DNA from: Syntrophomonadaceae bacterium
Lineage (GTDB): Bacteria > Bacillota > PH28-bin88
NCBI GenBank assembly: GCA_018333865.1
Contig: JAGXSE010000001.1
Coordinates: 124,001 to 188,000 of the forward strand
Reading direction: 5' to 3'
Length of the DNA: 64,000 nt
Of the stretch, positions 1-64,000 are shown one piece after another (position 1 is the first letter of the stretch; the number at the start of each line of letters is the position of its first letter). The position numbers and the translations under genes are program-made. The notes below the pieces were generated by a model. It was not told the DNA's origin, ran no database searches, and was given only the letters and a program-made list of their open reading frames with translations.

Positions 1-594
1 GGTTTCGGTGGTCTCTCCGGAATGTTTGAGCGAGGCCACAATATAACCTACATCTGCTATGACAACGAGGCCTACATGAATACGGGCATCCAGCGCAGCA
101 GCGCTACCCCTTTAGGTGCTGCCACCACCACCAGCCCTGCTGGGAAACTATCATTGGGGAAAATGGAGCGGAAGAAAGATATGCCAGCGATTGCTATGGC
201 CCATGGTCTTGATTATGTGGCCACTGCGGCGATCTGTTATCCCAAAGACCTTATGCAAAAGGTAAAGAAGGCTGTTTCCTTTACAGGGCCTAAATACATT
301 CAGGTGCATACCCCATGCTGTGTGGGCTGGGGTTTTGAACCAGCCCTTACCGTCGAAATGGCAAGGCTGGCGGTGCAAACAGGATTGATGCCAATTTTTG
401 AAGCTGCAAACGGCGAGATATCGGCGGTGCGAAAGATTGGCAGGGTCCGGCCTGTCAAGGAATATATTGAAAAGCAGGCCAGGTTTAAACACCTATTTAA
501 TTCAGGACCGGAGGGTTTGGCAGTACTGGAGCGGATTCAGGAATTGGCAAACAAGAACATAGCCGTTTGGGGATTGGCATCAAGAGAAACTTAA
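1..594 (+). CDS. 2-oxoacid:ferredoxin oxidoreductase beta subunit, 3' part (PorB-like)
   Basis: The reading frame is open from the window edge (GFGGLSGM precedes the first internal ATG at 22), so the 5' end is missing. The stretch CYDNEAYMNTGIQRS is the thiamine-diphosphate/metal-binding segment typical of pyruvate and 2-oxoacid:ferredoxin oxidoreductase beta subunits, and PCCVGWGF is also typical of that subunit. The family oxidatively decarboxylates a 2-oxoacid to the acyl-CoA while reducing ferredoxin in the cytoplasm. It ends 13 bases before an AbfD gene, so it is probably in one operon with it. The substrate cannot be told from this fragment; pyruvate is the default guess. Confidence 0.88.
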   Translation, partial: GFGGLSGMFERGHNITYICYDNEAYMNTGIQRSSATPLGAATTTSPAGKLSLGKMERKKDMPAIAMAHGLDYVATAAICYPKDLMQKVKKAVSFTGPKYIQVHTPCCVGWGFEPALTVEMARLAVQTGLMPIFEAANGEISAVRKIGRVRPVKEYIEKQARFKHLFNSGPEGLAVLERIQELANKNIAVWGLASRET

Positions 595-607
595 GGAGGC
601 AAGCTAA

Positions 608-2047
608 TTGAAAACTGCTGCGGAATATTTGGAATCTCTGCGTGGTCTTAGACCAAGAGTATATGCATTTGGAGCGGAAATTGATTGTGTGGTAGACCAT
701 CCTTTGACAAAGCCTCATGTGGCGGCAGCCGCCTTAACATATGAGCTGGCTCATCAACCAGAGGCGGAGGACCTGGTAACGGCCCTGTCCCATCGCAGCG
801 GACGGCTTATAAACCGCTTTACCCATATCCATCAAAGCACGCAAGACTTAATAAAAAAAGTAAAAATGTTGAGGATGATCGCCCAGAGAACCGGCAGCTG
901 TTTTCAGAGATGTGTTGGTTTTGACGCGATAAATGCCATCTACAGTGTTACCTGCGAAATGGATCAGGAACTGGGAACCAGTTATCACGAGAGGTTTTGC
1001 GCTTATCTGGATAGATTACAGGAAGAAGACCTGATGGTAGCCGGTTCGATGACAGATGCCAAGGGCGACCGCAGTTTAAAGCCAAGCCAGCAGCCAGATC
1101 AAGACAGCTATGTCAGGGTAGTGGCAAAAAATGAAAAGGGGATCGTTATCAGAGGAGGTAAAGTCCATCAAACAGGCATTGTGAACTCCCATGAAATGTT
1201 AATTATGCCCACGACTGCCCTCACAGCGGAGGATGCGCAATATGCCATATGCTGTGCGGTTCCAGTTGATGCCCCGGGAGTTATCCATATTTTCGGCAGG
1301 CAAACCAATGACACTCGCAGGCTGGAAGGCGGTACTATCGACCAGGGCAATGCCCGGTATGCGATCGTTGGCGGGGAGGCTTTGACCGTTTTGGAGGATG
1401 TTTTTGTCCCTTGGGAGAAAGTGTTCATGTGTGGCGAGCACCAGTACGCCGGAATGCTGGTTGAGCGCTTTGCCTGTTATCACCGGCAAAATTATGGGGG
1501 CTGTAAAACTGGGGTTAGCGATATTATTATTGGCGGGGCCTGGGCCTTGGCAGAATATAACGGAGTGGCCAAGGCTTCTCATATTCGGGATAAGATAGTA
1601 GAAATGGTCCACCTGGCTGAAACCATGTATTGCGGCTCTATAGCCTGTTCAGCGGAGGGAAGCCCAACCAAGTCCGGAGCTTATATGGTAGAGCCTTTAT
1701 TGGCTAATACAGTAAAACAAAATGTTACCAGGTTTATTTATGAAATCAGCCGTTTAGCCCACGATATTGCTGGCGGATTCCTTGCTACCCTGCCGTCGGA
1801 AAAGGATATTGAACACCAGGATATTGGGCAGTATGTGCTGAAATACTTTGCGGGGACGGCAGGAGTTCCGGTTGAGCATAGAATAAGGGTTGCCAGGCTT
1901 TTAGAAAACATGACAGGGGGAACAGCCTTGTTAGAATCCATGCACGGAGCCGGATCACCCCAGGCGCAGCGCGTTATGATCTTAAGGCAGGCAAACCTGG
2001 CCTATAAAAAGAAGCTTGCCGAGCGGTTGGCTGGTGTTTGCTGCTAA
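608..2047 (+). CDS. abfD: 4-hydroxybutyryl-CoA dehydratase / vinylacetyl-CoA isomerase (first copy)
   Basis: 479 residues, the usual length for the AbfD family. It starts at TTG 608 behind AAGGAGG (593-599). The [4Fe-4S] ligands of the Clostridium aminobutyricum enzyme are all seen: CFQRC gives C98 and C102, and HRQNYGGCK gives H292 and C299, with Y296 and K300 beside them. The known reaction is radical dehydration of 4-hydroxybutyryl-CoA to crotonyl-CoA, using FAD and the cluster. The HpaB-type flavin fold is shared with 4-hydroxyphenylacetate monooxygenase, but those lack these cluster ligands. It lies between a 2-oxoacid oxidoreductase and a small Cys protein. A second copy is at 54270. 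Some family members have other acyl-CoA substrates, so the exact substrate is inferred. Confidence 0.9.
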   Translation: MKTAAEYLESLRGLRPRVYAFGAEIDCVVDHPLTKPHVAAAALTYELAHQPEAEDLVTALSHRSGRLINRFTHIHQSTQDLIKKVKMLRMIAQRTGSCFQRCVGFDAINAIYSVTCEMDQELGTSYHERFCAYLDRLQEEDLMVAGSMTDAKGDRSLKPSQQPDQDSYVRVVAKNEKGIVIRGGKVHQTGIVNSHEMLIMPTTALTAEDAQYAICCAVPVDAPGVIHIFGRQTNDTRRLEGGTIDQGNARYAIVGGEALTVLEDVFVPWEKVFMCGEHQYAGMLVERFACYHRQNYGGCKTGVSDIIIGGAWALAEYNGVAKASHIRDKIVEMVHLAETMYCGSIACSAEGSPTKSGAYMVEPLLANTVKQNVTRFIYEISRLAHDIAGGFLATLPSEKDIEHQDIGQYVLKYFAGTAGVPVEHRIRVARLLENMTGGTALLESMHGAGSPQAQRVMILRQANLAYKKKLAERLAGVCC

Positions 2048-2049
2048 AG

Positions 2050-2376
2050 ATGGAGCTAAGAGGAAATAAACCCCTGGTGCTGGTCAAGTTTTGTGGCGGA
2101 TGCAATCCGGTAATAGACCGCCTGGCAGTTTTCTATAAATTAAAAGAGTTGCTCTTTTGGACACACCAAGTGAAAGCTGCCACTTTACCGGCGGCAGATT
2201 GGTTCGTAATTATAAGCGGATGCAGGATAAACTGCACTTCTGTTCCGAAGGAATGGACTAATCAGGAGAAAATGATCCTGATCACTGGAAATGCTGTGAA
2301 TAAATGCTTTGTTAATGAAAATGAATTGGCAGCTAACATTGCCAGAATTATTACGAGTACATGTGTCAATAATTAG
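2050..2376 (+). CDS. small CGGCNP-motif protein of unknown function
   Basis: About 108 residues from ATG 2050; an in-frame TTG at 2038 would overlap the end of abfD. There is no strong ribosome site, so translation is probably coupled to abfD. Visible features are VKFCGGCNPVIDR near the N-terminus and a second Cys pair in SGCRINC, suggesting a metal- or cluster-binding, or redox, small protein. There is no signal peptide or membrane segment. I do not recognise a characterised family. Its position directly after abfD suggests an accessory role for that enzyme, which is inference only. Confidence 0.6.
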   Translation: MELRGNKPLVLVKFCGGCNPVIDRLAVFYKLKELLFWTHQVKAATLPAADWFVIISGCRINCTSVPKEWTNQEKMILITGNAVNKCFVNENELAANIARIITSTCVNN

Positions 2377-2441
2377 GCTAAGTTGCTCTTAAAAAAAACC
2401 GGTATTAAAAGGTATTGCAGTTGCCAACAATTAGGCGCTTA

Positions 2442-2470
2442 TTGACTTGCGTCACCGGCTGTGCTATGAT
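2442..2470 (+). promoter_or_regulatory. sigma-A-type promoter of tRNA-Leu(GAG)
   Basis: TTGACT (2442-2447), a 17-base spacer and TATGAT (2465-2470) stand 16 bases before the mature tRNA start. This is close to consensus. Confidence 0.75.
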
Positions 2471-2486
2471 ATCTCTTGCCAAGAGA

Positions 2487-2571
2487 GCGGAAGTGGCGGA
2501 ACCGGCAGACGCGTACGTTTGAGGGGCGTATGGGAATTCCCGTGGGGGTTCAAGTCCCCCCTTCCGCACCA
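2487..2571 (+). tRNA. tRNA-Leu (anticodon GAG)
   Basis: The acceptor stem GCGGAAG pairs with CTTCCGC. The anticodon loop TTGAGGG lies on the stem TACGT/GCGTA with GAG at 2521-2523. There is a long variable arm, as expected for class II tRNA-Leu, a normal T-loop (GTTCAAG) and an encoded CCA. It reads CUC/CUU codons. Confidence 0.95.
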
Positions 2572-2618
2572 ATAAAAAATAAGGGCGTGCATCTGTGCGA
2601 TGTGCGCTTTTTATTTTT
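2572..2618. terminator. bidirectional intrinsic terminator between tRNA-Leu and spmB
   Basis: The stem GCGTGCATC/GATGTGCGC (with two G-T pairs) is flanked by A-rich sequence on the left and T-rich sequence on the right. It can therefore end both the tRNA transcript and the convergent spmA-spmB transcript. Confidence 0.75.
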
Positions 2619-2621
2619 AAC

Positions 2622-3158
2622 TTAACTGAAAATCTTGTAGCAAATGAAGATAGCTCCAGCGAAACCTGCAAAATCAGCAAGCAAACCCACTGGCACCGCA
2701 TAAGCGGTTCTTCTTATACCAACCGAGGCAAAGTACACAGCCAAAATATAAAAGGTGGTGTCGGTACTGCCTTCAAGGGTACAGGCTAATCTCCCGATAA
2801 AGGAATCTGGCCCGAATCTATCCATCAGTTCTGCAGTCAGACCGAGGGCTGCCGGACCGGAGAAAGGACGAACCAACATGAGGGGAAGCACTTCTCCAGG
2901 GATGTTAAATATGGATAGAAGAGGAGCAAGTAGCATGACTGAAAGCTCCATCGCGCCAGAGGATCTGAAAATACCGATGGCGACATATATGCCTACAATG
3001 TAAGGTATTAAGCGGATGGCCAGGGCAAAGCCTTCCTGGGCACCTTCAACAAAATACTCGTAAATGGGAAGGCGACGAAGCCAGCCTGTTAGAAAAACAA
3101 TTAGCAGGAACAGAGGAATAATCCATTGGGAAATAAGGGATATTTTATCAGCAGTCAT
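2622..3158 (-). CDS. spmB: spore maturation protein B
   Basis: 178 residues, the usual SpmB length, with several hydrophobic segments of the nucleoside-recognition (Gate) type. The core RPFSGPAALG and the region LEGSTDTTFYILAVYF are characteristic of SpmB. In Bacillus, SpmA and SpmB are needed for full dehydration of the spore core and heat resistance. The gene overlaps the end of spmA by four bases, so the two are translationally coupled. It marks the organism as a spore-former. Confidence 0.93.
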   Translation of the reverse strand: MTADKISLISQWIIPLFLLIVFLTGWLRRLPIYEYFVEGAQEGFALAIRLIPYIVGIYVAIGIFRSSGAMELSVMLLAPLLSIFNIPGEVLPLMLVRPFSGPAALGLTAELMDRFGPDSFIGRLACTLEGSTDTTFYILAVYFASVGIRRTAYAVPVGLLADFAGFAGAIFICYKIFS

Positions 3159-3748
3159 CGGCTTAGCCCCTTTCTGGCATTGTGCCGTCTAAACAGAAAG
3201 TCAGCAATAATTGCCGTTATTGTGGAGCAGGCAGTGGCAAAAAGGGTGGTTCCGATTATATCTGTTGGATTTGCCGAGTTAGCATTTAAGCGTAAAGCTA
3301 TTATTGTAGCCGGAACTAAAGTTAATGAAGACGTGTTCAATGCCAGAAATGTGCACATGGCATGGCTGGCAGTGTTTGGGTGCGGGTTAAGTTCCTGCAG
3401 TTCTCTCATTGCTTTCAGGCCAAAGGGTGTTGCCGCACTGCCAAGACCTAGTAAATTTGCGCTGAAATTCATCAGGATAGAGCCCATTGCTGGATGACCT
3501 TTGGGGATCGAAGGGAAAAACACCCCAACAACAGGCTGCAGCAGCTTGGTAACAAAGGCCAGAATTCCAACCTTTTCTGCCACCCTGGCCACCCCCAGCC
3601 ATAGGGTTAAGATGCCCACAAGCCCCAGAACCCTTTCTACTGCTGCCCCGGCAGACATTATAGCTGAACTGGTAACCGCCCCTATATTGCCCGAAAAGGA
3701 TGCAGCGATGATTCCAGTAATTATCAAGAAACCGAAGATTGCGTTCAT
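3155..3748 (-). CDS. spmA: spore maturation protein A
   Basis: 197 residues, an integral membrane protein of the SpmA/Gate family. Seen are several hydrophobic segments, the motif NFSANLLGLGSAATPFGLKA and the following ELNPHPNTAS, all hallmarks of SpmA. It starts at ATG 3748 behind GGAGG and lies 31 bases after the L,D-transpeptidase gene. Together the three genes form a minus-strand operon fitted to late sporulation: cell-wall cross-linking plus core dehydration. No sigma-factor site was identified by eye. Confidence 0.93.
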   Translation of the reverse strand: MNAIFGFLIITGIIAASFSGNIGAVTSSAIMSAGAAVERVLGLVGILTLWLGVARVAEKVGILAFVTKLLQPVVGVFFPSIPKGHPAMGSILMNFSANLLGLGSAATPFGLKAMRELQELNPHPNTASHAMCTFLALNTSSLTLVPATIIALRLNANSANPTDIIGTTLFATACSTITAIIADFLFRRHNARKGLSR

Positions 3749-3779
3749 TTTTCCTCCTGTTAACCTCGTGGTATTAATC

Positions 3780-4562
3780 CTACGGATGGATCACGACTAA
3801 AGTCCCCTCGGGGATTGTGTAATAAAACCACTTTGCATCCTGGAAGCTAAGCCGAATACAACCATGACTGGCTGGCAAGCCGAGTTTTGCGTGTTCTTCT
3901 TCAATGGTTTTCCGTTTAATATCCTGTGGCACAGAGTGGATCAGGTACTGGTCTTTTAACCTCAGCCAGTAGCTGGCCCCCTCGCCAAAGCGTTCCGACC
4001 AAAAGTTTAATCCCCTGTCTCTGATCCTGTAAATGCCCAAGGGTGTTTCTTGCCCTTCTTTCCCTCCGGAAGCCAGCATGTGTCTGATAGGCATTAGTCC
4101 TTTGTAAACGGTAACTGAGTGCATCCTTCCCAGTTTTACATCTATCCAATAACTATCGCCTAAATCGATGGTTGAGAAAGTAAAAACCATTTGTTTTTTT
4201 GTGTTTTGCCAGGACGAAGTCTTTACCTCTACCCGGTAATATGAATTGGGCAAAAAGGCATAATGGGGCAAAAAGGTTATTTGCCTTTCATTTACCATCA
4301 GCTTTCCTGGTATAAGTTTGCCTTGCCCAATCCTTTCCAGTCTAACCGCAGCCCAGTTTACGGATATGTCTGTGAAAATATTTATGGCCGGATACAGGGA
4401 GACGTTTCTTGCGCCGTCTGCAGGAACGGTAGCAATAATCTGAGGAGCTTGAACGGAGTAATAGGGTTTAACTGTATGTAGCCCTCCAAGAACAAGCACA
4501 AAGAGAGGCAACAGAGAGAGCAAACAAATGGCAGTTAATTTTTTAAGTTTTATAACAATCAT
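3780..4562 (-). CDS. L,D-transpeptidase (YkuD domain) with N-terminal Ig-like domain
   Basis: 260 residues. An N-terminal hydrophobic segment (about residues 8-28) anchors or exports the protein. Residues of about 40-130 look like a Big_5/Ig-like domain (VPADGARNVSLYPAINI). The C-terminal YkuD domain carries the catalytic SHGCIRL, with the nucleophile near C235, and an upstream His in the segment QYLIHS. These enzymes make 3-3 or lipoprotein cross-links in peptidoglycan outside the membrane. It is first in the operon with spmA and spmB, so a role in the spore wall is plausible but inferred. Confidence 0.88.
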   Translation of the reverse strand: MIVIKLKKLTAICLLSLLPLFVLVLGGLHTVKPYYSVQAPQIIATVPADGARNVSLYPAINIFTDISVNWAAVRLERIGQGKLIPGKLMVNERQITFLPHYAFLPNSYYRVEVKTSSWQNTKKQMVFTFSTIDLGDSYWIDVKLGRMHSVTVYKGLMPIRHMLASGGKEGQETPLGIYRIRDRGLNFWSERFGEGASYWLRLKDQYLIHSVPQDIKRKTIEEEHAKLGLPASHGCIRLSFQDAKWFYYTIPEGTLVVIHP

Positions 4563-4647
4563 TTTAATGTAGCCCTTGCTTTTTGATACAACCTATGGAT
4601 TTCCAAATAAAAATAGAACCTAAAATACTGTTGCGAATAATGCTAAT

Positions 4648-4685
4648 AAAAAAAGGGACAGGCCCGGTAGGCTGTCCCTTTTTTA
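4648..4685. terminator. intrinsic terminator
   Basis: A strong stem (AAAAGGGACAG/CTGTCCCTTTT) lies between the start of the L,D-transpeptidase gene and the 3' end of the Gln-rich gene. It ends the minus-strand transcript of the latter, which stops at 4700. It has T runs in both orientations. Confidence 0.8.
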
Positions 4686-4699
4686 ATTATCCTGGTGTA

Positions 4700-5608
4700 T
4701 TAGTAGGAGCGGCCGAAGTTTTGTCCGCTAAAGCCGGGATTAGTGTACTGCACTCCAAACTGGCTGCCAAGACCAGGGTTGGTGTATTGGCCAAACTGAC
4801 TACCAATGTTTTGGCCTCCAAAGGTGGAGAAACCGCCATACTGGCTGCCAGCCTGCTGGGGTAGGCCGCTAATCTGCTGCAATTCCCGGTTCACTTGATT
4901 TGCCATTTGCTGCAGATGTTGTAACTGCTGAGTAACCTGACGTTCAGCCTGGGCTAGCTGCTGGAGTTGGTGAGCTGTGCTGAATTCAGTTTGTTGCAAA
5001 CGCTGCAGGGTGTTGGCGTTATTTTGCTCTGCCTGAGCCATTTGGGTGACCATAGCCTGGATGCTGTTTAACTCGTCCCTGAAACGCTGGATCTGTTGTT
5101 GCAGCTGGAATGCAGAGGTAATTGGAACTTGATAGGACTGCTGGTAGTTAGGACTAAAGCCAATATTTGTTTGTCCATAGGTTCCGGTTGTAATGGGAGA
5201 GAAACCGCCGTACCCACCATAAGAGCCGGTATATCCCCAGGTTGGGCTGATTTGACCTGCTGTATAAGCACTACTTGCCCATTTATCGCCAACTCCCAGT
5301 GTTCTGTTATTGTCTCCTACGCCTAGGGTAGACTGGCTATATGGTTGTTGAGTATACGCTCCGGCAAAATTGCTTGCTGGCTGGTTTGCATAATAGCTTT
5401 GACCGAACTGGTTAGCGGCACTGGCCCATTTATCACCGACCCCTAGGGTTCTGGTATTATCTCCAATACCCATGGTAGTCTGGACATATGGTTGTCCGGA
5501 AAAACCCCCTGTCGCAAACCCTTGAGATCCCATGCCGTAGGATCCTAACTGAGAACCCTGCATTCCTGTTCCAAGATTTCCTGTTTGATAGCCAAATTGG
5601 TTAACCAC
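4700..5608 (-). CDS. Gln/Gly/Asn-rich protein with internal repeats, unknown function
   Basis: 302 residues starting at GTG 5608 behind AGGAGGTGCGG. The composition is strongly biased to Q, G, N, Y, S and F. The N-terminal half holds two copies of a unit of roughly 50 residues built on GDN(T/N)RTLGVGDKWAS. Residues of about 165-245 form a heptad-like helical region rich in Q (LQQQIQRFRDELNSIQ..., QLQHLQQMANQVNREL), probably a coiled coil. The tail returns to FG-repeats such as GSQFGVQYTNPGF. There is no signal peptide or transmembrane segment. The style resembles spore coat or other assembly proteins in Clostridia, and spore genes lie next door. That assignment is inference. Confidence 0.75.
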   Translation of the reverse strand: MVNQFGYQTGNLGTGMQGSQLGSYGMGSQGFATGGFSGQPYVQTTMGIGDNTRTLGVGDKWASAANQFGQSYYANQPASNFAGAYTQQPYSQSTLGVGDNNRTLGVGDKWASSAYTAGQISPTWGYTGSYGGYGGFSPITTGTYGQTNIGFSPNYQQSYQVPITSAFQLQQQIQRFRDELNSIQAMVTQMAQAEQNNANTLQRLQQTEFSTAHQLQQLAQAERQVTQQLQHLQQMANQVNRELQQISGLPQQAGSQYGGFSTFGGQNIGSQFGQYTNPGLGSQFGVQYTNPGFSGQNFGRSY

Positions 5609-5902
5609 CTAATAACCGCACCTCCTGGATTGTTATAGTTTTTTCCGCTGTTAGTATGACACCGTATTTATTGCTTATGCTGGCAATCATTAGATTTCTT
5701 GCTGGAATCATTTGGCTAAGATGCCTGGGTATCCTTGGGTGAATACCTGATGCAAATATGATTCCACTGCAAAAACACTGAAATATTTTAGGAAAACCCT
5801 CCATAAAAGAAAGAATTTGCAAACGGATGTAGAACTTAATATAGTAAAACGAAGCAAAACAGCGTACCGCAAAGAATTCCCGGGTATGGAGGTGCTAAAT
5901 TG

Positions 5903-6016
5903 ATGTTCATAGAATCAAAACATGCTTTCTCCGAAACAAAAAAGACCGCAGAGCTGAATATGTTATACATTATACATAATATTAACAGCGCTGAAGGACT
6001 TACGTACTCCCTTTGA
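5903..6016 (+). CDS. possible small ORF, 37 residues
   Basis: An ATG at 5903 (or TTG at 5900) follows GGAGGTG at 5889-5894 with good spacing and runs 37 codons to TGA 6014-6016. The product is polar with no motif I recognise. It lies in the otherwise gene-free stretch 5609-6150. The ribosome site is the main support, so this is uncertain and could be chance or a leader peptide. Confidence 0.3.
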   Translation: MFIESKHAFSETKKTAELNMLYIIHNINSAEGLTYSL

Positions 6017-6085
6017 CCACCGGTTATACAGGTCTTTTAGTATGATTATCATGTAGCGAAAAACATGACATGCTTATTAGAATAA

Positions 6086-6129
6086 CATGCTTTTCCACGT
6101 CAAAGCATGCCTTTATTTTGTAATATAAT
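6086..6129 (+). promoter_or_regulatory. inverted repeat and -10 element upstream of the sensor kinase
   Basis: An exact dyad CATGCTTT-N8-AAAGCATG (6086-6093 and 6102-6109) stands 15 bases before TATAAT (6124-6129), which in turn lies just ahead of the kinase ribosome site. Further single copies of CATGCTT occur at 5921 and 6069. The arrangement fits an operator overlapping the promoter. No good -35 box was found. Confidence 0.4.
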
Positions 6130-6150
6130 AAACAAAGAGGTGGGAATAAG

Positions 6151-7281
6151 TTGAACGATAAGTTATTATTTTCACTAATGCTAGCAATTAGCGATACCTT
6201 GTTTAAACATGGAAAACATAATACCCAGAATAACATGCCGAATATGTTTTGCCATATCTTAAAAGCAGACGGTTATGCAGTATATCTACAAGATAACGGC
6301 AGTTATCTGCTGCATACGCATCAATCCCCTTCATCGTCTGTTAAATTTGCTCATTCCTGGCAGCAGTACAAATGGGAATTATCAACCTCTGCCGTATATA
6401 TCAACGCTAAAGAAAAAACAAATGGATTTAGCCAAGAGGGTAACTGGCAAAGCTGTCTGCTTTTGCCTTTATTGGGAGAGGACAAGACTGATGGGGTTGT
6501 GATGGTAGTATGGACCGAAAATTCTCCACTTGAATACATACCACAGGAGGAAATTCGGCTTTTACAACCGATCTCGCAGTTAATATCTCAAGTTTATTCC
6601 TCTTCATCCATTCTTGTTGCTAAGTTGCAGCAAAGGGAAAAATACTTGTTGGCACTTTACCAGAAAGCAGAACAAGAACTGGAAAGCAGCCGCAAGAAAG
6701 TTTCAATTGAGCTTCATGATGAAGTAGGTCAGGTTCTGACCTCTATTCTCCTCCAAATTAAGATGCTCCAGCAGTCTGAAGATATCGAGTATGTACAGGG
6801 GCGCCTCGGTGGTCTTCATCACATCACTCTGCAAACCCTGGAAGAAGTACGGCGGATCTCTCGTAACCTGCGCTCCGGTCTTCTGGAAAAGCTCGGCTTG
6901 CAGGCCGCAGTGGAAGCCCATATTAAGGGGTATATGGATTCAACCGGAATCAAGGTTGAATTCAGGCATCATAATCTTAAGGAACGGCTGGCTGATAATA
7001 TAGAGATAATAGTTTACCGTGCGGTGCAAGAAGGGTTGACCAATATTGCCCGGCATGCCCAAGCTAGTAAGGTATTAGTGAGCTTATCCAAGAAAGGCGA
7101 TAATCTATTCCTGCAGATTGTGGATAACGGCATAGGCAAGAAAGAGGAAAAAACCAACGGTCTGGGACTTTTGGGCATAGAGGAACGGGTGAAAATGGCC
7201 AAAGGAAAATTCTGGCTGCTTAACTGGCAAGGCCAGGGGTTGGCTCTTAATATCTTATTGCCTTTGGAGCAGGAAGGGTAG
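6151..7281 (+). CDS. cytoplasmic sensor histidine kinase, NarL/DegS type
   Basis: 376 residues from TTG 6151 behind AGAGGTGGG. The N-terminal ~150 residues look GAF-like and there is no transmembrane segment, so it probably senses an internal signal. A helical linker leads to a HisKA_3 domain with ELHDEVGQVLTS (phospho-acceptor His189). The ATPase domain has NIARHAQASKV and DNGIGKK followed by GLGLLGIEERV. This class phosphorylates LuxR-type response regulators, and its partner begins 8 bases downstream. Both stand just before the molybdoenzyme operon and probably control it. No Cys cluster for oxygen sensing is apparent. Confidence 0.9.
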   Translation: MNDKLLFSLMLAISDTLFKHGKHNTQNNMPNMFCHILKADGYAVYLQDNGSYLLHTHQSPSSSVKFAHSWQQYKWELSTSAVYINAKEKTNGFSQEGNWQSCLLLPLLGEDKTDGVVMVVWTENSPLEYIPQEEIRLLQPISQLISQVYSSSSILVAKLQQREKYLLALYQKAEQELESSRKKVSIELHDEVGQVLTSILLQIKMLQQSEDIEYVQGRLGGLHHITLQTLEEVRRISRNLRSGLLEKLGLQAAVEAHIKGYMDSTGIKVEFRHHNLKERLADNIEIIVYRAVQEGLTNIARHAQASKVLVSLSKKGDNLFLQIVDNGIGKKEEKTNGLGLLGIEERVKMAKGKFWLLNWQGQGLALNILLPLEQEG

Positions 7282-7289
7282 GAGGCAAG

Positions 7290-7961
7290 ATGAAAAAACA
7301 GGTAAAACTTTATCTGGTCGACGACCATAAATTGCTGCGGGATACGTTGAGGTTGTACCTGGAGAGCAACGGTAATATTCAGGTCGTAGGGGAATCCGGT
7401 AGCGGAGCAGAAGCTGTGGTAGAAATAATCAGATTACAACCTGATTTGGTATTAATGGATATTACCTTGCCCGATTATGATGGAGTGGAAGCGACCCGCC
7501 GGATTATCGAAGCACTCCCAGCAACGAGAATTATCGCCGTGACCATGCATTCAGAGCAGTTGTATCTGGTCAAGTTTTTAGAAGCTGGTGGGTCAGGCTA
7601 TATTCATAAATCTGCGGCTGACAGGGATCTGCTTGTAGCCATAGAGCAAGTAATGCGTGGTGATATATTCCTGAGCAAAGAAGGGATTCGAGTAATGGCA
7701 GGGAAATATCGTTCAAATCGTTCAAAGGCAGATCAGGAGTATGAAAAAGATATTTCACCTCAAATACTCTCTTCCAGAGAACGTCAAGTAATCGTTATGC
7801 TATCCCGGGGCTATACCTGCCGAGAGATTGGTGAGAAGCTTTTCCTGTCAACAAGCACTATTGAAACGTATAAACGCAGAGTTAATGATAAGCTTCAGCT
7901 AAACAGCAAAGCAGAGTTGGTAGAGTATGCCATTAAACATAAATTGTTTGAAGAGATATAA
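7290..7961 (+). CDS. LuxR/NarL-family response regulator
   Basis: 223 residues starting behind GGAGGCAAG. The receiver domain has LVDDH at the N-terminus, phospho-acceptor D57 in DLVLMDITLPDYDG and a Lys near residue 107 in YIHKS. The C-terminal LuxR-type helix-turn-helix reads LSSRERQVIVMLSRGYTCREI and continues with STSTIETYKRRV. All receiver residues needed for phosphorylation are present. It is the cognate partner of the upstream kinase. The likely target is the promoter of the molybdenum enzyme genes that start about 130 bases later. Confidence 0.93.
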   Translation: MKKQVKLYLVDDHKLLRDTLRLYLESNGNIQVVGESGSGAEAVVEIIRLQPDLVLMDITLPDYDGVEATRRIIEALPATRIIAVTMHSEQLYLVKFLEAGGSGYIHKSAADRDLLVAIEQVMRGDIFLSKEGIRVMAGKYRSNRSKADQEYEKDISPQILSSRERQVIVMLSRGYTCREIGEKLFLSTSTIETYKRRVNDKLQLNSKAELVEYAIKHKLFEEI

Positions 7962-7963
7962 TG

Positions 7964-7977
7964 CCTGTCGTGACAGG
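7964..7977 (+). promoter_or_regulatory. candidate operator palindrome upstream of the molybdoenzyme gene
   Basis: CCTGTC-GT-GACAGG is a perfect 6-base dyad starting 3 bases after the response-regulator stop, in the 128-base gap before the molybdoenzyme frame. It could be an operator or a short hairpin. No clear promoter was identified beside it. Confidence 0.3.
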
Positions 7978-8089
7978 ACATGACAAGAAGAAATGAACAA
8001 AGAAGCATATTCACGACATACAAAAACAGTAATTCTTTGTAGAATAAGGTTGAATTGTATGCGCGTACGATTTGAAGGAGCTGTTTTTG

Positions 8090-8530
8090 TTGAGACAAAC
8101 CAATAATGGAGTAAATCGGCTGGCCTCGAAGGGCAATATTATATTAGCTGTACCTAATACCTGGCTGCAGTTATCGGTCATCGATATATTGTCCACACTT
8201 AAAGAGCAGTATATCTGTGTGAAAAACTTGCAGGAGATGTATCAAAAAATCAGAGACTATCCGGGGAGCATTCTTTTAATCGATATCCTTAGCTTTGAAA
8301 GAAGCTACTGGGATATCATCGAATGCTTAAAGAAAGAAGATCCTGATTTATCCCTTGTCTGCCTGATTTCCAAGGATAAACTCGCTTATGTTCATTCTCT
8401 GGAAGAGGATGATGCTTGTTATTTGGTAGAAAAAGAAAAGGCAGATCAAATGCTTTTGCCTGCTCTAACGAGAGCCCGAGAGGATCAACAAAAACGACTG
8501 CCTACCTTAAACAAAAAGGAGGTAATTACA
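8090..8530 (+). CDS. degenerate receiver-like domain in frame with, and read into, the molybdoenzyme gene
   Basis: Start TTG 8090 follows AAGGAG (8075-8080). The 147 residues up to 8530 have the alternating strand/helix pattern of a response-regulator receiver. ILLIDILS aligns with the phospho-Asp strand (Asp65), VCLIS with strand 4, and YLVEKEKAD with the conserved Lys. The N-terminal acidic pair is replaced by AVPN, so normal Mg-dependent phosphorylation is doubtful. There is no stop codon before the molybdoenzyme start at 8531. Translation from 8090 would therefore yield a 968-residue fusion with an internal Tat motif. It may be a pseudo-receiver made as a long form, or a once-separate gene that lost its stop. 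Confidence 0.6.
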
Positions 8531-10996
8531 TTGGAAAAAGATTATAAAGGTTTTTCTAATGGAATAAGCACTAACCTAAGCCGTCGTAGCTTTCTGAAGG
8601 CATCAGCAGTTACTGCAGTTGCATCCGGAGTTATTGCTTCTAACCCTTTGGCAACTGGAATGAAAGCATTAGCTGTAGGAGAAAGCCCCGTTGCTGGTAA
8701 CGAAGAAAAGTTAGTATCAAGTGTCTGCCGTTCCAATTGTTTTCAATGCTGTCGACTATATGCACACGTGCGAGATGGAAAAATTACAAAAACAACACCT
8801 GCAGCTTATCCGGATGAAATCTATACTGGATGCTGCCTAAGGGGTTTATCCCTTGTTCAGAGAACATATAGTCCCACTCGAATAAAATATCCTATGCGCC
8901 GGATTGGAGAGCGTGGAGCAGATAAATGGGAAAGAATCTCTTGGGATGAGGCTATTAATGAAATATCAAAAAAATTTATGGCTATCCAAAGCCAATATGG
9001 GCCTCAAGCTCTGGTAGTGGATACAGGCTCCGGTAACTATGGTTTGGTTCATGGCATTCAGGGGGTTGTTACTCGTTTAGCTAATTCGATCGGCTGCACC
9101 AGGCTAAACATTTGTTACGATCAAGCTACAGGGTATGGTGCCGATCGTGTTATCGGCGGCGGAATCTGGTTATGGGGCAACGAACCGCGTACCATGTTAG
9201 ACTCCAAAACAATTATTGTCTGGGGCTCAAATCCCATTAACGCACAACCACAAAATTGGCGTATTATCAAAGAAGCAAAAAATAAAGGTGTCAAAGTAAT
9301 AACGATTGATCCGATATACTCAGCGACAGCCAATAAGTCCGATGAATATATTCCGATAGTTCCAGGTTCAGACACAATGCTGGCGCTGGCGATGATGAAT
9401 TATATGATTGAACATGACTTGTTAAACGTTGACTTTATGAAAAGAAGAAGTACGGCCCCTTTCCTGGTTCGGAAAGATAATGGGAAAATCTTACGTAAGA
9501 GCGACTTTTTACCTGGAATCGATGCCGCAGGAGATGATTTTTATGTGTGGGATAGTATCGCGAACAAACCTGTACTGCTTAAGGAAGGACCTGAAGATGT
9601 AGCCATCGAAGGAAGCTTCCTTGTCAACAATGTGGAAGTGGACACCACGTTCACACTCCTTAAAAAGCACGTGCAGCAATACACTTTAGAAGAAGCCAGC
9701 AAACTAACAAGCATTCCGGTAGAAAAAATAGAGTATTTAGCAAGAACATATGTAGATGGTCCAACGACCATTTATACAAACTATGGCATAAACCATTATC
9801 TAAACGGACATTTATGGTCATTTGCAGCTTTTATCATGGCCTCGCTTACAGGCAATATCGGTGTCAAAGGAGCAGGTTTTGCCGGGTTATATGTTTTGCA
9901 TATGCCGGTAAACTTTGCCGCGGTCTATGTGACTAATAGAAAAATGGCCAATAACACATTGCCGCAAGCAATTTTTCATGAGGTCGTAAAAGATCAAAAG
10001 TGGGGTGAAAAACCTTACCCCATTAAAGCAATCTTCACCATGAATTCTAACTCTATGAGCAATTTTGCTCAGCAAAACGTCTGGTTTGATGACATTCTTC
10101 CTAATATCGATTTTAAGGTTGTAGTAGATACCGAGTTTACCGATAATGCCAGATATGCCGATATTGTATTGCCGGCCGCTTTTTGGTTTGAGGTGAATGA
10201 CTTGCGTGTATCCTATAATAATCCGTACATGCTTTACCAGGAAAAGGTAATCGAGCCCCTTTACGAGAGCAAGCCTGATGCGGAAATTATTGCTTTGATT
10301 GGTCGTAAAATGGGCCTGGGACAGTTCTTTCCAGAAAGCATGGTTGATACTGAGTGGATTAAGGTACTATTGGACTCCGATGGTTTCCGGAGGATGAATG
10401 TCACTTACGACCGAATTGTTGCTGAGAAAGTGATTCGCGTTCAGGGCAGTGCGGAAAAGCCCTTCATTCGTGGTGAACATTTCTTCAACACGCCGAGCGG
10501 TAGAGCACAACTATATTGTGAGAATCCTCTGCCACGCGTAAATTTTGGACAAGATTTGACCGGCATCATTGAAAAAGAAAGACTGCCTTACTTTAGACCG
10601 CCTGCTGAAGCATGGAAGGACAGTCCGCTATTTGCCAAATATCCACTTGTATTCTTGCAAGAACTTTCCAGGTTTCGTACCCATTCACAATGGTACAATA
10701 CGCCAATGCTAAGAGAGCTTGACCCGGAACCTTTGGCAAAAATGAGTCGTGAAGATGCCAAAGCACGGGGTATTAAAACGGGAGATATTGTTGAAGTATT
10801 TAATGATCGTGGCAGGGCTGTTGTTAAAGCCGAAGTGAACGATTCAATAAGTACAGGCATTCTCTCTATTCCTAAAGGATGGCAGAGAGAGCAATTTATT
10901 GATGGTTGTTTTCAAGAACTCACAAATACTGAGGTAGATCCGATGAGTGTCAATTTTGCATATTTCGACTGCTTGGTTGATGTGAGAAAGGTATAA
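8531..10996 (+). CDS. Tat-exported molybdopterin oxidoreductase catalytic subunit (DmsA/Psr-like)
   Basis: 821 residues from TTG 8531, with a near-perfect AAGGAGGT (8516-8523) seven bases ahead. The Tat motif SRRSFLK falls at residues 17-23, followed by a hydrophobic segment, exactly as in exported molybdoenzymes. A [4Fe-4S] site is seen as CRSNCFQCC plus a later Cys in YTGCCLRG. The rest matches the bis-MGD oxidoreductase family (ISWDEAINEI, ENARYAD-like DNARYADIVLPA, C-terminal molydopterin-dinucleotide-binding fold). It would act outside the membrane with the FeS and NrfD subunits that follow, as a reductase or oxidase of the DMSO/polysulfide/arsenate class. The substrate and Mo ligand cannot be read with confidence. 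The frame is open upstream to 8072 (see the preceding entry). Confidence 0.9.
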   Translation: MEKDYKGFSNGISTNLSRRSFLKASAVTAVASGVIASNPLATGMKALAVGESPVAGNEEKLVSSVCRSNCFQCCRLYAHVRDGKITKTTPAAYPDEIYTGCCLRGLSLVQRTYSPTRIKYPMRRIGERGADKWERISWDEAINEISKKFMAIQSQYGPQALVVDTGSGNYGLVHGIQGVVTRLANSIGCTRLNICYDQATGYGADRVIGGGIWLWGNEPRTMLDSKTIIVWGSNPINAQPQNWRIIKEAKNKGVKVITIDPIYSATANKSDEYIPIVPGSDTMLALAMMNYMIEHDLLNVDFMKRRSTAPFLVRKDNGKILRKSDFLPGIDAAGDDFYVWDSIANKPVLLKEGPEDVAIEGSFLVNNVEVDTTFTLLKKHVQQYTLEEASKLTSIPVEKIEYLARTYVDGPTTIYTNYGINHYLNGHLWSFAAFIMASLTGNIGVKGAGFAGLYVLHMPVNFAAVYVTNRKMANNTLPQAIFHEVVKDQKWGEKPYPIKAIFTMNSNSMSNFAQQNVWFDDILPNIDFKVVVDTEFTDNARYADIVLPAAFWFEVNDLRVSYNNPYMLYQEKVIEPLYESKPDAEIIALIGRKMGLGQFFPESMVDTEWIKVLLDSDGFRRMNVTYDRIVAEKVIRVQGSAEKPFIRGEHFFNTPSGRAQLYCENPLPRVNFGQDLTGIIEKERLPYFRPPAEAWKDSPLFAKYPLVFLQELSRFRTHSQWYNTPMLRELDPEPLAKMSREDAKARGIKTGDIVEVFNDRGRAVVKAEVNDSISTGILSIPKGWQREQFIDGCFQELTNTEVDPMSVNFAYFDCLVDVRKV

Positions 10997-11011
10997 AGGA
11001 GGTATTAAGGG

Positions 11012-11629
11012 ATGCGATATGCGATGGTGATTGATATTGACCGTTGTACAGGATGCAATTCATGTGCAGTAGCCTGCAAAGTTGAGAACAATCTACCCAA
11101 TGATATTTGGTGGAACAGAATCTTAACGGTAGGCGGTGAGACCTTAGATACACCGGAAGGTATTTTTCCTAATCTAAAGATGAAATTTTTACCGCTAAAT
11201 TGTCAGCATTGTGAGAATCCTTCCTGTGTCAAAGCTTGCCCAGTAAAGGCGACTTTCAGAAGGGAAGAAAATGGAGTTATTGTGCAAGATTATGATAAGT
11301 GTATTGGCTGCCGGATGTGTATGGTGGCTTGCCCTTACAATGCACGCAGTTTCAATTGGAAAAGGCCGGAATACGCAATTAATATAGCGATGGGAGATCC
11401 GGCTGTTACTCCTTCCCAATTCAATGTAGTGGAAAAATGTAATTTTTGCAGCCATCGTCTTGCCCGGGAGTTAAAACCTGCCTGTATCGATACCTGTCCG
11501 AATAGAGCGCGGTTTTTTGGCGACATAAATAGCCCCAATAGTGAAATTAGTAGAGTTCTACAAGGCAGAAACCCCGTCAAGATATTGGAAGAGAAGGGAA
11601 CCATGCCTTCTGTGTATTATCTAACTTAA
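11012..11629 (+). CDS. four-cluster ferredoxin subunit of the molybdoenzyme (DmsB/PsrB-like)
   Basis: 205 residues starting behind AAAGGAGG. Four Cys groups are visible: CTGCNSCAVACK, CQHCENPSCVKACP, CIGCRMCMVACP and CNFCSHRLARELKPACIDTCP. This is the usual set for four [4Fe-4S] clusters in the electron-transfer subunit of complex iron-sulfur molybdoenzymes. There is no signal peptide, as expected for a subunit carried across with the Tat-bearing catalytic partner. It passes electrons between the NrfD membrane subunit and the catalytic subunit. Confidence 0.95.
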   Translation: MRYAMVIDIDRCTGCNSCAVACKVENNLPNDIWWNRILTVGGETLDTPEGIFPNLKMKFLPLNCQHCENPSCVKACPVKATFRREENGVIVQDYDKCIGCRMCMVACPYNARSFNWKRPEYAINIAMGDPAVTPSQFNVVEKCNFCSHRLARELKPACIDTCPNRARFFGDINSPNSEISRVLQGRNPVKILEEKGTMPSVYYLT

Positions 11630-11645
11630 GAAAGGGGCGAATCAA

Positions 11646-12845
11646 ATGAACCAAAAAGCAGAAAAACAGTTAATCACTCAACCCTTATTTATCATCTTCG
11701 CCCTGTTGGCTGTTATTGGTCTGATATCCTGGATCTTACAGTTTACCAAGGGCTTGCAGCTCACTAATTTAGGCAACTTTAATACTTGGGGTCTGTATAT
11801 CGTCGGCTTCATGATCTTTATCGGGATCGCAGCTGGATCTCTACTCTTTTCTTCCTCCGCCTATCTGTTTAAAGGGATGGCAGAATATAAACCTTACGCC
11901 AGAATTGCAGCTTATGTTGGCGCGATTGGTAGTGCGGTTGCAGCAGGCTTGTTTATAATCGTGGATATTGGCAATCCGCTGAGAGTATGGTATATCATCG
12001 CCAGTGCCAATATCCAATCACCTATGTTTTGGGATGCCTTGATCTTAACTGCCTATGTCGTTATCGGCATCGTCTTTACCCGCAAGCTGATCCTTGTTCA
12101 TGAAGGCAAAAAAGGAGAAACATCTTTAAGAGATATTTCCGTAGTCGCTTTTATCGCCGGACTGATGGTAACCGTCACTTCCTTTGTCTTTGCTATGCAA
12201 GTTGCTCGTCCGTTTTGGCATAACCCGATCCTGCCGTTATCCTTCCTCGTTGCGGCGGTTGTAGTTGGACTGGCGATGCTAGTGATCGTTTTGCCTATAC
12301 TCAATAAGACAGGATATATCGAGGCTGGCACTGACAGATTAGCTAAAATAGGCAAGATAGCAGGAGTGGCACTGTTAGTACAACTGTTCATTGTTCTTAT
12401 TGAAATAGTTATTGGGTTATATCCTGGCGGCGGAGAAAAGGCTGCAGTCATCCAATGGTTAGTCAGCGGGGCAGGGGCGCCATTCTTCTGGATCCAAACA
12501 ATCGCCATCCTGGCAGGAATTGTCCTTTTGTTAACCAGCAAACCGGGTACTCTTATCCCCGGAGCAGGTGCTGCTATCTTTGGGATTTTCATGGTTAAGT
12601 ACAATATGCTGCAGGCACAGCTGCTCAATCCACTCATCACCTATGTGGGCCCTCCGGGATACGATGCAGGTGAAGGTGTCTATTTGCCTTCACTGATAGA
12701 AATCGCTGTCTCCGTCGGCATTATTGCTTTGGGCGGGTTATTGGTAATGGCAGGCTTGCAGAAACTGCATCTGGGTGCAAAAATTCCGCCCAGTTCAGTT
12801 AACGTTGACCATCGTTCCCAGGCGGTTCAGGCTAAACAAGGATAG
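11646..12845 (+). CDS. NrfD/PsrC-family membrane subunit
   Basis: 399 residues with eight to ten hydrophobic segments, starting behind AAAGGGG. The opening GLYIVGFMIFIGIAAGSLLF is typical of NrfD/PsrC quinol-interacting anchors, and GGEKAAVIQWLVSGAGAPFFW lies in a loop-helix near the middle. It ends with a short polar tail. It is the third gene of the catalytic-ferredoxin-anchor set and would exchange electrons with menaquinone. There is no haem-binding His pattern of the NarI type. Confidence 0.9.
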   Translation: MNQKAEKQLITQPLFIIFALLAVIGLISWILQFTKGLQLTNLGNFNTWGLYIVGFMIFIGIAAGSLLFSSSAYLFKGMAEYKPYARIAAYVGAIGSAVAAGLFIIVDIGNPLRVWYIIASANIQSPMFWDALILTAYVVIGIVFTRKLILVHEGKKGETSLRDISVVAFIAGLMVTVTSFVFAMQVARPFWHNPILPLSFLVAAVVVGLAMLVIVLPILNKTGYIEAGTDRLAKIGKIAGVALLVQLFIVLIEIVIGLYPGGGEKAAVIQWLVSGAGAPFFWIQTIAILAGIVLLLTSKPGTLIPGAGAAIFGIFMVKYNMLQAQLLNPLITYVGPPGYDAGEGVYLPSLIEIAVSVGIIALGGLLVMAGLQKLHLGAKIPPSSVNVDHRSQAVQAKQG

Positions 12846-12891
12846 GTAAACAATCAGCGGTATTTCCATTTTAGAGAATGAATTTAAGTTT

Positions 12892-12936
12892 TGCCTCACC
12901 GGCAGGTCAGCTTCTAAGTGACTGCTGGTGAAGGCA
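12892..12936 (+). promoter_or_regulatory. intercistronic stem-loop
   Basis: Arms TGCCTCACCGGCAG and CTGCTGGTGAAGGCA pair with one bulge and one mismatch across a 16-base loop. There is no T run, so it is more likely an mRNA-processing or stability element, separating the abundant structural subunits from the chaperone, than a full terminator. Confidence 0.5.
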
Positions 12937-12967
12937 TTTCATAATACATGAGATGGAGAGGAAACAA

Positions 12968-13675
12968 ATGCAAACTACCCAGCAAATAAATACTCTGGAA
13001 GTAGATATTCAAAAGGCTATAGCAGCCTCGGACCTGTATCAGATCTTGTCAATTTCTTTATGGCTGCCGACAGAGCAACTAACAGCCGGTTTATTGGACG
13101 GCAGTTTAGCAGAGGATGTTTGTTCCATTATGGGGGAACTGAAATTTTCTGAAGAGGAAATCGAAAAATTCAAAGACAAACTAAATCTTCAAGGCAAATC
13201 GATATCTGAAGAAGAGCTTCTCATCGATCTAAGGCAGGAATATACCCGTTTGTTCAACCATCCCAATGAACCGCAAGTTGATATCTACGAAACCTTGTTT
13301 CTCCATGATCCAGAGGAAGGAGAAAAAGCCAAACCAGCTTTATTTATCAGTCCGGCTGCTCTCGATGTTGAACGCATCTACAGAAAAGCAGGGCTGTTAC
13401 GCTCCGGTGAAGTCAATGAACCTTCTGATCATATGGCCACCGAGATGGAATTTATGATGTATCTATATCTGCAAAAAGCCAGAGCCTTACAAGAAAATAA
13501 TACCGAGGAAGTTGCTCGCAGAGAGGATGAAATTCAAGAGTTTAACGAAGTACATCTAAAGAAATGGGCCAGGGACTTTTTCGACCTTTGCACTTCTTCC
13601 AGCAACCATACCGTTTACCGCACTTTCGGTGAAATGGGGAAATTGTTTATGCAAAGAGTGTTGCCGAGTTCATGA
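12968..13675 (+). CDS. TorD/DmsD-family molybdoenzyme chaperone
   Basis: 235 residues, all-helical. I take ATG 12968 because GGAGAGG lies directly before it; an in-frame ATG at 12953 has no ribosome site. The pattern LRQEYTRLFNHPNEPQVDIYETLF and the later EPSDHMATEMEFMMYLYLQKA match the TorD/DmsD family. These proteins bind the Tat signal and the immature catalytic subunit in the cytoplasm until the molybdenum cofactor is inserted. It fits the Tat-bearing subunit encoded three genes upstream. Confidence 0.88.
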   Translation: MQTTQQINTLEVDIQKAIAASDLYQILSISLWLPTEQLTAGLLDGSLAEDVCSIMGELKFSEEEIEKFKDKLNLQGKSISEEELLIDLRQEYTRLFNHPNEPQVDIYETLFLHDPEEGEKAKPALFISPAALDVERIYRKAGLLRSGEVNEPSDHMATEMEFMMYLYLQKARALQENNTEEVARREDEIQEFNEVHLKKWARDFFDLCTSSSNHTVYRTFGEMGKLFMQRVLPSS

Positions 13676-13696
13676 TTGCCAGGGAAGGAGGATAGC

Positions 13697-14839
13697 ATGA
13701 TATTCGATAAAGCTTACTCGCTTAAGATTAGCCTGCAACGCTGTTTGAACCAATGGCATCAGGGAGTGGAATGCAAGAATTGCCTTGAAAGCTGTCCAGC
13801 AGATGCGATTCTTTTGTATAAAAAGCAGATCTATCTGGATAAAGAGTCATGCAATGGCTGCGGGGTCTGCTTAAACGATTGTCCAACCGAAGTCTTCAGC
13901 TCTGAACGCTGGGATGAGGTGACCATCGTTAAGGACATAGAAGAAGAGGGTTGGAAGGTCACAGAATTTTTTTGTGCCAGACATACCACTCCTTACAATC
14001 AAATAAAACATAAGAACCGTGGAGCGGTACAGCTTCCCGCCTGCTTAAGCATAATATCCAAAGGCGGGTGGTATGAGTTAGGTTTGAAGACAGATATGGA
14101 ATTACACTTGGAAGAGTGTGAGGGTTGTCCTATGTCCAAGACGCTTTCCCGTTTGGAATATAATATTGCAACGGCGGCTGAATGGCTGGAAGCCTGCGGG
14201 CATAATCCCAAGATCAGTTTCATCAACCAAAGCGTCAAGGGCAGTACCAAAAGACACTTAAGAGCGATCGAAACAGGATTAAAAGTTACTTCCCGCAGGG
14301 ATCTGTTTTTGTCTTTGTTTGATAAAGGAAAACAAATAGTAGAGCGTATAGCTGAGGCTGAGGATTATTTACCTGTAAAGGAACCGGAACAAAAATTTCT
14401 GGAAAGGTACTTGCCAAAATGGCAAAAACGGTTGGAGAATACCTATCGGGAAAACATGATAACAGCGGCTTCTCCTGCCTATTGGCCTGCCATCAAAATC
14501 GTTGATAAGTGTGTTGGCTGTCAATTATGCAGCAGGTTTTGTCCTTCGGGCAGTTTGAAAATCGTTACCGATAATGAAACTATTAACCATTGCTTTACAA
14601 GCGGTCACTGTCTGGACTGCCGGATCTGTGAACTGTTCTGTCTCGGAGAAGCTATCAGCAGAAATAGGGAAAAGATACAACAACCTTTTGAAGTATTAAA
14701 TATCTATACCGCATCCATGGCCAAATGTGAGCGTTGTGAGACTATCGCTTCGAACAAATCAAAGAGGTTTTGTTATTGGTGTGAAAAAGAAGTAGTTATT
14801 GATAATGAGCTGATAGAAAATTTTAAGAAGATTATTTGA
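13697..14839 (+). CDS. polyferredoxin with N- and C-terminal 2x[4Fe-4S] domains
   Basis: 380 residues from ATG 13697 behind AAGGAGG. The N-terminal domain has CKNCLESCP and CNGCGVCLNDCP. A middle part has LPACLSI and CEGCPM. The C-terminal domain has CVGCQLCSRFCP, and CLDCRICELFC, and the tail carries CERC...CYWC, a zinc-ribbon-like pair. It is soluble with no signal. It shares this whole layout with the protein at 21409, so the two are paralogues at both ends of the cofactor region. A role in delivering electrons to, or maturing, the molybdoenzyme is inferred. Confidence 0.8.
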   Translation: MIFDKAYSLKISLQRCLNQWHQGVECKNCLESCPADAILLYKKQIYLDKESCNGCGVCLNDCPTEVFSSERWDEVTIVKDIEEEGWKVTEFFCARHTTPYNQIKHKNRGAVQLPACLSIISKGGWYELGLKTDMELHLEECEGCPMSKTLSRLEYNIATAAEWLEACGHNPKISFINQSVKGSTKRHLRAIETGLKVTSRRDLFLSLFDKGKQIVERIAEAEDYLPVKEPEQKFLERYLPKWQKRLENTYRENMITAASPAYWPAIKIVDKCVGCQLCSRFCPSGSLKIVTDNETINHCFTSGHCLDCRICELFCLGEAISRNREKIQQPFEVLNIYTASMAKCERCETIASNKSKRFCYWCEKEVVIDNELIENFKKII

Positions 14840-15064
14840 TAAATAAGGAGCCATAAGTCGAGTGTCTTCCAAGGTAAGAAATAAGAATAATAGATGAAAT
14901 GCTCGATGCAAATATAGGCTCTATTTTTCCAACATCCTATAGAGGAAATCAAAAAAGCTTATAGAATTGAATAATACTGCCAGTTGGGTTGTACTTGCAA
15001 TTTATGTCACAAAAAGGGTAAGATATGATTAAGTCCTTTAGGAAGGCAGAAGGAGGCGATAATA

Positions 15065-15268
15065 ATGTTTGGATTGATTCCCCACATTGGCCCGACCGAA
15101 CTTATTTTGATATTAGCCCTGGCTCTAATTATTTTTGGACCCGGAAAGCTGCCCGATGTCGGGAAGTCTTTGGGCAAGACGATTAGAGAATTTCGCAGCT
15201 CCAGTAAAGATGAAGCTCCCTCTGTCACGCAGCGAAAAAATGAAGAAGAGAAGCAGGCAAATTCATAA
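15065..15268 (+). CDS. tatA: Tat translocase subunit TatA (first copy)
   Basis: 67 residues behind AGGAGG. The layout is a short N-terminal helix (GPTELILILALALIIFGPGKLP), the FGPGKLP hinge, an amphipathic helix (VGKSLGKTIREF) and a charged tail, which is diagnostic of TatA/TatE. It forms the pore of the twin-arginine translocon. It lies just downstream of the Tat-dependent molybdoenzyme genes. Confidence 0.93.
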   Translation: MFGLIPHIGPTELILILALALIIFGPGKLPDVGKSLGKTIREFRSSSKDEAPSVTQRKNEEEKQANS

Positions 15269-15297
15269 TTCAATAGTGGGACAAGAGAGGTGGCAAC

Positions 15298-15492
15298 ATG
15301 TTTAATATTGGGCCGTGGGAACTGATCCTTATATTAATTGTTGCATTGGTTGTGGTGGGTCCGAAAAAATTGCCAGAGATGGGCAGGGCTGTTGGGAATG
15401 GGCTAAAGGAATTCCGAAAAGCTACCTCGGATATCAAAAGCCAACTGGATATCACCAAGACCGAAACTCCTAATGAGGAAAAGAAAGCTTAA
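15298..15492 (+). CDS. tatA: Tat translocase subunit TatA/TatB-like (second copy)
   Basis: 64 residues, with a membrane helix followed by VGPKKLPEMGRAVGNGLKEF. It lies 29 bases after the first tatA. The hinge PKKLPE instead of PGKLPD, and a glycine-containing amphipathic helix, set it apart from the first copy. It may take the TatB role, but length alone does not decide that. Confidence 0.9.
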   Translation: MFNIGPWELILILIVALVVVGPKKLPEMGRAVGNGLKEFRKATSDIKSQLDITKTETPNEEKKA

Positions 15493-15513
15493 CGGGTTCC
15501 AAATGTTAATATT

Positions 15514-15684
15514 GAGCCTCCGAGCTAAAGCTGCTTAACGGTTTTTCCTATGGGGTCTTAGCCTGAGCTCTTGGCTCACGGGGTGCAATTGCCGGAGACG
15601 GGTGTGCCTCCATTATGTGGGAAGGAGATGCATCAGGCAGCTTATTGTTACGGCCCTGCTAATTCGTTTCTTAGCAGGGCCATT
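15514..15684 (+). promoter_or_regulatory. structured RNA leader upstream of tatC-mobA (possible riboswitch plus hairpin)
   Basis: The 262-base gap before tatC holds ordered pairing. CTCCG (15518-15522) can pair with CGGAG (15593-15597), enclosing a hairpin TGAGC-TCTTG-GCTCA (15564-15578). Next come a purine-rich segment and an 11-base perfect stem GGCCCTGCTAA/TTAGCAGGGCC (15652-15681) followed by a weak T run. Its position before molybdenum-cofactor genes makes a Moco-type riboswitch with an expression platform a reasonable guess. I could not match the Moco consensus by eye, so the class is open. Confidence 0.4.
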
Positions 15685-15754
15685 ATTTATCATCCCAGCA
15701 TGTGGATCCAAGATTTTTTCTGGAGCCTCGCAGAGTTTTGGGGGTGTTTTTTTG

Positions 15755-16513
15755 ATGGAAGAAAAATCTATGACGATTGTAGAGCATTTAGAAGAATTGC
15801 GTAAAGTTGTCGTGGTTTCACTTGTTACTATTTTGACTTCAACCATGGTAATTTTTTTCCTGTTTCGCGATGCCCTGTTTATGGCTGCCATTAAGCCACT
15901 GGCGGAATATGGCATACCGGTTGTTTTCATTGGGCCTACAGAAGCTTTGTTCTCCAAACTAAAAATAAGCATTGTCGCCGGCCTTTTTGTTTCTTTACCT
16001 GTTGTTTTATGGCGGATATGGAGTTTTGTAGTTCCTGCTCTCCATTCTAATGAGCGGCGCTATGTTTACTTGTTAGTTCCTGCCTCCTTGCTGTTGTTTC
16101 TGCTGGGAGTAAGTTTTGCTTATTTTACAGTTCTGCAAATTGCCACCAAGTACTTGCTGGTAGTAGCTGGCGAAGGTTTAGAACCAATGATTACCGTAAG
16201 TAAGTATGTTTCTTTTCTGATTTCCTTTTTGCTCCCATTTGGATTAGTATTTGAGCTGCCATTAATAGTTTTCTTTTTGACTCGGATTGGTCTTATAAAT
16301 CATACTTTTCTAGCAAGGAATCGCAGGTATGCAATACTGATCACCTTTGTTTTAGCTGCCGTTTTAACACCACCGGATGTCGTATCTCAAATTCTATTGG
16401 CAGTACCGATGGTTCTTTTATACGAAATAAGTATCTGGATTTCTCGTGTGGCAAAACCTAGGCCAAAATTTGAAGATTCCGCTGTTGTAGAAACTTCTGC
16501 AAAAGAGCACTAA
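15755..16513 (+). CDS. tatC: Tat translocase subunit TatC
   Basis: 252 residues from ATG 15755 behind GGGGGTG; the open frame upstream to 15602 belongs to the structured leader. The N-terminus MTIVEHLEELRK, the motif FGLVFELPLIVFFL and LTPPDVVSQILLAVPM are hallmarks of TatC, the receptor for the twin-arginine motif. Six membrane helices are visible. With the two upstream tatA genes it gives a complete local export system for the molybdoenzyme. Confidence 0.95.
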   Translation: MEEKSMTIVEHLEELRKVVVVSLVTILTSTMVIFFLFRDALFMAAIKPLAEYGIPVVFIGPTEALFSKLKISIVAGLFVSLPVVLWRIWSFVVPALHSNERRYVYLLVPASLLLFLLGVSFAYFTVLQIATKYLLVVAGEGLEPMITVSKYVSFLISFLLPFGLVFELPLIVFFLTRIGLINHTFLARNRRYAILITFVLAAVLTPPDVVSQILLAVPMVLLYEISIWISRVAKPRPKFEDSAVVETSAKEH

Positions 16514-16552
16514 TCCTTGAATTTTTTTGGGTGCCGCAAAGGGGGAAAGGCA

Positions 16553-17152
16553 ATGCGCAGGGTAAGCGCAATAGTCCTGTCCGGTGGCAGAAGCAGCCGC
16601 ATGAAAACAAATAAGGCATTTGTTGAAATCGGAAGCAAGCCGTTACTGGAGAGAATTGTAAATGACTTAAAACAGGAATTTGATGAAGTAATTCTTTCAA
16701 CAAACGAGCCTCATTTATATCAAGGGATTGGTGCTAAAATAGTTCAAGACATGGTCCCTTTTTACGGCCCTTTAAATGGAATCCATGCAGGACTAACCGC
16801 TGCGGCCAATTTCCATTCGTTTGTTGTAGCTTGTGATATGCCCTTTATGGATGCGAAGCTGTCTGCTTTCCTGGCGGATTTGGCAAACGGGTATGATGTT
16901 GTTGTCCCTGTAGTTGGTGGTCACTACCAGCCCCTTTATGCAGTTTACAGCAAAGCCTGCCTTCCCTATATCCAGGAGAATCTTGAGCGAAATATTTATA
17001 AAATCGCTGCTTTTTATGACAAGGTTAAGGTTCGCCGGGTCCAAGAGGCTGAGATTGAAATGCTGGCTGACAAAAACAAGGTGTTCTTTAACGTTAATAC
17101 GCCAGAAGACCTTGCTCAGGCTGAGGAAATGTACAGTTCAGGGGGGCGATAA
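16553..17152 (+). CDS. mobA: molybdenum cofactor guanylyltransferase
   Basis: 199 residues from ATG 16553 (GGGGGAAAGG ahead). The nucleotide-binding LSGGRSSRMKTNKAF at the N-terminus and VACDMPFMD near residue 97 are the MobA signatures. MobA joins GMP to Mo-molybdopterin to make the MGD form used by DMSO-reductase-family enzymes such as the one encoded upstream. It is followed after 4 bases by a molybdopterin-binding protein gene. Confidence 0.95.
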   Translation: MRRVSAIVLSGGRSSRMKTNKAFVEIGSKPLLERIVNDLKQEFDEVILSTNEPHLYQGIGAKIVQDMVPFYGPLNGIHAGLTAAANFHSFVVACDMPFMDAKLSAFLADLANGYDVVVPVVGGHYQPLYAVYSKACLPYIQENLERNIYKIAAFYDKVKVRRVQEAEIEMLADKNKVFFNVNTPEDLAQAEEMYSSGGR

Positions 17153-17156
17153 ACTG

Positions 17157-18182
17157 ATGAGAAAAGTTAAGGTTGAGCAAGCTATCGGGCAGGTCTTATG
17201 CCATGATATAACAAAGATAGTTCCTGGTGAGTTTAAGGGAGCTATTTTTAAGAAAGGGCATATTGTTCGGGAAGAGGATGTTCCAGAGTTATTAAGCATG
17301 GGCAAGGAACATTTGTATATCTGGGAAATCAATGAAGGGTGTTTACATGAAGACACGGCTGCTTTGAGGATCGCAAAAGCTAGTGGAGGCGAAGGTTTGA
17401 GTTTTTCTAGCCCATCAGAAGGCAAAATTAATTTCCATGCAACCTCTCGCGGCCTGTTAAAAGTGCAGGTCCAGACCTTATTTAAGATAAATTCTGTACC
17501 ACAGGTGGTTCTGTCCACAAAGCACAACAACCGGGTGGTGGAAAAAGGAGAAATAGTTGCCGGAACAAGGGTAATTCCAATGGTAATTGACACTGCTTCA
17601 ATTGAGCAGGTAGAACGTATTTGCCATGAGGCCGGTCCGGTGGTAAATGTCAAGCCTTTTTTTACCAGGAAGGTTGCCATAATCACTACAGGAAACGAGG
17701 TTTACCGCGGCCTGATCCAGGACAAGTTCACTCCTGTCGTTGTTAAAAAATTAGAATCATTTGATGCTATTATTATCGGGCAAAAAATTGTGCCTGACGA
17801 CCCCGAGGCGATTGCCAGCAGTGTTGAGTACTTTTCGGCTAAAGGTGCGGAAATTATTCTGGTGACTGGCGGCATGTCTGTTGATCCAGACGATGTAACC
17901 CCTGCAGGTGTAAAACTTGCAGGTGCAAGGATTGTTTCATATGGGGCACCTGTCTTGCCTGGTTCGATGTTTATGATGGCTTATTTAGGTGATGTTGTTG
18001 TAATGGGGTTGCCAGGGTGTGTCATGTATGCCCGGACAACTATTTTTGATCTTCTTTTACCGAGGGTTTTTGCCGGTGAAGAAATTTGCCAAAAAGATTT
18101 AATTGCTTTGGGACACGGAGGGTTATGCCAGGAGTGTGCTCACTGCCACTATCCTGCCTGTGCTTTCGGGAAAGGATTTTAG
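17157..18182 (+). CDS. molybdopterin-binding domain protein with Cys-rich tail (MoeA/MoaB-like fold)
   Basis: 341 residues from ATG 17157. The N-terminal half (VEQAIGQVLCHDITKIVPGEFKG) is of the type found in clostridial molybdopterin-binding proteins. The C-terminal half has VAIITTGNEVYRG and VTGGMSVDPDDVTPAG, which form the MoCF_biosynth molybdopterin site. The end carries CQECAHCHYPACAFGKG, a likely metal site. It is distinct from, and adjacent to, a canonical MoeA. It probably takes part in metal insertion or cofactor modification; the exact step is unknown. Confidence 0.85.
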   Translation: MRKVKVEQAIGQVLCHDITKIVPGEFKGAIFKKGHIVREEDVPELLSMGKEHLYIWEINEGCLHEDTAALRIAKASGGEGLSFSSPSEGKINFHATSRGLLKVQVQTLFKINSVPQVVLSTKHNNRVVEKGEIVAGTRVIPMVIDTASIEQVERICHEAGPVVNVKPFFTRKVAIITTGNEVYRGLIQDKFTPVVVKKLESFDAIIIGQKIVPDDPEAIASSVEYFSAKGAEIILVTGGMSVDPDDVTPAGVKLAGARIVSYGAPVLPGSMFMMAYLGDVVVMGLPGCVMYARTTIFDLLLPRVFAGEEICQKDLIALGHGGLCQECAHCHYPACAFGKGF

Positions 18183-18195
18183 GGGGGATGTTTAA

Positions 18196-19434
18196 TTGTA
18201 CTGCAATATTCCTCTTGAGCAGGCTCAGGAACTTCTTCTGTCCTGTGTACGACCTCCAGTTGTTGAGGAAGCAGCTATTTTAGAGGCTTTGGGTAGGGTT
18301 TTGGCCAGAGATATTTACTCTGTAGAAGATATTCCTCCCTTTGATCGTTCACCCTTGGATGGTTATGCGCTGAGGGCAAAAGATACCGAAGAGGCTTCCG
18401 CAGACTTTCCTGCACGCCTAAAAGTAATTGCTGAATTACCTGCAGGGTTGGTGTGGCCTATCCCGTTATATAGTGGAACAGCAATTAAGATAATGACAGG
18501 CGCTCCCATTCCTCCGGGGGCAAACGCAATTATCAAGATGGAAGATGTGGAACTATTTGATAATGAAATTTTAATACGGACGGCACTCAAGCCAGGCAGC
18601 AACATTATCAGAGCAGGTGAAGATGTAAAAAGGGGAGAGCTAGTATTAAAAAAGGATACCCTTTTAAATGCAGGTGGAATTGGTATGTTGGCTGCTGTGA
18701 ACAGATCGACAATCCCGGTTTTCGAAAAACCAAAGGTTGCAGTAATTTGCACTGGAGAAGAGCTGGTAGAACTTGGGGCTTTCAGGGGACCAGGTAAAAT
18801 CAGGAATAGCAATTTATATGCTGTTAGTGCAGCAGTTATTGAAGCAGGCGGTCGTCCTGTCTTAATTGGAACAGCTCCTGATCGTTTGGAAGAGATAAGT
18901 AAGGCTATGGAACGAGGCTTGGAACAGGCCGATTTAGTGGTTACGACAGGTGGAGCTTCAGTGGGTGAATATGATCTGATTGCTGAGGCGTACAAAAAAA
19001 TAAATTCGGAGATTCTTTTTAGAAAAGTTGCAGTGAAACCGGGGACTCCTACCCTGGCAGCAAAGAGAAGCTCTCAAGTATTAGTCGGGTTGTCGGGAAA
19101 CCCTGCGGCAGCCTTGATCGGTTTTGAGTTTCTGGTCCGCCCGCTGATTAAGTTTATGAGCGGGGCACCTGATTGCTTTAGACCAAGAATAGATGCTGTC
19201 ATGGCAGAGGATTTTAACAAGGCGGGTGGAACCCGCCGGTTTTTGCGGGCTGTAATTAAGAAAAACGAAGGAAGCTACCATGTTTTTTTAGCGGGAAAAC
19301 AAAGTCCTGGGATCTTAAAATCTATTCTCTATAGCAATGCTCTGATAGATGTGCCTGAGGACAGCGGCCCGTTATTAGCGGGGCAACGAGTTGAGGCCAT
19401 AATTCTTGCTGAGAGCGAGGTATTTATTCCATGA
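18196..19434 (+). CDS. moeA: molybdopterin molybdenumtransferase MoeA
   Basis: 412 residues, full family length, starting at TTG 18196 behind AGGGGGGATG. Typical features are PPFDRSPLDGYALRA, MTGAPIPPGANAIIKMED, VICTGEELVE and VVTTGGASVGEYD, then KPGTPTLAA and GLSGNPAA. MoeA inserts molybdate into adenylylated molybdopterin. Its stop overlaps the mobB start by four bases (ATGA), so the two are translationally coupled. Confidence 0.96.
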   Translation: MYCNIPLEQAQELLLSCVRPPVVEEAAILEALGRVLARDIYSVEDIPPFDRSPLDGYALRAKDTEEASADFPARLKVIAELPAGLVWPIPLYSGTAIKIMTGAPIPPGANAIIKMEDVELFDNEILIRTALKPGSNIIRAGEDVKRGELVLKKDTLLNAGGIGMLAAVNRSTIPVFEKPKVAVICTGEELVELGAFRGPGKIRNSNLYAVSAAVIEAGGRPVLIGTAPDRLEEISKAMERGLEQADLVVTTGGASVGEYDLIAEAYKKINSEILFRKVAVKPGTPTLAAKRSSQVLVGLSGNPAAALIGFEFLVRPLIKFMSGAPDCFRPRIDAVMAEDFNKAGGTRRFLRAVIKKNEGSYHVFLAGKQSPGILKSILYSNALIDVPEDSGPLLAGQRVEAIILAESEVFIP

Positions 19435-19925
19435 TACCAGTTGTTTCCGTTGTAGGGAAATCTGATATGGGCAAAACTACACTGCTTGAGAAGCTCATCC
19501 CGGAGCTAAAAAGCCGGGGTTACCGGGTAGCAGTGATAAAACATGATGCCCATAGCTTTGACATTGACCATCCCGGGAAAGACACCTGGCGACATGCCAA
19601 GGCAGGGGCTGATGTAGTAGTCATCTCTTCTCCTGCTAAAATAGCTATGATCTGTAAAGTGGAAGAAGAAAAGAAATTAGATGAGATTGCTGCTATGATC
19701 CAGGATGTTGATTTAATTATTACAGAAGGTTACAAGAGGGGAAACAAGCCAAAAATAGAGGTTTTCAGGGCTGCCCGGGGGGAAAAAGAACTGTTATGTC
19801 AGCCAGAAGAACTAATAGCTGTTGCCAGCGATATGCATTTTGATATTGGTGTTCCGGTTTTTGCTTTGGATGATGTTGTTGGCTTGGCCTTTCTGATTGA
19901 GAATAAGTTTTTGCGAAAGGTGTGA
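19431..19925 (+). CDS. mobB: molybdopterin-guanine dinucleotide biosynthesis protein MobB
   Basis: 164 residues. The P-loop is modified (VGKSDMGKTTLLEKLI) as in MobB, followed by VAVIKHDAHSFDID and DLIITEGYKRGNKPKIEVFR. It is a GTP-binding helper for MGD synthesis. It overlaps both neighbours: moeA at its start and moaA at its end (GTGA). Confidence 0.94.
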   Translation: MIPVVSVVGKSDMGKTTLLEKLIPELKSRGYRVAVIKHDAHSFDIDHPGKDTWRHAKAGADVVVISSPAKIAMICKVEEEKKLDEIAAMIQDVDLIITEGYKRGNKPKIEVFRAARGEKELLCQPEELIAVASDMHFDIGVPVFALDDVVGLAFLIENKFLRKV

Positions 19926-20908
19926 ACACCTTGCTTGATGGCCTTGGCAGAAAAATTGAGTATTTGAGGATTTCCGTTACAGATAAATGTAATTTGCGTT
20001 GTATTTATTGTATGCCGGAGCATGGTATCTGCTCTAAACCCCAAAATGAAATACTGCGTTTCGAAGAAGTCCTCCGTTTTGTGAAGTGCGCAGCAGAACT
20101 GGGAATTAGTAAAATACGGGTCACGGGCGGAGAGCCGCTGATCCGCCGGGGAATAGTTGATTTTATTGGCCATTTAACGAAAGTGCCGGGTATTGAAGAG
20201 GTATCGATGACTACTAATGGTACTCTCTTGAAAGATTTAGTTTGGCAGTTAAAAGAGAACGGGTTAGCCCGGGTTAACATTAGCCTGGATACGCTCAATG
20301 CGGAAAAGTTCAAGCATGTGACCCGCTGGGGGAAACTCGAGAATGTTTGGAGCGGCATCGAAGCAGCTTTGGAAGCTGAACTTGTGCCGGTAAAAATTAA
20401 TACTGTCTTAATGAGAGGGTTTAATGATGACGAAATTATGGATTTTGTTAATTTGACTTTGCGTAAACCTTTACATGTAAGGTTTATTGAATTAATGCCT
20501 ATAGGTGAAAGTGACAATTGGTGGCAGGATGCCTTCTTGCCAGCGCGCCATGTACTAGGTCTAATCCAAAAGCATTATGACCTCCGGGTTTCTGCGGGAT
20601 TAGCCGGTTACGGGCCGGCCTTCTGCTATCAATTGCCAGGTTCCCAGGGCAGCATTGGCTTTATTACGGCCATCAGTGAACACTTTTGTTCAAAATGCAA
20701 TCGCATGCGATTGACTGCTGATGGGAAATTGAGACCATGCTTACAGGACAGTTTTGAGGTTGATGTGAAACCAATGCTGAGAGGGGAGCAGGCGGGAGAC
20801 AAGCTAAAAGAACTGATCCTGCAGGCGGTCAACATGAAGCCTATTCGACATTACCTTGTTGAGGGCTGGAAGGGCCAGGAACGGTTGATGTCGGACATTG
20901 GGGGCTAG
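19922..20908 (+). CDS. moaA: GTP 3',8-cyclase MoaA
   Basis: 328 residues from GTG 19922. The radical-SAM motif CNLRCIYC is near residue 24 and the C-terminal cluster motif CSKCNRMRLTADGKLRPC is present. MoaA starts molybdopterin synthesis from GTP with MoaC. No moaC, moaD or moaE is in the window, so those must be elsewhere. Confidence 0.96.
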   Translation: MNTLLDGLGRKIEYLRISVTDKCNLRCIYCMPEHGICSKPQNEILRFEEVLRFVKCAAELGISKIRVTGGEPLIRRGIVDFIGHLTKVPGIEEVSMTTNGTLLKDLVWQLKENGLARVNISLDTLNAEKFKHVTRWGKLENVWSGIEAALEAELVPVKINTVLMRGFNDDEIMDFVNLTLRKPLHVRFIELMPIGESDNWWQDAFLPARHVLGLIQKHYDLRVSAGLAGYGPAFCYQLPGSQGSIGFITAISEHFCSKCNRMRLTADGKLRPCLQDSFEVDVKPMLRGEQAGDKLKELILQAVNMKPIRHYLVEGWKGQERLMSDIGG

Positions 20909-20950
20909 AAAGATAGTCAGATGGAATTTAATTGGGGGGAATAATTTTTT

Positions 20951-21406
20951 ATGGCTAGGATAGTTGCAGTCTGCAGAAGTGAAGAAAAAGGCGTTCGCAA
21001 GATAAATGTTAATTCAGGCAAATTGATTGTTGGACACGGTCTGGCAGGAGACGCTCATGCTGGTTCCTGGCACAGGCAGGTCAGCCTGCTGGCCGTGGAA
21101 AGTATAAAGAAAATGCAGGAAATGGGCCTGCAGGTCGGGCCGGGCGATTTTGCCGAGAATATTACGACAGAAGGGATTGAATTATGCAGTTTGCCTCCAG
21201 GTACCGTTTTGCAACTGGGGACTGAGGCTGTTGGAGAAGTAACTCAGATTGGCAAGGAATGCCATGCCAGATGCGCTATATTCTATCAAGCCGGGGACTG
21301 TGTAATGCCCAGGGAAGGTATTTTTATTAAAGTGTTACAAGGCGGGCAAATCCAGGTCGGGGATCAGATATCCGTTATTACTGCAAGAGATGAAAGGAAG
21401 GCTTAG
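20951..21406 (+). CDS. MOSC domain protein
   Basis: 151 residues behind GGGGGGA. It is a stand-alone MOSC domain: GLAGDAHAGSWHRQVSLL near the N-terminus, FAENITTEGIEL and the conserved Cys in IGKECHARCAIFYQAGDC. MOSC proteins bind Mo-molybdopterin and act in sulfur transfer or as the catalytic core of mARC-type enzymes. The small stand-alone form is common in Moco gene clusters. Confidence 0.9.
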   Translation: MARIVAVCRSEEKGVRKINVNSGKLIVGHGLAGDAHAGSWHRQVSLLAVESIKKMQEMGLQVGPGDFAENITTEGIELCSLPPGTVLQLGTEAVGEVTQIGKECHARCAIFYQAGDCVMPREGIFIKVLQGGQIQVGDQISVITARDERKA

Positions 21407-21408
21407 CG

Positions 21409-22533
21409 ATGGACCTGCTGAAAGCTTCGGCATTATTGCAGGGTTTTCGCCAAGTGGTGCTGAAAAGCCAAAACTGTATCCGAAATATTTCTCCGCGCTC
21501 GCGATGCTCTTGCTGCTCTGATGTATGTCCTGTTAACGGTGTAAAGCTAACGTCTGTAGGAATAATTATTGAGGATTGCATCGGCTGTGGCTTATGCGTT
21601 GGAGTCTGCCCAGGCCAGGCTTTGGGTTTGCCGACTGTTGACTGGATTGGGGAGACGTGGGGCGGAGGCGGTGGGGAAATCTTTTTTCACTGCAAGAAGA
21701 TAAAGGCAGAAAGCCAGTTGAATTCTCGTGGGATTACGGTACCTTGTCTGGGAGCCGTTCCTGTTGAATGCTATGTCTCCCTGGCAGCAAATTATTCTTC
21801 CGTCTATTTATACCAACCCCAATCCTGTGGCCAATGCGAGATCAAAAACGGTTTGCCAATGTTTGAAGCCAGTGTTGAAAGCGCAAAGCAGCTGTTGCAA
21901 TTATTTGATGTTCATGAACGGCTAATTATCCATTCTAACGAAGCTCTTTCCGGCTTCTTGCCAGGACGGGAAACAGCCCGGGCATTAGACCGGCGGAGTT
22001 TTTTAAGCATGATTGCTCTGAATATGCGAAGAGCCCCAGCTGCAATAATCGAAATTGCCACTCCTGTACCTGGTACTGTTTTTTCGGGCAATCAGTTAAA
22101 TCGTCGAAAGGAATTGATTTCTGCCCTAAAGCAATTAGCACTTCGGGCAAGCGGGTCTCCGCCCGTAAGCCTGCCCATTATTACCCCTCAAATTCAACAA
22201 CCCTGTTATTTTTGTGGAGCATGCGCCAAGCTTTGCCCTGCCGGAGCCCTGCGCCAAAGCGAGGTCGCTGATGTTGTTTTGCTTGAAATTAATCCTTCTT
22301 TATGTAGAGCCTGTAACTTGTGTTTTAATATTTGTCCGCAGGGGGCAATTGCTTTCTCTCCTGCTGTTGACACTCAGGATTTGCTCAGTGAGAAATTTAA
22401 GATTCTTTCAGCAGGAGAACAGAAGAAATGCTCAAATTGTGAGTCTGGCTATGTCGCAAATTCTCTGGCAGAGGTTTGCTTGCGCTGTAGATTTGTAGCT
22501 ATGCGAGGAGAGATTAAAAACCCTGAGGTGTAA
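21409..22533 (+). CDS. polyferredoxin, paralogue of the 13697 protein
   Basis: 374 residues, starting 2 bases after the MOSC gene. The N-terminus has CSCCSDVCP and CIGCGLCVGVCP. The middle has VPCLGAVPVECY and CGQCE, and the C-terminal half has CYFCGACAKLCP and CRACNLCFNICP. The tail has CSNC...CLRC. The order and spacing mirror the 380-residue protein upstream. It closes the molybdenum island and probably works with it, though no function is established by sequence alone. Confidence 0.8.
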   Translation: MDLLKASALLQGFRQVVLKSQNCIRNISPRSRCSCCSDVCPVNGVKLTSVGIIIEDCIGCGLCVGVCPGQALGLPTVDWIGETWGGGGGEIFFHCKKIKAESQLNSRGITVPCLGAVPVECYVSLAANYSSVYLYQPQSCGQCEIKNGLPMFEASVESAKQLLQLFDVHERLIIHSNEALSGFLPGRETARALDRRSFLSMIALNMRRAPAAIIEIATPVPGTVFSGNQLNRRKELISALKQLALRASGSPPVSLPIITPQIQQPCYFCGACAKLCPAGALRQSEVADVVLLEINPSLCRACNLCFNICPQGAIAFSPAVDTQDLLSEKFKILSAGEQKKCSNCESGYVANSLAEVCLRCRFVAMRGEIKNPEV

Positions 22534-22547
22534 TTCTCAGGGTTTTT
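22516..22547 (+). terminator. intrinsic terminator of the molybdenum island
   Basis: AAAAACCCTGAG and CTCAGGGTTTTT pair across an 8-base loop that contains the stop codon of the polyferredoxin gene. A T run follows. Confidence 0.85.
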
Positions 22548-22662
22548 AAGTTTTATGGCAGGATTAACAAAATTTCTATCAAATATATAAAGAAACATTG
22601 ACCTGAGGCATTGGAAAGAGTACTAACAGCGCTGCTTTTTTGCAGGCAAGGAGGTTCTACTT

Positions 22663-24285
22663 ATGAGATCTACAAGATTCATTCTACAAGTTTTAATCAT
22701 CATACTAGCATTTGCAATTACCGCTTGCGGGACAAAGCAGCCCGAAGAAAAACAGCAATCTGAGGCTGTGATAGTTTATAACTTGGGAACGGAACCTAAA
22801 ACCTTAGACCCGGCAAAGGCGTCGGGAAAGCCGGAGATGACAGTGCTTGCTGCATTATTTGACGGTTTGGTCAGGTATAATAAAAATAATGAGCTGATTA
22901 AAGGCAGTGGGATGGCCGTTGACTGGACCGTATCCCCGGATGGTTTGAAGTATGTTTTTAAACTTCGGCAAGACGCTAAATGGTCGAACGGTGATCCTGT
23001 AACAGCGAATGATTTTGAGTTTGCGTGGAAAAGATTGCTTGCTCCTGAAACAGGGGCTGAATATGCGTATCAGTTATTTTATCTGAAAAATGGGCAAAAA
23101 TACCATGAAGGAAAAGTAACTGCAGATCAAGTAGGTGTTAGAGCAATAAATAGTTATACCTTAGAGGTGGAACTTGAGTTTCCGACCCCTTATTTTATTG
23201 CGCTGACCGCTACAACTAATTTAGTTCCGCTGAACAGAAAAGTGGTTGAAGCCAATCCAGATTGGCACAGTGCGGTTGAAACCTATGTATCTAATGGGCC
23301 CTTTAGCCTGGCCAGTTGGCAGCACCATCAAAGATTGGTGTTGAAAAAAAATCCAACCTATTGGGATGCTTCTTCTGTAAATCTTGACAAGTTAATAATA
23401 ACTATGGTTGAGTCCAGAGATACTGAGCTAATAATGTTTCAAAACAATGAAATTGACATTGGGGAGAACCCACCGCTACAGGAAATGAGGAGATTGATCT
23501 CCGAAGGTGTAGCAACGGTAACCACTGATCCTAGCACGTATTATTATATTTTTAATACCGCAAAACCTCCTTTTAACGATGTCCGTGTGCGAAAGGCATT
23601 AGCTTATGCAATTGACCGGAAGGCGATAACAGAGAACGTGCTTCAAGCCGGTCAAAAACCCGCATTGGCTTTTGTACCCTATGGTTTTTCTGATGGCGGT
23701 CCGGGAAAAGATTTTCGCAAAATAGGAGGCAACTATTTTAAGGATAATGATGTGAGCAAGGCAAGAGCCCTGTTGGCTGAGGCCGGGTATCCGGGGGGGG
23801 CTGGTTTCCCGGAAATTGAATTTTTGTATAATACCAATGAAAGCCATAAAAAGATTGCGGAAGCTATTGCTCATATGTGGAAGGAAAACCTGGGAATCAG
23901 AGTAAGGCTAATAAACCAGGAGTGGGGAGTTTATTTAAACAACCGTTTTCAAGGGAATTTCCAACTTACCTGGTCCGGTTGGGGTCCAGATTATCCGGAT
24001 CCAATGACATTTCTAAATGTATATGTTTCAGACGGAGGCCACAACGAGACTAACTGGGGTAGTCCTCAGTATGATGAGCTAATTAACCGGGCTAGAAAAA
24101 GTGGTAATAACATAGAACGATTTGCTTATATGCATGAGGCAGAAAAGATTTTAATGGACGAGATGCCTATTATGCCCATCTATTTCTATGTTAATGTTAC
24201 CCTTTATAAACCATGGGTGAAGGGGGTATTTAGCCCTACCTTCGGACCGATGCAAGAGTTTAAGTGGGCCTCGGTTAAAAAGTAA
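22663..24285 (+). CDS. peptide ABC transporter substrate-binding lipoprotein (OppA/DppA family)
   Basis: 540 residues behind AAGGAGG. The signal peptide ends in the lipobox ITAC with the lipidated Cys22. The mature part matches SBP family 5: NLGTEPKTLDPAKASG at the start and FDGLVRYN, followed by ISPDGLKY-like VSPDGLKYVFKLRQDAKWSNG. It binds oligopeptides or related ligands outside the membrane. The four other transporter genes follow directly. Confidence 0.94.
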   Translation: MRSTRFILQVLIIILAFAITACGTKQPEEKQQSEAVIVYNLGTEPKTLDPAKASGKPEMTVLAALFDGLVRYNKNNELIKGSGMAVDWTVSPDGLKYVFKLRQDAKWSNGDPVTANDFEFAWKRLLAPETGAEYAYQLFYLKNGQKYHEGKVTADQVGVRAINSYTLEVELEFPTPYFIALTATTNLVPLNRKVVEANPDWHSAVETYVSNGPFSLASWQHHQRLVLKKNPTYWDASSVNLDKLIITMVESRDTELIMFQNNEIDIGENPPLQEMRRLISEGVATVTTDPSTYYYIFNTAKPPFNDVRVRKALAYAIDRKAITENVLQAGQKPALAFVPYGFSDGGPGKDFRKIGGNYFKDNDVSKARALLAEAGYPGGAGFPEIEFLYNTNESHKKIAEAIAHMWKENLGIRVRLINQEWGVYLNNRFQGNFQLTWSGWGPDYPDPMTFLNVYVSDGGHNETNWGSPQYDELINRARKSGNNIERFAYMHEAEKILMDEMPIMPIYFYVNVTLYKPWVKGVFSPTFGPMQEFKWASVKK

Positions 24286-24295
24286 GCATCAAAGA

Positions 24296-24317
24296 CATGA
24301 AGGGGGTACCCTTCATG
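24296..24317 (+). promoter_or_regulatory. intercistronic stem-loop after the binding-protein gene
   Basis: CATGAAGGG-GGTA-CCCTTCATG is a perfect 9-base stem with a 4-base loop. Such elements let the binding protein be made in excess over the permeases by partial termination or mRNA stabilisation. Confidence 0.65.
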
Positions 24318-24382
24318 TTGCTGTTTTAAAGACTCACCTTTTACTTAGATTGCTAGCCTTACCTGGCCGTTGATGGAAGGTT

Positions 24383-25321
24383 GTGTTAAGGTTGGTCATT
24401 TTTTTGCTTCGCAGGCTCATAATCTGTATTTTAGCAATGTTTTTTATCATTACCTTGACCTTTTTCATGATGAAGGCATTACCAGGCGGGCCTTTTTCTA
24501 AAGAGAAAAAGCTGCCACCAATGGTAATGGCAAAAATTGAGGAAAAGTACCGGCTTAATGACCCTTTGTTTAAACAATATGTTGATTACCTGTGTCGCAT
24601 CGCAAGGATGGATCTGGGCCCTTCTTTTCGCTATCCTAACAGAACCGTAAATGACATAATTAAGAGTGGGTTCCCGGTTTCGGCGACAATTGGTGCTGCT
24701 GCTGTCTTTTTTGCTCTTGTTTTTGGCACCATAGCAGGGCTGATCGCCGGATTGCGCCCATTTAATGCGGCTGACCGAATATTGATCCTTGTGTCTGCTA
24801 TTGGTTTTTCAGTTCCTAGCTTTGTAATGGCAGGAATTCTGCAGCATTTTTTATCATTCCGGCTGGGTATATTGCCTGCAGCTTTGTGGGGTTCTCCGCA
24901 ACATGCTGTTATGCCAGTTATTGTTCTTTCAATCCTGCCCCTTGCAGTAATATCCAGGTTAATTCGCACTCAAGTAATTGAAGTTATGCAGCAGGACTAT
25001 ATAATCCTTGCAAAAGCCAAGGGCTTGTCATTTGGGAGGATTCTTTTGTTCCATATTATGCCAAATATTCTGCCGCCGGTAATTACCTATTTAGGACCGC
25101 TAATTGCAGCAATTTTCACCGGCAGTTTTGTGGTCGAGCACGTTTTTGCCATTCCTGGCCTCGGTAAGTTTTTTGTGACAAGTATTTATAATCGTGACTA
25201 TACGTTGATAATGGGAATTACCATTTTTTACAGCGGTTTTCTGATGGCCATGAATCTTTTAGTTGACCTGGTCTATGCTCTGCTAAATCCGCAAGTGAAA
25301 TACCCTGGATGGGAGGAATAA
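24383..25321 (+). CDS. peptide ABC transporter permease (OppB/DppB family)
   Basis: 312 residues from GTG 24383. Six membrane segments are apparent. The EAA-loop reads AKGLSFGRILLFHIMPNILP and the C-terminal VEHVFAIPGLGKFFV is typical of the DppB/OppB half. It pairs with the next permease in the membrane channel. Confidence 0.94.
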   Translation: MLRLVIFLLRRLIICILAMFFIITLTFFMMKALPGGPFSKEKKLPPMVMAKIEEKYRLNDPLFKQYVDYLCRIARMDLGPSFRYPNRTVNDIIKSGFPVSATIGAAAVFFALVFGTIAGLIAGLRPFNAADRILILVSAIGFSVPSFVMAGILQHFLSFRLGILPAALWGSPQHAVMPVIVLSILPLAVISRLIRTQVIEVMQQDYIILAKAKGLSFGRILLFHIMPNILPPVITYLGPLIAAIFTGSFVVEHVFAIPGLGKFFVTSIYNRDYTLIMGITIFYSGFLMAMNLLVDLVYALLNPQVKYPGWEE

Positions 25322-25327
25322 TTTTTC

Positions 25328-26233
25328 ATGGGACCGATCTTAAAAACACGAGTCCAATCATATTTACGGGTATTGCCTTGGACAGATGCGTATTTAAGAA
25401 ACGGGTCCTTTTTTTTAAACCGGCCCGCTGTTTTGGGGCTCTGGCTTCTTGGTGCAATAATAACTATCGTACTTATAGGCCCAATTTTATCACCTCAGAC
25501 TCCGGATCAGATCAACCTTGCCAGGACAAACCAGGCCCCAAACTTGCTGCACTGGTTTGGTACAGATCATCTTGGGCGTGATTTATTTACAAGGGTTTGC
25601 AGTGGCGCCAGGCTATCGCTATTTATTGCTCTTTCTACCGCTGTAATAGTGTCGATTATTGGGGTTATTTATGGTGGCTTTGCGGGATATATGGGTGGCT
25701 GGATAGATGAGTTTTTAATGAGGGTCCTGGAAATTATTGCTAGCGTTCCATTTTTGCTTTATGCCATTCTCCTGATGACCGTCTTGGGACCCGGAGTAAA
25801 AACCCTTTTGATTGCTCTTGCCATCGTTTACTGGATACCAATGGCCAGGGTGGTTCGCGGCCAGTTTATAAATCTTAAAGAAGAAGGGTTTGTTATTGCG
25901 GCGAGGGTTTTGGGGTTAAGCAGGTGGAGGATAATCTTTGGCCACATTGTTCCAAATGCGATGGGGGTTATTATTGTATATGGGACTTTAGCTATTCCGG
26001 AGGCCATCTTTGCGGAAGCCCTATTGAGCTATCTTGGGTTGGGCATCTCTTCCCCGGCATCCAGCCTGGGCTCATTGGTAAGATATGGCCTGGGCTCAAT
26101 CCGGCTATACCCCTGGCAGCTTTTTTTCCCCGCCCTGTTCATTATCCTCTTGGTCTTGTCCCTAAATCTTATTGGAGAGGGTTTGCGGGAGCATTACGAC
26201 CCTCGTTCTTACAGACGAGGAGGTAGCGAATAA
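25328..26233 (+). CDS. peptide ABC transporter permease (OppC/DppC family)
   Basis: 301 residues. An N-terminal OppC-type extension is followed by GTDHLGRDLFTRVCSGARLSL, the family signature. The EAA loop is ARVLGLSRWRIIFGHIVPNA and the end has AILAEALLSYLGLG-like AIFAEALLSYLGLG. Its stop overlaps the start of the first ATPase gene. Confidence 0.94.
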   Translation: MGPILKTRVQSYLRVLPWTDAYLRNGSFFLNRPAVLGLWLLGAIITIVLIGPILSPQTPDQINLARTNQAPNLLHWFGTDHLGRDLFTRVCSGARLSLFIALSTAVIVSIIGVIYGGFAGYMGGWIDEFLMRVLEIIASVPFLLYAILLMTVLGPGVKTLLIALAIVYWIPMARVVRGQFINLKEEGFVIAARVLGLSRWRIIFGHIVPNAMGVIIVYGTLAIPEAIFAEALLSYLGLGISSPASSLGSLVRYGLGSIRLYPWQLFFPALFIILLVLSLNLIGEGLREHYDPRSYRRGGSE

Positions 26234-27201
26234 TGCTGCTGCAAGTAAGAAATTTGGAAGTTGCCTTTTTACGACATGGGGTTGAGGCTCCTGCTGTAAA
26301 GGGCATAAATTTGTCCCTGGAGCCCGGGCAAACCCTTGGCTTGATAGGAGAATCTGGTGCTGGTAAAACGGTTACAGCCTTAGCAATAATGGGACTGCTG
26401 TCCCCGGCAGAGACCAGAGTCAGTGGTTCAATCTTTTTTGAAGGAATGGATTTGAAAAGAGTTAGTGCTAAAGAAATTGCGCAGATCAGAGGGAATAAAA
26501 TAGGCTATATTCCGCAAAACTCCTTTATGTCCCTGAATCCTGCCTTGCCGGTCGGAATGCAAATAATTGAAGGATTGCTTTTTCATCGCAGCATGGCATT
26601 TTCCGCTGCTAGAGAACTGTGTATCTGCCTGCTCGAGTCGATAGGGGTAACCAGAGCCGGGCATTTTTTTTCCGCTTACCCGCATCAGTTAAGCGGAGGA
26701 ATGAGGCAGCGTGCCTTGATAGCTATGGGTTTAATAATGAAGCCAAGCCTATTAATTGCTGACGAGCCGACGTCAGCCCTTGATGTAACTGTTAAACTGG
26801 AGGTATTGACAATTCTAAAACGGGCGCAAGAGGGCCAGGAGTTAGGGATCTTGCTGATAACCCACGATTTAGCAGTGGCAGCCCAAATAGCTGAAACAGT
26901 TGCGATTTTTTTTAGAGGACGCATAATTGAGGCGGGCCAGAAAAAAAATGTCTTATATTCGCCCAGACATCCCTACACACAGTTGTTAATGGAAAACATT
27001 AGTAAGCCAGAAAACCCTGAATCCGGAAAAGCTCATCTTAACTCCAGGATTATTCAAGGTGCTTTTACAATACATCGCGGTGAGGGCTGCAGCTTTGTGG
27101 TGAGCTGCAAAGATACGATCAGCAAGTGCTTTGAAGAAGTCCCGCCCATTATTTCAATCGGTCTAGAGCATCAGGTCGCATGCTGGCAGGTTTGTCAATG
27201 A
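26233..27201 (+). CDS. peptide ABC transporter ATPase (OppD/DppD family)
   Basis: 322 residues. Walker A is GESGAGKT (residues 39-46), the signature is LSGGMRQRA and Walker B is LLIADEPTSALD. The C-terminal oligopeptide-transporter extension has the Cys pattern C...C...C (EGCSFVVSCKDTISKC), typical of OppD/F, where it can hold an FeS cluster. It pairs with the next ATPase. Confidence 0.94.
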   Translation: MLLQVRNLEVAFLRHGVEAPAVKGINLSLEPGQTLGLIGESGAGKTVTALAIMGLLSPAETRVSGSIFFEGMDLKRVSAKEIAQIRGNKIGYIPQNSFMSLNPALPVGMQIIEGLLFHRSMAFSAARELCICLLESIGVTRAGHFFSAYPHQLSGGMRQRALIAMGLIMKPSLLIADEPTSALDVTVKLEVLTILKRAQEGQELGILLITHDLAVAAQIAETVAIFFRGRIIEAGQKKNVLYSPRHPYTQLLMENISKPENPESGKAHLNSRIIQGAFTIHRGEGCSFVVSCKDTISKCFEEVPPIISIGLEHQVACWQVCQ

Positions 27202-27204
27202 AAG

Positions 27205-28182
27205 GTGATGGAGATGGGGACCGCAAGACCTTTAGTTGAGGTGATACAACTTAAAAAAACCTTTAGATCAGGGTTATTTAATCAAAAGGAAAAGATTGTA
27301 GCTATTGACGGAGTAAGCCTTTCCATCTATCCAAGGCAAATTTTTGGTCTGATTGGTGAAAGCGGTTGTGGGAAGACCACCCTGGCTAAAACAATGCTTG
27401 CTTTGCTTCGTCCGACGGAGGGTGAAGTAAGATATGAGGGACGTAACATCTTTGCATATGACGAAAGGCAGTTAGGTGAATTTCGCAGTCAGGTGCAAAT
27501 GATTTTTCAAGACCCGTACGGAAGTCTAAATCCTAAAATAATGGTCAAGGATGCGCTAGCCGAAGTTTTGTTTAGGCATAAGCAGATAAACAAAAAAAAA
27601 GATGCTGCAGAAATTATTTTTGAGTTGTTAGAGCAAGTGGGTTTAAATAAAAGTCATGCAGAATGTTTTCCCCATGAATTAAGTGGAGGACAAAAACAAA
27701 GGGTAGCTCTCACAAGAGCCCTGGCGGTGGGACCACGAGTTCTCATATGTGACGAGCCGGTTTCAGCATTGGATATGATCCATCAAAACCAGATTGCCGG
27801 TTTGTTGCAACACTTGCAGCAGAGGAAAGAATTGACCTTGCTGTTGATATCCCATAATATGATGTTTGTTAAAGGCCTGACCAGTATTACTGCGGTGATG
27901 TATAAAGGAAAAATAGTTGAAATTGCTCCTACTTCCGATCTGTTTGAAGAGCCCTTGCACCCCTATACAAAAATGCTGTTTGCATGTATGCCAAAAATTA
28001 ACGACAGCACGGATGCACTCTTGCCTCCCGGTAATGCGCGCCATGTTTCAAGCCTTAAGTTACTGGGATGCTGCTTTGTTGCCAGCTGCTCTTTTAATTT
28101 AAAAATTTGTACAGAAGCCGGGCCAAACCTCAAAGCTGTTAACGATAACCGTTGGGTTGCCTGCCACTTATACAGCAGCTGA
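27205..28182 (+). CDS. peptide ABC transporter ATPase (OppF/DppF family)
   Basis: 325 residues. Walker A is GESGCGKT, the signature is LSGGQKQRV and Walker B is VLICDEPVSALD. The C-terminal extension again has Cys residues (GCCFVASCSFNLKIC). The start could be GTG 27205 or ATG 27214; both are in frame. Last gene of the five-gene importer. Confidence 0.93.
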   Translation: MMEMGTARPLVEVIQLKKTFRSGLFNQKEKIVAIDGVSLSIYPRQIFGLIGESGCGKTTLAKTMLALLRPTEGEVRYEGRNIFAYDERQLGEFRSQVQMIFQDPYGSLNPKIMVKDALAEVLFRHKQINKKKDAAEIIFELLEQVGLNKSHAECFPHELSGGQKQRVALTRALAVGPRVLICDEPVSALDMIHQNQIAGLLQHLQQRKELTLLLISHNMMFVKGLTSITAVMYKGKIVEIAPTSDLFEEPLHPYTKMLFACMPKINDSTDALLPPGNARHVSSLKLLGCCFVASCSFNLKICTEAGPNLKAVNDNRWVACHLYSS

Positions 28183-28315
28183 TATATTTATAGTTAACAT
28201 CTGACGCGGTTGCCAAATTAAGTTTTATTTTTTTTTATTTTTTGTTATAATGAGCAATGTCACTTGTGATGCATTAATTTCTGTGGCCTGAAAACGAATT
28301 TCATGCCCGGCTTTA

Positions 28316-28345
28316 TTGAGATTTTTCTTTGTCGAAGTATATAAT
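28316..28345 (+). promoter_or_regulatory. promoter of speE-speB
   Basis: TTGAGA (28316-28321), an 18-base spacer and TATAAT (28340-28345) stand 56 bases before speE. Confidence 0.5.
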
Positions 28346-28400
28346 AGACAAAGCAGAATTACCAGTTATCCTATAGGTTGAAAAAAAAGGAGGCGGGTCA

Positions 28401-29240
28401 ATGCAGGGTGTATGGTTTTCCGAAGCACAGTCAGCAAATTTAGGTTTTTCCTGCAGGGTAAAATCAGTATTGCACAAAGAAAAAACCGATTTTCAGGATC
28501 TGTTGGTTTTAGATACAGAAACCTTTGACAGAATGCTGGTTTTAGATGGGGCTATCCAAACAACAATCGTTGATGAGTTTGCTTATCATGAGATGATCAG
28601 CATGGTTGCGGTTAATTCCCATCCTGTTCCAAACAGGGTATTAGTAATTGGCGGGGGTGATGGGGGTGCTATTAGAGAGATTATTAGGCATCCCAAAGTT
28701 AACAAAGCTTCGTTGGTGGAAATTGACGAGCGGGTAGTGGAATGTGCAAAGAAATACCTTCCAGAAATTTCTGTAGCTTTGAACAATGAAAAGGTTGAAG
28801 TGCTGATCGAAGATGGCATTAAACATATAAAAGAAAAATCAAACTATTATGATGTAGTCATCGTTGATTCGACAGACCCGATTGGCCCGGCAGTGGGACT
28901 TTTCAATAAAGATTTTTATGGGGCCATTTTTAGAGCTCTGAAAGACGATGGCATAATGGTTGCTCAAACAGAATCCCCGTGGTTTAATAAGGATTTAATC
29001 CGGCGGGTTTTCAGTGACATTAAGGGTATTTTCCCAATCGCCAAACTCTATATTGCAAATGTGCCAACATATCCAAGCGGTATGTGGAGCTTTACTATTG
29101 GAAGTAAAGTCTATGACCCGGAGAAGGTGAGCGTTAATCAGATCCCTGATACGGGAACAAAATACTATTCCCAGGATACCCATTTTGCAGTCTTTAAGCT
29201 GCCTCCTTTTGTCAAGGCCTTATTGGAGCAGGAGGTATAA
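28401..29240 (+). CDS. speE: polyamine aminopropyltransferase (spermidine synthase)
   Basis: 279 residues behind AAGGAGGCGG. Conserved segments are the N-terminal MLVLDGAIQTT, the nucleotide site VIGGGDGGAIREI and DSTDPIGPAVGLF. It transfers the aminopropyl group from decarboxylated SAM to putrescine. It overlaps speB by one base (TAATG), matching the paired agmatine-to-spermidine route of many Firmicutes. Confidence 0.95.
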   Translation: MQGVWFSEAQSANLGFSCRVKSVLHKEKTDFQDLLVLDTETFDRMLVLDGAIQTTIVDEFAYHEMISMVAVNSHPVPNRVLVIGGGDGGAIREIIRHPKVNKASLVEIDERVVECAKKYLPEISVALNNEKVEVLIEDGIKHIKEKSNYYDVVIVDSTDPIGPAVGLFNKDFYGAIFRALKDDGIMVAQTESPWFNKDLIRRVFSDIKGIFPIAKLYIANVPTYPSGMWSFTIGSKVYDPEKVSVNQIPDTGTKYYSQDTHFAVFKLPPFVKALLEQEV

Positions 29241-30097
29241 TGGAACAATACTTAGAAAAGCCCGGTGGATTCATGGGGTCTAACACCGGTTATCCGGAGG
29301 CTCTAATCGTCCTGTTGGGCGCTCCGATGGACTTAACCGTTAGCTACCGGCCCGGAACCCGCATGGGGCCTCAGCAAATACGCGCTGTGTCTATTGGTCT
29401 CGAAGAGTATAGTATTTATCTTGACAAGCAATTGTCAGAGGTGTCTTTTGCAGACCTGGGCGATGTGGCAGTGCCATTTGGGAATGTCAACGAAAGCCTG
29501 GAACGGATTAGGCAAGTGATAGAACGGGTTTTGGAGGACGGGAAAAAACCTTTTGTGATAGGTGGGGAACATTTAATATCTTACCCAGTTATCCAAGCAA
29601 TACATCACAGATATTCAGATTTAATGGTAGTACACTTTGATGCCCATGCTGATTTAAGGAAAGATTATGTCGGGGAAGCAAATTCCCATGCGACAGTAAT
29701 GCGAAAGACAGCTGAATTGCTGGGTCCAAAACGGATTATACAGGTGGGAATCAGGTCGGGTATTAAGGAAGAATTTGAATATGCCCAGGAAAACACCCAT
29801 CTTTTTAAAGATAGACTTGAGGAGGCAATGCCTCGGGTTAAAGAAATAGTTGGGGACCGCCCTTTGTATATTTCTTTAGATATCGATGTGGTTGACCCTG
29901 CCTTTGCACCTGGAACCGGGACACCTGAACCCGGAGGCTGTACCGCAAGAGAGATTATAAGTGCTGTCCATTCTTTGAGGGATTGCCGGGTTGTTGGTTT
30001 GGACCTGGTTGAGGTTTCTCCTGTCTATGACCCTTCCGAGCGGACAGCCTTGCTTGGTGCTAAACTGTTGCGAGAAGCTATCCTCTGTTTCGGTTGA
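29240..30097 (+). CDS. speB: agmatinase
   Basis: 285 residues behind GGAGGTATA. The ureohydrolase metal site is seen in GGEHLISYP, VVHFDAHADLR and LDIDVVDPAFAPGTGTPEPG. It hydrolyses agmatine to putrescine and urea, feeding the neighbouring spermidine synthase. Family members acting on arginine or guanidinobutyrate are close, but the speE neighbour favours agmatine. Confidence 0.93.
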   Translation: MEQYLEKPGGFMGSNTGYPEALIVLLGAPMDLTVSYRPGTRMGPQQIRAVSIGLEEYSIYLDKQLSEVSFADLGDVAVPFGNVNESLERIRQVIERVLEDGKKPFVIGGEHLISYPVIQAIHHRYSDLMVVHFDAHADLRKDYVGEANSHATVMRKTAELLGPKRIIQVGIRSGIKEEFEYAQENTHLFKDRLEEAMPRVKEIVGDRPLYISLDIDVVDPAFAPGTGTPEPGGCTAREIISAVHSLRDCRVVGLDLVEVSPVYDPSERTALLGAKLLREAILCFG

Positions 30098-30167
30098 CAT
30101 GAATTTTTTGCCATGATATAATTATTAATGTTATCGCTTGGAGACCTGAAATGGCAATAAAAACTTT

Positions 30168-30196
30168 TTGACTAAAACTTAATTATTGTATATAAT
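30168..30196 (+). promoter_or_regulatory. promoter of the five-tRNA cluster
   Basis: TTGACT (30168-30173), a 17-base spacer and TATAAT (30191-30196) stand 15 bases before tRNA-Val. Confidence 0.85.
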
Positions 30197-30211
30197 AAGT
30201 TTTGTCGGTAA

Positions 30212-30287
30212 GGGCGATTAGCTCAGCTGGGAGAGCACCTGCCTTACAAGCAGGGGGTCGGCAGTTCAACCCTGTCATCGCCCACCA
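30212..30287 (+). tRNA. tRNA-Val (anticodon TAC)
   Basis: Acceptor GGGCGAT/ATCGCCC, anticodon stem CCTGC/GCAGG with loop CTTACAA, and encoded CCA. Confidence 0.96.
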
Positions 30288-30294
30288 ATAATAT

Positions 30295-30371
30295 GGAGCT
30301 GTAGTGTAGCGGTTTAACATGCCGGCCTGTCACGCCGGAGACCGCGGGTTCGATTCCCGTCAGCTCCGCCA
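30295..30371 (+). tRNA. tRNA-Asp (anticodon GTC)
   Basis: Acceptor GGAGCTG/CAGCTCC, anticodon stem CCGGC/GCCGG with loop CTGTCAC, and encoded CCA. Confidence 0.96.
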
Positions 30372-30375
30372 TCTT

Positions 30376-30451
<76 letters not shown>

Positions 30452-30454
30452 CTT

Positions 30455-30529
30455 GCGGAAGTAGCTCAGTGGTAGAGCATCGCCTTGCCAAGGCGAGGGT
30501 CGCGGGTTCGAATCCCGTCTTCCGCTCCA
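30455..30529 (+). tRNA. tRNA-Gly (anticodon GCC)
   Basis: Acceptor GCGGAAG/CTTCCGC, anticodon stem TCGCC/GGCGA with loop TTGCCAA, and encoded CCA. Confidence 0.96.
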
Positions 30530-30608
30530 TTAATCTATGCTGTTCTAATAGTATAAAGGATATGAGGCAATGACGTTTGGCCTTCGGCCGATCTAGGTAA
30601 TAGGGTTT

Positions 30609-30684
30609 GGTGCGGTGGCGAAGAGGCTAACGCCGCGGACTGCAAATCCGCTATTCGTGGGTTCAAATCCCACCCGCACCTCCA
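30609..30684 (+). tRNA. tRNA-Cys (anticodon GCA)
   Basis: Acceptor GGTGCGG/CCGCACC, anticodon stem GCGGA/TCCGC with loop CTGCAAA, and encoded CCA. The 79-base gap before it holds only a small GGCC-TTC-GGCC hairpin. Confidence 0.95.
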
Positions 30685-30872
30685 GAAAAGATATAAAAGG
30701 ACTGCCAAAAGGCGGTCCATTTTACTGGAGTATGCAGAGCAGATGCGTGGCTTTTATAGCGCAAGTATTTCAAAGTTTACTTGAATTGGAAACGAAATAA
30801 TTTTGCGCTGATCTCCTGTGTGAGTCAGAAAGAAAATTGGGTTATGGCTATTTATTATGAGCATCTGGTTTG

Positions 30873-30901
30873 TTGCTAATAAACTTTTAGCATGATATAA
30901 T
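30873..30901 (+). promoter_or_regulatory. promoter of tRNA-Leu(TAA)
   Basis: TTGCTA (30873-30878), a 17-base spacer and TATAAA (30896-30901). The tRNA starts 31 bases later. Confidence 0.5.
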
Positions 30902-30932
30902 TATTTGCAGAAAAATTATTAATCAAAATGTG

Positions 30933-31019
30933 CCGGAGTGGCGGAATAGGCAGACGCAAGGGACTTAAAATCCCTCGGGCCACAAGCCCGTACCGGTTCG
31001 AGTCCGGTTTCCGGCACCA
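30933..31019 (+). tRNA. tRNA-Leu (anticodon TAA)
   Basis: Class II tRNA with acceptor GCCGGAG/TTCCGGC, anticodon stem AGGGA/TCCCT, loop CTTAAAA, a long variable arm (CGGGCCACAAGCCCG) and encoded CCA. Confidence 0.96.
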
Positions 31020-31078
31020 CTAAATTAAGATATCTTGGTATAAGACTTATAGTTATTAATTTTAAGCCAAATAGAATA

Positions 31079-31114
31079 AACAGCTCCCTGGTTATTGAAG
31101 GGAGCTGTTTTTTT
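31079..31114. terminator. intrinsic terminator shared by tRNA-Leu and the LysM gene
   Basis: AACAGCTCCCT and AGGGAGCTGTT pair, followed by a T run on the plus strand. The convergent LysM gene ends at 31113. Confidence 0.75.
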
Positions 31115-31454
31115 ATCCAGGCAAGCAGATTTTTTGATTGATGCGCAGCTTGTTTGGATCAATCCCAGGATTTAGCTCAATTAAACGCTGGACGGTAGTG
31201 CCGACTGCCCTGGCTATGGCATACAAAGTGTCTCCTGCTGCGACTTCCCAATATACCCCTGAAAGGCATGGCGGCATATCGGGAATGCAGATAATTTGCC
31301 CAACATGCAACCGCCTGGGGTCTACGCCAGGGTTCAGTTTTTTTATGGCGTCTACGGTAGTGTTTATATGAGAGGCAATTATAAAGTAGGTATCTCCTGG
31401 TCTAATTTTCCAAAACCTCCCAGTGGGACAAGGTGGCAATTGACGATTCTCCAT
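31113..31454 (-). CDS. twin LysM-domain protein
   Basis: 113 residues made almost wholly of two LysM repeats: FWKIRPGDTYFIIASHINTT... and YWEVAAGDTLYAIARAVGTT..., each ending in a Cys-Pro segment (ICIPD, ICLPG). Each repeat carries two Cys residues. There is no signal peptide. LysM binds peptidoglycan or chitin-like glycans. Short double-LysM proteins without a signal are common in spore-forming Clostridia and may act on the spore surface, which is inference. Confidence 0.88.
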   Translation of the reverse strand: MENRQLPPCPTGRFWKIRPGDTYFIIASHINTTVDAIKKLNPGVDPRRLHVGQIICIPDMPPCLSGVYWEVAAGDTLYAIARAVGTTVQRLIELNPGIDPNKLRINQKICLPG

Positions 31455-31664
31455 ACAAGCCCTCCCCTAATAGTTTTATGTTTCATAATATGTTTGGGTA
31501 AAGTACCAGGTGACAGATAAACCATAGATTTGAGAAACTGCGTCATTATTTGCTGATGTTATGAAGGGAATTGTCCGGCAATGGAGAATATACAATAAAT
31601 ATTCCACATTCCTCAAAGGACTTGGAAATAGATGCAGAACTACTGCAAAAGAAGGGGGTATCAT

Positions 31665-32513
31665 ATGCCTGTCAAATTAGTAACCGATGGCACCTGTGAC
31701 ATTGATAGTCAATTACTGCAAGAGTACGAGATCACCGTGGTTCCGCTTACCGTGAATTTTCCTGATGTATCTTTTAAAAACAACGAAGTATCCTTGGATT
31801 CTTTTTACTTAAAGTTGGAAACTGATAAGGTTTTTCCTACTTCTTCGCAACCGTCCCAGGGAGAGTTCTACACTGTTTTCGAGGATTTAATTGAAAATGG
31901 AAATGATGTTGTAGCTATTGTTTTATCCGCAGGGGTTAGTGGCACCTTTGAATCCGCTGCAGGCGCCCGAGAAATGCTGTTGCAAAAGTATCCGGAAGCT
32001 AAGATAGAGGTCCTAGATTCGAAGGTTACTGCAATGGCTCTGGGGTTAGCAGTCATTGATGCAGCAAAAGCGGTAAAAGCCGGAAAAATTTTTGCTGAAG
32101 TCGTAGCACAGGCTCAAGAGGCAATTGAGAAAGTGCGATTTTATTTCGCCCCCGCGACATTGGAGTATTTAAGGCGGGGTGGCCGGATCGGAGGTGCCGC
32201 AGCATTGCTGGGCTCACTGCTTAGCATTAATCCCATCTTGTATTATGTCAATGGGAAAACTGCTGTAAAGGAAAAAGTAAGAGGTGCCGGCGCTGCGGTA
32301 ACGAGAATGCTTAATTTGCTGCACGAAGACTATGTAGCCCACGGATTGGACAGTATTGTCGTGCAACATATTAGAAATGTAAGCAAAGCCAAAGAAGTCG
32401 CTCAGAAAATATTTGAACGCTATGGCATTGAACCGCTTATTGTGCAGGTCGGGCCTATTGTAGGACTTCATGTTGGTCCGGGAACAATTGGCATCATGTA
32501 CAAAATAAAATAG
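31665..32513 (+). CDS. DegV-family fatty-acid-binding protein
   Basis: 282 residues from ATG 31665 behind AAGGGGG. It opens with VKLVTDGTCDID and later has ATLEYLRRGGRIGGAAALLG and the C-terminal GPGTIGIMYK. These are DegV family features. The family binds fatty acids (FakB-like) for phosphorylation by FakA, but no fakA-like gene is adjacent. Confidence 0.92.
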   Translation: MPVKLVTDGTCDIDSQLLQEYEITVVPLTVNFPDVSFKNNEVSLDSFYLKLETDKVFPTSSQPSQGEFYTVFEDLIENGNDVVAIVLSAGVSGTFESAAGAREMLLQKYPEAKIEVLDSKVTAMALGLAVIDAAKAVKAGKIFAEVVAQAQEAIEKVRFYFAPATLEYLRRGGRIGGAAALLGSLLSINPILYYVNGKTAVKEKVRGAGAAVTRMLNLLHEDYVAHGLDSIVVQHIRNVSKAKEVAQKIFERYGIEPLIVQVGPIVGLHVGPGTIGIMYKIK

Positions 32514-32524
32514 GTAATATTAGC

Positions 32525-33700
32525 CTAAGCAATATTATTTATCATTTCCACCAGCTTATTGCTTGTAGCAGCAATATTTGACAGGGACTTGGTAATTGCG
32601 GCTACCGCATGTTTCTCATCATGGGCAGAATGTACGATCTTGTTTGTACCTGATTGATTCTCTTTTATGGCGGAAGACAGGTTGTTTAAAGATGGGGCTA
32701 AATCCTGAACACCAGAAAGCACCTCATCAATCGAATGCCTGATGCTTTCAACTGATTTGCGGCTTTCTTCGGCTAATTTCCTTACTTCCTGGGCTACAAC
32801 AGCAAAACCTCTTCCTTGTGCTCCGGCCCGGGCTGCTTCAATAGCAGCATTTAAGGCCAACAGATTAATCTGGCCGGCAATATGTTTAATTACTTCTACT
32901 ATCTTGCTTATTTTCTCGGTTGCCTGTGACAGGGATCCGGATAGCTCTACGGAATGCCTGACCATCCCCACTTCGTTTTGCATTTGTTTATCTAACTCGT
33001 TGATGGTAGTTGCAGTAATGTCAATAGAAGCGGATACCTCTTCTGTAAGTGCTAAAATTTCTTCTATTTCGTTATTGAGTATTCTGGAAATCTGGGCTGC
33101 TTCTTTGGAAAGTTGTTGGAAATTAAATAATGTGAGACGTTCCATAACATTTTTTATTGATTCTATTGTTGGGATCCGCTTGGCGGAGATTATGGTGACA
33201 CCTGGAGACAAAAACTCTCTGTATTTCGTCCTCAGTGCCCCATTGGGTCCTACAATTGTTTCTGCCCCAATGATGAACCTGGATTTTGACAGCAAGTTTC
33301 TTACTTCCTGTTCTCCAATTTCGCTAAATGGTACTAAGGAAAACCTCAAGTGTTTTATGTCATTCTCAATACAGTATTCAGCAATTTTTTTCGCCTGGGC
33401 TGAGTTGTTATTAAAAATAGCGACTTCTTCCTCTGGCGGAATTTTAGCGACATTGATATAGAATTTTGTTTCGGGTATCAGTTCCATCGGGACTATTTTC
33501 TCTTTAGGTATTTTTTTGGCAGCTTCTTCTACCCTGGTCGGTAAGGCAATAAAAATATCCCCGATAGTGTTCTCGGTGATATCCTTAATGTCATAAGCTT
33601 TAACTAAGGCATGTTTTCCCAGGAGATTTTCCGTAGCTTCCTTTAGTTCGTTAGCTATAGCAGAATTACTCCCAATCGTACCAATTTGAATCTGCTTCAT
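32525..33700 (-). CDS. soluble methyl-accepting-type signalling protein with a novel-looking sensor region
   Basis: 391 residues from ATG 33700 behind AAGGGGG; the open frame further upstream is not needed. The C-terminal half is an MCP signalling helix with the hairpin tip [21 protein letters not shown]. The first ~200 residues have alternating strands and helices, such as [17 protein letters not shown], resembling periplasmic-binding or PrpR-N-type folds, yet no membrane segment is present. It is probably a cytoplasmic chemoreceptor or signal protein that binds a small intracellular ligand. No che genes are nearby. Confidence 0.82.
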
Positions 33701-33911
33701 ATACGCTGGCCCCCTTATAATTGAGAAAATTAGCACAAACGTTAGAATAATAATTCTTTGTAAGTATATTCTACATAAATTACTGATATCTTTCAATAAT
33801 TTAAATTGTAGGCAGTGCAAACAATTTTGCATGTTTATACATATAAAGAGGCGAAAAGATGTCCCTCGTCTAATTGTCATTAATCAATGAAATAACTGCA
33901 ACAATAATTGA

Positions 33912-33934
33912 AAAACGGGGGGATTCCCCCGTTA
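33912..33934 (-). terminator. intrinsic terminator of the DUF3243 gene
   Basis: AACGGGGG and CCCCCGTT pair across a short loop. On the minus strand the stem is followed by TTTTTC. Confidence 0.75.
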
Positions 33935-34180
33935 TTAGTGATTTTTTAACATCTTAACCAGCATGCTTGCCAGGGCCTGTCTTTCCTTTTCATCTCCCTC
34001 GGTCCACAGATTTTTTAATAACCTGTTTTCTGGGATATCAGGCTCAATATTGGTTGCCAGGAAATTTCCCAGTTGAGTAGCTGATTTGGTTATTTCGTTT
34101 TCATTCATTCCCATTGCTTTTGCCTGATCCATAGCACTGGACAACGTGTCTAACCACTGGTCGAAGTTGTTTATTTGCAT
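33935..34180 (-). CDS. DUF3243-family protein (YmfJ-like)
   Basis: 81 residues from ATG 34180 behind AGGAGG. The pattern FDQWLDTLSSAMDQAKAMGMNE, LGNFLATNIEPDIPENRLLKNLW and the ending MLVKMLKNH match DUF3243 (Bacillus YmfJ). It is soluble and helical, of unknown function, and widespread in spore-forming Firmicutes. Confidence 0.85.
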   Translation of the reverse strand: MQINNFDQWLDTLSSAMDQAKAMGMNENEITKSATQLGNFLATNIEPDIPENRLLKNLWTEGDEKERQALASMLVKMLKNH

Positions 34181-34359
34181 TATTTTTCCTCCTTTCATGC
34201 TCTCGTTTAGCAAGGCTTTTGTTTCCTCGCATGTTATTATGGTCTTTTTTTGCTTTATTAATTAATTGGTTCCCTGTCTTTTTGATTGCGATGTAAAAAA
34301 GAAGGAAGTAAAATTAAAAAAGTTGAATAATAATTTTGTCATTTCAGGAGGTGTTAGTC

Positions 34360-34500
34360 ATGTTATATTACGGTCTTATAGCCCTGGTACTGAGCTTAAT
34401 TATTCCTAGTTTCTTCAAAGTAGATTCCTGGACAAAGAATCGTTACCGCCTGATCTTTGCCGGTCTTGTGATGCTTTTCCTTTCCATTCATGGTGGGTGA
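34360..34500 (+). CDS. small membrane protein, 46 residues
   Basis: ATG 34360 follows AGGAGGTG (34347-34354) and the frame ends at TGA 34500. The product has two hydrophobic segments (YYGLIALVLSLIIPSFF and LIFAGLVMLFLSI) separated by a charged loop KVDSWTKNRYR. A clear terminator follows. It is not a family I can name. The strong ribosome site, membrane pattern and terminator support it as a real gene. Confidence 0.7.
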   Translation: MLYYGLIALVLSLIIPSFFKVDSWTKNRYRLIFAGLVMLFLSIHGG

Positions 34501-34572
34501 TAAGCCTTTAATTGCTTTTGAGTTATAACGAAATTCGACAGGTGCTGCTAAAACAGGCGCCTATCAGGTAGC

Positions 34573-34603
34573 ATATAACCCATTTTGGGGTTATATTTTT
34601 TTG
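34573..34603 (+). terminator. intrinsic terminator after the 46-residue gene
   Basis: TATAACCC and GGGGTTATA pair (with a 5-base loop) and are followed by a run of seven T. Confidence 0.8.
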
Positions 34604-34733
34604 TTTGCTGCACGAATCCATTACAATAGTTCCTGACTATGGCAATACTAACTTAACTATCCATATAATTATTGGCTTTTGCAGGACATAATAACTGCAA
34701 GAAATATTTAAACAATTGTGGGAGTGAATAAAA

Positions 34734-35228
34734 ATGAGGCGCAGGTACATGCTTGCAGCCATGATCCTGATTATGGGAGCATTTCTAACTGCTTGGGGGT
34801 TATCCTTTTTTAATCTAGCACCACCTCAAAAAAAGATAAAGTTGCCAGAAGGCATATTCGATCAGGAACCACAACCAGAGATCTTGCTCGTTGCAGACGA
34901 ATACAGTCTTGCTCTGGTAAAAAGAGATTATAATAAGGCCAAGCGAATGGGTACACCAGCGAATAGCAAAATGATTGAAGCAAATATCCGCCCCTATATA
35001 GAAAAGCTTTATCAAAATAACGGTAATAGAGATTTATTTAAGTCCGTAGTATTTGAGCGCGCGCTTTTAGTGGACGAGAATTTAGATGATTTGGTTGTAT
35101 TAGAGAGCCTCAATTTTATTCATCCGATTGGGAATAGCACCGGTGCCTATCTATCCTTCAGGATCAGAAAAAATGGAGAGAATTATCAGGTTGTTAGTAC
35201 AAGAATAAAAGATAAAATTACTGATTGA
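34734..35228 (+). CDS. membrane-anchored or secreted protein of unknown function
   Basis: 164 residues behind GGGAG. One N-terminal hydrophobic segment (about residues 6-27) follows three Arg, so it is exported or anchored. The rest is soluble with an alpha/beta pattern (EYSLALVKRDYNKAKRMG; SYLSFRIRKNGENYQVVS-like end). The C-terminal two thirds resemble small NTF2-like or DUF4878 lipoprotein folds, but I do not recognise a defined family. Confidence 0.75.
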   Translation: MRRRYMLAAMILIMGAFLTAWGLSFFNLAPPQKKIKLPEGIFDQEPQPEILLVADEYSLALVKRDYNKAKRMGTPANSKMIEANIRPYIEKLYQNNGNRDLFKSVVFERALLVDENLDDLVVLESLNFIHPIGNSTGAYLSFRIRKNGENYQVVSTRIKDKITD

Positions 35229-35354
35229 AAGTTGACACCACGTTTTGTTTATTTTGTAAATTGAAAAAAGCAAAAGCAAGGAACCGGAGATCAGATAAGT
35301 TATTGATATTGTGGCAATAATTAAATATCTTCTTGTGGGGGTGACACGTTCCTG

Positions 35355-36611
35355 GTGAATGCAATTGGCCTGTGGGAATGGGCTTTATTATTGTTTTTAT
35401 TTTTATTGTCCAGTTTTTTCTCGGCAGCTGAAGCAGCTTTGTTTTCGATCAGACCGGTCAAAATCAGACAACTATTGGAAAAAAAGGTGCCAGGTTCACA
35501 TATAGTTGAGAAATTAGTCAATAGGCCCAATAACCTTCTGGCGACCATCCTTGTTGGCAACACTATTGTAACCATTGCCGCTACTGCTATGGCGACCTCG
35601 ATGGCATTGAGAATCTTCGGCAAGGGAGGAGTAGGGATTGCAGTTTTTGCTTTATCAGTAATAATACTGTTATTTGGGGAATTAACACCAAAGACCTATG
35701 CGGCAAATAACCAGGAAAAAGTTTCTTTAAGGGTTGCCAGACCATTATTATTGCTGCAAAAAGTTTTAGCACCGCTAATAAAGCTTTTCGGCAGTCTGGC
35801 AAACCTTTTTGTTGTAATTTTAGGTGGAGAGGTTAAGAGCCAACATGGTTTCGTTTCATCAGAGGAAATCAAAACTATGGTTAACGTTGGGCTTGAGGAA
35901 GGAGTTATCCCCCCGCAGCAATGCAGGATGATTGACAGCATTTTTAGCTTAAATAACATTAAAGTTAGAGAAATTATGGTTCCCAGAGTAGACATTGTTG
36001 GAGCTCCCTCTGGTTCACCCTTATGTTATGCCTGCGAACTTATAGCCCGGACAGGCCATTCCCGTTTTCCTGTGTACGTAGAAAACCTGGATAAAGTCAT
36101 TGGAATTATTTATGCCAAAGATATTATAGTCCATTGCAAAACAAAGGATGAGTATCTGCCGGTAAATGATCTGATGCGGGAATGTTTTTTTGTTCCTGAA
36201 ACCAAAAGGGTAGGTGAAATGATTAAATACCTCCAGCATAGAAATAGCAATGCAGCTATTGTAGTAGATGAATTCGGCGGAACTGCGGGAATGGTGACTT
36301 TAGAGGATCTGTTGAAATATATAGTGGGAGATATTATTTCAGAAAGTCCTCAGGTAGCCAGCGATAACCGAACTAGCTGGCTTGGCCCAGGGGAAGTACT
36401 GGTTAATGCCTGTTTGTCAATTAACGAAGTTAACCAATTGCTTAATGTCAATTTGCCACAAGAACATTATGATACACTGGCAGGATTGGTACTGGGGCTT
36501 TTGGGAAATGTGCCTCAAAAAGGCCAAGCGGCAGTCTTTCATGGCCTACGTTTTATAGTGGAAGAAACCGAAGGTAACCGGATTAGAAAAATAAGGATAT
36601 TAAAAAAATAA
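35355..36611 (+). CDS. CNNM/CorC-type transporter (DUF21, CBS pair, CorC_HlyC domain)
   Basis: 418 residues. The DUF21 membrane domain occupies about residues 1-180 with LLSSFFSAAEAALFSIRPV and an interior VGNTIVTIAATAMAT. Then come MIDSIFSLNNIKVREIMVPRVDIV, a CBS pair (HSRFPVYVENLDKVIGIIYAKDI) and VDEFGGTAGMVTLEDLLKYIVGDI, then a C-terminal transport-associated domain. Such proteins export or take up divalent metal, probably Mg or Co. The start is GTG 35355. Confidence 0.93.
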   Translation: MNAIGLWEWALLLFLFLLSSFFSAAEAALFSIRPVKIRQLLEKKVPGSHIVEKLVNRPNNLLATILVGNTIVTIAATAMATSMALRIFGKGGVGIAVFALSVIILLFGELTPKTYAANNQEKVSLRVARPLLLLQKVLAPLIKLFGSLANLFVVILGGEVKSQHGFVSSEEIKTMVNVGLEEGVIPPQQCRMIDSIFSLNNIKVREIMVPRVDIVGAPSGSPLCYACELIARTGHSRFPVYVENLDKVIGIIYAKDIIVHCKTKDEYLPVNDLMRECFFVPETKRVGEMIKYLQHRNSNAAIVVDEFGGTAGMVTLEDLLKYIVGDIISESPQVASDNRTSWLGPGEVLVNACLSINEVNQLLNVNLPQEHYDTLAGLVLGLLGNVPQKGQAAVFHGLRFIVEETEGNRIRKIRILKK

Positions 36612-36740
36612 TGTTAACCTATTGGGCACCTTTTGCTCAATGATTATAATCATTTGTCTTTTATCCTGCCAATTGGTTGTTGAGCAGAAAGAAAAATATT
36701 GGTAGAATTGAGCAAAAGAACCCTGTAGGAGGAAAATTGC

Positions 36741-37541
36741 TTGCTGGACTTATTTGCCGATTACCATGTGCACTCAAGTTATTCTATTGACGGTGAGGGA
36801 ACAATAAAAAATTTCTGCCGGCGCGCGGTCGAAATTGGCTTGAAGGAAATTGTTTTTACTGAGCATTTTGATTATCAACCCTCAGATCTGAGTACCGGGT
36901 ATTTTGATTATGCAGGATACTCTGAAGAAGTCAAACAATGCAGAGACGAATTTGCTAAACACTTGACGGTTAAAATGGGGTTAGAGCTGGGGGAAACCCA
37001 CTTGTACAAGGAAGAAACTGACAGCTTCCTGGCAGGTAAAGAATTTGATTTTTTAATCGGATCTGTTCATTGGATAGGAACGCAAGCCTTGCATATTGAT
37101 TTTTGCAGTTCTAAAGAGATAGACGAAGCTTTTAAAAAGTACTTTTTTGAAGTGTTACGACTGACAAAGAGCGGTGGTTTTCATGTTCTTGGGCATTTGG
37201 ACGTCATCAAACGCTATACTCCTTCATGGTATCCCCACTTTAATGCAGAACGTTATCAAGAAGAGATTTCTGCTATATTAGAGGTTGCGGTAGCAAAAGG
37301 CATTGGGTTGGAAATAAACACATCAGGCTTCAGGCATGGCTTAAATGAGACTCTTCCTGCCAGGACTATCTTGACCTGGTATAAAAGAATGGGTGGAGAA
37401 ATAATTACTATAGGCTCTGATAGCCATCGGGTTTTAGATTTGGGCAATGGATTACATAAAGGCTATGAGTTGGCAGGAAGCATTGGTTTCCGGTATATCG
37501 CTAGTTATTCTAAGGGTCAGATCCATTTTCGCAGCTTGTAG
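36741..37541 (+). CDS. PHP-domain histidinol-phosphatase-like protein
   Basis: 266 residues from TTG 36741 behind TAGGAGG. PHP metal motifs: DYHVHSSYS, EHFDYQ, GSVHW, HLDVIKRY and SDSHR. The length and motif set match HisK/HisJ histidinol phosphatases, which remove phosphate from histidinol phosphate. No other his genes are adjacent, so the substrate is uncertain. Confidence 0.9.
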   Translation: MLDLFADYHVHSSYSIDGEGTIKNFCRRAVEIGLKEIVFTEHFDYQPSDLSTGYFDYAGYSEEVKQCRDEFAKHLTVKMGLELGETHLYKEETDSFLAGKEFDFLIGSVHWIGTQALHIDFCSSKEIDEAFKKYFFEVLRLTKSGGFHVLGHLDVIKRYTPSWYPHFNAERYQEEISAILEVAVAKGIGLEINTSGFRHGLNETLPARTILTWYKRMGGEIITIGSDSHRVLDLGNGLHKGYELAGSIGFRYIASYSKGQIHFRSL

Positions 37542-37562
37542 TGACGAGGGGTGTGGGGAAAA

Positions 37563-38243
37563 ATGAGTTTAAGCAAGAAACTGAGCTGCTTTCTTATTCC
37601 ATGCTTAATTTTATTATTTGCCCCCGGTTGCGGAAGCAAGGCGGTTACTCCGTTAAAGCCAGAGGCAGCAAAAGAAGAACAAGCGGCTCAAAGGCAAGGG
37701 ACTGAGAGTGTAATCAATAAAAATCAACTGCCAAAGAAAGAAGATCCCATGCCAATCACGGATCAAACCACTAATTTCGATGGAGAGGTGTCCGAAAGGG
37801 ATCTGGTTTTTAAAGTAGCGTATCTAAAAGAAAGTGATTTAGGGCTAGCAGGAATCATGCTCTATGATCCCCCGGAAAGAATTAAAGAGGTCTGGGGCAT
37901 CCCTGAAAAAGTCGTTCCTGACTTGGATTATCCTAACACCGATATTTATTTGTATACCGTTGAAGGCAATACTAAGCTCAGTTTCTGGGTGAATAAAGAG
38001 CAGAATTATATTTTGGCTATTGTCGCCGAACAAGAAAGCGCAATTTCGGCTAAGTTGTCAGAAATTGAGACTCCGCGTGGCCTGCGTTTAGGACACCCTG
38101 TTGAAAAGCTGTTGGATATGTATGGACCTTGGGTAGATGCTGGAGATGGCTTATTGTATTCTACAGAAGATATGATGATTGGATTAAAGATAGGGCTTAC
38201 AGATGGCCATGTCTCCCGGATGTTTTTATTTATTGGAGACTAA
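37563..38243 (+). CDS. putative lipoprotein of unknown function
   Basis: 226 residues from ATG 37563 (GAGGGGTGTGGGG ahead). The signal peptide ends in a lipobox-like APGC. A low-complexity linker of Lys, Glu and Gln follows. The folded part seems to contain two similar halves: GIMLYDPPERIKEVWGIPEK and GLRLGHPVEKLLDMYGPW both show a helix-turn of the type (L/G)xxPxx-(V/L)...G. No family is recognised. It ends in a 19-base hairpin (38262-38280). Confidence 0.75.
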   Translation: MSLSKKLSCFLIPCLILLFAPGCGSKAVTPLKPEAAKEEQAAQRQGTESVINKNQLPKKEDPMPITDQTTNFDGEVSERDLVFKVAYLKESDLGLAGIMLYDPPERIKEVWGIPEKVVPDLDYPNTDIYLYTVEGNTKLSFWVNKEQNYILAIVAEQESAISAKLSEIETPRGLRLGHPVEKLLDMYGPWVDAGDGLLYSTEDMMIGLKIGLTDGHVSRMFLFIGD

Positions 38244-38261
38244 CTTGATTTAAAAAAGTAG

Positions 38262-38280
38262 TAGCCCACGAAGTGGGCTA
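38262..38280. repeat. stem-loop after the lipoprotein gene
   Basis: TAGCCCAC-GAA-GTGGGCTA is a perfect 8-base stem with no T run downstream. It may be a weak terminator or a protective hairpin. Nothing else was seen in 38281-38450. Confidence 0.5.
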
Positions 38281-38452
38281 AATTACATTGACACTTATTT
38301 TCTCGGAAAAAAACATTCAGGGCAGTTTGAGTTGCTCTTATTATTTTTGCCTTGGGGAGCTTGTTGGGAACAAAGGCCGTTTGAATACCAGAGGCAATCG
38401 TACCGGAAACAAAAATCATTTCCCATGGTCTTACCTCCCCAAAATTTTGCTA

Positions 38453-38659
38453 TTATTTCATCTTGTACGGAGGTTCTTGTTGCTCAACGTAATTGATTCT
38501 GCCTTTCAAATTTTGGGCTATGCTTTCTAACTGGCGGGCATAGTTGTTAAAATCTGTTTGAGCATTCTTGTCCTGGGTATCTAACGCAAAGGTCTTTAGT
38601 GAGGCGCTAGCTGTTTCTATGCTGGCTAAACACTGGTGCAGCTTCTGTCCGACGGTCAT
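38453..38659 (-). CDS. DUF1657-family protein
   Basis: 68 residues starting with MTVGQKLHQCLASIETASASL and followed by FALDTQDKNAQTDF. This is the DUF1657 pattern found in many spore-forming Firmicutes, often beside spoVA genes. No spoVA gene is near here. It starts at 38659 with AAGGGGAAA as the ribosome site. It is soluble and helical. Confidence 0.88.
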   Translation of the reverse strand: MTVGQKLHQCLASIETASASLKTFALDTQDKNAQTDFNNYARQLESIAQNLKGRINYVEQQEPPYKMK

Positions 38660-38835
38660 ATTTTTCCCCTTCCTTGATAAGAGTTATATTAAGTATTAAT
38701 TCTAGTATTTGCTCTAATTCTAATTATATACAGCTAAATCGGCAAATAAAAAAGGAAAAAAAAGCTTGAAAAAGAATAAAAAAAGATGAGCCAGTAAATC
38801 CTGTATAGAACGCCATTTGCTGCTATGGGAATTAA

Positions 38836-40128
38836 ATGGAAAGGGATGTGTTTAAGATGACAGGGAACGAATACCGTAAAGAAGCCGAAGAAGTTGTCGA
38901 GAAAACCCTTGAAGGCTATGCTGAATATGTTAATGAAGGCTTAGCCAGGATGTTTCGTTTTTTAGGGTTTTCTACCTTGGAGTGGGAAAACTCTGGCGCA
39001 GTAGTTAAAGACATTTTCGGCAAGGAGTACATAGACTGTGGCGGATATGGAGTTTTCTTTCATGGTCATCGTCACCCAAAAGTAGTGACAGCTGTGAAAA
39101 AACAGTTAGAACATTTTCCCCTTTCAAACCGAATGCTGCCCCATAAACCGGTAGTTGACTTGGCCCGCTTATTGGCGGAAGTAACTCCCGGTGACCTCCA
39201 GTACAGCTTTTTTTGCAACAGCGGAGCTGAAGCTGTAGAAGGAGCATTAAAACTTGCTCGTGCATACACAAAGAGATCTGGAATTGTTTCAACTTATGGA
39301 GCATTTCATGGTAAGACATTTGGATCACTATCAGCAAGTGGTCGAGAGCTTTATAGGGAGCAATTTTATCCTCTTTTGCCGGGAGTTGCCCATGTCCCAT
39401 TTGGGGATACAAAAGCCATGGCAGAGGCAGTTAGTGAGGAAACAGCAGCAGTTATTCTGGAACCTATTCAAGGTGAGGGGGGAGTTTTGCTCCCGCCGGA
39501 TAATTATTTAAACGAGGTCAGAGATTTGTGCAACAAAACAGGAGCCCTGTTGGTGCTTGATGAAGTCCAGACCGGCATAGGGAGAACCGGCAAGATGTTT
39601 GCCTGTGAACACTGGCAGGTAATACCAGATATTATCTGCATGTCGAAATCGTTAGGCGGTGGGGTTATGCCGCTAGGAGCCTTTACAACCAAAAAAGAAA
39701 TTTTTGAGCCCTTTAACGAGAACCCATACCTCCATTCATCAACCTTCGGAGGAAATCCTTTGGCTTGTGCTGCCGGCTATGCGGCTATTCAAACCATTTT
39801 ACAAGATGGACTGCTGGAAAGAGCTGTTAGGCTGGGGGACTATGCCATGTCAAAATTAAGCCGATTGAAAGAGCAGTTTCCGCAAGTAATCGCTGAGGTT
39901 AGGGGAAAGGGTCTTTTAATTGGAATAGAAATGGAAGATGAGGGCGCTGGCGGTTTCCTCGTTTCCAGGTTGCTGGAACAGGGAGTGCTCATTGTAGTCT
40001 CCTTGAATAGACCTAAAGTAATTAGATTTATGCCGCCTGCGATAATCTCGGATGAACAACTGGATATCGCCTTAAACGCAGTAGCTGAAGCAGTCAGCTA
40101 TGTAAACGAAATGATTGCTCAATCTTAA
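38836..40128 (+). CDS. patA: class III aminotransferase, putrescine-aminotransferase type
   Basis: 430 residues, PLP fold type I class III. The PLP Lys is in ICMSKSLGGGVMPLGAF and LDEVQTGIGRTGKMFA is the cofactor Asp segment. The long N-terminus FRFLGFSTLEWENSGAVVKDIFG is typical of the putrescine (YgjG) group rather than acetylornithine aminotransferase. It would turn putrescine into 4-aminobutyraldehyde. Agmatinase in this window makes putrescine, and AbfD handles the later 4-hydroxybutyryl-CoA, so a putrescine-to-butyrate route is possible. Confidence 0.85.
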   Translation: MERDVFKMTGNEYRKEAEEVVEKTLEGYAEYVNEGLARMFRFLGFSTLEWENSGAVVKDIFGKEYIDCGGYGVFFHGHRHPKVVTAVKKQLEHFPLSNRMLPHKPVVDLARLLAEVTPGDLQYSFFCNSGAEAVEGALKLARAYTKRSGIVSTYGAFHGKTFGSLSASGRELYREQFYPLLPGVAHVPFGDTKAMAEAVSEETAAVILEPIQGEGGVLLPPDNYLNEVRDLCNKTGALLVLDEVQTGIGRTGKMFACEHWQVIPDIICMSKSLGGGVMPLGAFTTKKEIFEPFNENPYLHSSTFGGNPLACAAGYAAIQTILQDGLLERAVRLGDYAMSKLSRLKEQFPQVIAEVRGKGLLIGIEMEDEGAGGFLVSRLLEQGVLIVVSLNRPKVIRFMPPAIISDEQLDIALNAVAEAVSYVNEMIAQS

Positions 40129-40141
40129 AGGAGGGAATTTT

Positions 40142-40582
40142 ATGCCTTATGTTGAGGCCAGTATCTCGATTAATGCTTTGCCCGCAATTGTCTATGAATT
40201 GGCGAAAGATATGGAATCCTATCCCAAGTTTATGGAAAGCGTAGAAAGAGTAGAAATCCTGGAGCGTGGTGAAGGTTATACGATAACCAAATGGCATACT
40301 AAGCTGCAAGGCCGCCCTGTAGTATGGACCGAAAGAGATGAATTTGATGATGCTGCCAAAAGAATTGGCTATTCTTTAGTACAAGGTGATCTTAAAAAAT
40401 TTGAAGGCGCATGGACTTTTCAGCCCAATGCAGAGGGTACTCAGGTGAAGCTGACAGTGGATTTTGAGCTGGGGATTCCTATGTTTGCGGCATTAATAAA
40501 TCCTATTGCAATAATGACAGTCCGGCAAAATTGTGAAAGCATGCTGAAAGCGCTAAAGAAACAATTAGAATTAAATATTTAG
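40142..40582 (+). CDS. SRPBCC-fold protein (polyketide cyclase/COQ10-like)
   Basis: 146 residues from ATG 40142 behind AAAGGAGGG. It has the START/SRPBCC pattern: PYVEASISINALPAIVYELAKDMESYP, WTERDEFDD, EGAWTFQP and a C-terminal helix. It binds a hydrophobic ligand; the ligand is unknown. It follows the aminotransferase by 13 bases, so it is likely cotranscribed. Confidence 0.83.
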   Translation: MPYVEASISINALPAIVYELAKDMESYPKFMESVERVEILERGEGYTITKWHTKLQGRPVVWTERDEFDDAAKRIGYSLVQGDLKKFEGAWTFQPNAEGTQVKLTVDFELGIPMFAALINPIAIMTVRQNCESMLKALKKQLELNI

Positions 40583-40650
40583 GATAATGGAATAATTTAT
40601 AGCCATTGGAGGGAAAATATGCCCGAAGAAAAACAGAAGGGAGGGGTTTT

Positions 40651-40857
40651 ATGTCAAACCTGACGCAGCCGGAACTTATGCAACTAAGGGAAGATATAAG
40701 TGCTGAGATGTTGATGATACAAAAGTTTGGTGCTTATGCAAATATGTGTAATGACCAGCAGCTGAAGCAGGTCATAACTAATGTGCAGCGTGCTCACGAA
40801 AGACATAGGGACATTTTAATGCGCCATCTCATGGCAGCAGGCCAGGGAATGATGTAG
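40651..40857 (+). CDS. small ferritin-like/CotF-type spore coat protein
   Basis: 68 residues from ATG 40651 behind GGGAGGGG. It is mostly two helices (LREDISAEMLMIQKFGAYANMC and ITNVQRAHERHRDILMRHL). It is followed at once by a CotF-family gene, so a spore coat role is likely. The extension upstream to 40606 lacks a ribosome site. Confidence 0.7.
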   Translation: MSNLTQPELMQLREDISAEMLMIQKFGAYANMCNDQQLKQVITNVQRAHERHRDILMRHLMAAGQGMM

Positions 40858-40881
40858 TTTATCGAAAAGGAGGATTGCAAG

Positions 40882-41346
40882 GTGACCCATCATATAGAGC
40901 ATTCAGGGCAAGGAGTCCAAATGCATCAGATGCAAGCGGCAGGTGGTGCAAATCTGCTTACGGACAAGAATATTCTAAGTGATTGTTTGGCATCTCAGAA
41001 GTTTTTGGCAGCATGCTATAACCATGCTGTGACAGAGAGCGCTAATGATAGCCTGCGGCGGGATTTTATGGGTATTTACCAGGAAGAGCAGAATAACCTG
41101 AAAGCTATCTTTGACGTTATGACAAGACAAGGCTGGTACAACCTTAATTACGCTAGCCATCAGGATATTGCCCAGGTACAGCATCAATTCCAGCAAGAAA
41201 TGACCCAAGGTGGAAAACATTTTCCCGGCCAACTACAATACCAGGCTCATGCACAGGGCCATCAGTTTAACCAGCATGGGCTGCAAGCAGGACAGTTTGC
41301 CCAGCAGCATCATCCAGGTTTCAATCAGCCTTACCGGAACTGGTAA
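40882..41346 (+). CDS. CotF-family spore coat protein
   Basis: 154 residues from GTG 40882 behind AAGGAGG. The core (NILSDCLASQKFLAACYNHAV, then LRRDFMGIYQEEQNNLKAIFDVM) matches the CotF fold. The tail is rich in Q, H and G (HQFNQHGLQAGQFAQQHH). It belongs in the outer spore coat. Confidence 0.85.
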   Translation: MTHHIEHSGQGVQMHQMQAAGGANLLTDKNILSDCLASQKFLAACYNHAVTESANDSLRRDFMGIYQEEQNNLKAIFDVMTRQGWYNLNYASHQDIAQVQHQFQQEMTQGGKHFPGQLQYQAHAQGHQFNQHGLQAGQFAQQHHPGFNQPYRNW

Positions 41347-41349
41347 TAG

Positions 41350-41391
41350 AAAGGGACACAAGCTTGATCAACCAAGAGTGTGTCCCTTTTA
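41350..41391 (+). terminator. intrinsic terminator after the coat gene
   Basis: AAAGGGACACA and TGTGTCCCTTT pair across a long loop and are followed by T residues. Confidence 0.75.
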
Positions 41392-41436
41392 AATAATCTT
41401 AACTTATATTCCCGGATGTAACAGAGATTTTGGGTA

Positions 41437-41464
41437 TTGACTTTTTTTCAAGCAAAACTATAAT
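41437..41464 (+). promoter_or_regulatory. promoter of glnA
   Basis: TTGACT (41437-41442), a 16-base spacer and TATAAT (41459-41464). Transcription would start about 41471, just before the first leader hairpin. Confidence 0.8.
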
Positions 41465-41485
41465 ATATAAGTAAGAACAGTAGCT

Positions 41486-41560
41486 GGAGCAATGAAGCTC
41501 CTAAATAAGGGCAATGTCGCCCTTGGCAGCTAGAAAAGCTGCCAAGGGCGTTTTGTTTTT
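41486..41560 (+). promoter_or_regulatory. ANTAR-type antitermination leader of glnA
   Basis: Two hairpins have exactly six-base loops: GGAGC-AATGAA-GCTCC (41486-41501) and AAGGGC-AATGTC-GCCCTT (41507-41524). Both loops have A at position 1 and G at position 4, the known ANTAR recognition pattern. The 3' arm of hairpin 2 is also the start of a 14-base terminator stem (41518-41531 with 41537-41550) that is followed by T residues. The two states exclude each other, so an ANTAR protein bound here would prevent termination before glnA. The window's own ANTAR regulator is at 61694. Confidence 0.8.
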
Positions 41561-41586
41561 TATGAAAAAGAAAGAGGGGATTAATT

Positions 41587-42924
41587 GTGAAAACAAAACC
41601 GTCAACTAAGCAGGAAGTAATGAGTTTAGCAAAAGAGCATGATGTCCAGTTTGTCCGGCTGCAGTTTACAGACATTTTCGGTGTGCTAAAAAATGTCGCT
41701 ATTACCATTGACCAGTTGGAAAAAGCCCTTGATGGCGAATTGATGTTTGATGGGTCTTCTATCCATGGATTCGTCCGTATTGAAGAATCAGATATGTATC
41801 TTCGGCCAGACCCGGCAACTTTTACCCTTTTTCCTTGGCGGCCGCAGGAAGGAGCTGTTGCCAGGTTAATTTGTGATGTATATAATCCTGATGGCTCGCC
41901 TTTTGAAGGTTGTCCGAGACACATATTGAAATCTGCATTGGATGAAGCTTCAGAGATGGGTTATACCATGAATGTTGGGCCTGAGGCTGAATTCTTTTTA
42001 TTTCAGACAGACACCCATGGTCGGCCTACTTTAGAAACCCATGACCGGGCCGGATATTTTGACCTTTCTCCTGTTGATCAGGGGGAAACTGCACGCCGGG
42101 AAATTTGCTTGGCATTACAAAAGATGGGTTTTGAAATAGAGGCTTCCCATCATGAGGTTGCGCCTGGACAGCACGAAATTGATTTCAAATATGCAGACGC
42201 ATTAACTACAGCGGACAATATCGTGACCTTTAAATTTGTTGTGCGGACCCTCGCCCAACGACATGGACTTCACGCTACATTTATGCCTAAACCGATTTTT
42301 GGAATTAACGGCTCTGGCATGCATACCAATCAATCTTTAAGCAAAGACGGAATGAATGCCTTTTTTGATCCTGCAGGTCCCTTGCAGTTAAGCCAGACAG
42401 CTTATTATTATATTGGGGGCTTAATTAAACATGCCAGAGGTTTCGCTGCAATTACTAACCCGACGGTTAACTCGTATAAACGGTTAGTGCCTGGTTATGA
42501 AGCTCCTGTATATATTGCCTGGTCTGCCAGAAACCGCAGCCCTTTAATCCGTATTCCAGCTAAACGGGGGGCTTCTACTAGAGTAGAACTCCGCAACCCG
42601 GATCCTTCATGCAACCCGTATCTGGCGATTGCCGTCATGCTGAAAGCCGGGCTGGATGGTGTTAAGAACCAGATTCAACCGCCTCCATCAACAGACCGGA
42701 ATATTTATCACATGGACGAGGAAGAACGGGCGAAAGCGGGTGTCCTGAGCCTGCCTGGCAGTTTGGCGGAAGCGCTGGAAGAACTTTCTGCCAGCGAAGT
42801 AATAAAAGGCGTTTTAGGCGAACATGTATTTAACCCGTTTGTTGAGGCGAAGAAGCTGGAATATGACGAATTTAGGACCCATGTTACCCAATGGGAGATT
42901 GATAAATACCTTGAATTATTTTAA
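41587..42924 (+). CDS. glnA: glutamine synthetase type I
   Basis: 445 residues from GTG 41587. All the usual active-site segments are present: [49 protein letters not shown], the Glu flap in VPGYEAP and [20 protein letters not shown]. Length fits the GSI-alpha group of Firmicutes, without the adenylylation loop. It forms glutamine from glutamate and ammonia and is controlled through the upstream ANTAR leader. Confidence 0.96.
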
Positions 42925-42969
42925 ATTTGGCAGGTTCATTGGGGTCCATAAGTATTTACCACAAATAAA

Positions 42970-43007
42970 AAGCGGGCGGCTGGAAATATCAGCCGCCTGT
43001 TTTTTTG
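42970..43007 (+). terminator. intrinsic terminator of glnA
   Basis: GGGCGGCTG and CAGCCGCCT pair, followed by seven T residues. Confidence 0.85.
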
Positions 43008-43140
43008 TTGTTTTAGGATAAAATATAAAAGGTAAAGCTATTATCAAGAAATTAACATATATTTTACATTTTGGCCTCCTTTACATAAGAATAGATTTAA
43101 CAATCTGTTGTTATTGTATTAGCCAAAGGAGGTTTATACA

Positions 43141-43848
43141 ATGCATACAGGTGATGCCCAGAGTCTTTGTCTGCCGCTTAGGTGGACATGTATTAAAGAC
43201 ATCGTACTTTCAACCCCTCTTTTTGGGATGCTTGGGGCGCAAGAAAATACCCATGTATTCTGTAATCATCAGGCGCTTAAAATACTGATCAATGACGGTT
43301 ATGAAAGGCCAGCAAGCCAACTGAAAAAATATTTGACCCATTTAGACAAAGGAGTACAATGGGCAGATAGTGGCATGGGAAGTATTCATCACTACTATGA
43401 CCCAAGCTCTGGCAAGGGCTTATGGCGCTGGGTATCAGCTGCAACCACTTGTGCCTTTTTTTACGCAAGAGCATTTGGGCTGTGGGAAAGAGGATTGCAT
43501 GAGCAAGCAATGTTTTCTTTAGGGGTCAGTACTCATCTGATACAGGATGTGTGTGCGCCCCATCATGCCCGTTGCCAAGCCTTAGACGGGCACCACCGTT
43601 TTGAACGTTGGGTAAGTAGCAATTTGCATAGTTTTAGTGTTTTTAGGAATGGTATTTATCAGACAAAAAGGAGACCAGAGGATTGGATATCAATAAATGC
43701 CGCAGAGGGGTATCAGGGATATTCCCTGGTCAAACTAGGCAACTACAGCAAGGAATACCACCAAGCAGCATCTCATTTGCTCGCATTGGCCCAGAAAAGC
43801 ACTGCAGGTTTTTGGTTGTCATTTCTGGAAAAGGCCAGAAAAATATAG
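43141..43848 (+). CDS. zinc-dependent phospholipase C-like protein without signal peptide
   Basis: 235 residues behind AAAGGAGG. It shows the bacterial PLC/S1-P1 zinc site: an early NTH-like ENTHVFC, WADSGMGSIHHYYDP, LGVSTHLIQDVCAPHHA and HRFERW. Those supply the His/Asp/Glu ligands of the trinuclear zinc site. Secreted homologues have a signal peptide and an N-terminal Trp ligand; none is seen here. It may act inside the cell or in the spore, or be exported by another route. The next gene makes glycolipids, so both may touch membrane lipids. Confidence 0.8.
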   Translation: MHTGDAQSLCLPLRWTCIKDIVLSTPLFGMLGAQENTHVFCNHQALKILINDGYERPASQLKKYLTHLDKGVQWADSGMGSIHHYYDPSSGKGLWRWVSAATTCAFFYARAFGLWERGLHEQAMFSLGVSTHLIQDVCAPHHARCQALDGHHRFERWVSSNLHSFSVFRNGIYQTKRRPEDWISINAAEGYQGYSLVKLGNYSKEYHQAASHLLALAQKSTAGFWLSFLEKARKI

Positions 43849-43885
43849 TATAATTAATATTATTTGTTAGAGGAGAGGGTTTATT

Positions 43886-45064
43886 GTGCCTTTATCAGAT
43901 GTTTTGCTGCTAACAGCCCCTTTTGGAGGAGGACACCTTCATGCAGCTATAGCAGTGGAACAGGCTGTCAGGCGATATTTCCCTGAGGTAAAAGTATCGT
44001 TGTTGGATTTTTTTAAGGAAATAAGCCCTTGGCTGGCAGGATCCGCGAATTCCTTATACCTTGCTACCATAAGGTACAAACCAGAATTATACGGTTCTTT
44101 TTACAACTATGTAAACAGGCTGCCCCATGAATCTTCTCTGCAAAAAAAAATGAATCGGTTCGGCTTAAGCAAGTGTGCAGAACTTTTATGGGATATTCAA
44201 CCTCAAGTGGTGGTTTCTTTTTATCCAACATCATCCCAGGTTGTAGGCGAACTCAAGGGCAAAGGGCAGTTTGATGGTAAATTGGTGACAGTTATAACTG
44301 ATTATATTGTTAATAGGCAATGGATCCATCCACTGACAGACCTTTATTTAGTTGCAGCTGATGAAGTAAAAAATGAGCTGATTGCCTGTGGAGTACCCGG
44401 TGATAATATAAAGGTGACCGGTATTCCTATATCGCTGGAATTTGCTCAGGAGAAGAATAAAAATGTACTTTTAAAAAATAAAGGCTTAGATCCGAACATC
44501 CCTCTTTTGCTAATATGCTGTGGAGCATTTGGCGTTAACAGTAGTATCGATAAGTTGTGCAAAGAAGTTGCTTCATATAAGGATCCTATTCAAACTGTTG
44601 TCATTTCCGGCCGGAATACGCGGTTGCAACAGCGCTTGGCTACTATTGCCAAGGATGCTATTCAACCCTTTTATGTATATGGTTATGTTAAAGACATGGC
44701 AGAGTGGATGGGGATGGCAGATCTGATCGTGAGTAAATCCGGCGGCTTAACCGTAAGTGAAGCACTGGCTAGTGAACTTCCAATGGTTATTACTCCTCCG
44801 ATTCCAGGGCAAGAAGCGTTCAATGCTCAATTCTTGGTTAATAATGGAGCAGCTGTCTCGTGTGAGGATTATTCCCATATTTCCAAGGTTATTTTCCATT
44901 TGTTGAAAAATCCACTGGAGTTGCAGAAAATGCGGTGCGCCGCACGTGAGATAAAACGTCCCTTTTCGGCTGAACATGCGGCTTCAGTGCTGGTTGGAAT
45001 GCTGGCAAGTTCGGATAAAGAAACTCAAATACAAAGACTGAGGTCTGAGGCATCCTTTTTGTGA
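43886..45064 (+). CDS. MGDG-synthase-type glycosyltransferase (processive diacylglycerol glucosyltransferase-like)
   Basis: 392 residues from GTG 43886 (GAGGAGAGGG ahead). It starts LLLTAPFGGGHLHAAIAVEQAV (nucleotide-sugar side loop) and has an MGDG_synth N-domain, then IVSKSGGLTVSEALASELPMV in the C-domain, the GT28 donor-binding motif. It probably attaches glucose or galactose to diacylglycerol to make membrane glycolipid, as UgtP does. Confidence 0.9.
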   Translation: MPLSDVLLLTAPFGGGHLHAAIAVEQAVRRYFPEVKVSLLDFFKEISPWLAGSANSLYLATIRYKPELYGSFYNYVNRLPHESSLQKKMNRFGLSKCAELLWDIQPQVVVSFYPTSSQVVGELKGKGQFDGKLVTVITDYIVNRQWIHPLTDLYLVAADEVKNELIACGVPGDNIKVTGIPISLEFAQEKNKNVLLKNKGLDPNIPLLLICCGAFGVNSSIDKLCKEVASYKDPIQTVVISGRNTRLQQRLATIAKDAIQPFYVYGYVKDMAEWMGMADLIVSKSGGLTVSEALASELPMVITPPIPGQEAFNAQFLVNNGAAVSCEDYSHISKVIFHLLKNPLELQKMRCAAREIKRPFSAEHAASVLVGMLASSDKETQIQRLRSEASFL

Positions 45065-45097
45065 TTTTAAATTGTCGATTTCTCTGGAGGTGATTAA

Positions 45098-45256
45098 ATG
45101 AAATATAAGCATATTGACCTGCTTAACCGGCAGAGGGCCCATCTGTTGGATCAATGGCTTTCGGAACCTCAATCCAGACCAAAAATATTAGCAAAGATAA
45201 TGGAGATAGAAGAAGAAATAGCGTTACATACGGAAAATGCTGGGTATAGTAAATAA
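45098..45256 (+). CDS. small protein of 52 residues, unknown function
   Basis: ATG 45098 follows TGGAGGTG (45086-45093) and stops at 45256. The sequence is charged and helical (IDLLNRQRAHLLDQWL, ILAKIMEIEEEI). It has no recognisable domain. It starts 33 bases after the glycosyltransferase and is followed by a strong terminator, which supports it as a gene of the same unit. Confidence 0.65.
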   Translation: MKYKHIDLLNRQRAHLLDQWLSEPQSRPKILAKIMEIEEEIALHTENAGYSK

Positions 45257-45276
45257 GCAACCGAAGATTACAGCTA

Positions 45277-45322
45277 ATTAAACAAAATGCCCGGAGATTA
45301 ATCTCCGGGCATTTTGTTTAAT
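45277..45322. terminator. bidirectional terminator between the 52-residue gene and Mn catalase
   Basis: A 46-base perfect palindrome, with arms around ATGCCCGGAGATT/AATCTCCGGGCAT flanked by A and T runs. It serves convergent genes. Confidence 0.88.
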
Positions 45323-46121
45323 GGGATTTATGGTCTTGATGTTGCCAGTTAGGGTTATTTCTCTTTGGATCAGGAGATCCGGGGCCTATTTCATGATGAC
45401 CATGAGGGGAGGGATCCTTGCCATATCCTGGCAGGCTGCCAAAATTCTGACTGGGGTTGTTATTGTACCTGAAACCATGGCCCTGATTCCACGGTCCGCG
45501 GCTGTCACCTGCGCCTGTAGAGAGATTTGCATACATTTTAGAAAAATCACTATCACGAAAGTCTTTCATGGTACCAGTTCCTTTGGGCAGCCATGCCAAT
45601 GCCTGCGAAAATGAAGTGGCGTGCGACTCTTCCCGGCTTAAAAGGAATCTAATCATATCCTTAACTCCTGGATCATCGGTCTGATGCAGCAGTCGTTCAT
45701 AAATTAGTTTAGCCCTGTTTTCACCAGCAACATTCGAATGAAGGTCAGCCCAAAGGTCTCCATTGGAATTAATGTAGGAGGCGCTCCATGGAATTCCGGC
45801 ACCATCGATCAGCATGGGTCCTCCACCTTCGATTGCCATGCTCATAGCCGGAAAGTTTTTAGGTACATTTTGCATATTGCCTAACAGTAAAGCGATGCAT
45901 TCTCCAACCATTTCTAAATGGCTGAACTCTTCCGCAGCTATATCTTGCATCATGTCGCGTATTTTAGGATTATCACAGGCAAAGCTTTGGGTCAGGTACT
46001 GCAGCCCAGCTGTTAATTCACCATTTGGCCCCCCTAATTGCTGTAGTAATAAAGTTGCATATCTGGGGTCTGGTTGGCTTACCCTAACATGGTATTCAGT
46101 CTCTTTTACGTGTTTAAACAA
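45318..46121 (-). CDS. manganese catalase
   Basis: 267 residues from TTG 46121, with AGGAGGGG just upstream; the longer frame to 46181 has no ribosome site. The four-helix ferritin-like core carries the di-Mn ligands: a Glu in GELTAGLQYL, the EEFSHLEMV pair (Glu, His) and Glu/His in ENRAKLIYERL and SREESHATSF. The tail is rich in Gly, Asn, His and Pro. Mn catalase splits hydrogen peroxide. CotJC spore-coat proteins belong to the same family, so a coat location is possible. Confidence 0.92.
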   Translation of the reverse strand: MFKHVKETEYHVRVSQPDPRYATLLLQQLGGPNGELTAGLQYLTQSFACDNPKIRDMMQDIAAEEFSHLEMVGECIALLLGNMQNVPKNFPAMSMAIEGGGPMLIDGAGIPWSASYINSNGDLWADLHSNVAGENRAKLIYERLLHQTDDPGVKDMIRFLLSREESHATSFSQALAWLPKGTGTMKDFRDSDFSKMYANLSTGAGDSRGPWNQGHGFRYNNNPSQNFGSLPGYGKDPSPHGHHEIGPGSPDPKRNNPNWQHQDHKSH

Positions 46122-46200
46122 TAAGTATTCCCCTCCTATTATAAATCTTTTATTAGGATGTGATGGCGTGAGTTTTTGCATACAAGTAAAATCCTGGAAG

Positions 46201-47502
46201 TTAATTCGGTTCCATTTTTTTAGGGGATAGCCAAGATCTTATTCGTCGCAGTATAATCCCCATTTTACCTCCGACCATGAAGCCTGAATTAGATTTAGAG
46301 AGATCCTTGATGAGCTTTTCCTGGTTTATTAACAAGACGCAAAAAACAGCGCCTGCTAGAGCTAGTAATCCGCCAGCCATAAGCATTGCCTGTTTGCTTA
46401 CCTCCAATAAAAGGCTGAAGGATGGAGGTCCCAGGGCAACGCCAAAAAAGCGAACACTGCCATAAAGAGCAGTAATTCCGCCTCTTTCTTCCAAAGGAAC
46501 CGAGCTGGTAACAAGGGTATTAACAGCTGGAAGGACAAGTCCAGTCCCAATTCCCATTAAAGTAACGCCGCCAAAAAAGATCCAGTCCATCGGAAAAATT
46601 GCAATTAGCAATAAAGAGGCAGCCACAGAAGCTAGGCCAAGAATAACCATAAATTTAAGCAGGAAGCCGCGTTTTTGTAAAAAACGGCCACTGGCATAAG
46701 AGGTGATCGCCATCGCGAGAACGGGTATAGCGATCGCAAAACCTTTGCTAATGCCTTTGAGATTGTATCTTGTCTCTAAAATATCAGACATGTAAGACAA
46801 AACTCCAAAGAGAACCATTAAGACTATACTACCTGCTAAATAACAGCCAGCAAGTGATTTGCCTTTTTCAACAAAAATTTTCTTTAGGGTTTTTAAATAT
46901 AAAGCGGCAGTTCTATCCTTAGTTTTCAAAGGCGGCTCTTTAATTGCAAGCCAAATTCCTGCGGCAATAGGAACAGCAAGAAACGAATATACAAAGAATA
47001 AGGCATGCCAAATTAATAGAACTGCTATCAGAGAACCGAGTATCGGGCTGACTACCTTCCCTAATCCGTTAGCTGCCTCAATTACACCAAGGGCCTTGCT
47101 ACGTTCTTGATTCTGAAAAATATCGCCTACTAAGGCCATTGCAATGGGAGCCGTTCCGGCAGCACCAATGCCTTGAATAATTCTCCCTGCTAACAGTACA
47201 GGATATGGTTCTGGCAAGAGCCATACAGCAAGTCCTGAAACTAGTCCCCCAAGGCCATACATGATAAGGGCGGGTATTAATATTTTTTTTCTGCCTATTT
47301 TGTCGGATAAGAAACCTAATAGCGGTATGCTGATTCCGGCGGGAATGGAGAAAAGAGTAATAGTCAGTCCTGCCTGTAATGGAGTAATATTTAGGGTCTG
47401 CTGCATCTGGGGGAATACTGGAATTAACATCGAGTTGCCAAGTACCATAAAAAAAGGAACTCCGCTTAAAGCAGCTAATTTCCACGTATTGCCGCTGGCC
47501 AT
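46201..47502 (-). CDS. MFS transporter (drug-efflux type)
   Basis: 433 residues with 12 membrane segments, starting at 47502 behind AAAGGAG. The loop GFLSDKIGRKKILIPAL is the MFS A motif and LAGRIIQGIGAAGTAPIAMALV is the DHA1-type antiporter motif C-like region. It is of the DHA1 multidrug or small-molecule export group. The substrate is unknown. Confidence 0.88.
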   Translation of the reverse strand: MASGNTWKLAALSGVPFFMVLGNSMLIPVFPQMQQTLNITPLQAGLTITLFSIPAGISIPLLGFLSDKIGRKKILIPALIMYGLGGLVSGLAVWLLPEPYPVLLAGRIIQGIGAAGTAPIAMALVGDIFQNQERSKALGVIEAANGLGKVVSPILGSLIAVLLIWHALFFVYSFLAVPIAAGIWLAIKEPPLKTKDRTAALYLKTLKKIFVEKGKSLAGCYLAGSIVLMVLFGVLSYMSDILETRYNLKGISKGFAIAIPVLAMAITSYASGRFLQKRGFLLKFMVILGLASVAASLLLIAIFPMDWIFFGGVTLMGIGTGLVLPAVNTLVTSSVPLEERGGITALYGSVRFFGVALGPPSFSLLLEVSKQAMLMAGGLLALAGAVFCVLLINQEKLIKDLSKSNSGFMVGGKMGIILRRIRSWLSPKKMEPN

Positions 47503-47713
47503 ATTTTGCTCCTTTAATAGTAAGTGTATTTATTGCATTCATATTATGTGCTTTTTTTTAGGAGTCTACGCGAAATGGTTAGGGAACCAATAGAGCAATA
47601 ATTTGGCGAGATATTATTCTTGTGCCGGCTATATTTATTTTAAAAGGAATCTTGAATTCAAAGGAGAACATTTGATAGCGTTCAAATTAATTTCAGTTAT
47701 GGAGGTTATTTAG

Positions 47714-48649
47714 GTGTCAGGCATGAAATTTAAATCTATTACTGACATGAAATTCGAACTTCCACCAAAGATGGTTTGTATTGCGGCTGCAGCAGACAGC
47801 AGAGTTTTAAATTCTGTAAAAATGGCATTGGCAGACGGACTGGGAAGCTTTACTTTAGTCGGCGATTGTGATGGTATTATCGAAGTGGCTGAGGAAATTC
47901 AGCTTGACCTGAAGGGAGTTCGCTTGATTGATCAACCAAGCCCGGAACAGGCCGCTCAACATGCCTGCCATCTGGCAGGTGCAGGAGAGGTTGATGTTGT
48001 CGTAAAAGGAACAGTAAACACCGCAGATTTTTTGCGGGGAGTTTTAAACCCTCATAACGGCCTGCGCACCGGGCGAGTGTTAAGCCATGTTGGTATTTTT
48101 GATATTCCTACTTATGATCGTTTGCTATATGTAACTGATGCGGGCATTATTATTAAGCCTACATTTGAGGAAAAAAAACAGATCATTCAAAATGCTGTTG
48201 AGCTGGCAGTTTCGCTAGGAATTCATGTTCCCAAGGTTGCGCTTCTGGCAGCGGTAGAAACTGTTAATCCAAAAATGGAGGCTACTTTAGAGGCTGCAGC
48301 ACTAGCAAAAATGGCCGAACGGGGGGAACTTCGCGGAGCTATTGTAGACGGTCCTCTGGCGTTAGATAATGCGGTCAGCAAAGATGCAGTCTTAAGTAAG
48401 GGGATTAAAAGTGAAGTAGCTGGGGCAGCCGATATTTTAGTTGTACCGAACATTGAGGTGGGAAACGTACTCGTAAAGAGTCTAACATATTTTGCTGGCG
48501 CTACGTTTGGAGGAGTTGTGCAAGGGGCCAGGGTGCCTATAGTGATGACTTCGAGGGCTGACTCTGCTGAAATGCGTTATTTATCTTTGATTGTTGCGTG
48601 TGTAAGCAGTCATTTAAACAGTATTAAAAGTGCAATAAGAAAGCATTGA
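47714..48649 (+). CDS. ptb: phosphate butyryltransferase
   Basis: 311 residues from GTG 47714 behind GGAGG. Family features include DVVVKGTVNTADFLRGVL and LRTGRVLSHVGIFD. The C-terminal half has VPNIEVGNVLVKSL, also typical. It exchanges butyryl-CoA and butyryl-phosphate, linking butyryl-CoA to ATP formation by butyrate kinase. No buk lies in the window. The branched-chain and phosphate acetyltransferase groups are related, but the length and motifs favour butyryl. Confidence 0.88.
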   Translation: MSGMKFKSITDMKFELPPKMVCIAAAADSRVLNSVKMALADGLGSFTLVGDCDGIIEVAEEIQLDLKGVRLIDQPSPEQAAQHACHLAGAGEVDVVVKGTVNTADFLRGVLNPHNGLRTGRVLSHVGIFDIPTYDRLLYVTDAGIIIKPTFEEKKQIIQNAVELAVSLGIHVPKVALLAAVETVNPKMEATLEAAALAKMAERGELRGAIVDGPLALDNAVSKDAVLSKGIKSEVAGAADILVVPNIEVGNVLVKSLTYFAGATFGGVVQGARVPIVMTSRADSAEMRYLSLIVACVSSHLNSIKSAIRKH

Positions 48650-48720
48650 AAAGGTATTCAAGATTTGGCCTTTAGATTTAAATAAATAAATTTTACAGAT
48701 TGATAGAAAGGAGCAGGGGA

Positions 48721-49617
48721 ATGAAGCTTAAGGGCAGGATTCGCGTTGCAATAATTGGCCCTGGTAACATCGGCACAGATCTGATGTATAAAGTTTTGCG
48801 CAGTAAAAATCTAAAATTAGATCTGGTGGCCGGAGTAGTTGAGAATTCTGAAGGGCTGGCTTTGGCCCGGAAGGAGGGAGTGCCGGTTACTTCTGGTGGT
48901 ATCGGACCAATTCTTGAAAATCAAGAAATAAAAATCGTATTTGACGCAACAGGCGCAAAGGCCCATTTTATCCACGCTCCAATGCTCGCAGCTGCTGGTA
49001 AAATTGCCATTGACCTTACCCCGGCTGCGGTTGGCCCTTATGTTGTGCCAGCTGTTAATATTGAAGATCATCTCAATAGTCCGAATATCAACCTGATTAC
49101 CTGCGGGGGGCAGGCAACCATCCCTATTGTATACGCGATCAATAAGGCGGCAGGTGTTTTGTATGCAGAGATAGTTGCTACTATCAGCAGCAAGAGCGCC
49201 GGGCCTGGAACCAGGCAAAACATTGACGAGTTTACAAAAACCACTGCTGCCGGTCTGGTAAAAATCGGCGGGGCTCAAAGGGGAAAGGCAATCATTATTT
49301 TGAATCCTGCCGATCCCCCAATTTTGATGCGCAACACCATTTACACCCTGGTCCGCGAAAACAGTGCCGCCGAGATCAAAAAAGCGGTAGATGACATGGT
49401 AGCTCTGATTCAGGAATATGTGCCGGGGTACCGGCTAAAAATGCCACCGTTAATCGAAGGTAATAAGGTTACTACAATGATCGAAGTCAAGGGTGCCGGA
49501 GATTACTTGCCCGAATATTCAGGCAATCTAGATATCATTACGGCTGCGGCAGTTAGTGTGGCTGAGAAACTAGCTGTGAATCTTCTTCAACAGTCAGGGG
49601 GTGAGGTTGTTGCCTGA
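48721..49617 (+). CDS. mhpF: acetaldehyde dehydrogenase (acylating)
   Basis: 298 residues from ATG 48721 behind AAAGGAGCAGGGG. NAD site [16 protein letters not shown], catalytic Cys in TCGGQATIP, and [18 protein letters not shown] near the end match the MhpF/BphJ/DmpF family. It converts acetaldehyde, NAD and CoA to acetyl-CoA. In known systems it forms a channelled complex with 4-hydroxy-2-oxovalerate aldolase, which is the next gene. Confidence 0.94.
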
Positions 49618-50614
49618 AAGGATACAAATAATTGATATGACCTTAAGAGATGGCAGCCATTCCTTTGACCATCAGTATACTCCTGCTCAAATGGCAGCAA
49701 TATCAAAAGGCTTGGATGAAGCAGGTGTAGATTATATCGAGATCGGCCATGGAGACGGATTGGGAGCTTCATCACTTCAATATGGCTTGTCAGCGGCTAC
49801 AGATGCGGAATACTTGCAAGCGGTTTCTGCCGTAGTAGAGCGGGCAAAAATAGGTGTCCTTTTACTGCCTGGAATTGGACTTAAGGAAGACTTGGAGATG
49901 GCTAAGGGTTATGGGGTGCGGGCAGCAAAAATTGCCTGCTTGGTGACAGAAGTTGATATTGGACAGCAGCATATCGAGCTTGCAAAGAGTCTGGGTTTAG
50001 AGGCTATCGGCTTTATGATGATGTCCCACCTGATCGAACCAGAGCAGGTTGCGATTAAGGCCAAGCTCTTTGCAGATTATGGGGCGGATATTGTATATGT
50101 GGTGGATTCAGCTGGTGCCCTGCTGCCTGCTGATGTAAAAGCCAGAATAACCAGAACTAGAGAATTGGTTAATATTCCGGTGGGATTTCATGCCCACAAC
50201 AATTTGGGTTGTGCTGTGGGTAATGCCTTGGCTGCGGTTGAAGCTGGAGCAACGTATATTGATGTAGCTCTTTGCGGTTTGGGTGCTGGTGCCGGCAATG
50301 CCCAGTCCGAGGCGGTAGTTGCCGCTTTGATGAAAATGGGATACAAGACAGGTGTAGATCTATATAAGATCAGTGATGTTGCTCAGGACATTGCACGCCC
50401 AATGCTGCGGCGCCCCCAAGAAATTGATCGGGCGGCATTAATGCTTGGATATTCTGGGGTATATTCCAGTTTTCTGTTGCATACTTACCGGGCAGCAGAA
50501 AAATTTGGTGTTGACGCCAGGGATATTCTGGTGGAATTAGGGCGGCGTAAAACTGTTGGCGGCCAAGAGGATATGATTGTCGATGTAGCCTTTGAACTGA
50601 GCCAAAAACCTTAA
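49601..50614 (+). CDS. mhpE: 4-hydroxy-2-oxovalerate aldolase
   Basis: 337 residues. The start lies near GTG 49601; TTG at 49607 or 49610 is also possible given AGGGGGTGAGG, and all overlap the dehydrogenase end. [14 protein letters not shown], the metal site [16 protein letters not shown] and the C-terminal DmpG communication domain are present. The enzyme reversibly splits 4-hydroxy-2-oxovalerate to pyruvate and acetaldehyde, with the product channelled to the upstream dehydrogenase. The other genes of an aromatic meta-cleavage pathway are absent. Confidence 0.94.
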
Positions 50615-50642
50615 GCAAGAGAATTCTGGTTGAAAATAGAAC

Positions 50643-50686
50643 AAAAAGACAGCACGCAAGAATTTCTTAGGGTGCTGTCTTTTTTG
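50643..50686 (+). terminator. intrinsic terminator after the aldolase gene
   Basis: AAAAAGACAGCAC and GTGCTGTCTTTTT pair across a 16-base loop. Confidence 0.8.
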
Positions 50687-50890
50687 TAGAGTTAGAATGT
50701 TACAGTGAATTTCCTTGATCAAAAAAACTTTTCTGCTTTAGAAGGAATTTTAAAAAATACCTGGAAAGTAGTATTGCAGGCGAAACCAAAGTTCATTAGA
50801 TTGAACTCGCTGGCCATATTCATTATTCGTGGCAAGTAGTTTTAAGAAAATATAAAGTTAAGGTTTTGAACAATAGGGCGGTGATAATAA

Positions 50891-51661
50891 ATGCACAAAT
50901 CCTACGAGGTCCCGGCAATAGCAAGGGCTTTTGACGTTCTGGAGTACTTATTTCGGAAAAAGGAAGCGACTTTTACCAGTATTCATGTTGAATTGGGCCT
51001 GCCCAAAAGCAGTGCTTACAATATTCTTGCTACTTTGGAAGCCCGCGGGTATATCAGGCGTTTAGGACAAGAAGGGAATTACGGGTTAGGACTAAGGCTT
51101 TTTGAACTTGGTAATGTTGCGGCGGCCAGGATAGATATTCGTAAGGAGGCTCTTCCATTTCTGAGAGAATTAGCTGCAAAGACAAATCAGACCTGTCATC
51201 TCGGTGTCTTAGACGAAACAGAAGGGGTCTATATGGAAAAAGTAGAGAGCACCCGTCCGGTAATTATGAATTCCTGGCTGGGAAAGAGGCTTTCTTTGCA
51301 CAGCACTTCAATTGGCAAGACTCTCTTGGCATGGCAAAACCCGGTTAAGCTGGAGCAGATTCTAAACAAAATAGTATTGCATCGATATACGGATAAAACC
51401 ATAACTGAGCCGGAAGAGCTTAGAAAGCACTTGCAAATAGTCAAGGAACAGGGTTACGCATTGGATAATGAAGAGAATGAACCGGAAATCCGGTGCGTAG
51501 CTGGCCCGGTTTGGGATATAAGCAGAGGAGTTATTGCTGCAATAAGTATATCTGGACTCACAACCCAGATGACCGATGAACGCCTGCCGGAATTGGTTAC
51601 CGAGCTAAAAGATGCAACACAAAGATTGTCTCATTACTTTGGGAGCAGCTCGAGATTCTAA
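50891..51661 (+). CDS. IclR-family transcriptional regulator
   Basis: 256 residues starting at ATG 50891. The N-terminal winged helix (AIARAFDVLEYLFRKKEATF, LGLPKSSAYNILATLEARGYI) is followed by the IclR effector domain (ELAAKTNQTCHLGVLDETEGVY, LHSTSIGKTLLAW, VAGPVWD). It stands ahead of the iorAB-abfD-bcd-etf genes and probably controls them by binding a metabolite such as an aromatic or short-chain acid, which is inference. Confidence 0.92.
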   Translation: MHKSYEVPAIARAFDVLEYLFRKKEATFTSIHVELGLPKSSAYNILATLEARGYIRRLGQEGNYGLGLRLFELGNVAAARIDIRKEALPFLRELAAKTNQTCHLGVLDETEGVYMEKVESTRPVIMNSWLGKRLSLHSTSIGKTLLAWQNPVKLEQILNKIVLHRYTDKTITEPEELRKHLQIVKEQGYALDNEENEPEIRCVAGPVWDISRGVIAAISISGLTTQMTDERLPELVTELKDATQRLSHYFGSSSRF

Positions 51662-51781
51662 TCAGGCCATCTCTTTGTTGCTGGTAAAAATATATTTTAT
51701 GAAGGAGGCGAAAAGCTAAAAAGCTGTTATTTTGCAATATTGCGTTGATCATTGAAACATAAGGGGGAGTTAGAGCGAATT

Positions 51782-53608
51782 ATGAAAAAGTACGTAATGG
51801 GTAATACGGCTATAGCAGCCGGAGCAGTTGAGGCAGGTGTAAGAGTAGTAACCGGTTATCCCGGCACTCCTGCAACCGAAATAGTTGAAGAATTATCCGA
51901 GGTTAGTGGGATCAATGCGGAATGGCATACCAATGAACTGGTAGCCCTGGAAGTTGCGATGGGTGCCTCGTTATGTAATATTCGATCTTTGGCGGTAATG
52001 AAGCATAACGGTACTAACGTGGCTACCGATTTTCTGATGCACATTAATTTTACTGGTATTCGGGGGGGAATGGTCCTGATATCAGCCGATGATCCTGGTG
52101 GCAATTCTTCACAAAACGAAGAGGATACCAGGATTTTGATCCATACCTACGGCCATTTGCCGATATTTGATCCGTCCTCTCCTCAAGAGGCGAAAGAAAT
52201 GATTAAGGTAGCTTATGATTTGTCCGAGCAAACTGAAAGCTGCTTTGTCTTGCGGCCCGTAATGCGTGTTTGCCATGCCAGGTCAATCATGGAAATCTCC
52301 GACATGGTGGCTGTTTCGGAAAGGAAACCGGATTTTATCAATGACCGTTCCCGCTATGTCATGAGTGCAGTAGCAGAAAAAGCTGCCGGCGGAAAAATGC
52401 GTCCGCTTTGGCGGCATGAACTCTTAAATCAGAAGCAGGCTGATTTTACGGCGATTGCTGAAGCCAGTCCTTTTAATTGGATTGAAGAGGGTGACGGAGA
52501 TATCGGGCTAATTGGCTGCGGGATAGGTTATTCCTATATTAAAGAAGCTGAAAGCATGCTTGGCAAAAAATACCCTGTGCTTAAGCTTGGAACTCTCCCG
52601 CTGCCCCGCGAAAAAGTTCTTGAGTTTCTGCAAAAAGTCAAGACAGTGATAGTGTTCGAGGAGATTGAACCGGTAGTAGAGCGGCTGGTAAAACTGCTTT
52701 GTTTCGAAGCCGGTATTTCAGTTAAAGTATTGGGCCGTGAATCTTTTCTGCCGGCAGTAGGCGAGCTGTCTGCCTATGGTGTGGTAGATGCTCTGGCTAA
52801 GCTTGATAGCAGTATCTCTACCGGGAATTCCTCAACCATTTCTGCCCAGATTGCGCCCCCAATCAGAACTCGTACTCAGTGTGTTGGTTGCAGCTATCGC
52901 GGATTATTAAATGCGCTTAAACAGGTAGTCAGGAAGCATAAAGGAGTGGTTACCGGAGATATAGGATGTCACGATGCTGGTAGTTTCCCTCCTATTGAGC
53001 TGCAGTCGACCATTTATTGCATGGGAGCTTCTATCCCGCTTGCAACAGGTATGAAGGCCAGCGGGTTTGACAAGCCGGTCGTGGCACTGATCGGGGATTC
53101 TACCTTTTTCCATATGGGTATCAACGGCTTGATCAACGCAATCTATAATCGCTCCAACATTACTATTGTGGTGGCAGATAACGGAACCACAGCCATGACT
53201 GGCTTTCAGCCTCATCCTGGCAGCGGTGAAGATATCCGCAGACAAGCAGCACCTAAGATCAGTGTGCAAAAGTTGGTTGAGGCTCTCGGCATTAGCGCCC
53301 GTACTGTTAATCCCTATAACATCGAGGAGACCAGGGTTGCTATTGAAGAGGCAGTCAAGGAAGAAGGCGTTTCGGTGGTGGTATCCTGTGCGCCCTGTTA
53401 TCTTCGGGCCAGCAGGCGGAATATTCTCCCCTTCCAACCTAGAAAGGTGAAAATAGACTCCGAACGGTGCAACGGATGCAAGACATGCATTAATGATTTC
53501 GGCTGTCCTGCGCTGCGATATGAAAACGAGAAAGTGACCAAGAACGAAATGACCTGCGTAGATTGTGGCCTGTGTGCTGACGTATGCAAGAGAGGAGCGA
53601 TCATATGA
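51782..53608 (+). CDS. iorA: indolepyruvate ferredoxin oxidoreductase alpha subunit
   Basis: 608 residues from ATG 51782. The N-terminal part has GNTAIAAGAVEAGVRVVTGYPGTPATE and the C-terminal TPP half carries GDIGCHDAGSFPP, and GDSTFFHMGINGLINAIYN as the diphosphate/metal site. Two [4Fe-4S] sites close the protein: CNGCKTCINDFGCP and CVDCGLCADVC. This is the classical IorA organisation. Known enzymes oxidise arylpyruvates to aryl-acyl-CoA with ferredoxin. It overlaps iorB. Confidence 0.94.
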   Translation: MKKYVMGNTAIAAGAVEAGVRVVTGYPGTPATEIVEELSEVSGINAEWHTNELVALEVAMGASLCNIRSLAVMKHNGTNVATDFLMHINFTGIRGGMVLISADDPGGNSSQNEEDTRILIHTYGHLPIFDPSSPQEAKEMIKVAYDLSEQTESCFVLRPVMRVCHARSIMEISDMVAVSERKPDFINDRSRYVMSAVAEKAAGGKMRPLWRHELLNQKQADFTAIAEASPFNWIEEGDGDIGLIGCGIGYSYIKEAESMLGKKYPVLKLGTLPLPREKVLEFLQKVKTVIVFEEIEPVVERLVKLLCFEAGISVKVLGRESFLPAVGELSAYGVVDALAKLDSSISTGNSSTISAQIAPPIRTRTQCVGCSYRGLLNALKQVVRKHKGVVTGDIGCHDAGSFPPIELQSTIYCMGASIPLATGMKASGFDKPVVALIGDSTFFHMGINGLINAIYNRSNITIVVADNGTTAMTGFQPHPGSGEDIRRQAAPKISVQKLVEALGISARTVNPYNIEETRVAIEEAVKEEGVSVVVSCAPCYLRASRRNILPFQPRKVKIDSERCNGCKTCINDFGCPALRYENEKVTKNEMTCVDCGLCADVCKRGAII

Positions 53609-54213
53609 AGTTAGACATTGTGATATGTGGCGTAGGTGGGCAGGGGAATCTGCTGGCTTCTGTTGCTATTGCCCAATATGCCATAGGCAAGGGATTGAAT
53701 GTATTTGGGACTGAAACCATCGGGGCTGCCCAGCGCGGCGGTTCTGTAGTATCTCACTTGCGCATCTCTGATCAGGCCATTTTTTCGCCACTGGTTCCAC
53801 AGGCCAGCGCAGATCTGCTGATTGGCTTTGAACCTATTGAGGCATTAAGGAATATTAGGCTGGTAAATCCGGAGACACGCTTTATCATTAACATGCAACC
53901 TGTTCCGACAGTACTGTGCAACATGGGATTAGATGCTTACCCAGCTCCGGATAATATCGTGCAAGTGTTCCGCAATCGTTGTGCTGAAGGGTATGTGTTC
54001 AATGCAACAATGAAGGCCCAAGCATTGGGTAATGCTCTGATGACCAACGTTGTAATTCTGGGAGCATTGGCCAGGATATCCAGCTTTTTCGATAAAGAGG
54101 AATTTAGCCGTACGGTAGCTGACCTGTTGCCAGCCAAAATACAAGACATCAATCTCCAGGCTTTTAATCTGGGATATGGCCTGATTGACCAGGAGCAATC
54201 GAATATTGCCTAA
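53605..54213 (+). CDS. iorB: indolepyruvate ferredoxin oxidoreductase beta subunit
   Basis: 202 residues from ATG 53605, overlapping the iorA stop. It is the gamma-type domain of 2-oxoacid oxidoreductases: IVICGVGGQGNLLASVAIAQYA, GTETIGAAQRGGSVVSHLRI. It completes the two-subunit enzyme that turns a 2-oxoacid into acyl-CoA. The next gene is abfD, so the acyl-CoA made may be a butyryl-level intermediate (inference). Confidence 0.94.
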   Translation: MKLDIVICGVGGQGNLLASVAIAQYAIGKGLNVFGTETIGAAQRGGSVVSHLRISDQAIFSPLVPQASADLLIGFEPIEALRNIRLVNPETRFIINMQPVPTVLCNMGLDAYPAPDNIVQVFRNRCAEGYVFNATMKAQALGNALMTNVVILGALARISSFFDKEEFSRTVADLLPAKIQDINLQAFNLGYGLIDQEQSNIA

Positions 54214-54269
54214 GGGAGAGCCTTTGCTTAATATATTAATTTGTAGTTTTAGAAGGGAGGCGAATTATT

Positions 54270-55715
54270 ATGAAAACGGCACAGGAATATATTGAAAGCA
54301 TCAAAAAACTGAAGTTTAATGCTTATGGCTTGGGGAAAAAAATCGATTGCCCTGCGGAACACCCCTTGATTAGACCGTCATTGAATGCTGTTGCGAAAAC
54401 CTATGAAGTTGCCCACGATCCGTCTGTATTTGAGTTAGCAACAGCTACTTCTCATTTGACCGGACAAGTGATAAACCGTTTTACCCACACCCACCGGGAT
54501 GTAAAAGACCTGGTAAGTAAAGTTAAGTTGCAGCGACTTTTAGGGCAAAAGACAGGCACCTGTTTTCAACGCTGTGTAGGAATGGATGCCATTAATGCCC
54601 TTGCCAGCACAACTTTTGAGATGGACCAGGCTCTTGGGACAAATTATCACCAGCGGTTTAACATATTCTTGAATTATGTTCAAGAGAACGATTTAGTCTG
54701 TGATGGGGCCATGACTGACCCGAAGGGTGACCGCAGCAAGCGCCCCAGCCAGCAGGATGATCCTGATGTATTTATCCATGTTGTAGAGGAAAAAGTTGAT
54801 GGGATAGTTGTTCGGGGTGCCAAGTGTCACCAAACCGGTGCCCTGAATTCCCATGAGATTATTGCCATGCCTACAATGGCAATGCGGGAAGAGGATGCTG
54901 AGTATGCAGTTTCTTTTGCTATTCCTAGCGATACTCCGGGAATAGTCTATATTCTTGGCCGCCAGGCTTCAGATACCCGCAAAATGGAAGGTGGTTCCAT
55001 TGACGTTGGAAATGCAAACTATGGCGGTCAGGAATGTCTTGTGATTTTTGACAATGTTTTTGTGCCCTGGGAGCGGGTATTCATGTACCGGGAAGCTAAG
55101 TTTGCTGGCATGCTGGTAGAACGTTTTGCGGGATACCACCGGCAAAGCTATGGCGGATGCAAGGTGGGAGTTGGTGATGTTCTGATCGGAGCGGCAGCCA
55201 ACTTGATTGATTACCACGGCATCAGCAAGGCATCTCATGCCAAAGATAAATTGGTAGAGATGATCCATCTGAATGAAACACTGTATGCCTGTGGTCTTGC
55301 CTGCTCAACTGAAGGAAAAGCTACCCCATCCGGGACCTATCTGATTGATTTAATGCTGGCCAATGTATGCAAATTAAACGTCACCAGGTTCCCCTATGAA
55401 ATAGCAAGGCTGGCTGAGGATCTTGCCGGAGGCCTAATGGTAACCCTTCCGTCGGAAGCCGATTTCCGCAATCCTGATACGGGGCCGTATCTGGAAAAAT
55501 ATCTGCGTGGCGTCAGCGGTGTTGCTACCGAATGCCGGTTAAGGATGTTGCGGCTGGTCGAAAACCTTACCATTGGTGCTGCGGCGGTAGCCTATCGGAC
55601 TGAATCAATGCATGGGGCCGGTCCTCCGCAAGCCATGAAAGTTATGATTGAAAGGCAAGGAAATCTGGAATACAAAAAGCTACTGGCCAGAGAACTGGCC
55701 GGAATTAATAACTAG
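54270..55715 (+). CDS. abfD: 4-hydroxybutyryl-CoA dehydratase / vinylacetyl-CoA isomerase (second copy)
   Basis: 481 residues behind AGAAGGGAGG. Cluster ligands C98 and C102 (CFQRC) and H290 and C297 (HRQSYGGCK) are kept. It aligns along its whole length with the first copy at 608 (QEYIESIKKLKFNAYGLGKKID vs the matching opening there), but differs at many places, so it is an older duplication. Followed by acyl-CoA dehydrogenase and Etf, it supplies or uses crotonyl-CoA in the butyrate branch. A substrate other than 4-hydroxybutyryl-CoA is possible. Confidence 0.92.
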   Translation: MKTAQEYIESIKKLKFNAYGLGKKIDCPAEHPLIRPSLNAVAKTYEVAHDPSVFELATATSHLTGQVINRFTHTHRDVKDLVSKVKLQRLLGQKTGTCFQRCVGMDAINALASTTFEMDQALGTNYHQRFNIFLNYVQENDLVCDGAMTDPKGDRSKRPSQQDDPDVFIHVVEEKVDGIVVRGAKCHQTGALNSHEIIAMPTMAMREEDAEYAVSFAIPSDTPGIVYILGRQASDTRKMEGGSIDVGNANYGGQECLVIFDNVFVPWERVFMYREAKFAGMLVERFAGYHRQSYGGCKVGVGDVLIGAAANLIDYHGISKASHAKDKLVEMIHLNETLYACGLACSTEGKATPSGTYLIDLMLANVCKLNVTRFPYEIARLAEDLAGGLMVTLPSEADFRNPDTGPYLEKYLRGVSGVATECRLRMLRLVENLTIGAAAVAYRTESMHGAGPPQAMKVMIERQGNLEYKKLLARELAGINN

Positions 55716-55750
55716 GCTGCCTGCCTAAGGGTAAGATAGGAGGGTTTTAG

Positions 55751-56890
55751 ATGAATTTTAGTTTAACTGAAGAGCAACAGATGATTCGTGACATGGTGCG
55801 GGAATTCGCGGAAAAAGAGATCAAGCCTTTTGCTGCAGAACTGGATCGAAAAGGGGAATTTCCTGCTGAGATTATTAAAAAGCTTGCAGATCTAGGTGTT
55901 TTGGGCATTCCAATTCCTGAAGAGCACGGCGGTAGCGGAGCTAGCTTTTTGAGCTATATTATCGCTATTGAGGAATTATCCCGTGGCTGCGCTTCTACCG
56001 GCGTAATTGTCGAAACCCATACTTCTCTTGGTAGCGAACCTATCTTGCATTGGGGAACACCGGAACAAAAGCGTAAATACCTTCCCCGGCTTGCTTCAGG
56101 TGAGATTATTGGTTCATTTGGTTTGACCGAGCCAAACGCAGGTTCTGATGCAGGAGGTATGCAGACTACTGCCGTGCTGGATGGAGATGAGTATGTAATT
56201 AACGGCTCGAAGATTTTTATCTCTAACGCAGGGGCATCGGAGCTGACCATTGTTTTTGCCAAAACTGAGAAAAGCTCAGGGGTTAAGGGTATCTCGGCTT
56301 TTATTGTCGAGAAGAATACGCCCGGTTATATTGTCGGCTCACCGGAAGATAAACTGGGTATTAGAGCTTCTCAAACCTGTTCCCTTACTTTTGAGGATAT
56401 GCGGGTGCCAAAGGAAAATATTTTAGGGAAACCAGGTGAAGGCTTTAAAATTGCCATGCATGCCCTTGATGGAGGCCGGATAGCAATTGCTGCCCAGGCT
56501 TTGGGAATTGCGCAGGCGGCTTTTGAGGAAGCAATCAAGTACTCGAAAGAACGGATTCAGTTTGGTCAGCCAATAGCTAAGTTCCAGGGAGTGCAGTGGA
56601 TGATTGCCGATATGGCTACAGATATTCAAGCAGCCCGCTTGCTTACCTACCAGGCCGCATGGCTTAAAGACGAAGGACAAAAATATACCAAGGAGGCGGC
56701 TATGGCCAAGCTTTATGCGTCAGAGGCGGCCATGCGCCATACCGTTAAGGCAGTACAAGTTCATGGCGGTTACGGTTATACCATGGAGTATCCGGTCCAA
56801 CGCCATATGCGAGATGCAAAGATTACAGAGATATATGAGGGCACTTCTGAAGTTCAACGGATAGTAATTGCGAGCAACATACTCAGATAA
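55751..56890 (+). CDS. acyl-CoA dehydrogenase (butyryl-CoA dehydrogenase type)
   Basis: 379 residues, standard length. Signatures LTEPNAGSDAGGMQTTA and the C-terminal EIYEGTSEVQRIVIASNIL, with the catalytic Glu in IYEGTSE, are seen. Short-chain dehydrogenases of this group form butyryl-CoA from crotonyl-CoA or run in reverse with Etf. It lies directly before etfB and etfA, the usual bcd-etfBA order, here without thiolase or crotonase genes. Confidence 0.9.
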   Translation: MNFSLTEEQQMIRDMVREFAEKEIKPFAAELDRKGEFPAEIIKKLADLGVLGIPIPEEHGGSGASFLSYIIAIEELSRGCASTGVIVETHTSLGSEPILHWGTPEQKRKYLPRLASGEIIGSFGLTEPNAGSDAGGMQTTAVLDGDEYVINGSKIFISNAGASELTIVFAKTEKSSGVKGISAFIVEKNTPGYIVGSPEDKLGIRASQTCSLTFEDMRVPKENILGKPGEGFKIAMHALDGGRIAIAAQALGIAQAAFEEAIKYSKERIQFGQPIAKFQGVQWMIADMATDIQAARLLTYQAAWLKDEGQKYTKEAAMAKLYASEAAMRHTVKAVQVHGGYGYTMEYPVQRHMRDAKITEIYEGTSEVQRIVIASNILR

Positions 56891-56913
56891 GGGCAGGAGG
56901 AAAAATTTTAACA

Positions 56914-57696
56914 GTGCGTATTGCAGTTTGTATTAAACAGGTACCTGATACAACAGACGTCCGGATTGACCCTGAAAAAGGAACCTTAATTCGCGAAGGT
57001 GTTCCTTCAATTATTAACCCTGATGATAAGCATGCTTTGGAGGAAGCATTGTCCTTGCGGGAGATTCACGGTGGGGAGGTCATTGTGATATCCATGGGCC
57101 CTCCCCAGGCAGAAAAAGCCCTGCGACAAGCGCTAGCCATGGGGGTTGACCGGGCAATCCTTGTTACCGACAGGTTATTTGCAGGGGCTGATACTTTTGC
57201 AACAGCAAATGCCTTGGCAGCTATATTGATAAAATTGGGTAACATTGACCTGGTTCTTTGCGGTCAGCAGGCCATCGATGGAGATACTGCCCAAGTCGGC
57301 CCTCAGTTAGCAGAAAGGTTATGTTTCCCCCAGGTCACCTATGCAGTACAAATTGAAATTGAAAATGGGAAAGCGGTCGTTAAACGGAACATTGATCAGG
57401 GAATAGAACAGATCGAAGCTCAACTGCCGGCATTAGTAACAGCAACAAAACAGCTAAATCAACCAAGGTATCCTTCGGTTGCGAATATAGTTAAACTAAA
57501 AGGACGTCGAGTGGATCGATTCACGGCTGCTGACCTGGGTCTCACTTCTAATCAGGTAGGTCTGGCCGGTTCTCTTACAAAAGTAAAGAAGACCTTTGCC
57601 CCACAATTAAGGGGTAGTATTGAGATGCTCCATGGCAGCGGTCCTGAAGTGATGGAAAGCATTATGCACAGGCTTCAACAGCGAAATATTATTTAG
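56914..57696 (+). CDS. etfB: electron transfer flavoprotein beta subunit
   Basis: 260 residues (the translated start is GTG 56914, behind GGCAGGAGG). VCIKQVPDTTDVRIDPEKGT and GEVIVISMGPPQAEKALRQALAMG are typical, and DLVLCGQQAIDGDTAQVGP is the FAD/AMP-binding segment. It forms a heterodimer with etfA and accepts or gives electrons to the dehydrogenase. Confidence 0.95.
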   Translation: MRIAVCIKQVPDTTDVRIDPEKGTLIREGVPSIINPDDKHALEEALSLREIHGGEVIVISMGPPQAEKALRQALAMGVDRAILVTDRLFAGADTFATANALAAILIKLGNIDLVLCGQQAIDGDTAQVGPQLAERLCFPQVTYAVQIEIENGKAVVKRNIDQGIEQIEAQLPALVTATKQLNQPRYPSVANIVKLKGRRVDRFTAADLGLTSNQVGLAGSLTKVKKTFAPQLRGSIEMLHGSGPEVMESIMHRLQQRNII

Positions 57697-57710
57697 CAAG
57701 GAGAGACCGA

Positions 57711-58922
57711 ATGGCATTAATTATCGAACCGAAAATCTGCTCCGGATGTGAACTTTGTATTGCGGTCTGCCCTTTTAATGCGATCGAAATCGTGAACGGA
57801 ACTGCCCAAGAGAGTGACGGGTGTTCCGGGTGCGGAGCTTGTGTGGAGCACTGTCCGGCAGGAGCTATAAAAATAGCGGAAAATGGCAATGGGGCTTTTA
57901 AATCACAAATACCCCGTGATGTATGGGTTTACGCTGAACAGTTTCGCGGCGTATTGGCAAGGGTATCATTAGAGCTTTTGGGAGAAGGCCGCCGCCTGGC
58001 TGATATCCTTGGTGTCCAGTTAGCTGCTGTTCTGGTTGGGTCAAATGTGGAGAGCCTGGCAAGTGAATTGATCGCTTATGGAGCTGATCAGGTTTATTTG
58101 GTCCAAGACAGGGCTAAAGAGCACTATATCACAGAAGTATACGCCCGTGCTCTGTACGATCTTGTAAAAAGCGAGAAGCCGGAAATATTTTTAATAGGTG
58201 CTACCACAACCGGAAGGGATTTGGCTCCGCGTCTGGCAGCCCAACTGCAAACCGGGTTGACCGCTGATTGCACGAAACTTGAGGTTGATCTTGAAGCGAG
58301 ACTATTGTTGCAAACGAGACCGGCCTTTGGAGGAAACCTGATGGCGACTATTACTTGCCCGACAGCGTGGCCACAAATGGCTACTGTTCGACCCGGGGTA
58401 ATGAAGGGACTCCAGGCGGATCTTACCCGGAAAGGCCAGGTTGTAAAGGTTAAGCCTAGGATTAACCCAGCTGATCTGCAAAAGGTCTTTCACAGCTTAG
58501 TTCCGGCTTTGCACAAGCATGTTAAGTTAGAGGACGCTGACATTATTGTGTCAGGAGGCCGGGGCATCGGAGGGCCGGAAGGGTTTAAGTTATTGTCCCG
58601 ATTGGCCAGGGAGCTGGGAGGAGAAGTAGGGGGGTCTCGTATTGCTGTGGAGCAAGGATGGATACCCCAGGAGAATCAGGTGGGGCAAACTGGCAAAACT
58701 GTGCGTCCTAAATTATATTTGGCCTGTGGTATCTCCGGCGCAATCCAGCATGTTGCTGGTATGAAGGGTTCTAACTATATTATTGCAATAAATAAGGATC
58801 CGCAGGCGCCTATCTTTGGGGTTGCAGATCTGGGAATAGTTGCGGATTATAAAGAGGTTGTCACTTCCTGGCTGAACTACTTAAGCAGTCAGCGCGAAAA
58901 AACGGCTTTTGCTGCCTGTTAA
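57711..58922 (+). CDS. etfA: electron transfer flavoprotein alpha subunit with ferredoxin domain
   Basis: 403 residues, about 70 longer than common EtfA because of an N-terminal 2x[4Fe-4S] domain: [18 protein letters not shown] and [16 protein letters not shown]. The rest is a normal EtfA, with [37 protein letters not shown] and the FAD segment [20 protein letters not shown]. The ferredoxin part is found in the bifurcating CarE-type Etf, so this pair may couple dehydrogenase electrons to ferredoxin. That use is inferred from family knowledge. Confidence 0.94.
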
Positions 58923-59051
58923 GTGTAAGTGCTTTAGTGCCCGAAGGCTATGGGGTTGGGCATTATAACCTGACCCCGCCCACTTTTCACTGCAATAACC
59001 AAAAAATAGTAAAAAATTTTTGGTATATTTTATATAGAATGTGGGTTTTAT

Positions 59052-59085
59052 AAAAACCGGTGAGGTTCTTGCCTTACCGGTTTTT
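59052..59085. terminator. bidirectional intrinsic terminator
   Basis: AAAAACCGGTGAGG and CCTTACCGGTTTTT pair across a 6-base loop between convergent etfA and the P-loop gene. Confidence 0.82.
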
Positions 59086-59100
59086 GGAGTTAGTCTTGGG

Positions 59101-60219
59101 TTAGTTTTTATTTTCAAACTCCGACCCCATGTAATTCATAATTCTTTGTAAAATCGAGTCTCGTCGCTTATTTAATGACGGAAAATCCATGTAAGGAATA
59201 TAATAACTCTCCAAGTCATCGTGGGCCTTTTTCGCCCTCGCAATGAAGCCGATAGCCCGCTTAATACTATCGCCGTATAGGTCTTGAGCCTTATCCAGAT
59301 CCTCTGCGTATACCTTGACTGCTGATCTGTTGATAAACATCTCAGTATTCAATACCGTATCATCTGCTTTAGGAGAATAAGGATGGCTTGTATTGCTGGT
59401 AATTATTGCCGTTTGGAGCTGGGGTATGATCATATGTTCAATGCGGTTGGGGTCAAGGGCACAGTGGAAGACCTCCGTATCAAACCCATAAACCATAGCT
59501 GCTTGATAAATCTTTTGGACGAGGGTGCTTTTTCCTGTCCCTGGTTCGCCTGTGATTATATATCGCTTGGCTACAGAATCAAACAGTGTGTCGAAATGGT
59601 TTGCCAACCCTTCAGGGGTAATGGCACTGGCAAAAAGATGGCGGGACTTGGGTGGTTTTTGCCTGAGATTATCATTGAAGATTCCTTTGATCAAAATGTT
59701 GGCTTGTCTGTTAAGCCCAGCAATGTCAAGGGCATCTCCATCCAGATAGTAGCTTTCAATTTCATCATTTAATAACTTAGCTTGAGCCAAGTATCCATAT
59801 GCTCGCCGGAAAAGCCTGCCAATCTCCTTGTTTGTCTTAATAATCATTTCTTTATGGGTTCGAACCCCTGCCTCATTCCAATGGTCACCCAAATGAACTA
59901 TTTCGTCAACAGCTCCCGGGTTCTTGGGATCAACTACATGAGGGGCAGTGCCATCTATCATGGCTATACCAATTTGTGGGATTACTATGCCGTCAAGTGA
60001 GTCGTTGTCAGAAGAGCAGCAATGGAATTCTACGCTGTACCCTTGAGCTAATAAGCTCCCGGCGATTGTTTTCATGAAGGTTGATTTGCCAACTCCGGGT
60101 CCGCCTTTCATCACGAAGATGCGGGTTGCGTCAAGCGGGATAATGTGGTGATAAAAGGAATAAAATCCTTGAGAAGTATTCCCTCCTGGGAAAACCTTTT
60201 TAACCGCTTGGTTTTTCAT
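59101..60219 (-). CDS. twin P-loop ATPase of unknown function
   Basis: 372 residues with two Walker A motifs, GGPGVGKST near residue 40 and GEPGTGKST near residue 225, each followed by similar text (CCSSDNDSLDGIVIPQ and CALDPNRIEHMIIPQ). The protein is thus an internal duplication of one ATPase unit. The two halves share the later SYYLDGDALD/ESYYIPYMDFP pattern. It is cytoplasmic with no membrane segment. This family is found in spore-forming Firmicutes and I know of no established function. Confidence 0.85.
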   Translation of the reverse strand: MKNQAVKKVFPGGNTSQGFYSFYHHIIPLDATRIFVMKGGPGVGKSTFMKTIAGSLLAQGYSVEFHCCSSDNDSLDGIVIPQIGIAMIDGTAPHVVDPKNPGAVDEIVHLGDHWNEAGVRTHKEMIIKTNKEIGRLFRRAYGYLAQAKLLNDEIESYYLDGDALDIAGLNRQANILIKGIFNDNLRQKPPKSRHLFASAITPEGLANHFDTLFDSVAKRYIITGEPGTGKSTLVQKIYQAAMVYGFDTEVFHCALDPNRIEHMIIPQLQTAIITSNTSHPYSPKADDTVLNTEMFINRSAVKVYAEDLDKAQDLYGDSIKRAIGFIARAKKAHDDLESYYIPYMDFPSLNKRRDSILQRIMNYMGSEFENKN

Positions 60220-60441
60220 TAGACTTTCCCTCCAAATAATATAGTAAAAATCCCTGCATAGAATTTCAAACCATCGTATGTAATCCTAGTGAAAAGTGTG
60301 AGGGGGAATAGCAAGGAAATTATTGGGGAGGTTGGATAGTTAAAAGGAGATGCACTATATTTCGAGAATATATCTATTCGATTTAGGGAGAATGTTCTCA
60401 ACCGGGAGAAAAATCATTTTGAATGTGAAAGGATGGTAGTC

Positions 60442-61608
60442 ATGCTAACAGGTGTGCCTCTAAGAACTTTAATGGGTCCTGGCCCGAGCGATGTTCATCC
60501 AAGGGTTTTGCAGGCCCTGTCCTACCCACTGATCGGTCATTTGGACCCCGATTTCTTATTGCTTATGAATGAAACAATGGATATGCTGCGCAAAACCTTT
60601 GCAACGAATAATCAGATTACCGTTCCCATGTCCGGCACCGGTAGCTCAGGAATGGAGACAATTTTCGTAAACTTACTTGAACCTGGCGATAAAGTTATCA
60701 TAGGCGTAAACGGGCTTTTTGGCCAGCGGATGGTTGATGTAGCTGAGAGAGTGGGAGCTCTACCTATCGTTGTGGATGCCCCCTGGGGTGAACCGGTTGA
60801 TCCTGTGGCAATAGAAGCTGCAGCTAAAAAAAGCGGTAAAATAAAAGCCATTGCTGTTGTACATGCGGAAACCTCTACCGGGGTGAGGCAACCTCTGGAG
60901 CCTGTTAGTTCTATCGCCAAGCAATATGAGGCCTTGTTTTTTGTTGATGCCGTTACGTCTTTGGGTGGAATTCCAGTTAATATTGATCAGATTGGCATCG
61001 ATGCCTGCTACAGCGGTACGCAAAAGTGCTTGAGTGTACCGCCGGGGCTTTCCCCGGTTACCCTTAGTCCCCAGGCTGGAAATATTCTTAAAGACAGGAA
61101 GGATAAGGTTAGAAGCTGGTATTTAGATCTGACAATGATCACTAAATACTGGAGCTCTGAACGCTTTTACCACCATACTGCCCCGATCTCGATGATATTT
61201 GCACTGCATGAAGGCTTGAAACTGATTTTAGAAGAAGGGCTAGAAGCGGTCTATTCCCGTCACCAACAAAACGGGGAGGCCTTGCAGGCAGGATTAACGA
61301 GCATGGGTCTTAAACTATTGGTCAACCCCGAGTACCGCTTGCCAATGCTTACCTCGGTGATTATTCCTGAAGGTGTGCCCGATCTGGAGGTTAGAAAACG
61401 GCTATTAAACCATTATGGTATTGAAATTGGTGGCGGATTAGGTGTGCTTAAAGGTAAAATATGGAGAATCGGCCTGATGGGTCATACATCCAAAAGAAAG
61501 AATGTCGTCTTGTTATTATCGGCTATAGAGGACACCTTACGGCAGCTTGGTTATCATGTGCCTCCCGGAGCGGGTGTGGAAGGAGCGCTTAAGCTGTATA
61601 ATAATTAG
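60442..61608 (+). CDS. class V aminotransferase (alanine/serine-glyoxylate type)
   Basis: 388 residues from ATG 60442 (AAAGGATG ahead; ATG 60433 is too close to the ribosome site). The opening LMGPGPSDVHPRVLQALSYPLIGHLDP and the PLP lysine in YSGTQKCLSVPPGLSPV are the family marks. It transfers amino groups between a small amino acid such as alanine or serine and glyoxylate or pyruvate. No clear pathway partner is adjacent. Confidence 0.92.
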   Translation: MLTGVPLRTLMGPGPSDVHPRVLQALSYPLIGHLDPDFLLLMNETMDMLRKTFATNNQITVPMSGTGSSGMETIFVNLLEPGDKVIIGVNGLFGQRMVDVAERVGALPIVVDAPWGEPVDPVAIEAAAKKSGKIKAIAVVHAETSTGVRQPLEPVSSIAKQYEALFFVDAVTSLGGIPVNIDQIGIDACYSGTQKCLSVPPGLSPVTLSPQAGNILKDRKDKVRSWYLDLTMITKYWSSERFYHHTAPISMIFALHEGLKLILEEGLEAVYSRHQQNGEALQAGLTSMGLKLLVNPEYRLPMLTSVIIPEGVPDLEVRKRLLNHYGIEIGGGLGVLKGKIWRIGLMGHTSKRKNVVLLLSAIEDTLRQLGYHVPPGAGVEGALKLYNN

Positions 61609-61618
61609 CAAATATTTT

Positions 61619-61658
61619 GGGCTCCCAGGGCAAATCCTTGCAGGAGCCTATTTTTTTT
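61619..61658 (+). terminator. intrinsic terminator of the aminotransferase gene
   Basis: GGGCTCC and GGAGCCT pair, with inner pairs around the loop, followed by eight T residues. Confidence 0.8.
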
Positions 61659-61693
61659 GGTATTATTTGCAGCAATACATATACCTTTGCTTA

Positions 61694-62287
61694 ATGAAGG
61701 TGCTGCCTTTGTTTGGGTTAAAAATTGCGGTGGGCGACCAGGACGCAGGAACCCGGCGGAATATAAAAGACACATTGAAAAGAGCAGGCCATTTTGTCAT
61801 AGCGGAGGCAGGCGATGGCCGGACATTGTCTCAGCAGGCTTTTAACCTTAGCCCTGACGTGGTGGTTGCGGATGCGCTTTTACCCTTAAGGGACGGTTTT
61901 GAAGTGGCCAGGGTTTTAGATGAGCAACGGGTAACCCCTGTAATTCTGACGATGAACGAAGATTACTATTGGGTTACTTTAGATAAGATAAGAGAAGCTG
62001 GGATCTATGGCTGTCTGGTGCGGCCATTTAATGAAATCAGCCTATTGTCTCAGGTAGAGGTGGCGTGGGCATGCTTTCATAAAATTAAGAAATTGGAGGA
62101 GGATAACCGCAAGGTTAAGGAAACCTTGGAAAGCAGAAAAATTATCGATAGGGCAAAGGGACTGTTAATGGAACAAAGAGGTATGCCGGAACAGGAAGCT
62201 TTTAAGTTATTGCGCAAGACCAGCATGGACCGTTGCTCATCTTTAGAGAAGATTGCGAAAGCCGTTATCAAAGGGGAAATAATCTAG
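61694..62287 (+). CDS. response regulator with ANTAR RNA-binding domain
   Basis: About 197 residues from ATG 61694; TTG 61709 with AAGGTG ahead is an equally good start and would open the receiver domain directly. The receiver has the phospho-Asp in DVVVADALLP, with the pattern VAGDQDAG at the acidic pocket (GDQD) and RPF in place of the usual K-P. The C-terminal ANTAR domain has SRKIIDRAKGLLMEQRGMPEQEAF and LLRKTSMDRCSSLEKIAKAV. It would bind the two-hairpin leaders of the downstream glutamine synthetase homologue and of glnA to prevent termination. No partner kinase is adjacent. Confidence 0.9.
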   Translation: MKVLPLFGLKIAVGDQDAGTRRNIKDTLKRAGHFVIAEAGDGRTLSQQAFNLSPDVVVADALLPLRDGFEVARVLDEQRVTPVILTMNEDYYWVTLDKIREAGIYGCLVRPFNEISLLSQVEVAWACFHKIKKLEEDNRKVKETLESRKIIDRAKGLLMEQRGMPEQEAFKLLRKTSMDRCSSLEKIAKAVIKGEII

Positions 62288-62332
62288 GTATACAGTATTC
62301 ATTTAAAAAACCTCTTGATGCGGTCTGGTTAC

Positions 62333-62429
62333 TTGTTATATAATGACAAATAACAACGGTATACAGTCTTGGGCAGTGACGTCCGCAGACAGGTTTCAGG
62401 TAACCTGTTCTGGGGATGTTTCTTTTTTT
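62333..62429 (+). promoter_or_regulatory. ANTAR-type antitermination leader of the second glutamine synthetase homologue
   Basis: Hairpin 1: TTGTTATAT-AATGAC-AAATAACAA (62333-62356; one A-A mismatch). Hairpin 2: GGGC-AGTGAC-GTCC (62371-62384). Both loops are six bases with A at position 1 and G at 4. The 3' side of hairpin 2 overlaps the 5' arm of a long imperfect terminator stem (62379-62395 with 62402-62419), followed by TTCTTTTTTT. The layout is the same as before glnA at 41486. A TATAAT at 62339-62344 lies within hairpin 1 and is probably not the promoter. Confidence 0.7.
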
Positions 62430-62455
62430 AACTTGTAATCTAGGAGGTAATTAAA

Positions 62456-63781
62456 GTGTATTTGCCCGAAGACGTTCTAGAAAAAGCTAAAGAGTACAAT
62501 GTAAAGTTTGTTAGGCTGCAGTTTACCGATATTTTTGGTTTATTGAAAAACATTGCGGTGACAGTTGATGACCTGAAGCGAGCTCTTGACGGACTGTTGA
62601 TTTTCGATAGCTCTGTGTTAGAAGGAGCAATCAAAAATAGAGAAAGAGATATCGTATTAAAACCCGACCCCAGCACTTTTGTGGTTTTCCCTTGGAGACC
62701 CAGGGAGGGAGCTGTGGCCAGGTTGATTTGCGATATCGCCAACCCTGATGGTACACCGTATACGGCCTGTCCCCGCTATGTATTGCGCAAGGTTCTGGCA
62801 GAGGCTTCGGCCATGGGCTATAGCACGATGGCAGGCACCGAAGTAGAATTCTACTTATTTCATGGGGATGACAAAGGCAATCCCACCACAGATTCCCATG
62901 ACAGAGCCGGGTTTTGCGACCTGTCTCCCATCGATATGGGGGAAAACGCGCGCAGGGATATGGTCCTCACTTTGGAAGAAATGGGAATCGATATTGGTTC
63001 CAGCCACCATGAGTTAGGCCATGGGCAGCATGAGATTATTTTGAAATTTGATGATGTCTTAGCTGCTGCCGACAAGTTTATCACTTCCAAGTTTGTTGTT
63101 CGCACAATAGCTCAGCGCCACGGCTTGCATGCTTCGTTTATGCCAAAGCCAATAATCAGCATGCCAGGGTCAGCTTTGCACTGCCACATTTCCCTTTATC
63201 GCCTGGGTAACAACGCTTTTTTTGAACCTGAAAGTCCAAGGCAGCTTAGTAAAGATTGTTTGCACTTTATTGCGGGCATCTTAAAACATGCTGAAGCAAA
63301 TACAGCTATTACCAATCCCCTGGTAAATTCTTACAAAAGACTGATCCCCAGCGAACTGGTTCCTGTGTATATAGCTTGGTCTGAACATAATAGAAACTCT
63401 GTGATCAGGATACCGGCTTATAGGGGACAGCAAACCAGAGTGGAAGTGAGAAATCCTGACCCGTCATGTAACCCTTATCTGGCTTTTGCGGTAATGATTA
63501 AGGCTGGCTTAGAAGGAATAAAAAACCGCATTCTGCCCCCCGAGCCAGTTCTTGATAATATATACCAAATGGACCAGGAGCAAAGAGACGCGCTTCAGGT
63601 GAGGCGTTTGCCCCATCACCTGGAGGCAGCATTGGCTGAACTAGCCAAGGACGAAGTAATTCGAACTACTATAGGTGATTACTTATTCAACCGGTTTTAT
63701 CAAGGGAAGTTGCAGGAATGGGAAAGGTATCACAACCTTATTCATCCCTGGGAGCTTAAAGAATACCTGCCTGTTTACTAA
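62456..63781 (+). CDS. divergent glutamine synthetase family protein
   Basis: 441 residues from GTG 62456 behind AGGAGG. It aligns with GlnA end to end and keeps metal and ATP segments ([34 protein letters not shown]). Two substrate-site loops differ from GlnA. FDGSSI becomes FDSSVL, and VPGYEAP becomes IPSELVP, so the usual flap Glu position now holds Leu. Similar changes occur in gamma-glutamylpolyamine or glutamylamide synthetases. It may use an amine rather than ammonia, or regulate. The ANTAR leader and regulator lie just upstream. It ends without a clear terminator. Confidence 0.85.
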   Translation: MYLPEDVLEKAKEYNVKFVRLQFTDIFGLLKNIAVTVDDLKRALDGLLIFDSSVLEGAIKNRERDIVLKPDPSTFVVFPWRPREGAVARLICDIANPDGTPYTACPRYVLRKVLAEASAMGYSTMAGTEVEFYLFHGDDKGNPTTDSHDRAGFCDLSPIDMGENARRDMVLTLEEMGIDIGSSHHELGHGQHEIILKFDDVLAAADKFITSKFVVRTIAQRHGLHASFMPKPIISMPGSALHCHISLYRLGNNAFFEPESPRQLSKDCLHFIAGILKHAEANTAITNPLVNSYKRLIPSELVPVYIAWSEHNRNSVIRIPAYRGQQTRVEVRNPDPSCNPYLAFAVMIKAGLEGIKNRILPPEPVLDNIYQMDQEQRDALQVRRLPHHLEAALAELAKDEVIRTTIGDYLFNRFYQGKLQEWERYHNLIHPWELKEYLPVY

Positions 63782-63887
63782 TCCGGTGATTTTAATCGAG
63801 AGGGGAGGGATGCCTTGGGAGCAATATTATCGAAGCCAGAATCGGAAAACTAAAAAAAGAGGATGGTAGTTTATTGGGGGTGGCTAT

Positions 63888-64000
63888 ATGGCTGCTGGGT
63901 TCTTTGCTGAAAAACCTTTTGGAATCTGGATAGCGGCAAACTGGACCTTGTTGTGCGCGATAGTCACAGAAAAAATGGTTCTTTCACTGCATAAAAGGAT
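63888..64000 (+). CDS. start of an unidentified ORF, truncated by the window
   Basis: ATG 63888 follows TGGGGGTGG at a good distance and the frame stays open for the last 37 codons. The product starts MAAGFFAEKPFGIWIAAN and has a hydrophobic stretch. Too little is seen to name a family. A 19-codon frame from ATG 63810 to 63869 lies just before it and was not accepted. Confidence 0.45.
   Translation, partial: MAAGFFAEKPFGIWIAANWTLLCAIVTEKMVLSLHKR

Follow-up and report, generated by a model that had tools for sequence, protein, structure and literature searches.

What does a receiver-like domain do in the same open reading frame as an exported molybdoenzyme? The question is raised by a locus in the window, the 64,000-nucleotide stretch analysed here. 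All coordinates are positions in the window, and genome labels (G043, G255 and so on) and L-numbers denote sampled relatives and loci. The frame runs without a stop from TTG 8090 to 10996, as the first-pass annotation had proposed and as was confirmed to the base. The first SD, AAGGAG at 8075-8080, stands before TTG 8090, and 147 codons further on lies TTG 8531, an in-frame start with a second and strong SD (AAGGAGGT, 8516-8523) 7 nt ahead of it. Counted from TTG 8531, the Tat motif SRRSFLK occupies residues 17-23 of the short form, the normal position for an enzyme start. A mechanical call opens the ORF at TTG 8072; however, TTG 8090 is preferred because of the position of the SD and because the fusion in G255 has a GTG at the equivalent place. 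The features of the locus are as follows.

6151..7281, + strand: sensor histidine kinase (GAF-like, HisKA_3 and HATPase; Pfam)
7290..7961, + strand: NarL/LuxR-type response regulator with intact DDH and Asp57 (Pfam, gene order)
7964..7977, no strand assigned: inverted repeat CCTGTCGTGACAGG, a candidate regulator site (GACA/TGTC pair)
8040..8045, + strand: candidate -10 element TAGAAT, between the regulator gene and the fused gene
8050..8075, + strand: 5' mRNA hairpin immediately ahead of SD1, with comparable stems in relatives
8075..8080, + strand: SD1, AAGGAG
8090..8530, + strand: pseudo-receiver domain (N-domain) of the long form, from start TTG 8090
8499..8523, + strand: predicted hairpin pairing SD2
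8516..8523, + strand: SD2, AAGGAGGT, within the frame
8531..10996, + strand: DmsA-like molybdoenzyme, short form from TTG 8531, with SRRSFLK at 8579-8599
11012..11629, + strand: 4Fe-4S electron-transfer subunit
11646..12845, + strand: NrfD-type membrane subunit
12953..13675, + strand: TorD/NarJ-type chaperone
13676..14839, + strand: ferredoxin-type Fe-S protein, conserved in the operons of fused loci

The same in-frame organisation was sought in related genomes, and 11 further loci were found besides the window. Of the enzymes in the phylum sample, the one nearest to that of the window comes from G043 (76% identity); it is not fused, and the gene upstream of it is of the Crp/Fnr type. G255 and G346 share the in-frame fusion with the window, and N-domain profiles then found further loci, giving 12 fused loci in 11 genomes from three families (f1, f4 and f95). 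A contig scan with the enzyme returned L004 and L005 as close unfused relatives, the remaining matches being distant. The G402 locus ends inside the enzyme at a contig end and the G452 locus begins inside the receiver at a contig start. The class of G255 was represented by 83 genomes; in these, every one of the 11 N-domain matches with E < 1e-45 was an open frame into an enzyme. The next-best matches, near 1e-14, were frames of 216-242 residues, which by frame length only is the size of ordinary response regulators, and a weak match in G285, when read through, was an ordinary LuxR-type regulator. No stand-alone N-domain was seen among the profile matches in the genomes searched. On one G386 contig (G386:C1:2017500-2035500, L124), two fused loci follow one another, each accompanied by a separate kinase and regulator, and the second of these N-domains is very divergent.

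None of the 12 loci has a stop between receiver and enzyme. Over the 240 nt before the Tat arginines, the coding frame contains no stops in any of the 12, compared with 1-8 in each of the other two frames, and the linker frame therefore appears to be open beyond chance. The first-pass annotation had offered a recent loss of a stop as the simple alternative; this is rejected, since the in-frame layout recurs in 12 loci of three families. A sequencing error is refuted by the same relatives, among which N-domain identity falls to about 20%. No support for either was found among the 12 loci, and both can for practical purposes be set aside.

A conserved frame does not by itself say what the N-domain is. 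Pfam gave no match between PF00072 and the window N-domain alone, and a family profile was needed: PF00072 was matched by 9 of 11 N-domain members (E cut 0.1, best 3.6e-9). Among solved structures, the N-domain profile hits regulators of the NarL/FixJ type (best E 3.7e-9), and aligned by hhalign to the receivers of the adjacent regulators it gave 96.8% probability and an E of 3.1e-10. In the profile alignment, Asp65 of the window falls on the phosphorylated Asp of the regulator, and the acidic pair is replaced. The DDH of the adjacent regulators reads VPN, IPH, ISH or VSH in the N-domains, with an acidic residue kept in G386b at the first DDH position only, and the Pro at D+4 is replaced by Tyr or Phe. 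Asp65 is invariant (11/11) and Ser94 is present in 10 of 11. In the window itself Asp65, Ser94 and Lys115 are kept and the acidic pair is lost, in agreement with the initial reading of the Asp, the Lys and the missing pair. Conservation is higher in alpha-5 (0.52) than in the other helices (0.25-0.31); alpha-1/alpha-5 forms the dimer face of the NarL family (PMC12632262). AlphaFold2 run on the single N-domain sequence reached a pLDDT of 64, a model too poor to decide the fold; the best receiver match of this weak single-sequence model was NtrC4 (rank 20, TM 0.49/0.57), and none was found at E <= 0.001.

Because the Asp is kept while the acidic pair and the D+4 Pro are replaced, the N-domain corresponds to a pseudo-receiver as defined in PMC12632262. 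It would be of the PF00072 type and, from its residues, is predicted to be incapable of the usual phosphorylation. The earlier proposal of a real pseudo-receiver joined in frame to the enzyme thus holds for the window and recurs in the 11 other loci. In close pairs, dN/dS is 0.12-0.51 for the N-domain and 0.02-0.30 for the enzyme. Purifying selection acts on the N-domain, implying that the domain is translated into protein. In the fused loci of G255 and G443 (L096, L118), dS is 0.06 in the N-domain versus 0.26 in the enzyme of the same gene, as if the two parts had recombined or the receiver codons were under extra constraint.

The second in-frame start, which had been annotated at the normal place of the enzyme start, likewise recurs in the 11 other loci, in weaker form in 4 of the 12. 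The internal site is strong in eight, where an SD of 6-8 exact bases stands 7 nt from an in-frame TTG, ATG or GTG located 13-21 codons ahead of the Tat arginines. The near-identical G404, G413 and G422 have a weaker GAGG ahead of ATG, and G386b has AAGGAGG at 11 nt spacing before GTG; the internal start is thus apparently not of equal strength in all loci. When synonymous codons were resampled, such an SD/start site arose by chance in 0.01-0.11 of draws per locus, values that are not to be multiplied since the loci are related and some (0.11) are not small. The enzymes of unfused relatives begin 13-14 codons before the arginines, and that of G043 has the identical layout, AGGAGGT-7 nt-ATG. Since the fused and unfused layouts agree, the fusion has therefore retained the original ribosome site of the enzyme inside a longer frame. 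At the level of sequence, a dual-start gene is recognised by an additional SD and in-frame start that relatives share, as is the case here, and both starts are probably used. A programmed frameshift yielding a stand-alone receiver was also considered and was rejected: by eye, C AAA AAG precedes SD2 only in the window and is missing elsewhere.

An open linker would also result if the long form were the sole product. More generally, only one of the two products might be made, either because the outer start is silent, with the receiver codons serving as a leader that opens the SD2 hairpin, or because the internal start is silent and all of the enzyme is fusion. SD2 is indeed predicted to be paired in the window hairpin (probability 0.99, z -3.2), which favours such a reading and could tie internal initiation to translation of the receiver. 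In the other loci this is less clear: the paired probability of SD2 is 0.40-0.78 and the hairpin is not consistent across loci. Moreover, codons acting only as a leader would keep neither the receiver residues nor the dN/dS values given above nor a stop-free frame in every locus, and a silent internal start would not retain its SD and start codon. A single product is therefore improbable, and use of both starts is the reading followed below.

Further signals lie upstream of the first start. A -10-like TA(T/G/C)AAT occurs 81-99 nt into 6 of 7 intergenic regions between regulator and fusion, and a GACA/TGTC inverted repeat in 4 of 7 (shuffled mean 0.1). The hairpin before SD1 has comparable stems in G404, G401 and G402 and a shorter palindrome in G346; the single-sequence z-scores of these hairpins are weak (-0.5 to -1.4). 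The shared hexamer, inverted repeat and hairpin suggest a separate promoter for the fused gene, which the regulator may drive. The SD1 hairpin of the window (8050-8075) and those of G404, G401 and G402 are of the TTGTGC..GCACAA type and probably lie at the 5' end of the mRNA. Their half-sites, TTGTG/CACAA, also resemble a Rex-type operator.

The enzyme part is complete, with matches to PF04879, PF00384, PF01568 and TAT_signal (Pfam). It is a member of the DMSO reductase family (complex iron-sulfur molybdoenzymes), with Fe4S4, molybdopterin and dinucleotide-binding domains and a Tat signal. Its score against the DmsA/YnfE subfamily model (TIGR02166) was 360.8 bits, below the cut-off of 777.7, and the enzyme is best described as DmsA-like. 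Directly 3' of the enzyme operon lie two TatA-like genes recognised by eye (15065-15268 and 15298-15492, +), then tatC (15725-16513, +; TIGR00945, E 5e-55) and, after it, molybdenum-cofactor genes (16517-21406, by eye). In G255, G043 and G386 the gene next after the Fe-S gene encodes a membrane protein whose extracytoplasmic part looks FMN-binding-like (by eye); its counterpart is absent at 14840-15064 of the window, where tatA comes next instead. Elsewhere in the window, a relative of HpaB-like flavin monooxygenases/dehydratases (608-2047, +) adjoins a PorB-like subunit (22-594), and a repetitive Gly/Gln/Tyr-rich protein of spore-coat-like composition is encoded at 4700-5608 (-).

The export signal gives rise to the main rival to feedback from two starts, namely that Tat accepts the long form, too, as a substrate. 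The internal signal would insert, leaving the pseudo-receiver cytoplasmic and the enzyme outside, as a one-span sensor or a cleaved tether that reports export. The Tat motif, hydrophobic stretch and Ala-rich end are all intact in the fused proteins, and tatA and tatC genes adjoin the operon. Internal Tat signals can work, as the one in the Streptomyces Rieske protein does (PMC13186574). The earlier judgement of the internal motif as probably useless is thus unproven, and the long form may be exported or anchored in the membrane. However, that Rieske protein is a polytopic one, a folded soluble domain before the signal is less favourable, and the conserved enzyme-proximal start argues for the need of a normal short signal. 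Tat insertion of the long form is thus unlikely. Its more specific version is decidedly doubtful: here the long form would be threaded through Tat and signal peptidase would free the enzyme outside, while a membrane-tethered pseudo-receiver stayed inside, its amount reporting to the adjacent kinase and regulator how much mature enzyme has left the cell.

The genes upstream bear on the partner of the pseudo-receiver. The tie to the adjacent two-component system, suggested by the first reading of the window, is supported, in that kinase and regulator genes recur directly upstream at other fused loci. The order kinase-regulator-fusion, with a HisKA_3 kinase and a LuxR-type regulator, is found in 11 of the 11 loci that have upstream sequence (12 loci in total). 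All four unfused paralogues checked (G043, one in G346 and two in G386) have a divergent Crp/Fnr gene and not the kinase-regulator pair. The kinases of G401 and G402 (L123, L122) are shortened to 239-247 residues and are without the GAF-like sensor part of the other kinases.

In trees of the N-domain, regulator and kinase, the window groups with G255 and G443 (support 100/100, 100/100 and 100/99, respectively), whereas in the enzyme tree it groups with G043 and with G401, G404, G413, G422 and G452. AU tests rejected forcing the window enzyme together with the G255/G443 enzymes (p-AU 7e-37) and, conversely, the enzyme grouping was rejected when imposed on the N-domain (3e-4), regulator (4e-3) and kinase (2e-4). 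Identities of the N-domain correlate with those of the regulator (r 0.98) and kinase (0.96) more closely than with those of the enzyme (0.81). The discordant trees and these correlations thus indicate a kinase-regulator-pseudo-receiver cassette that came to stand before enzymes of different lineages while the in-frame junction persisted.

This ancestry also weighs on the possibility that the pseudo-receiver acts on the enzyme precursor, as a timing or chaperone domain that would delay export, together with a TorD-type protein, until cofactor and partners are loaded. Such a role would suit a pseudo-receiver that stands ahead of the Tat signal in every fused locus and an operon that encodes a TorD-type chaperone. 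Nevertheless, the ancestry of the N-domain is that of the kinase and regulator and not of the enzyme, and in unfused relatives the chaperone suffices. Control of the precursor is therefore quite unlikely.

The explanation favoured, by a modest balance of probability, is that one gene gives two products and that the long one feeds back on its own sensor system. Translation would begin at either of two in-frame sites: the strong inner one (SD2, TTG 8531) would yield a normal Tat precursor that is loaded with cofactor, exported and cleaved, and the weaker outer site (SD1, TTG 8090) would yield a minority long form with the pseudo-receiver ahead of the Tat signal. This long form would be expected to remain on the cytoplasmic side, a location that is somewhat favoured. 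The pseudo-receiver, which keeps its receiver-family sequence and alpha-5 face though presumably not normally phosphorylatable, would bind the kinase or regulator encoded just upstream and adjust their output to the amount of enzyme that is synthesised or matured; the enzyme gene would thereby carry its own feedback. The binding step stands at about even chances: co-inheritance is its sole basis, and a shared operon history would also produce co-inheritance. The architecture, its conservation, the purifying selection, the co-inheritance with kinase and regulator, and the preserved internal ribosome site are what the sequences show.

How pseudo-receivers are switched on and off was called a mystery in a 2025 review (PMC12632262). 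The fused loci offer a naturally occurring series of pseudo-receivers, each attached to the enzyme that its own operon encodes. The presumed partner kinase and regulator are neighbours, and the internal start would give an inbuilt route to enzyme that lacks the pseudo-receiver. They bear on whether an enzyme can feed back on its own controlling two-component system and on whether Tat export tolerates a soluble domain ahead of the signal. Each of the three components, pseudo-receivers, dual-start genes and DMSO-reductase-family operons, is known separately, and an open-access literature collection yielded no description of the three together. Bacterial pseudo-receivers of the PF00072 type (PsR) are, like the fused N-domain, recognisable receivers with a kept Asp, a lost acidic pair and Tyr or Phe for the D+4 Pro (PMC12632262). 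Unlike in these known cases, the output of the fusion is not DNA-binding but an exported molybdoenzyme that has a Tat signal and a start to itself, and the term 'molybd' is absent from that review. Dual-start genes such as ClpB, SsaQ and others similarly have one frame, two SD-start pairs and N-terminal proteoforms that may differ in location (PMC11005335). In the fusion, where the starts are predicted, the added part is instead a whole signalling domain co-inherited with a kinase-regulator pair. The DMSO reductase family operons of Desulfitobacterium hafniense (PMC3306737) resemble that of the window in having DmsA-like catalytic subunits and in belonging to anaerobic Gram-positive-type bacteria rich in such enzymes; a receiver fusion is absent from the matched passages of that genome paper. 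Closest to the proposed action is the orphan regulator Rv3143, a response-regulator protein reported to modulate a respiratory enzyme, Nuo, by direct contact (PMC9274095). Rv3143 is a separate protein that works in trans, whereas the pseudo-receiver described here would be covalently part of the enzyme.
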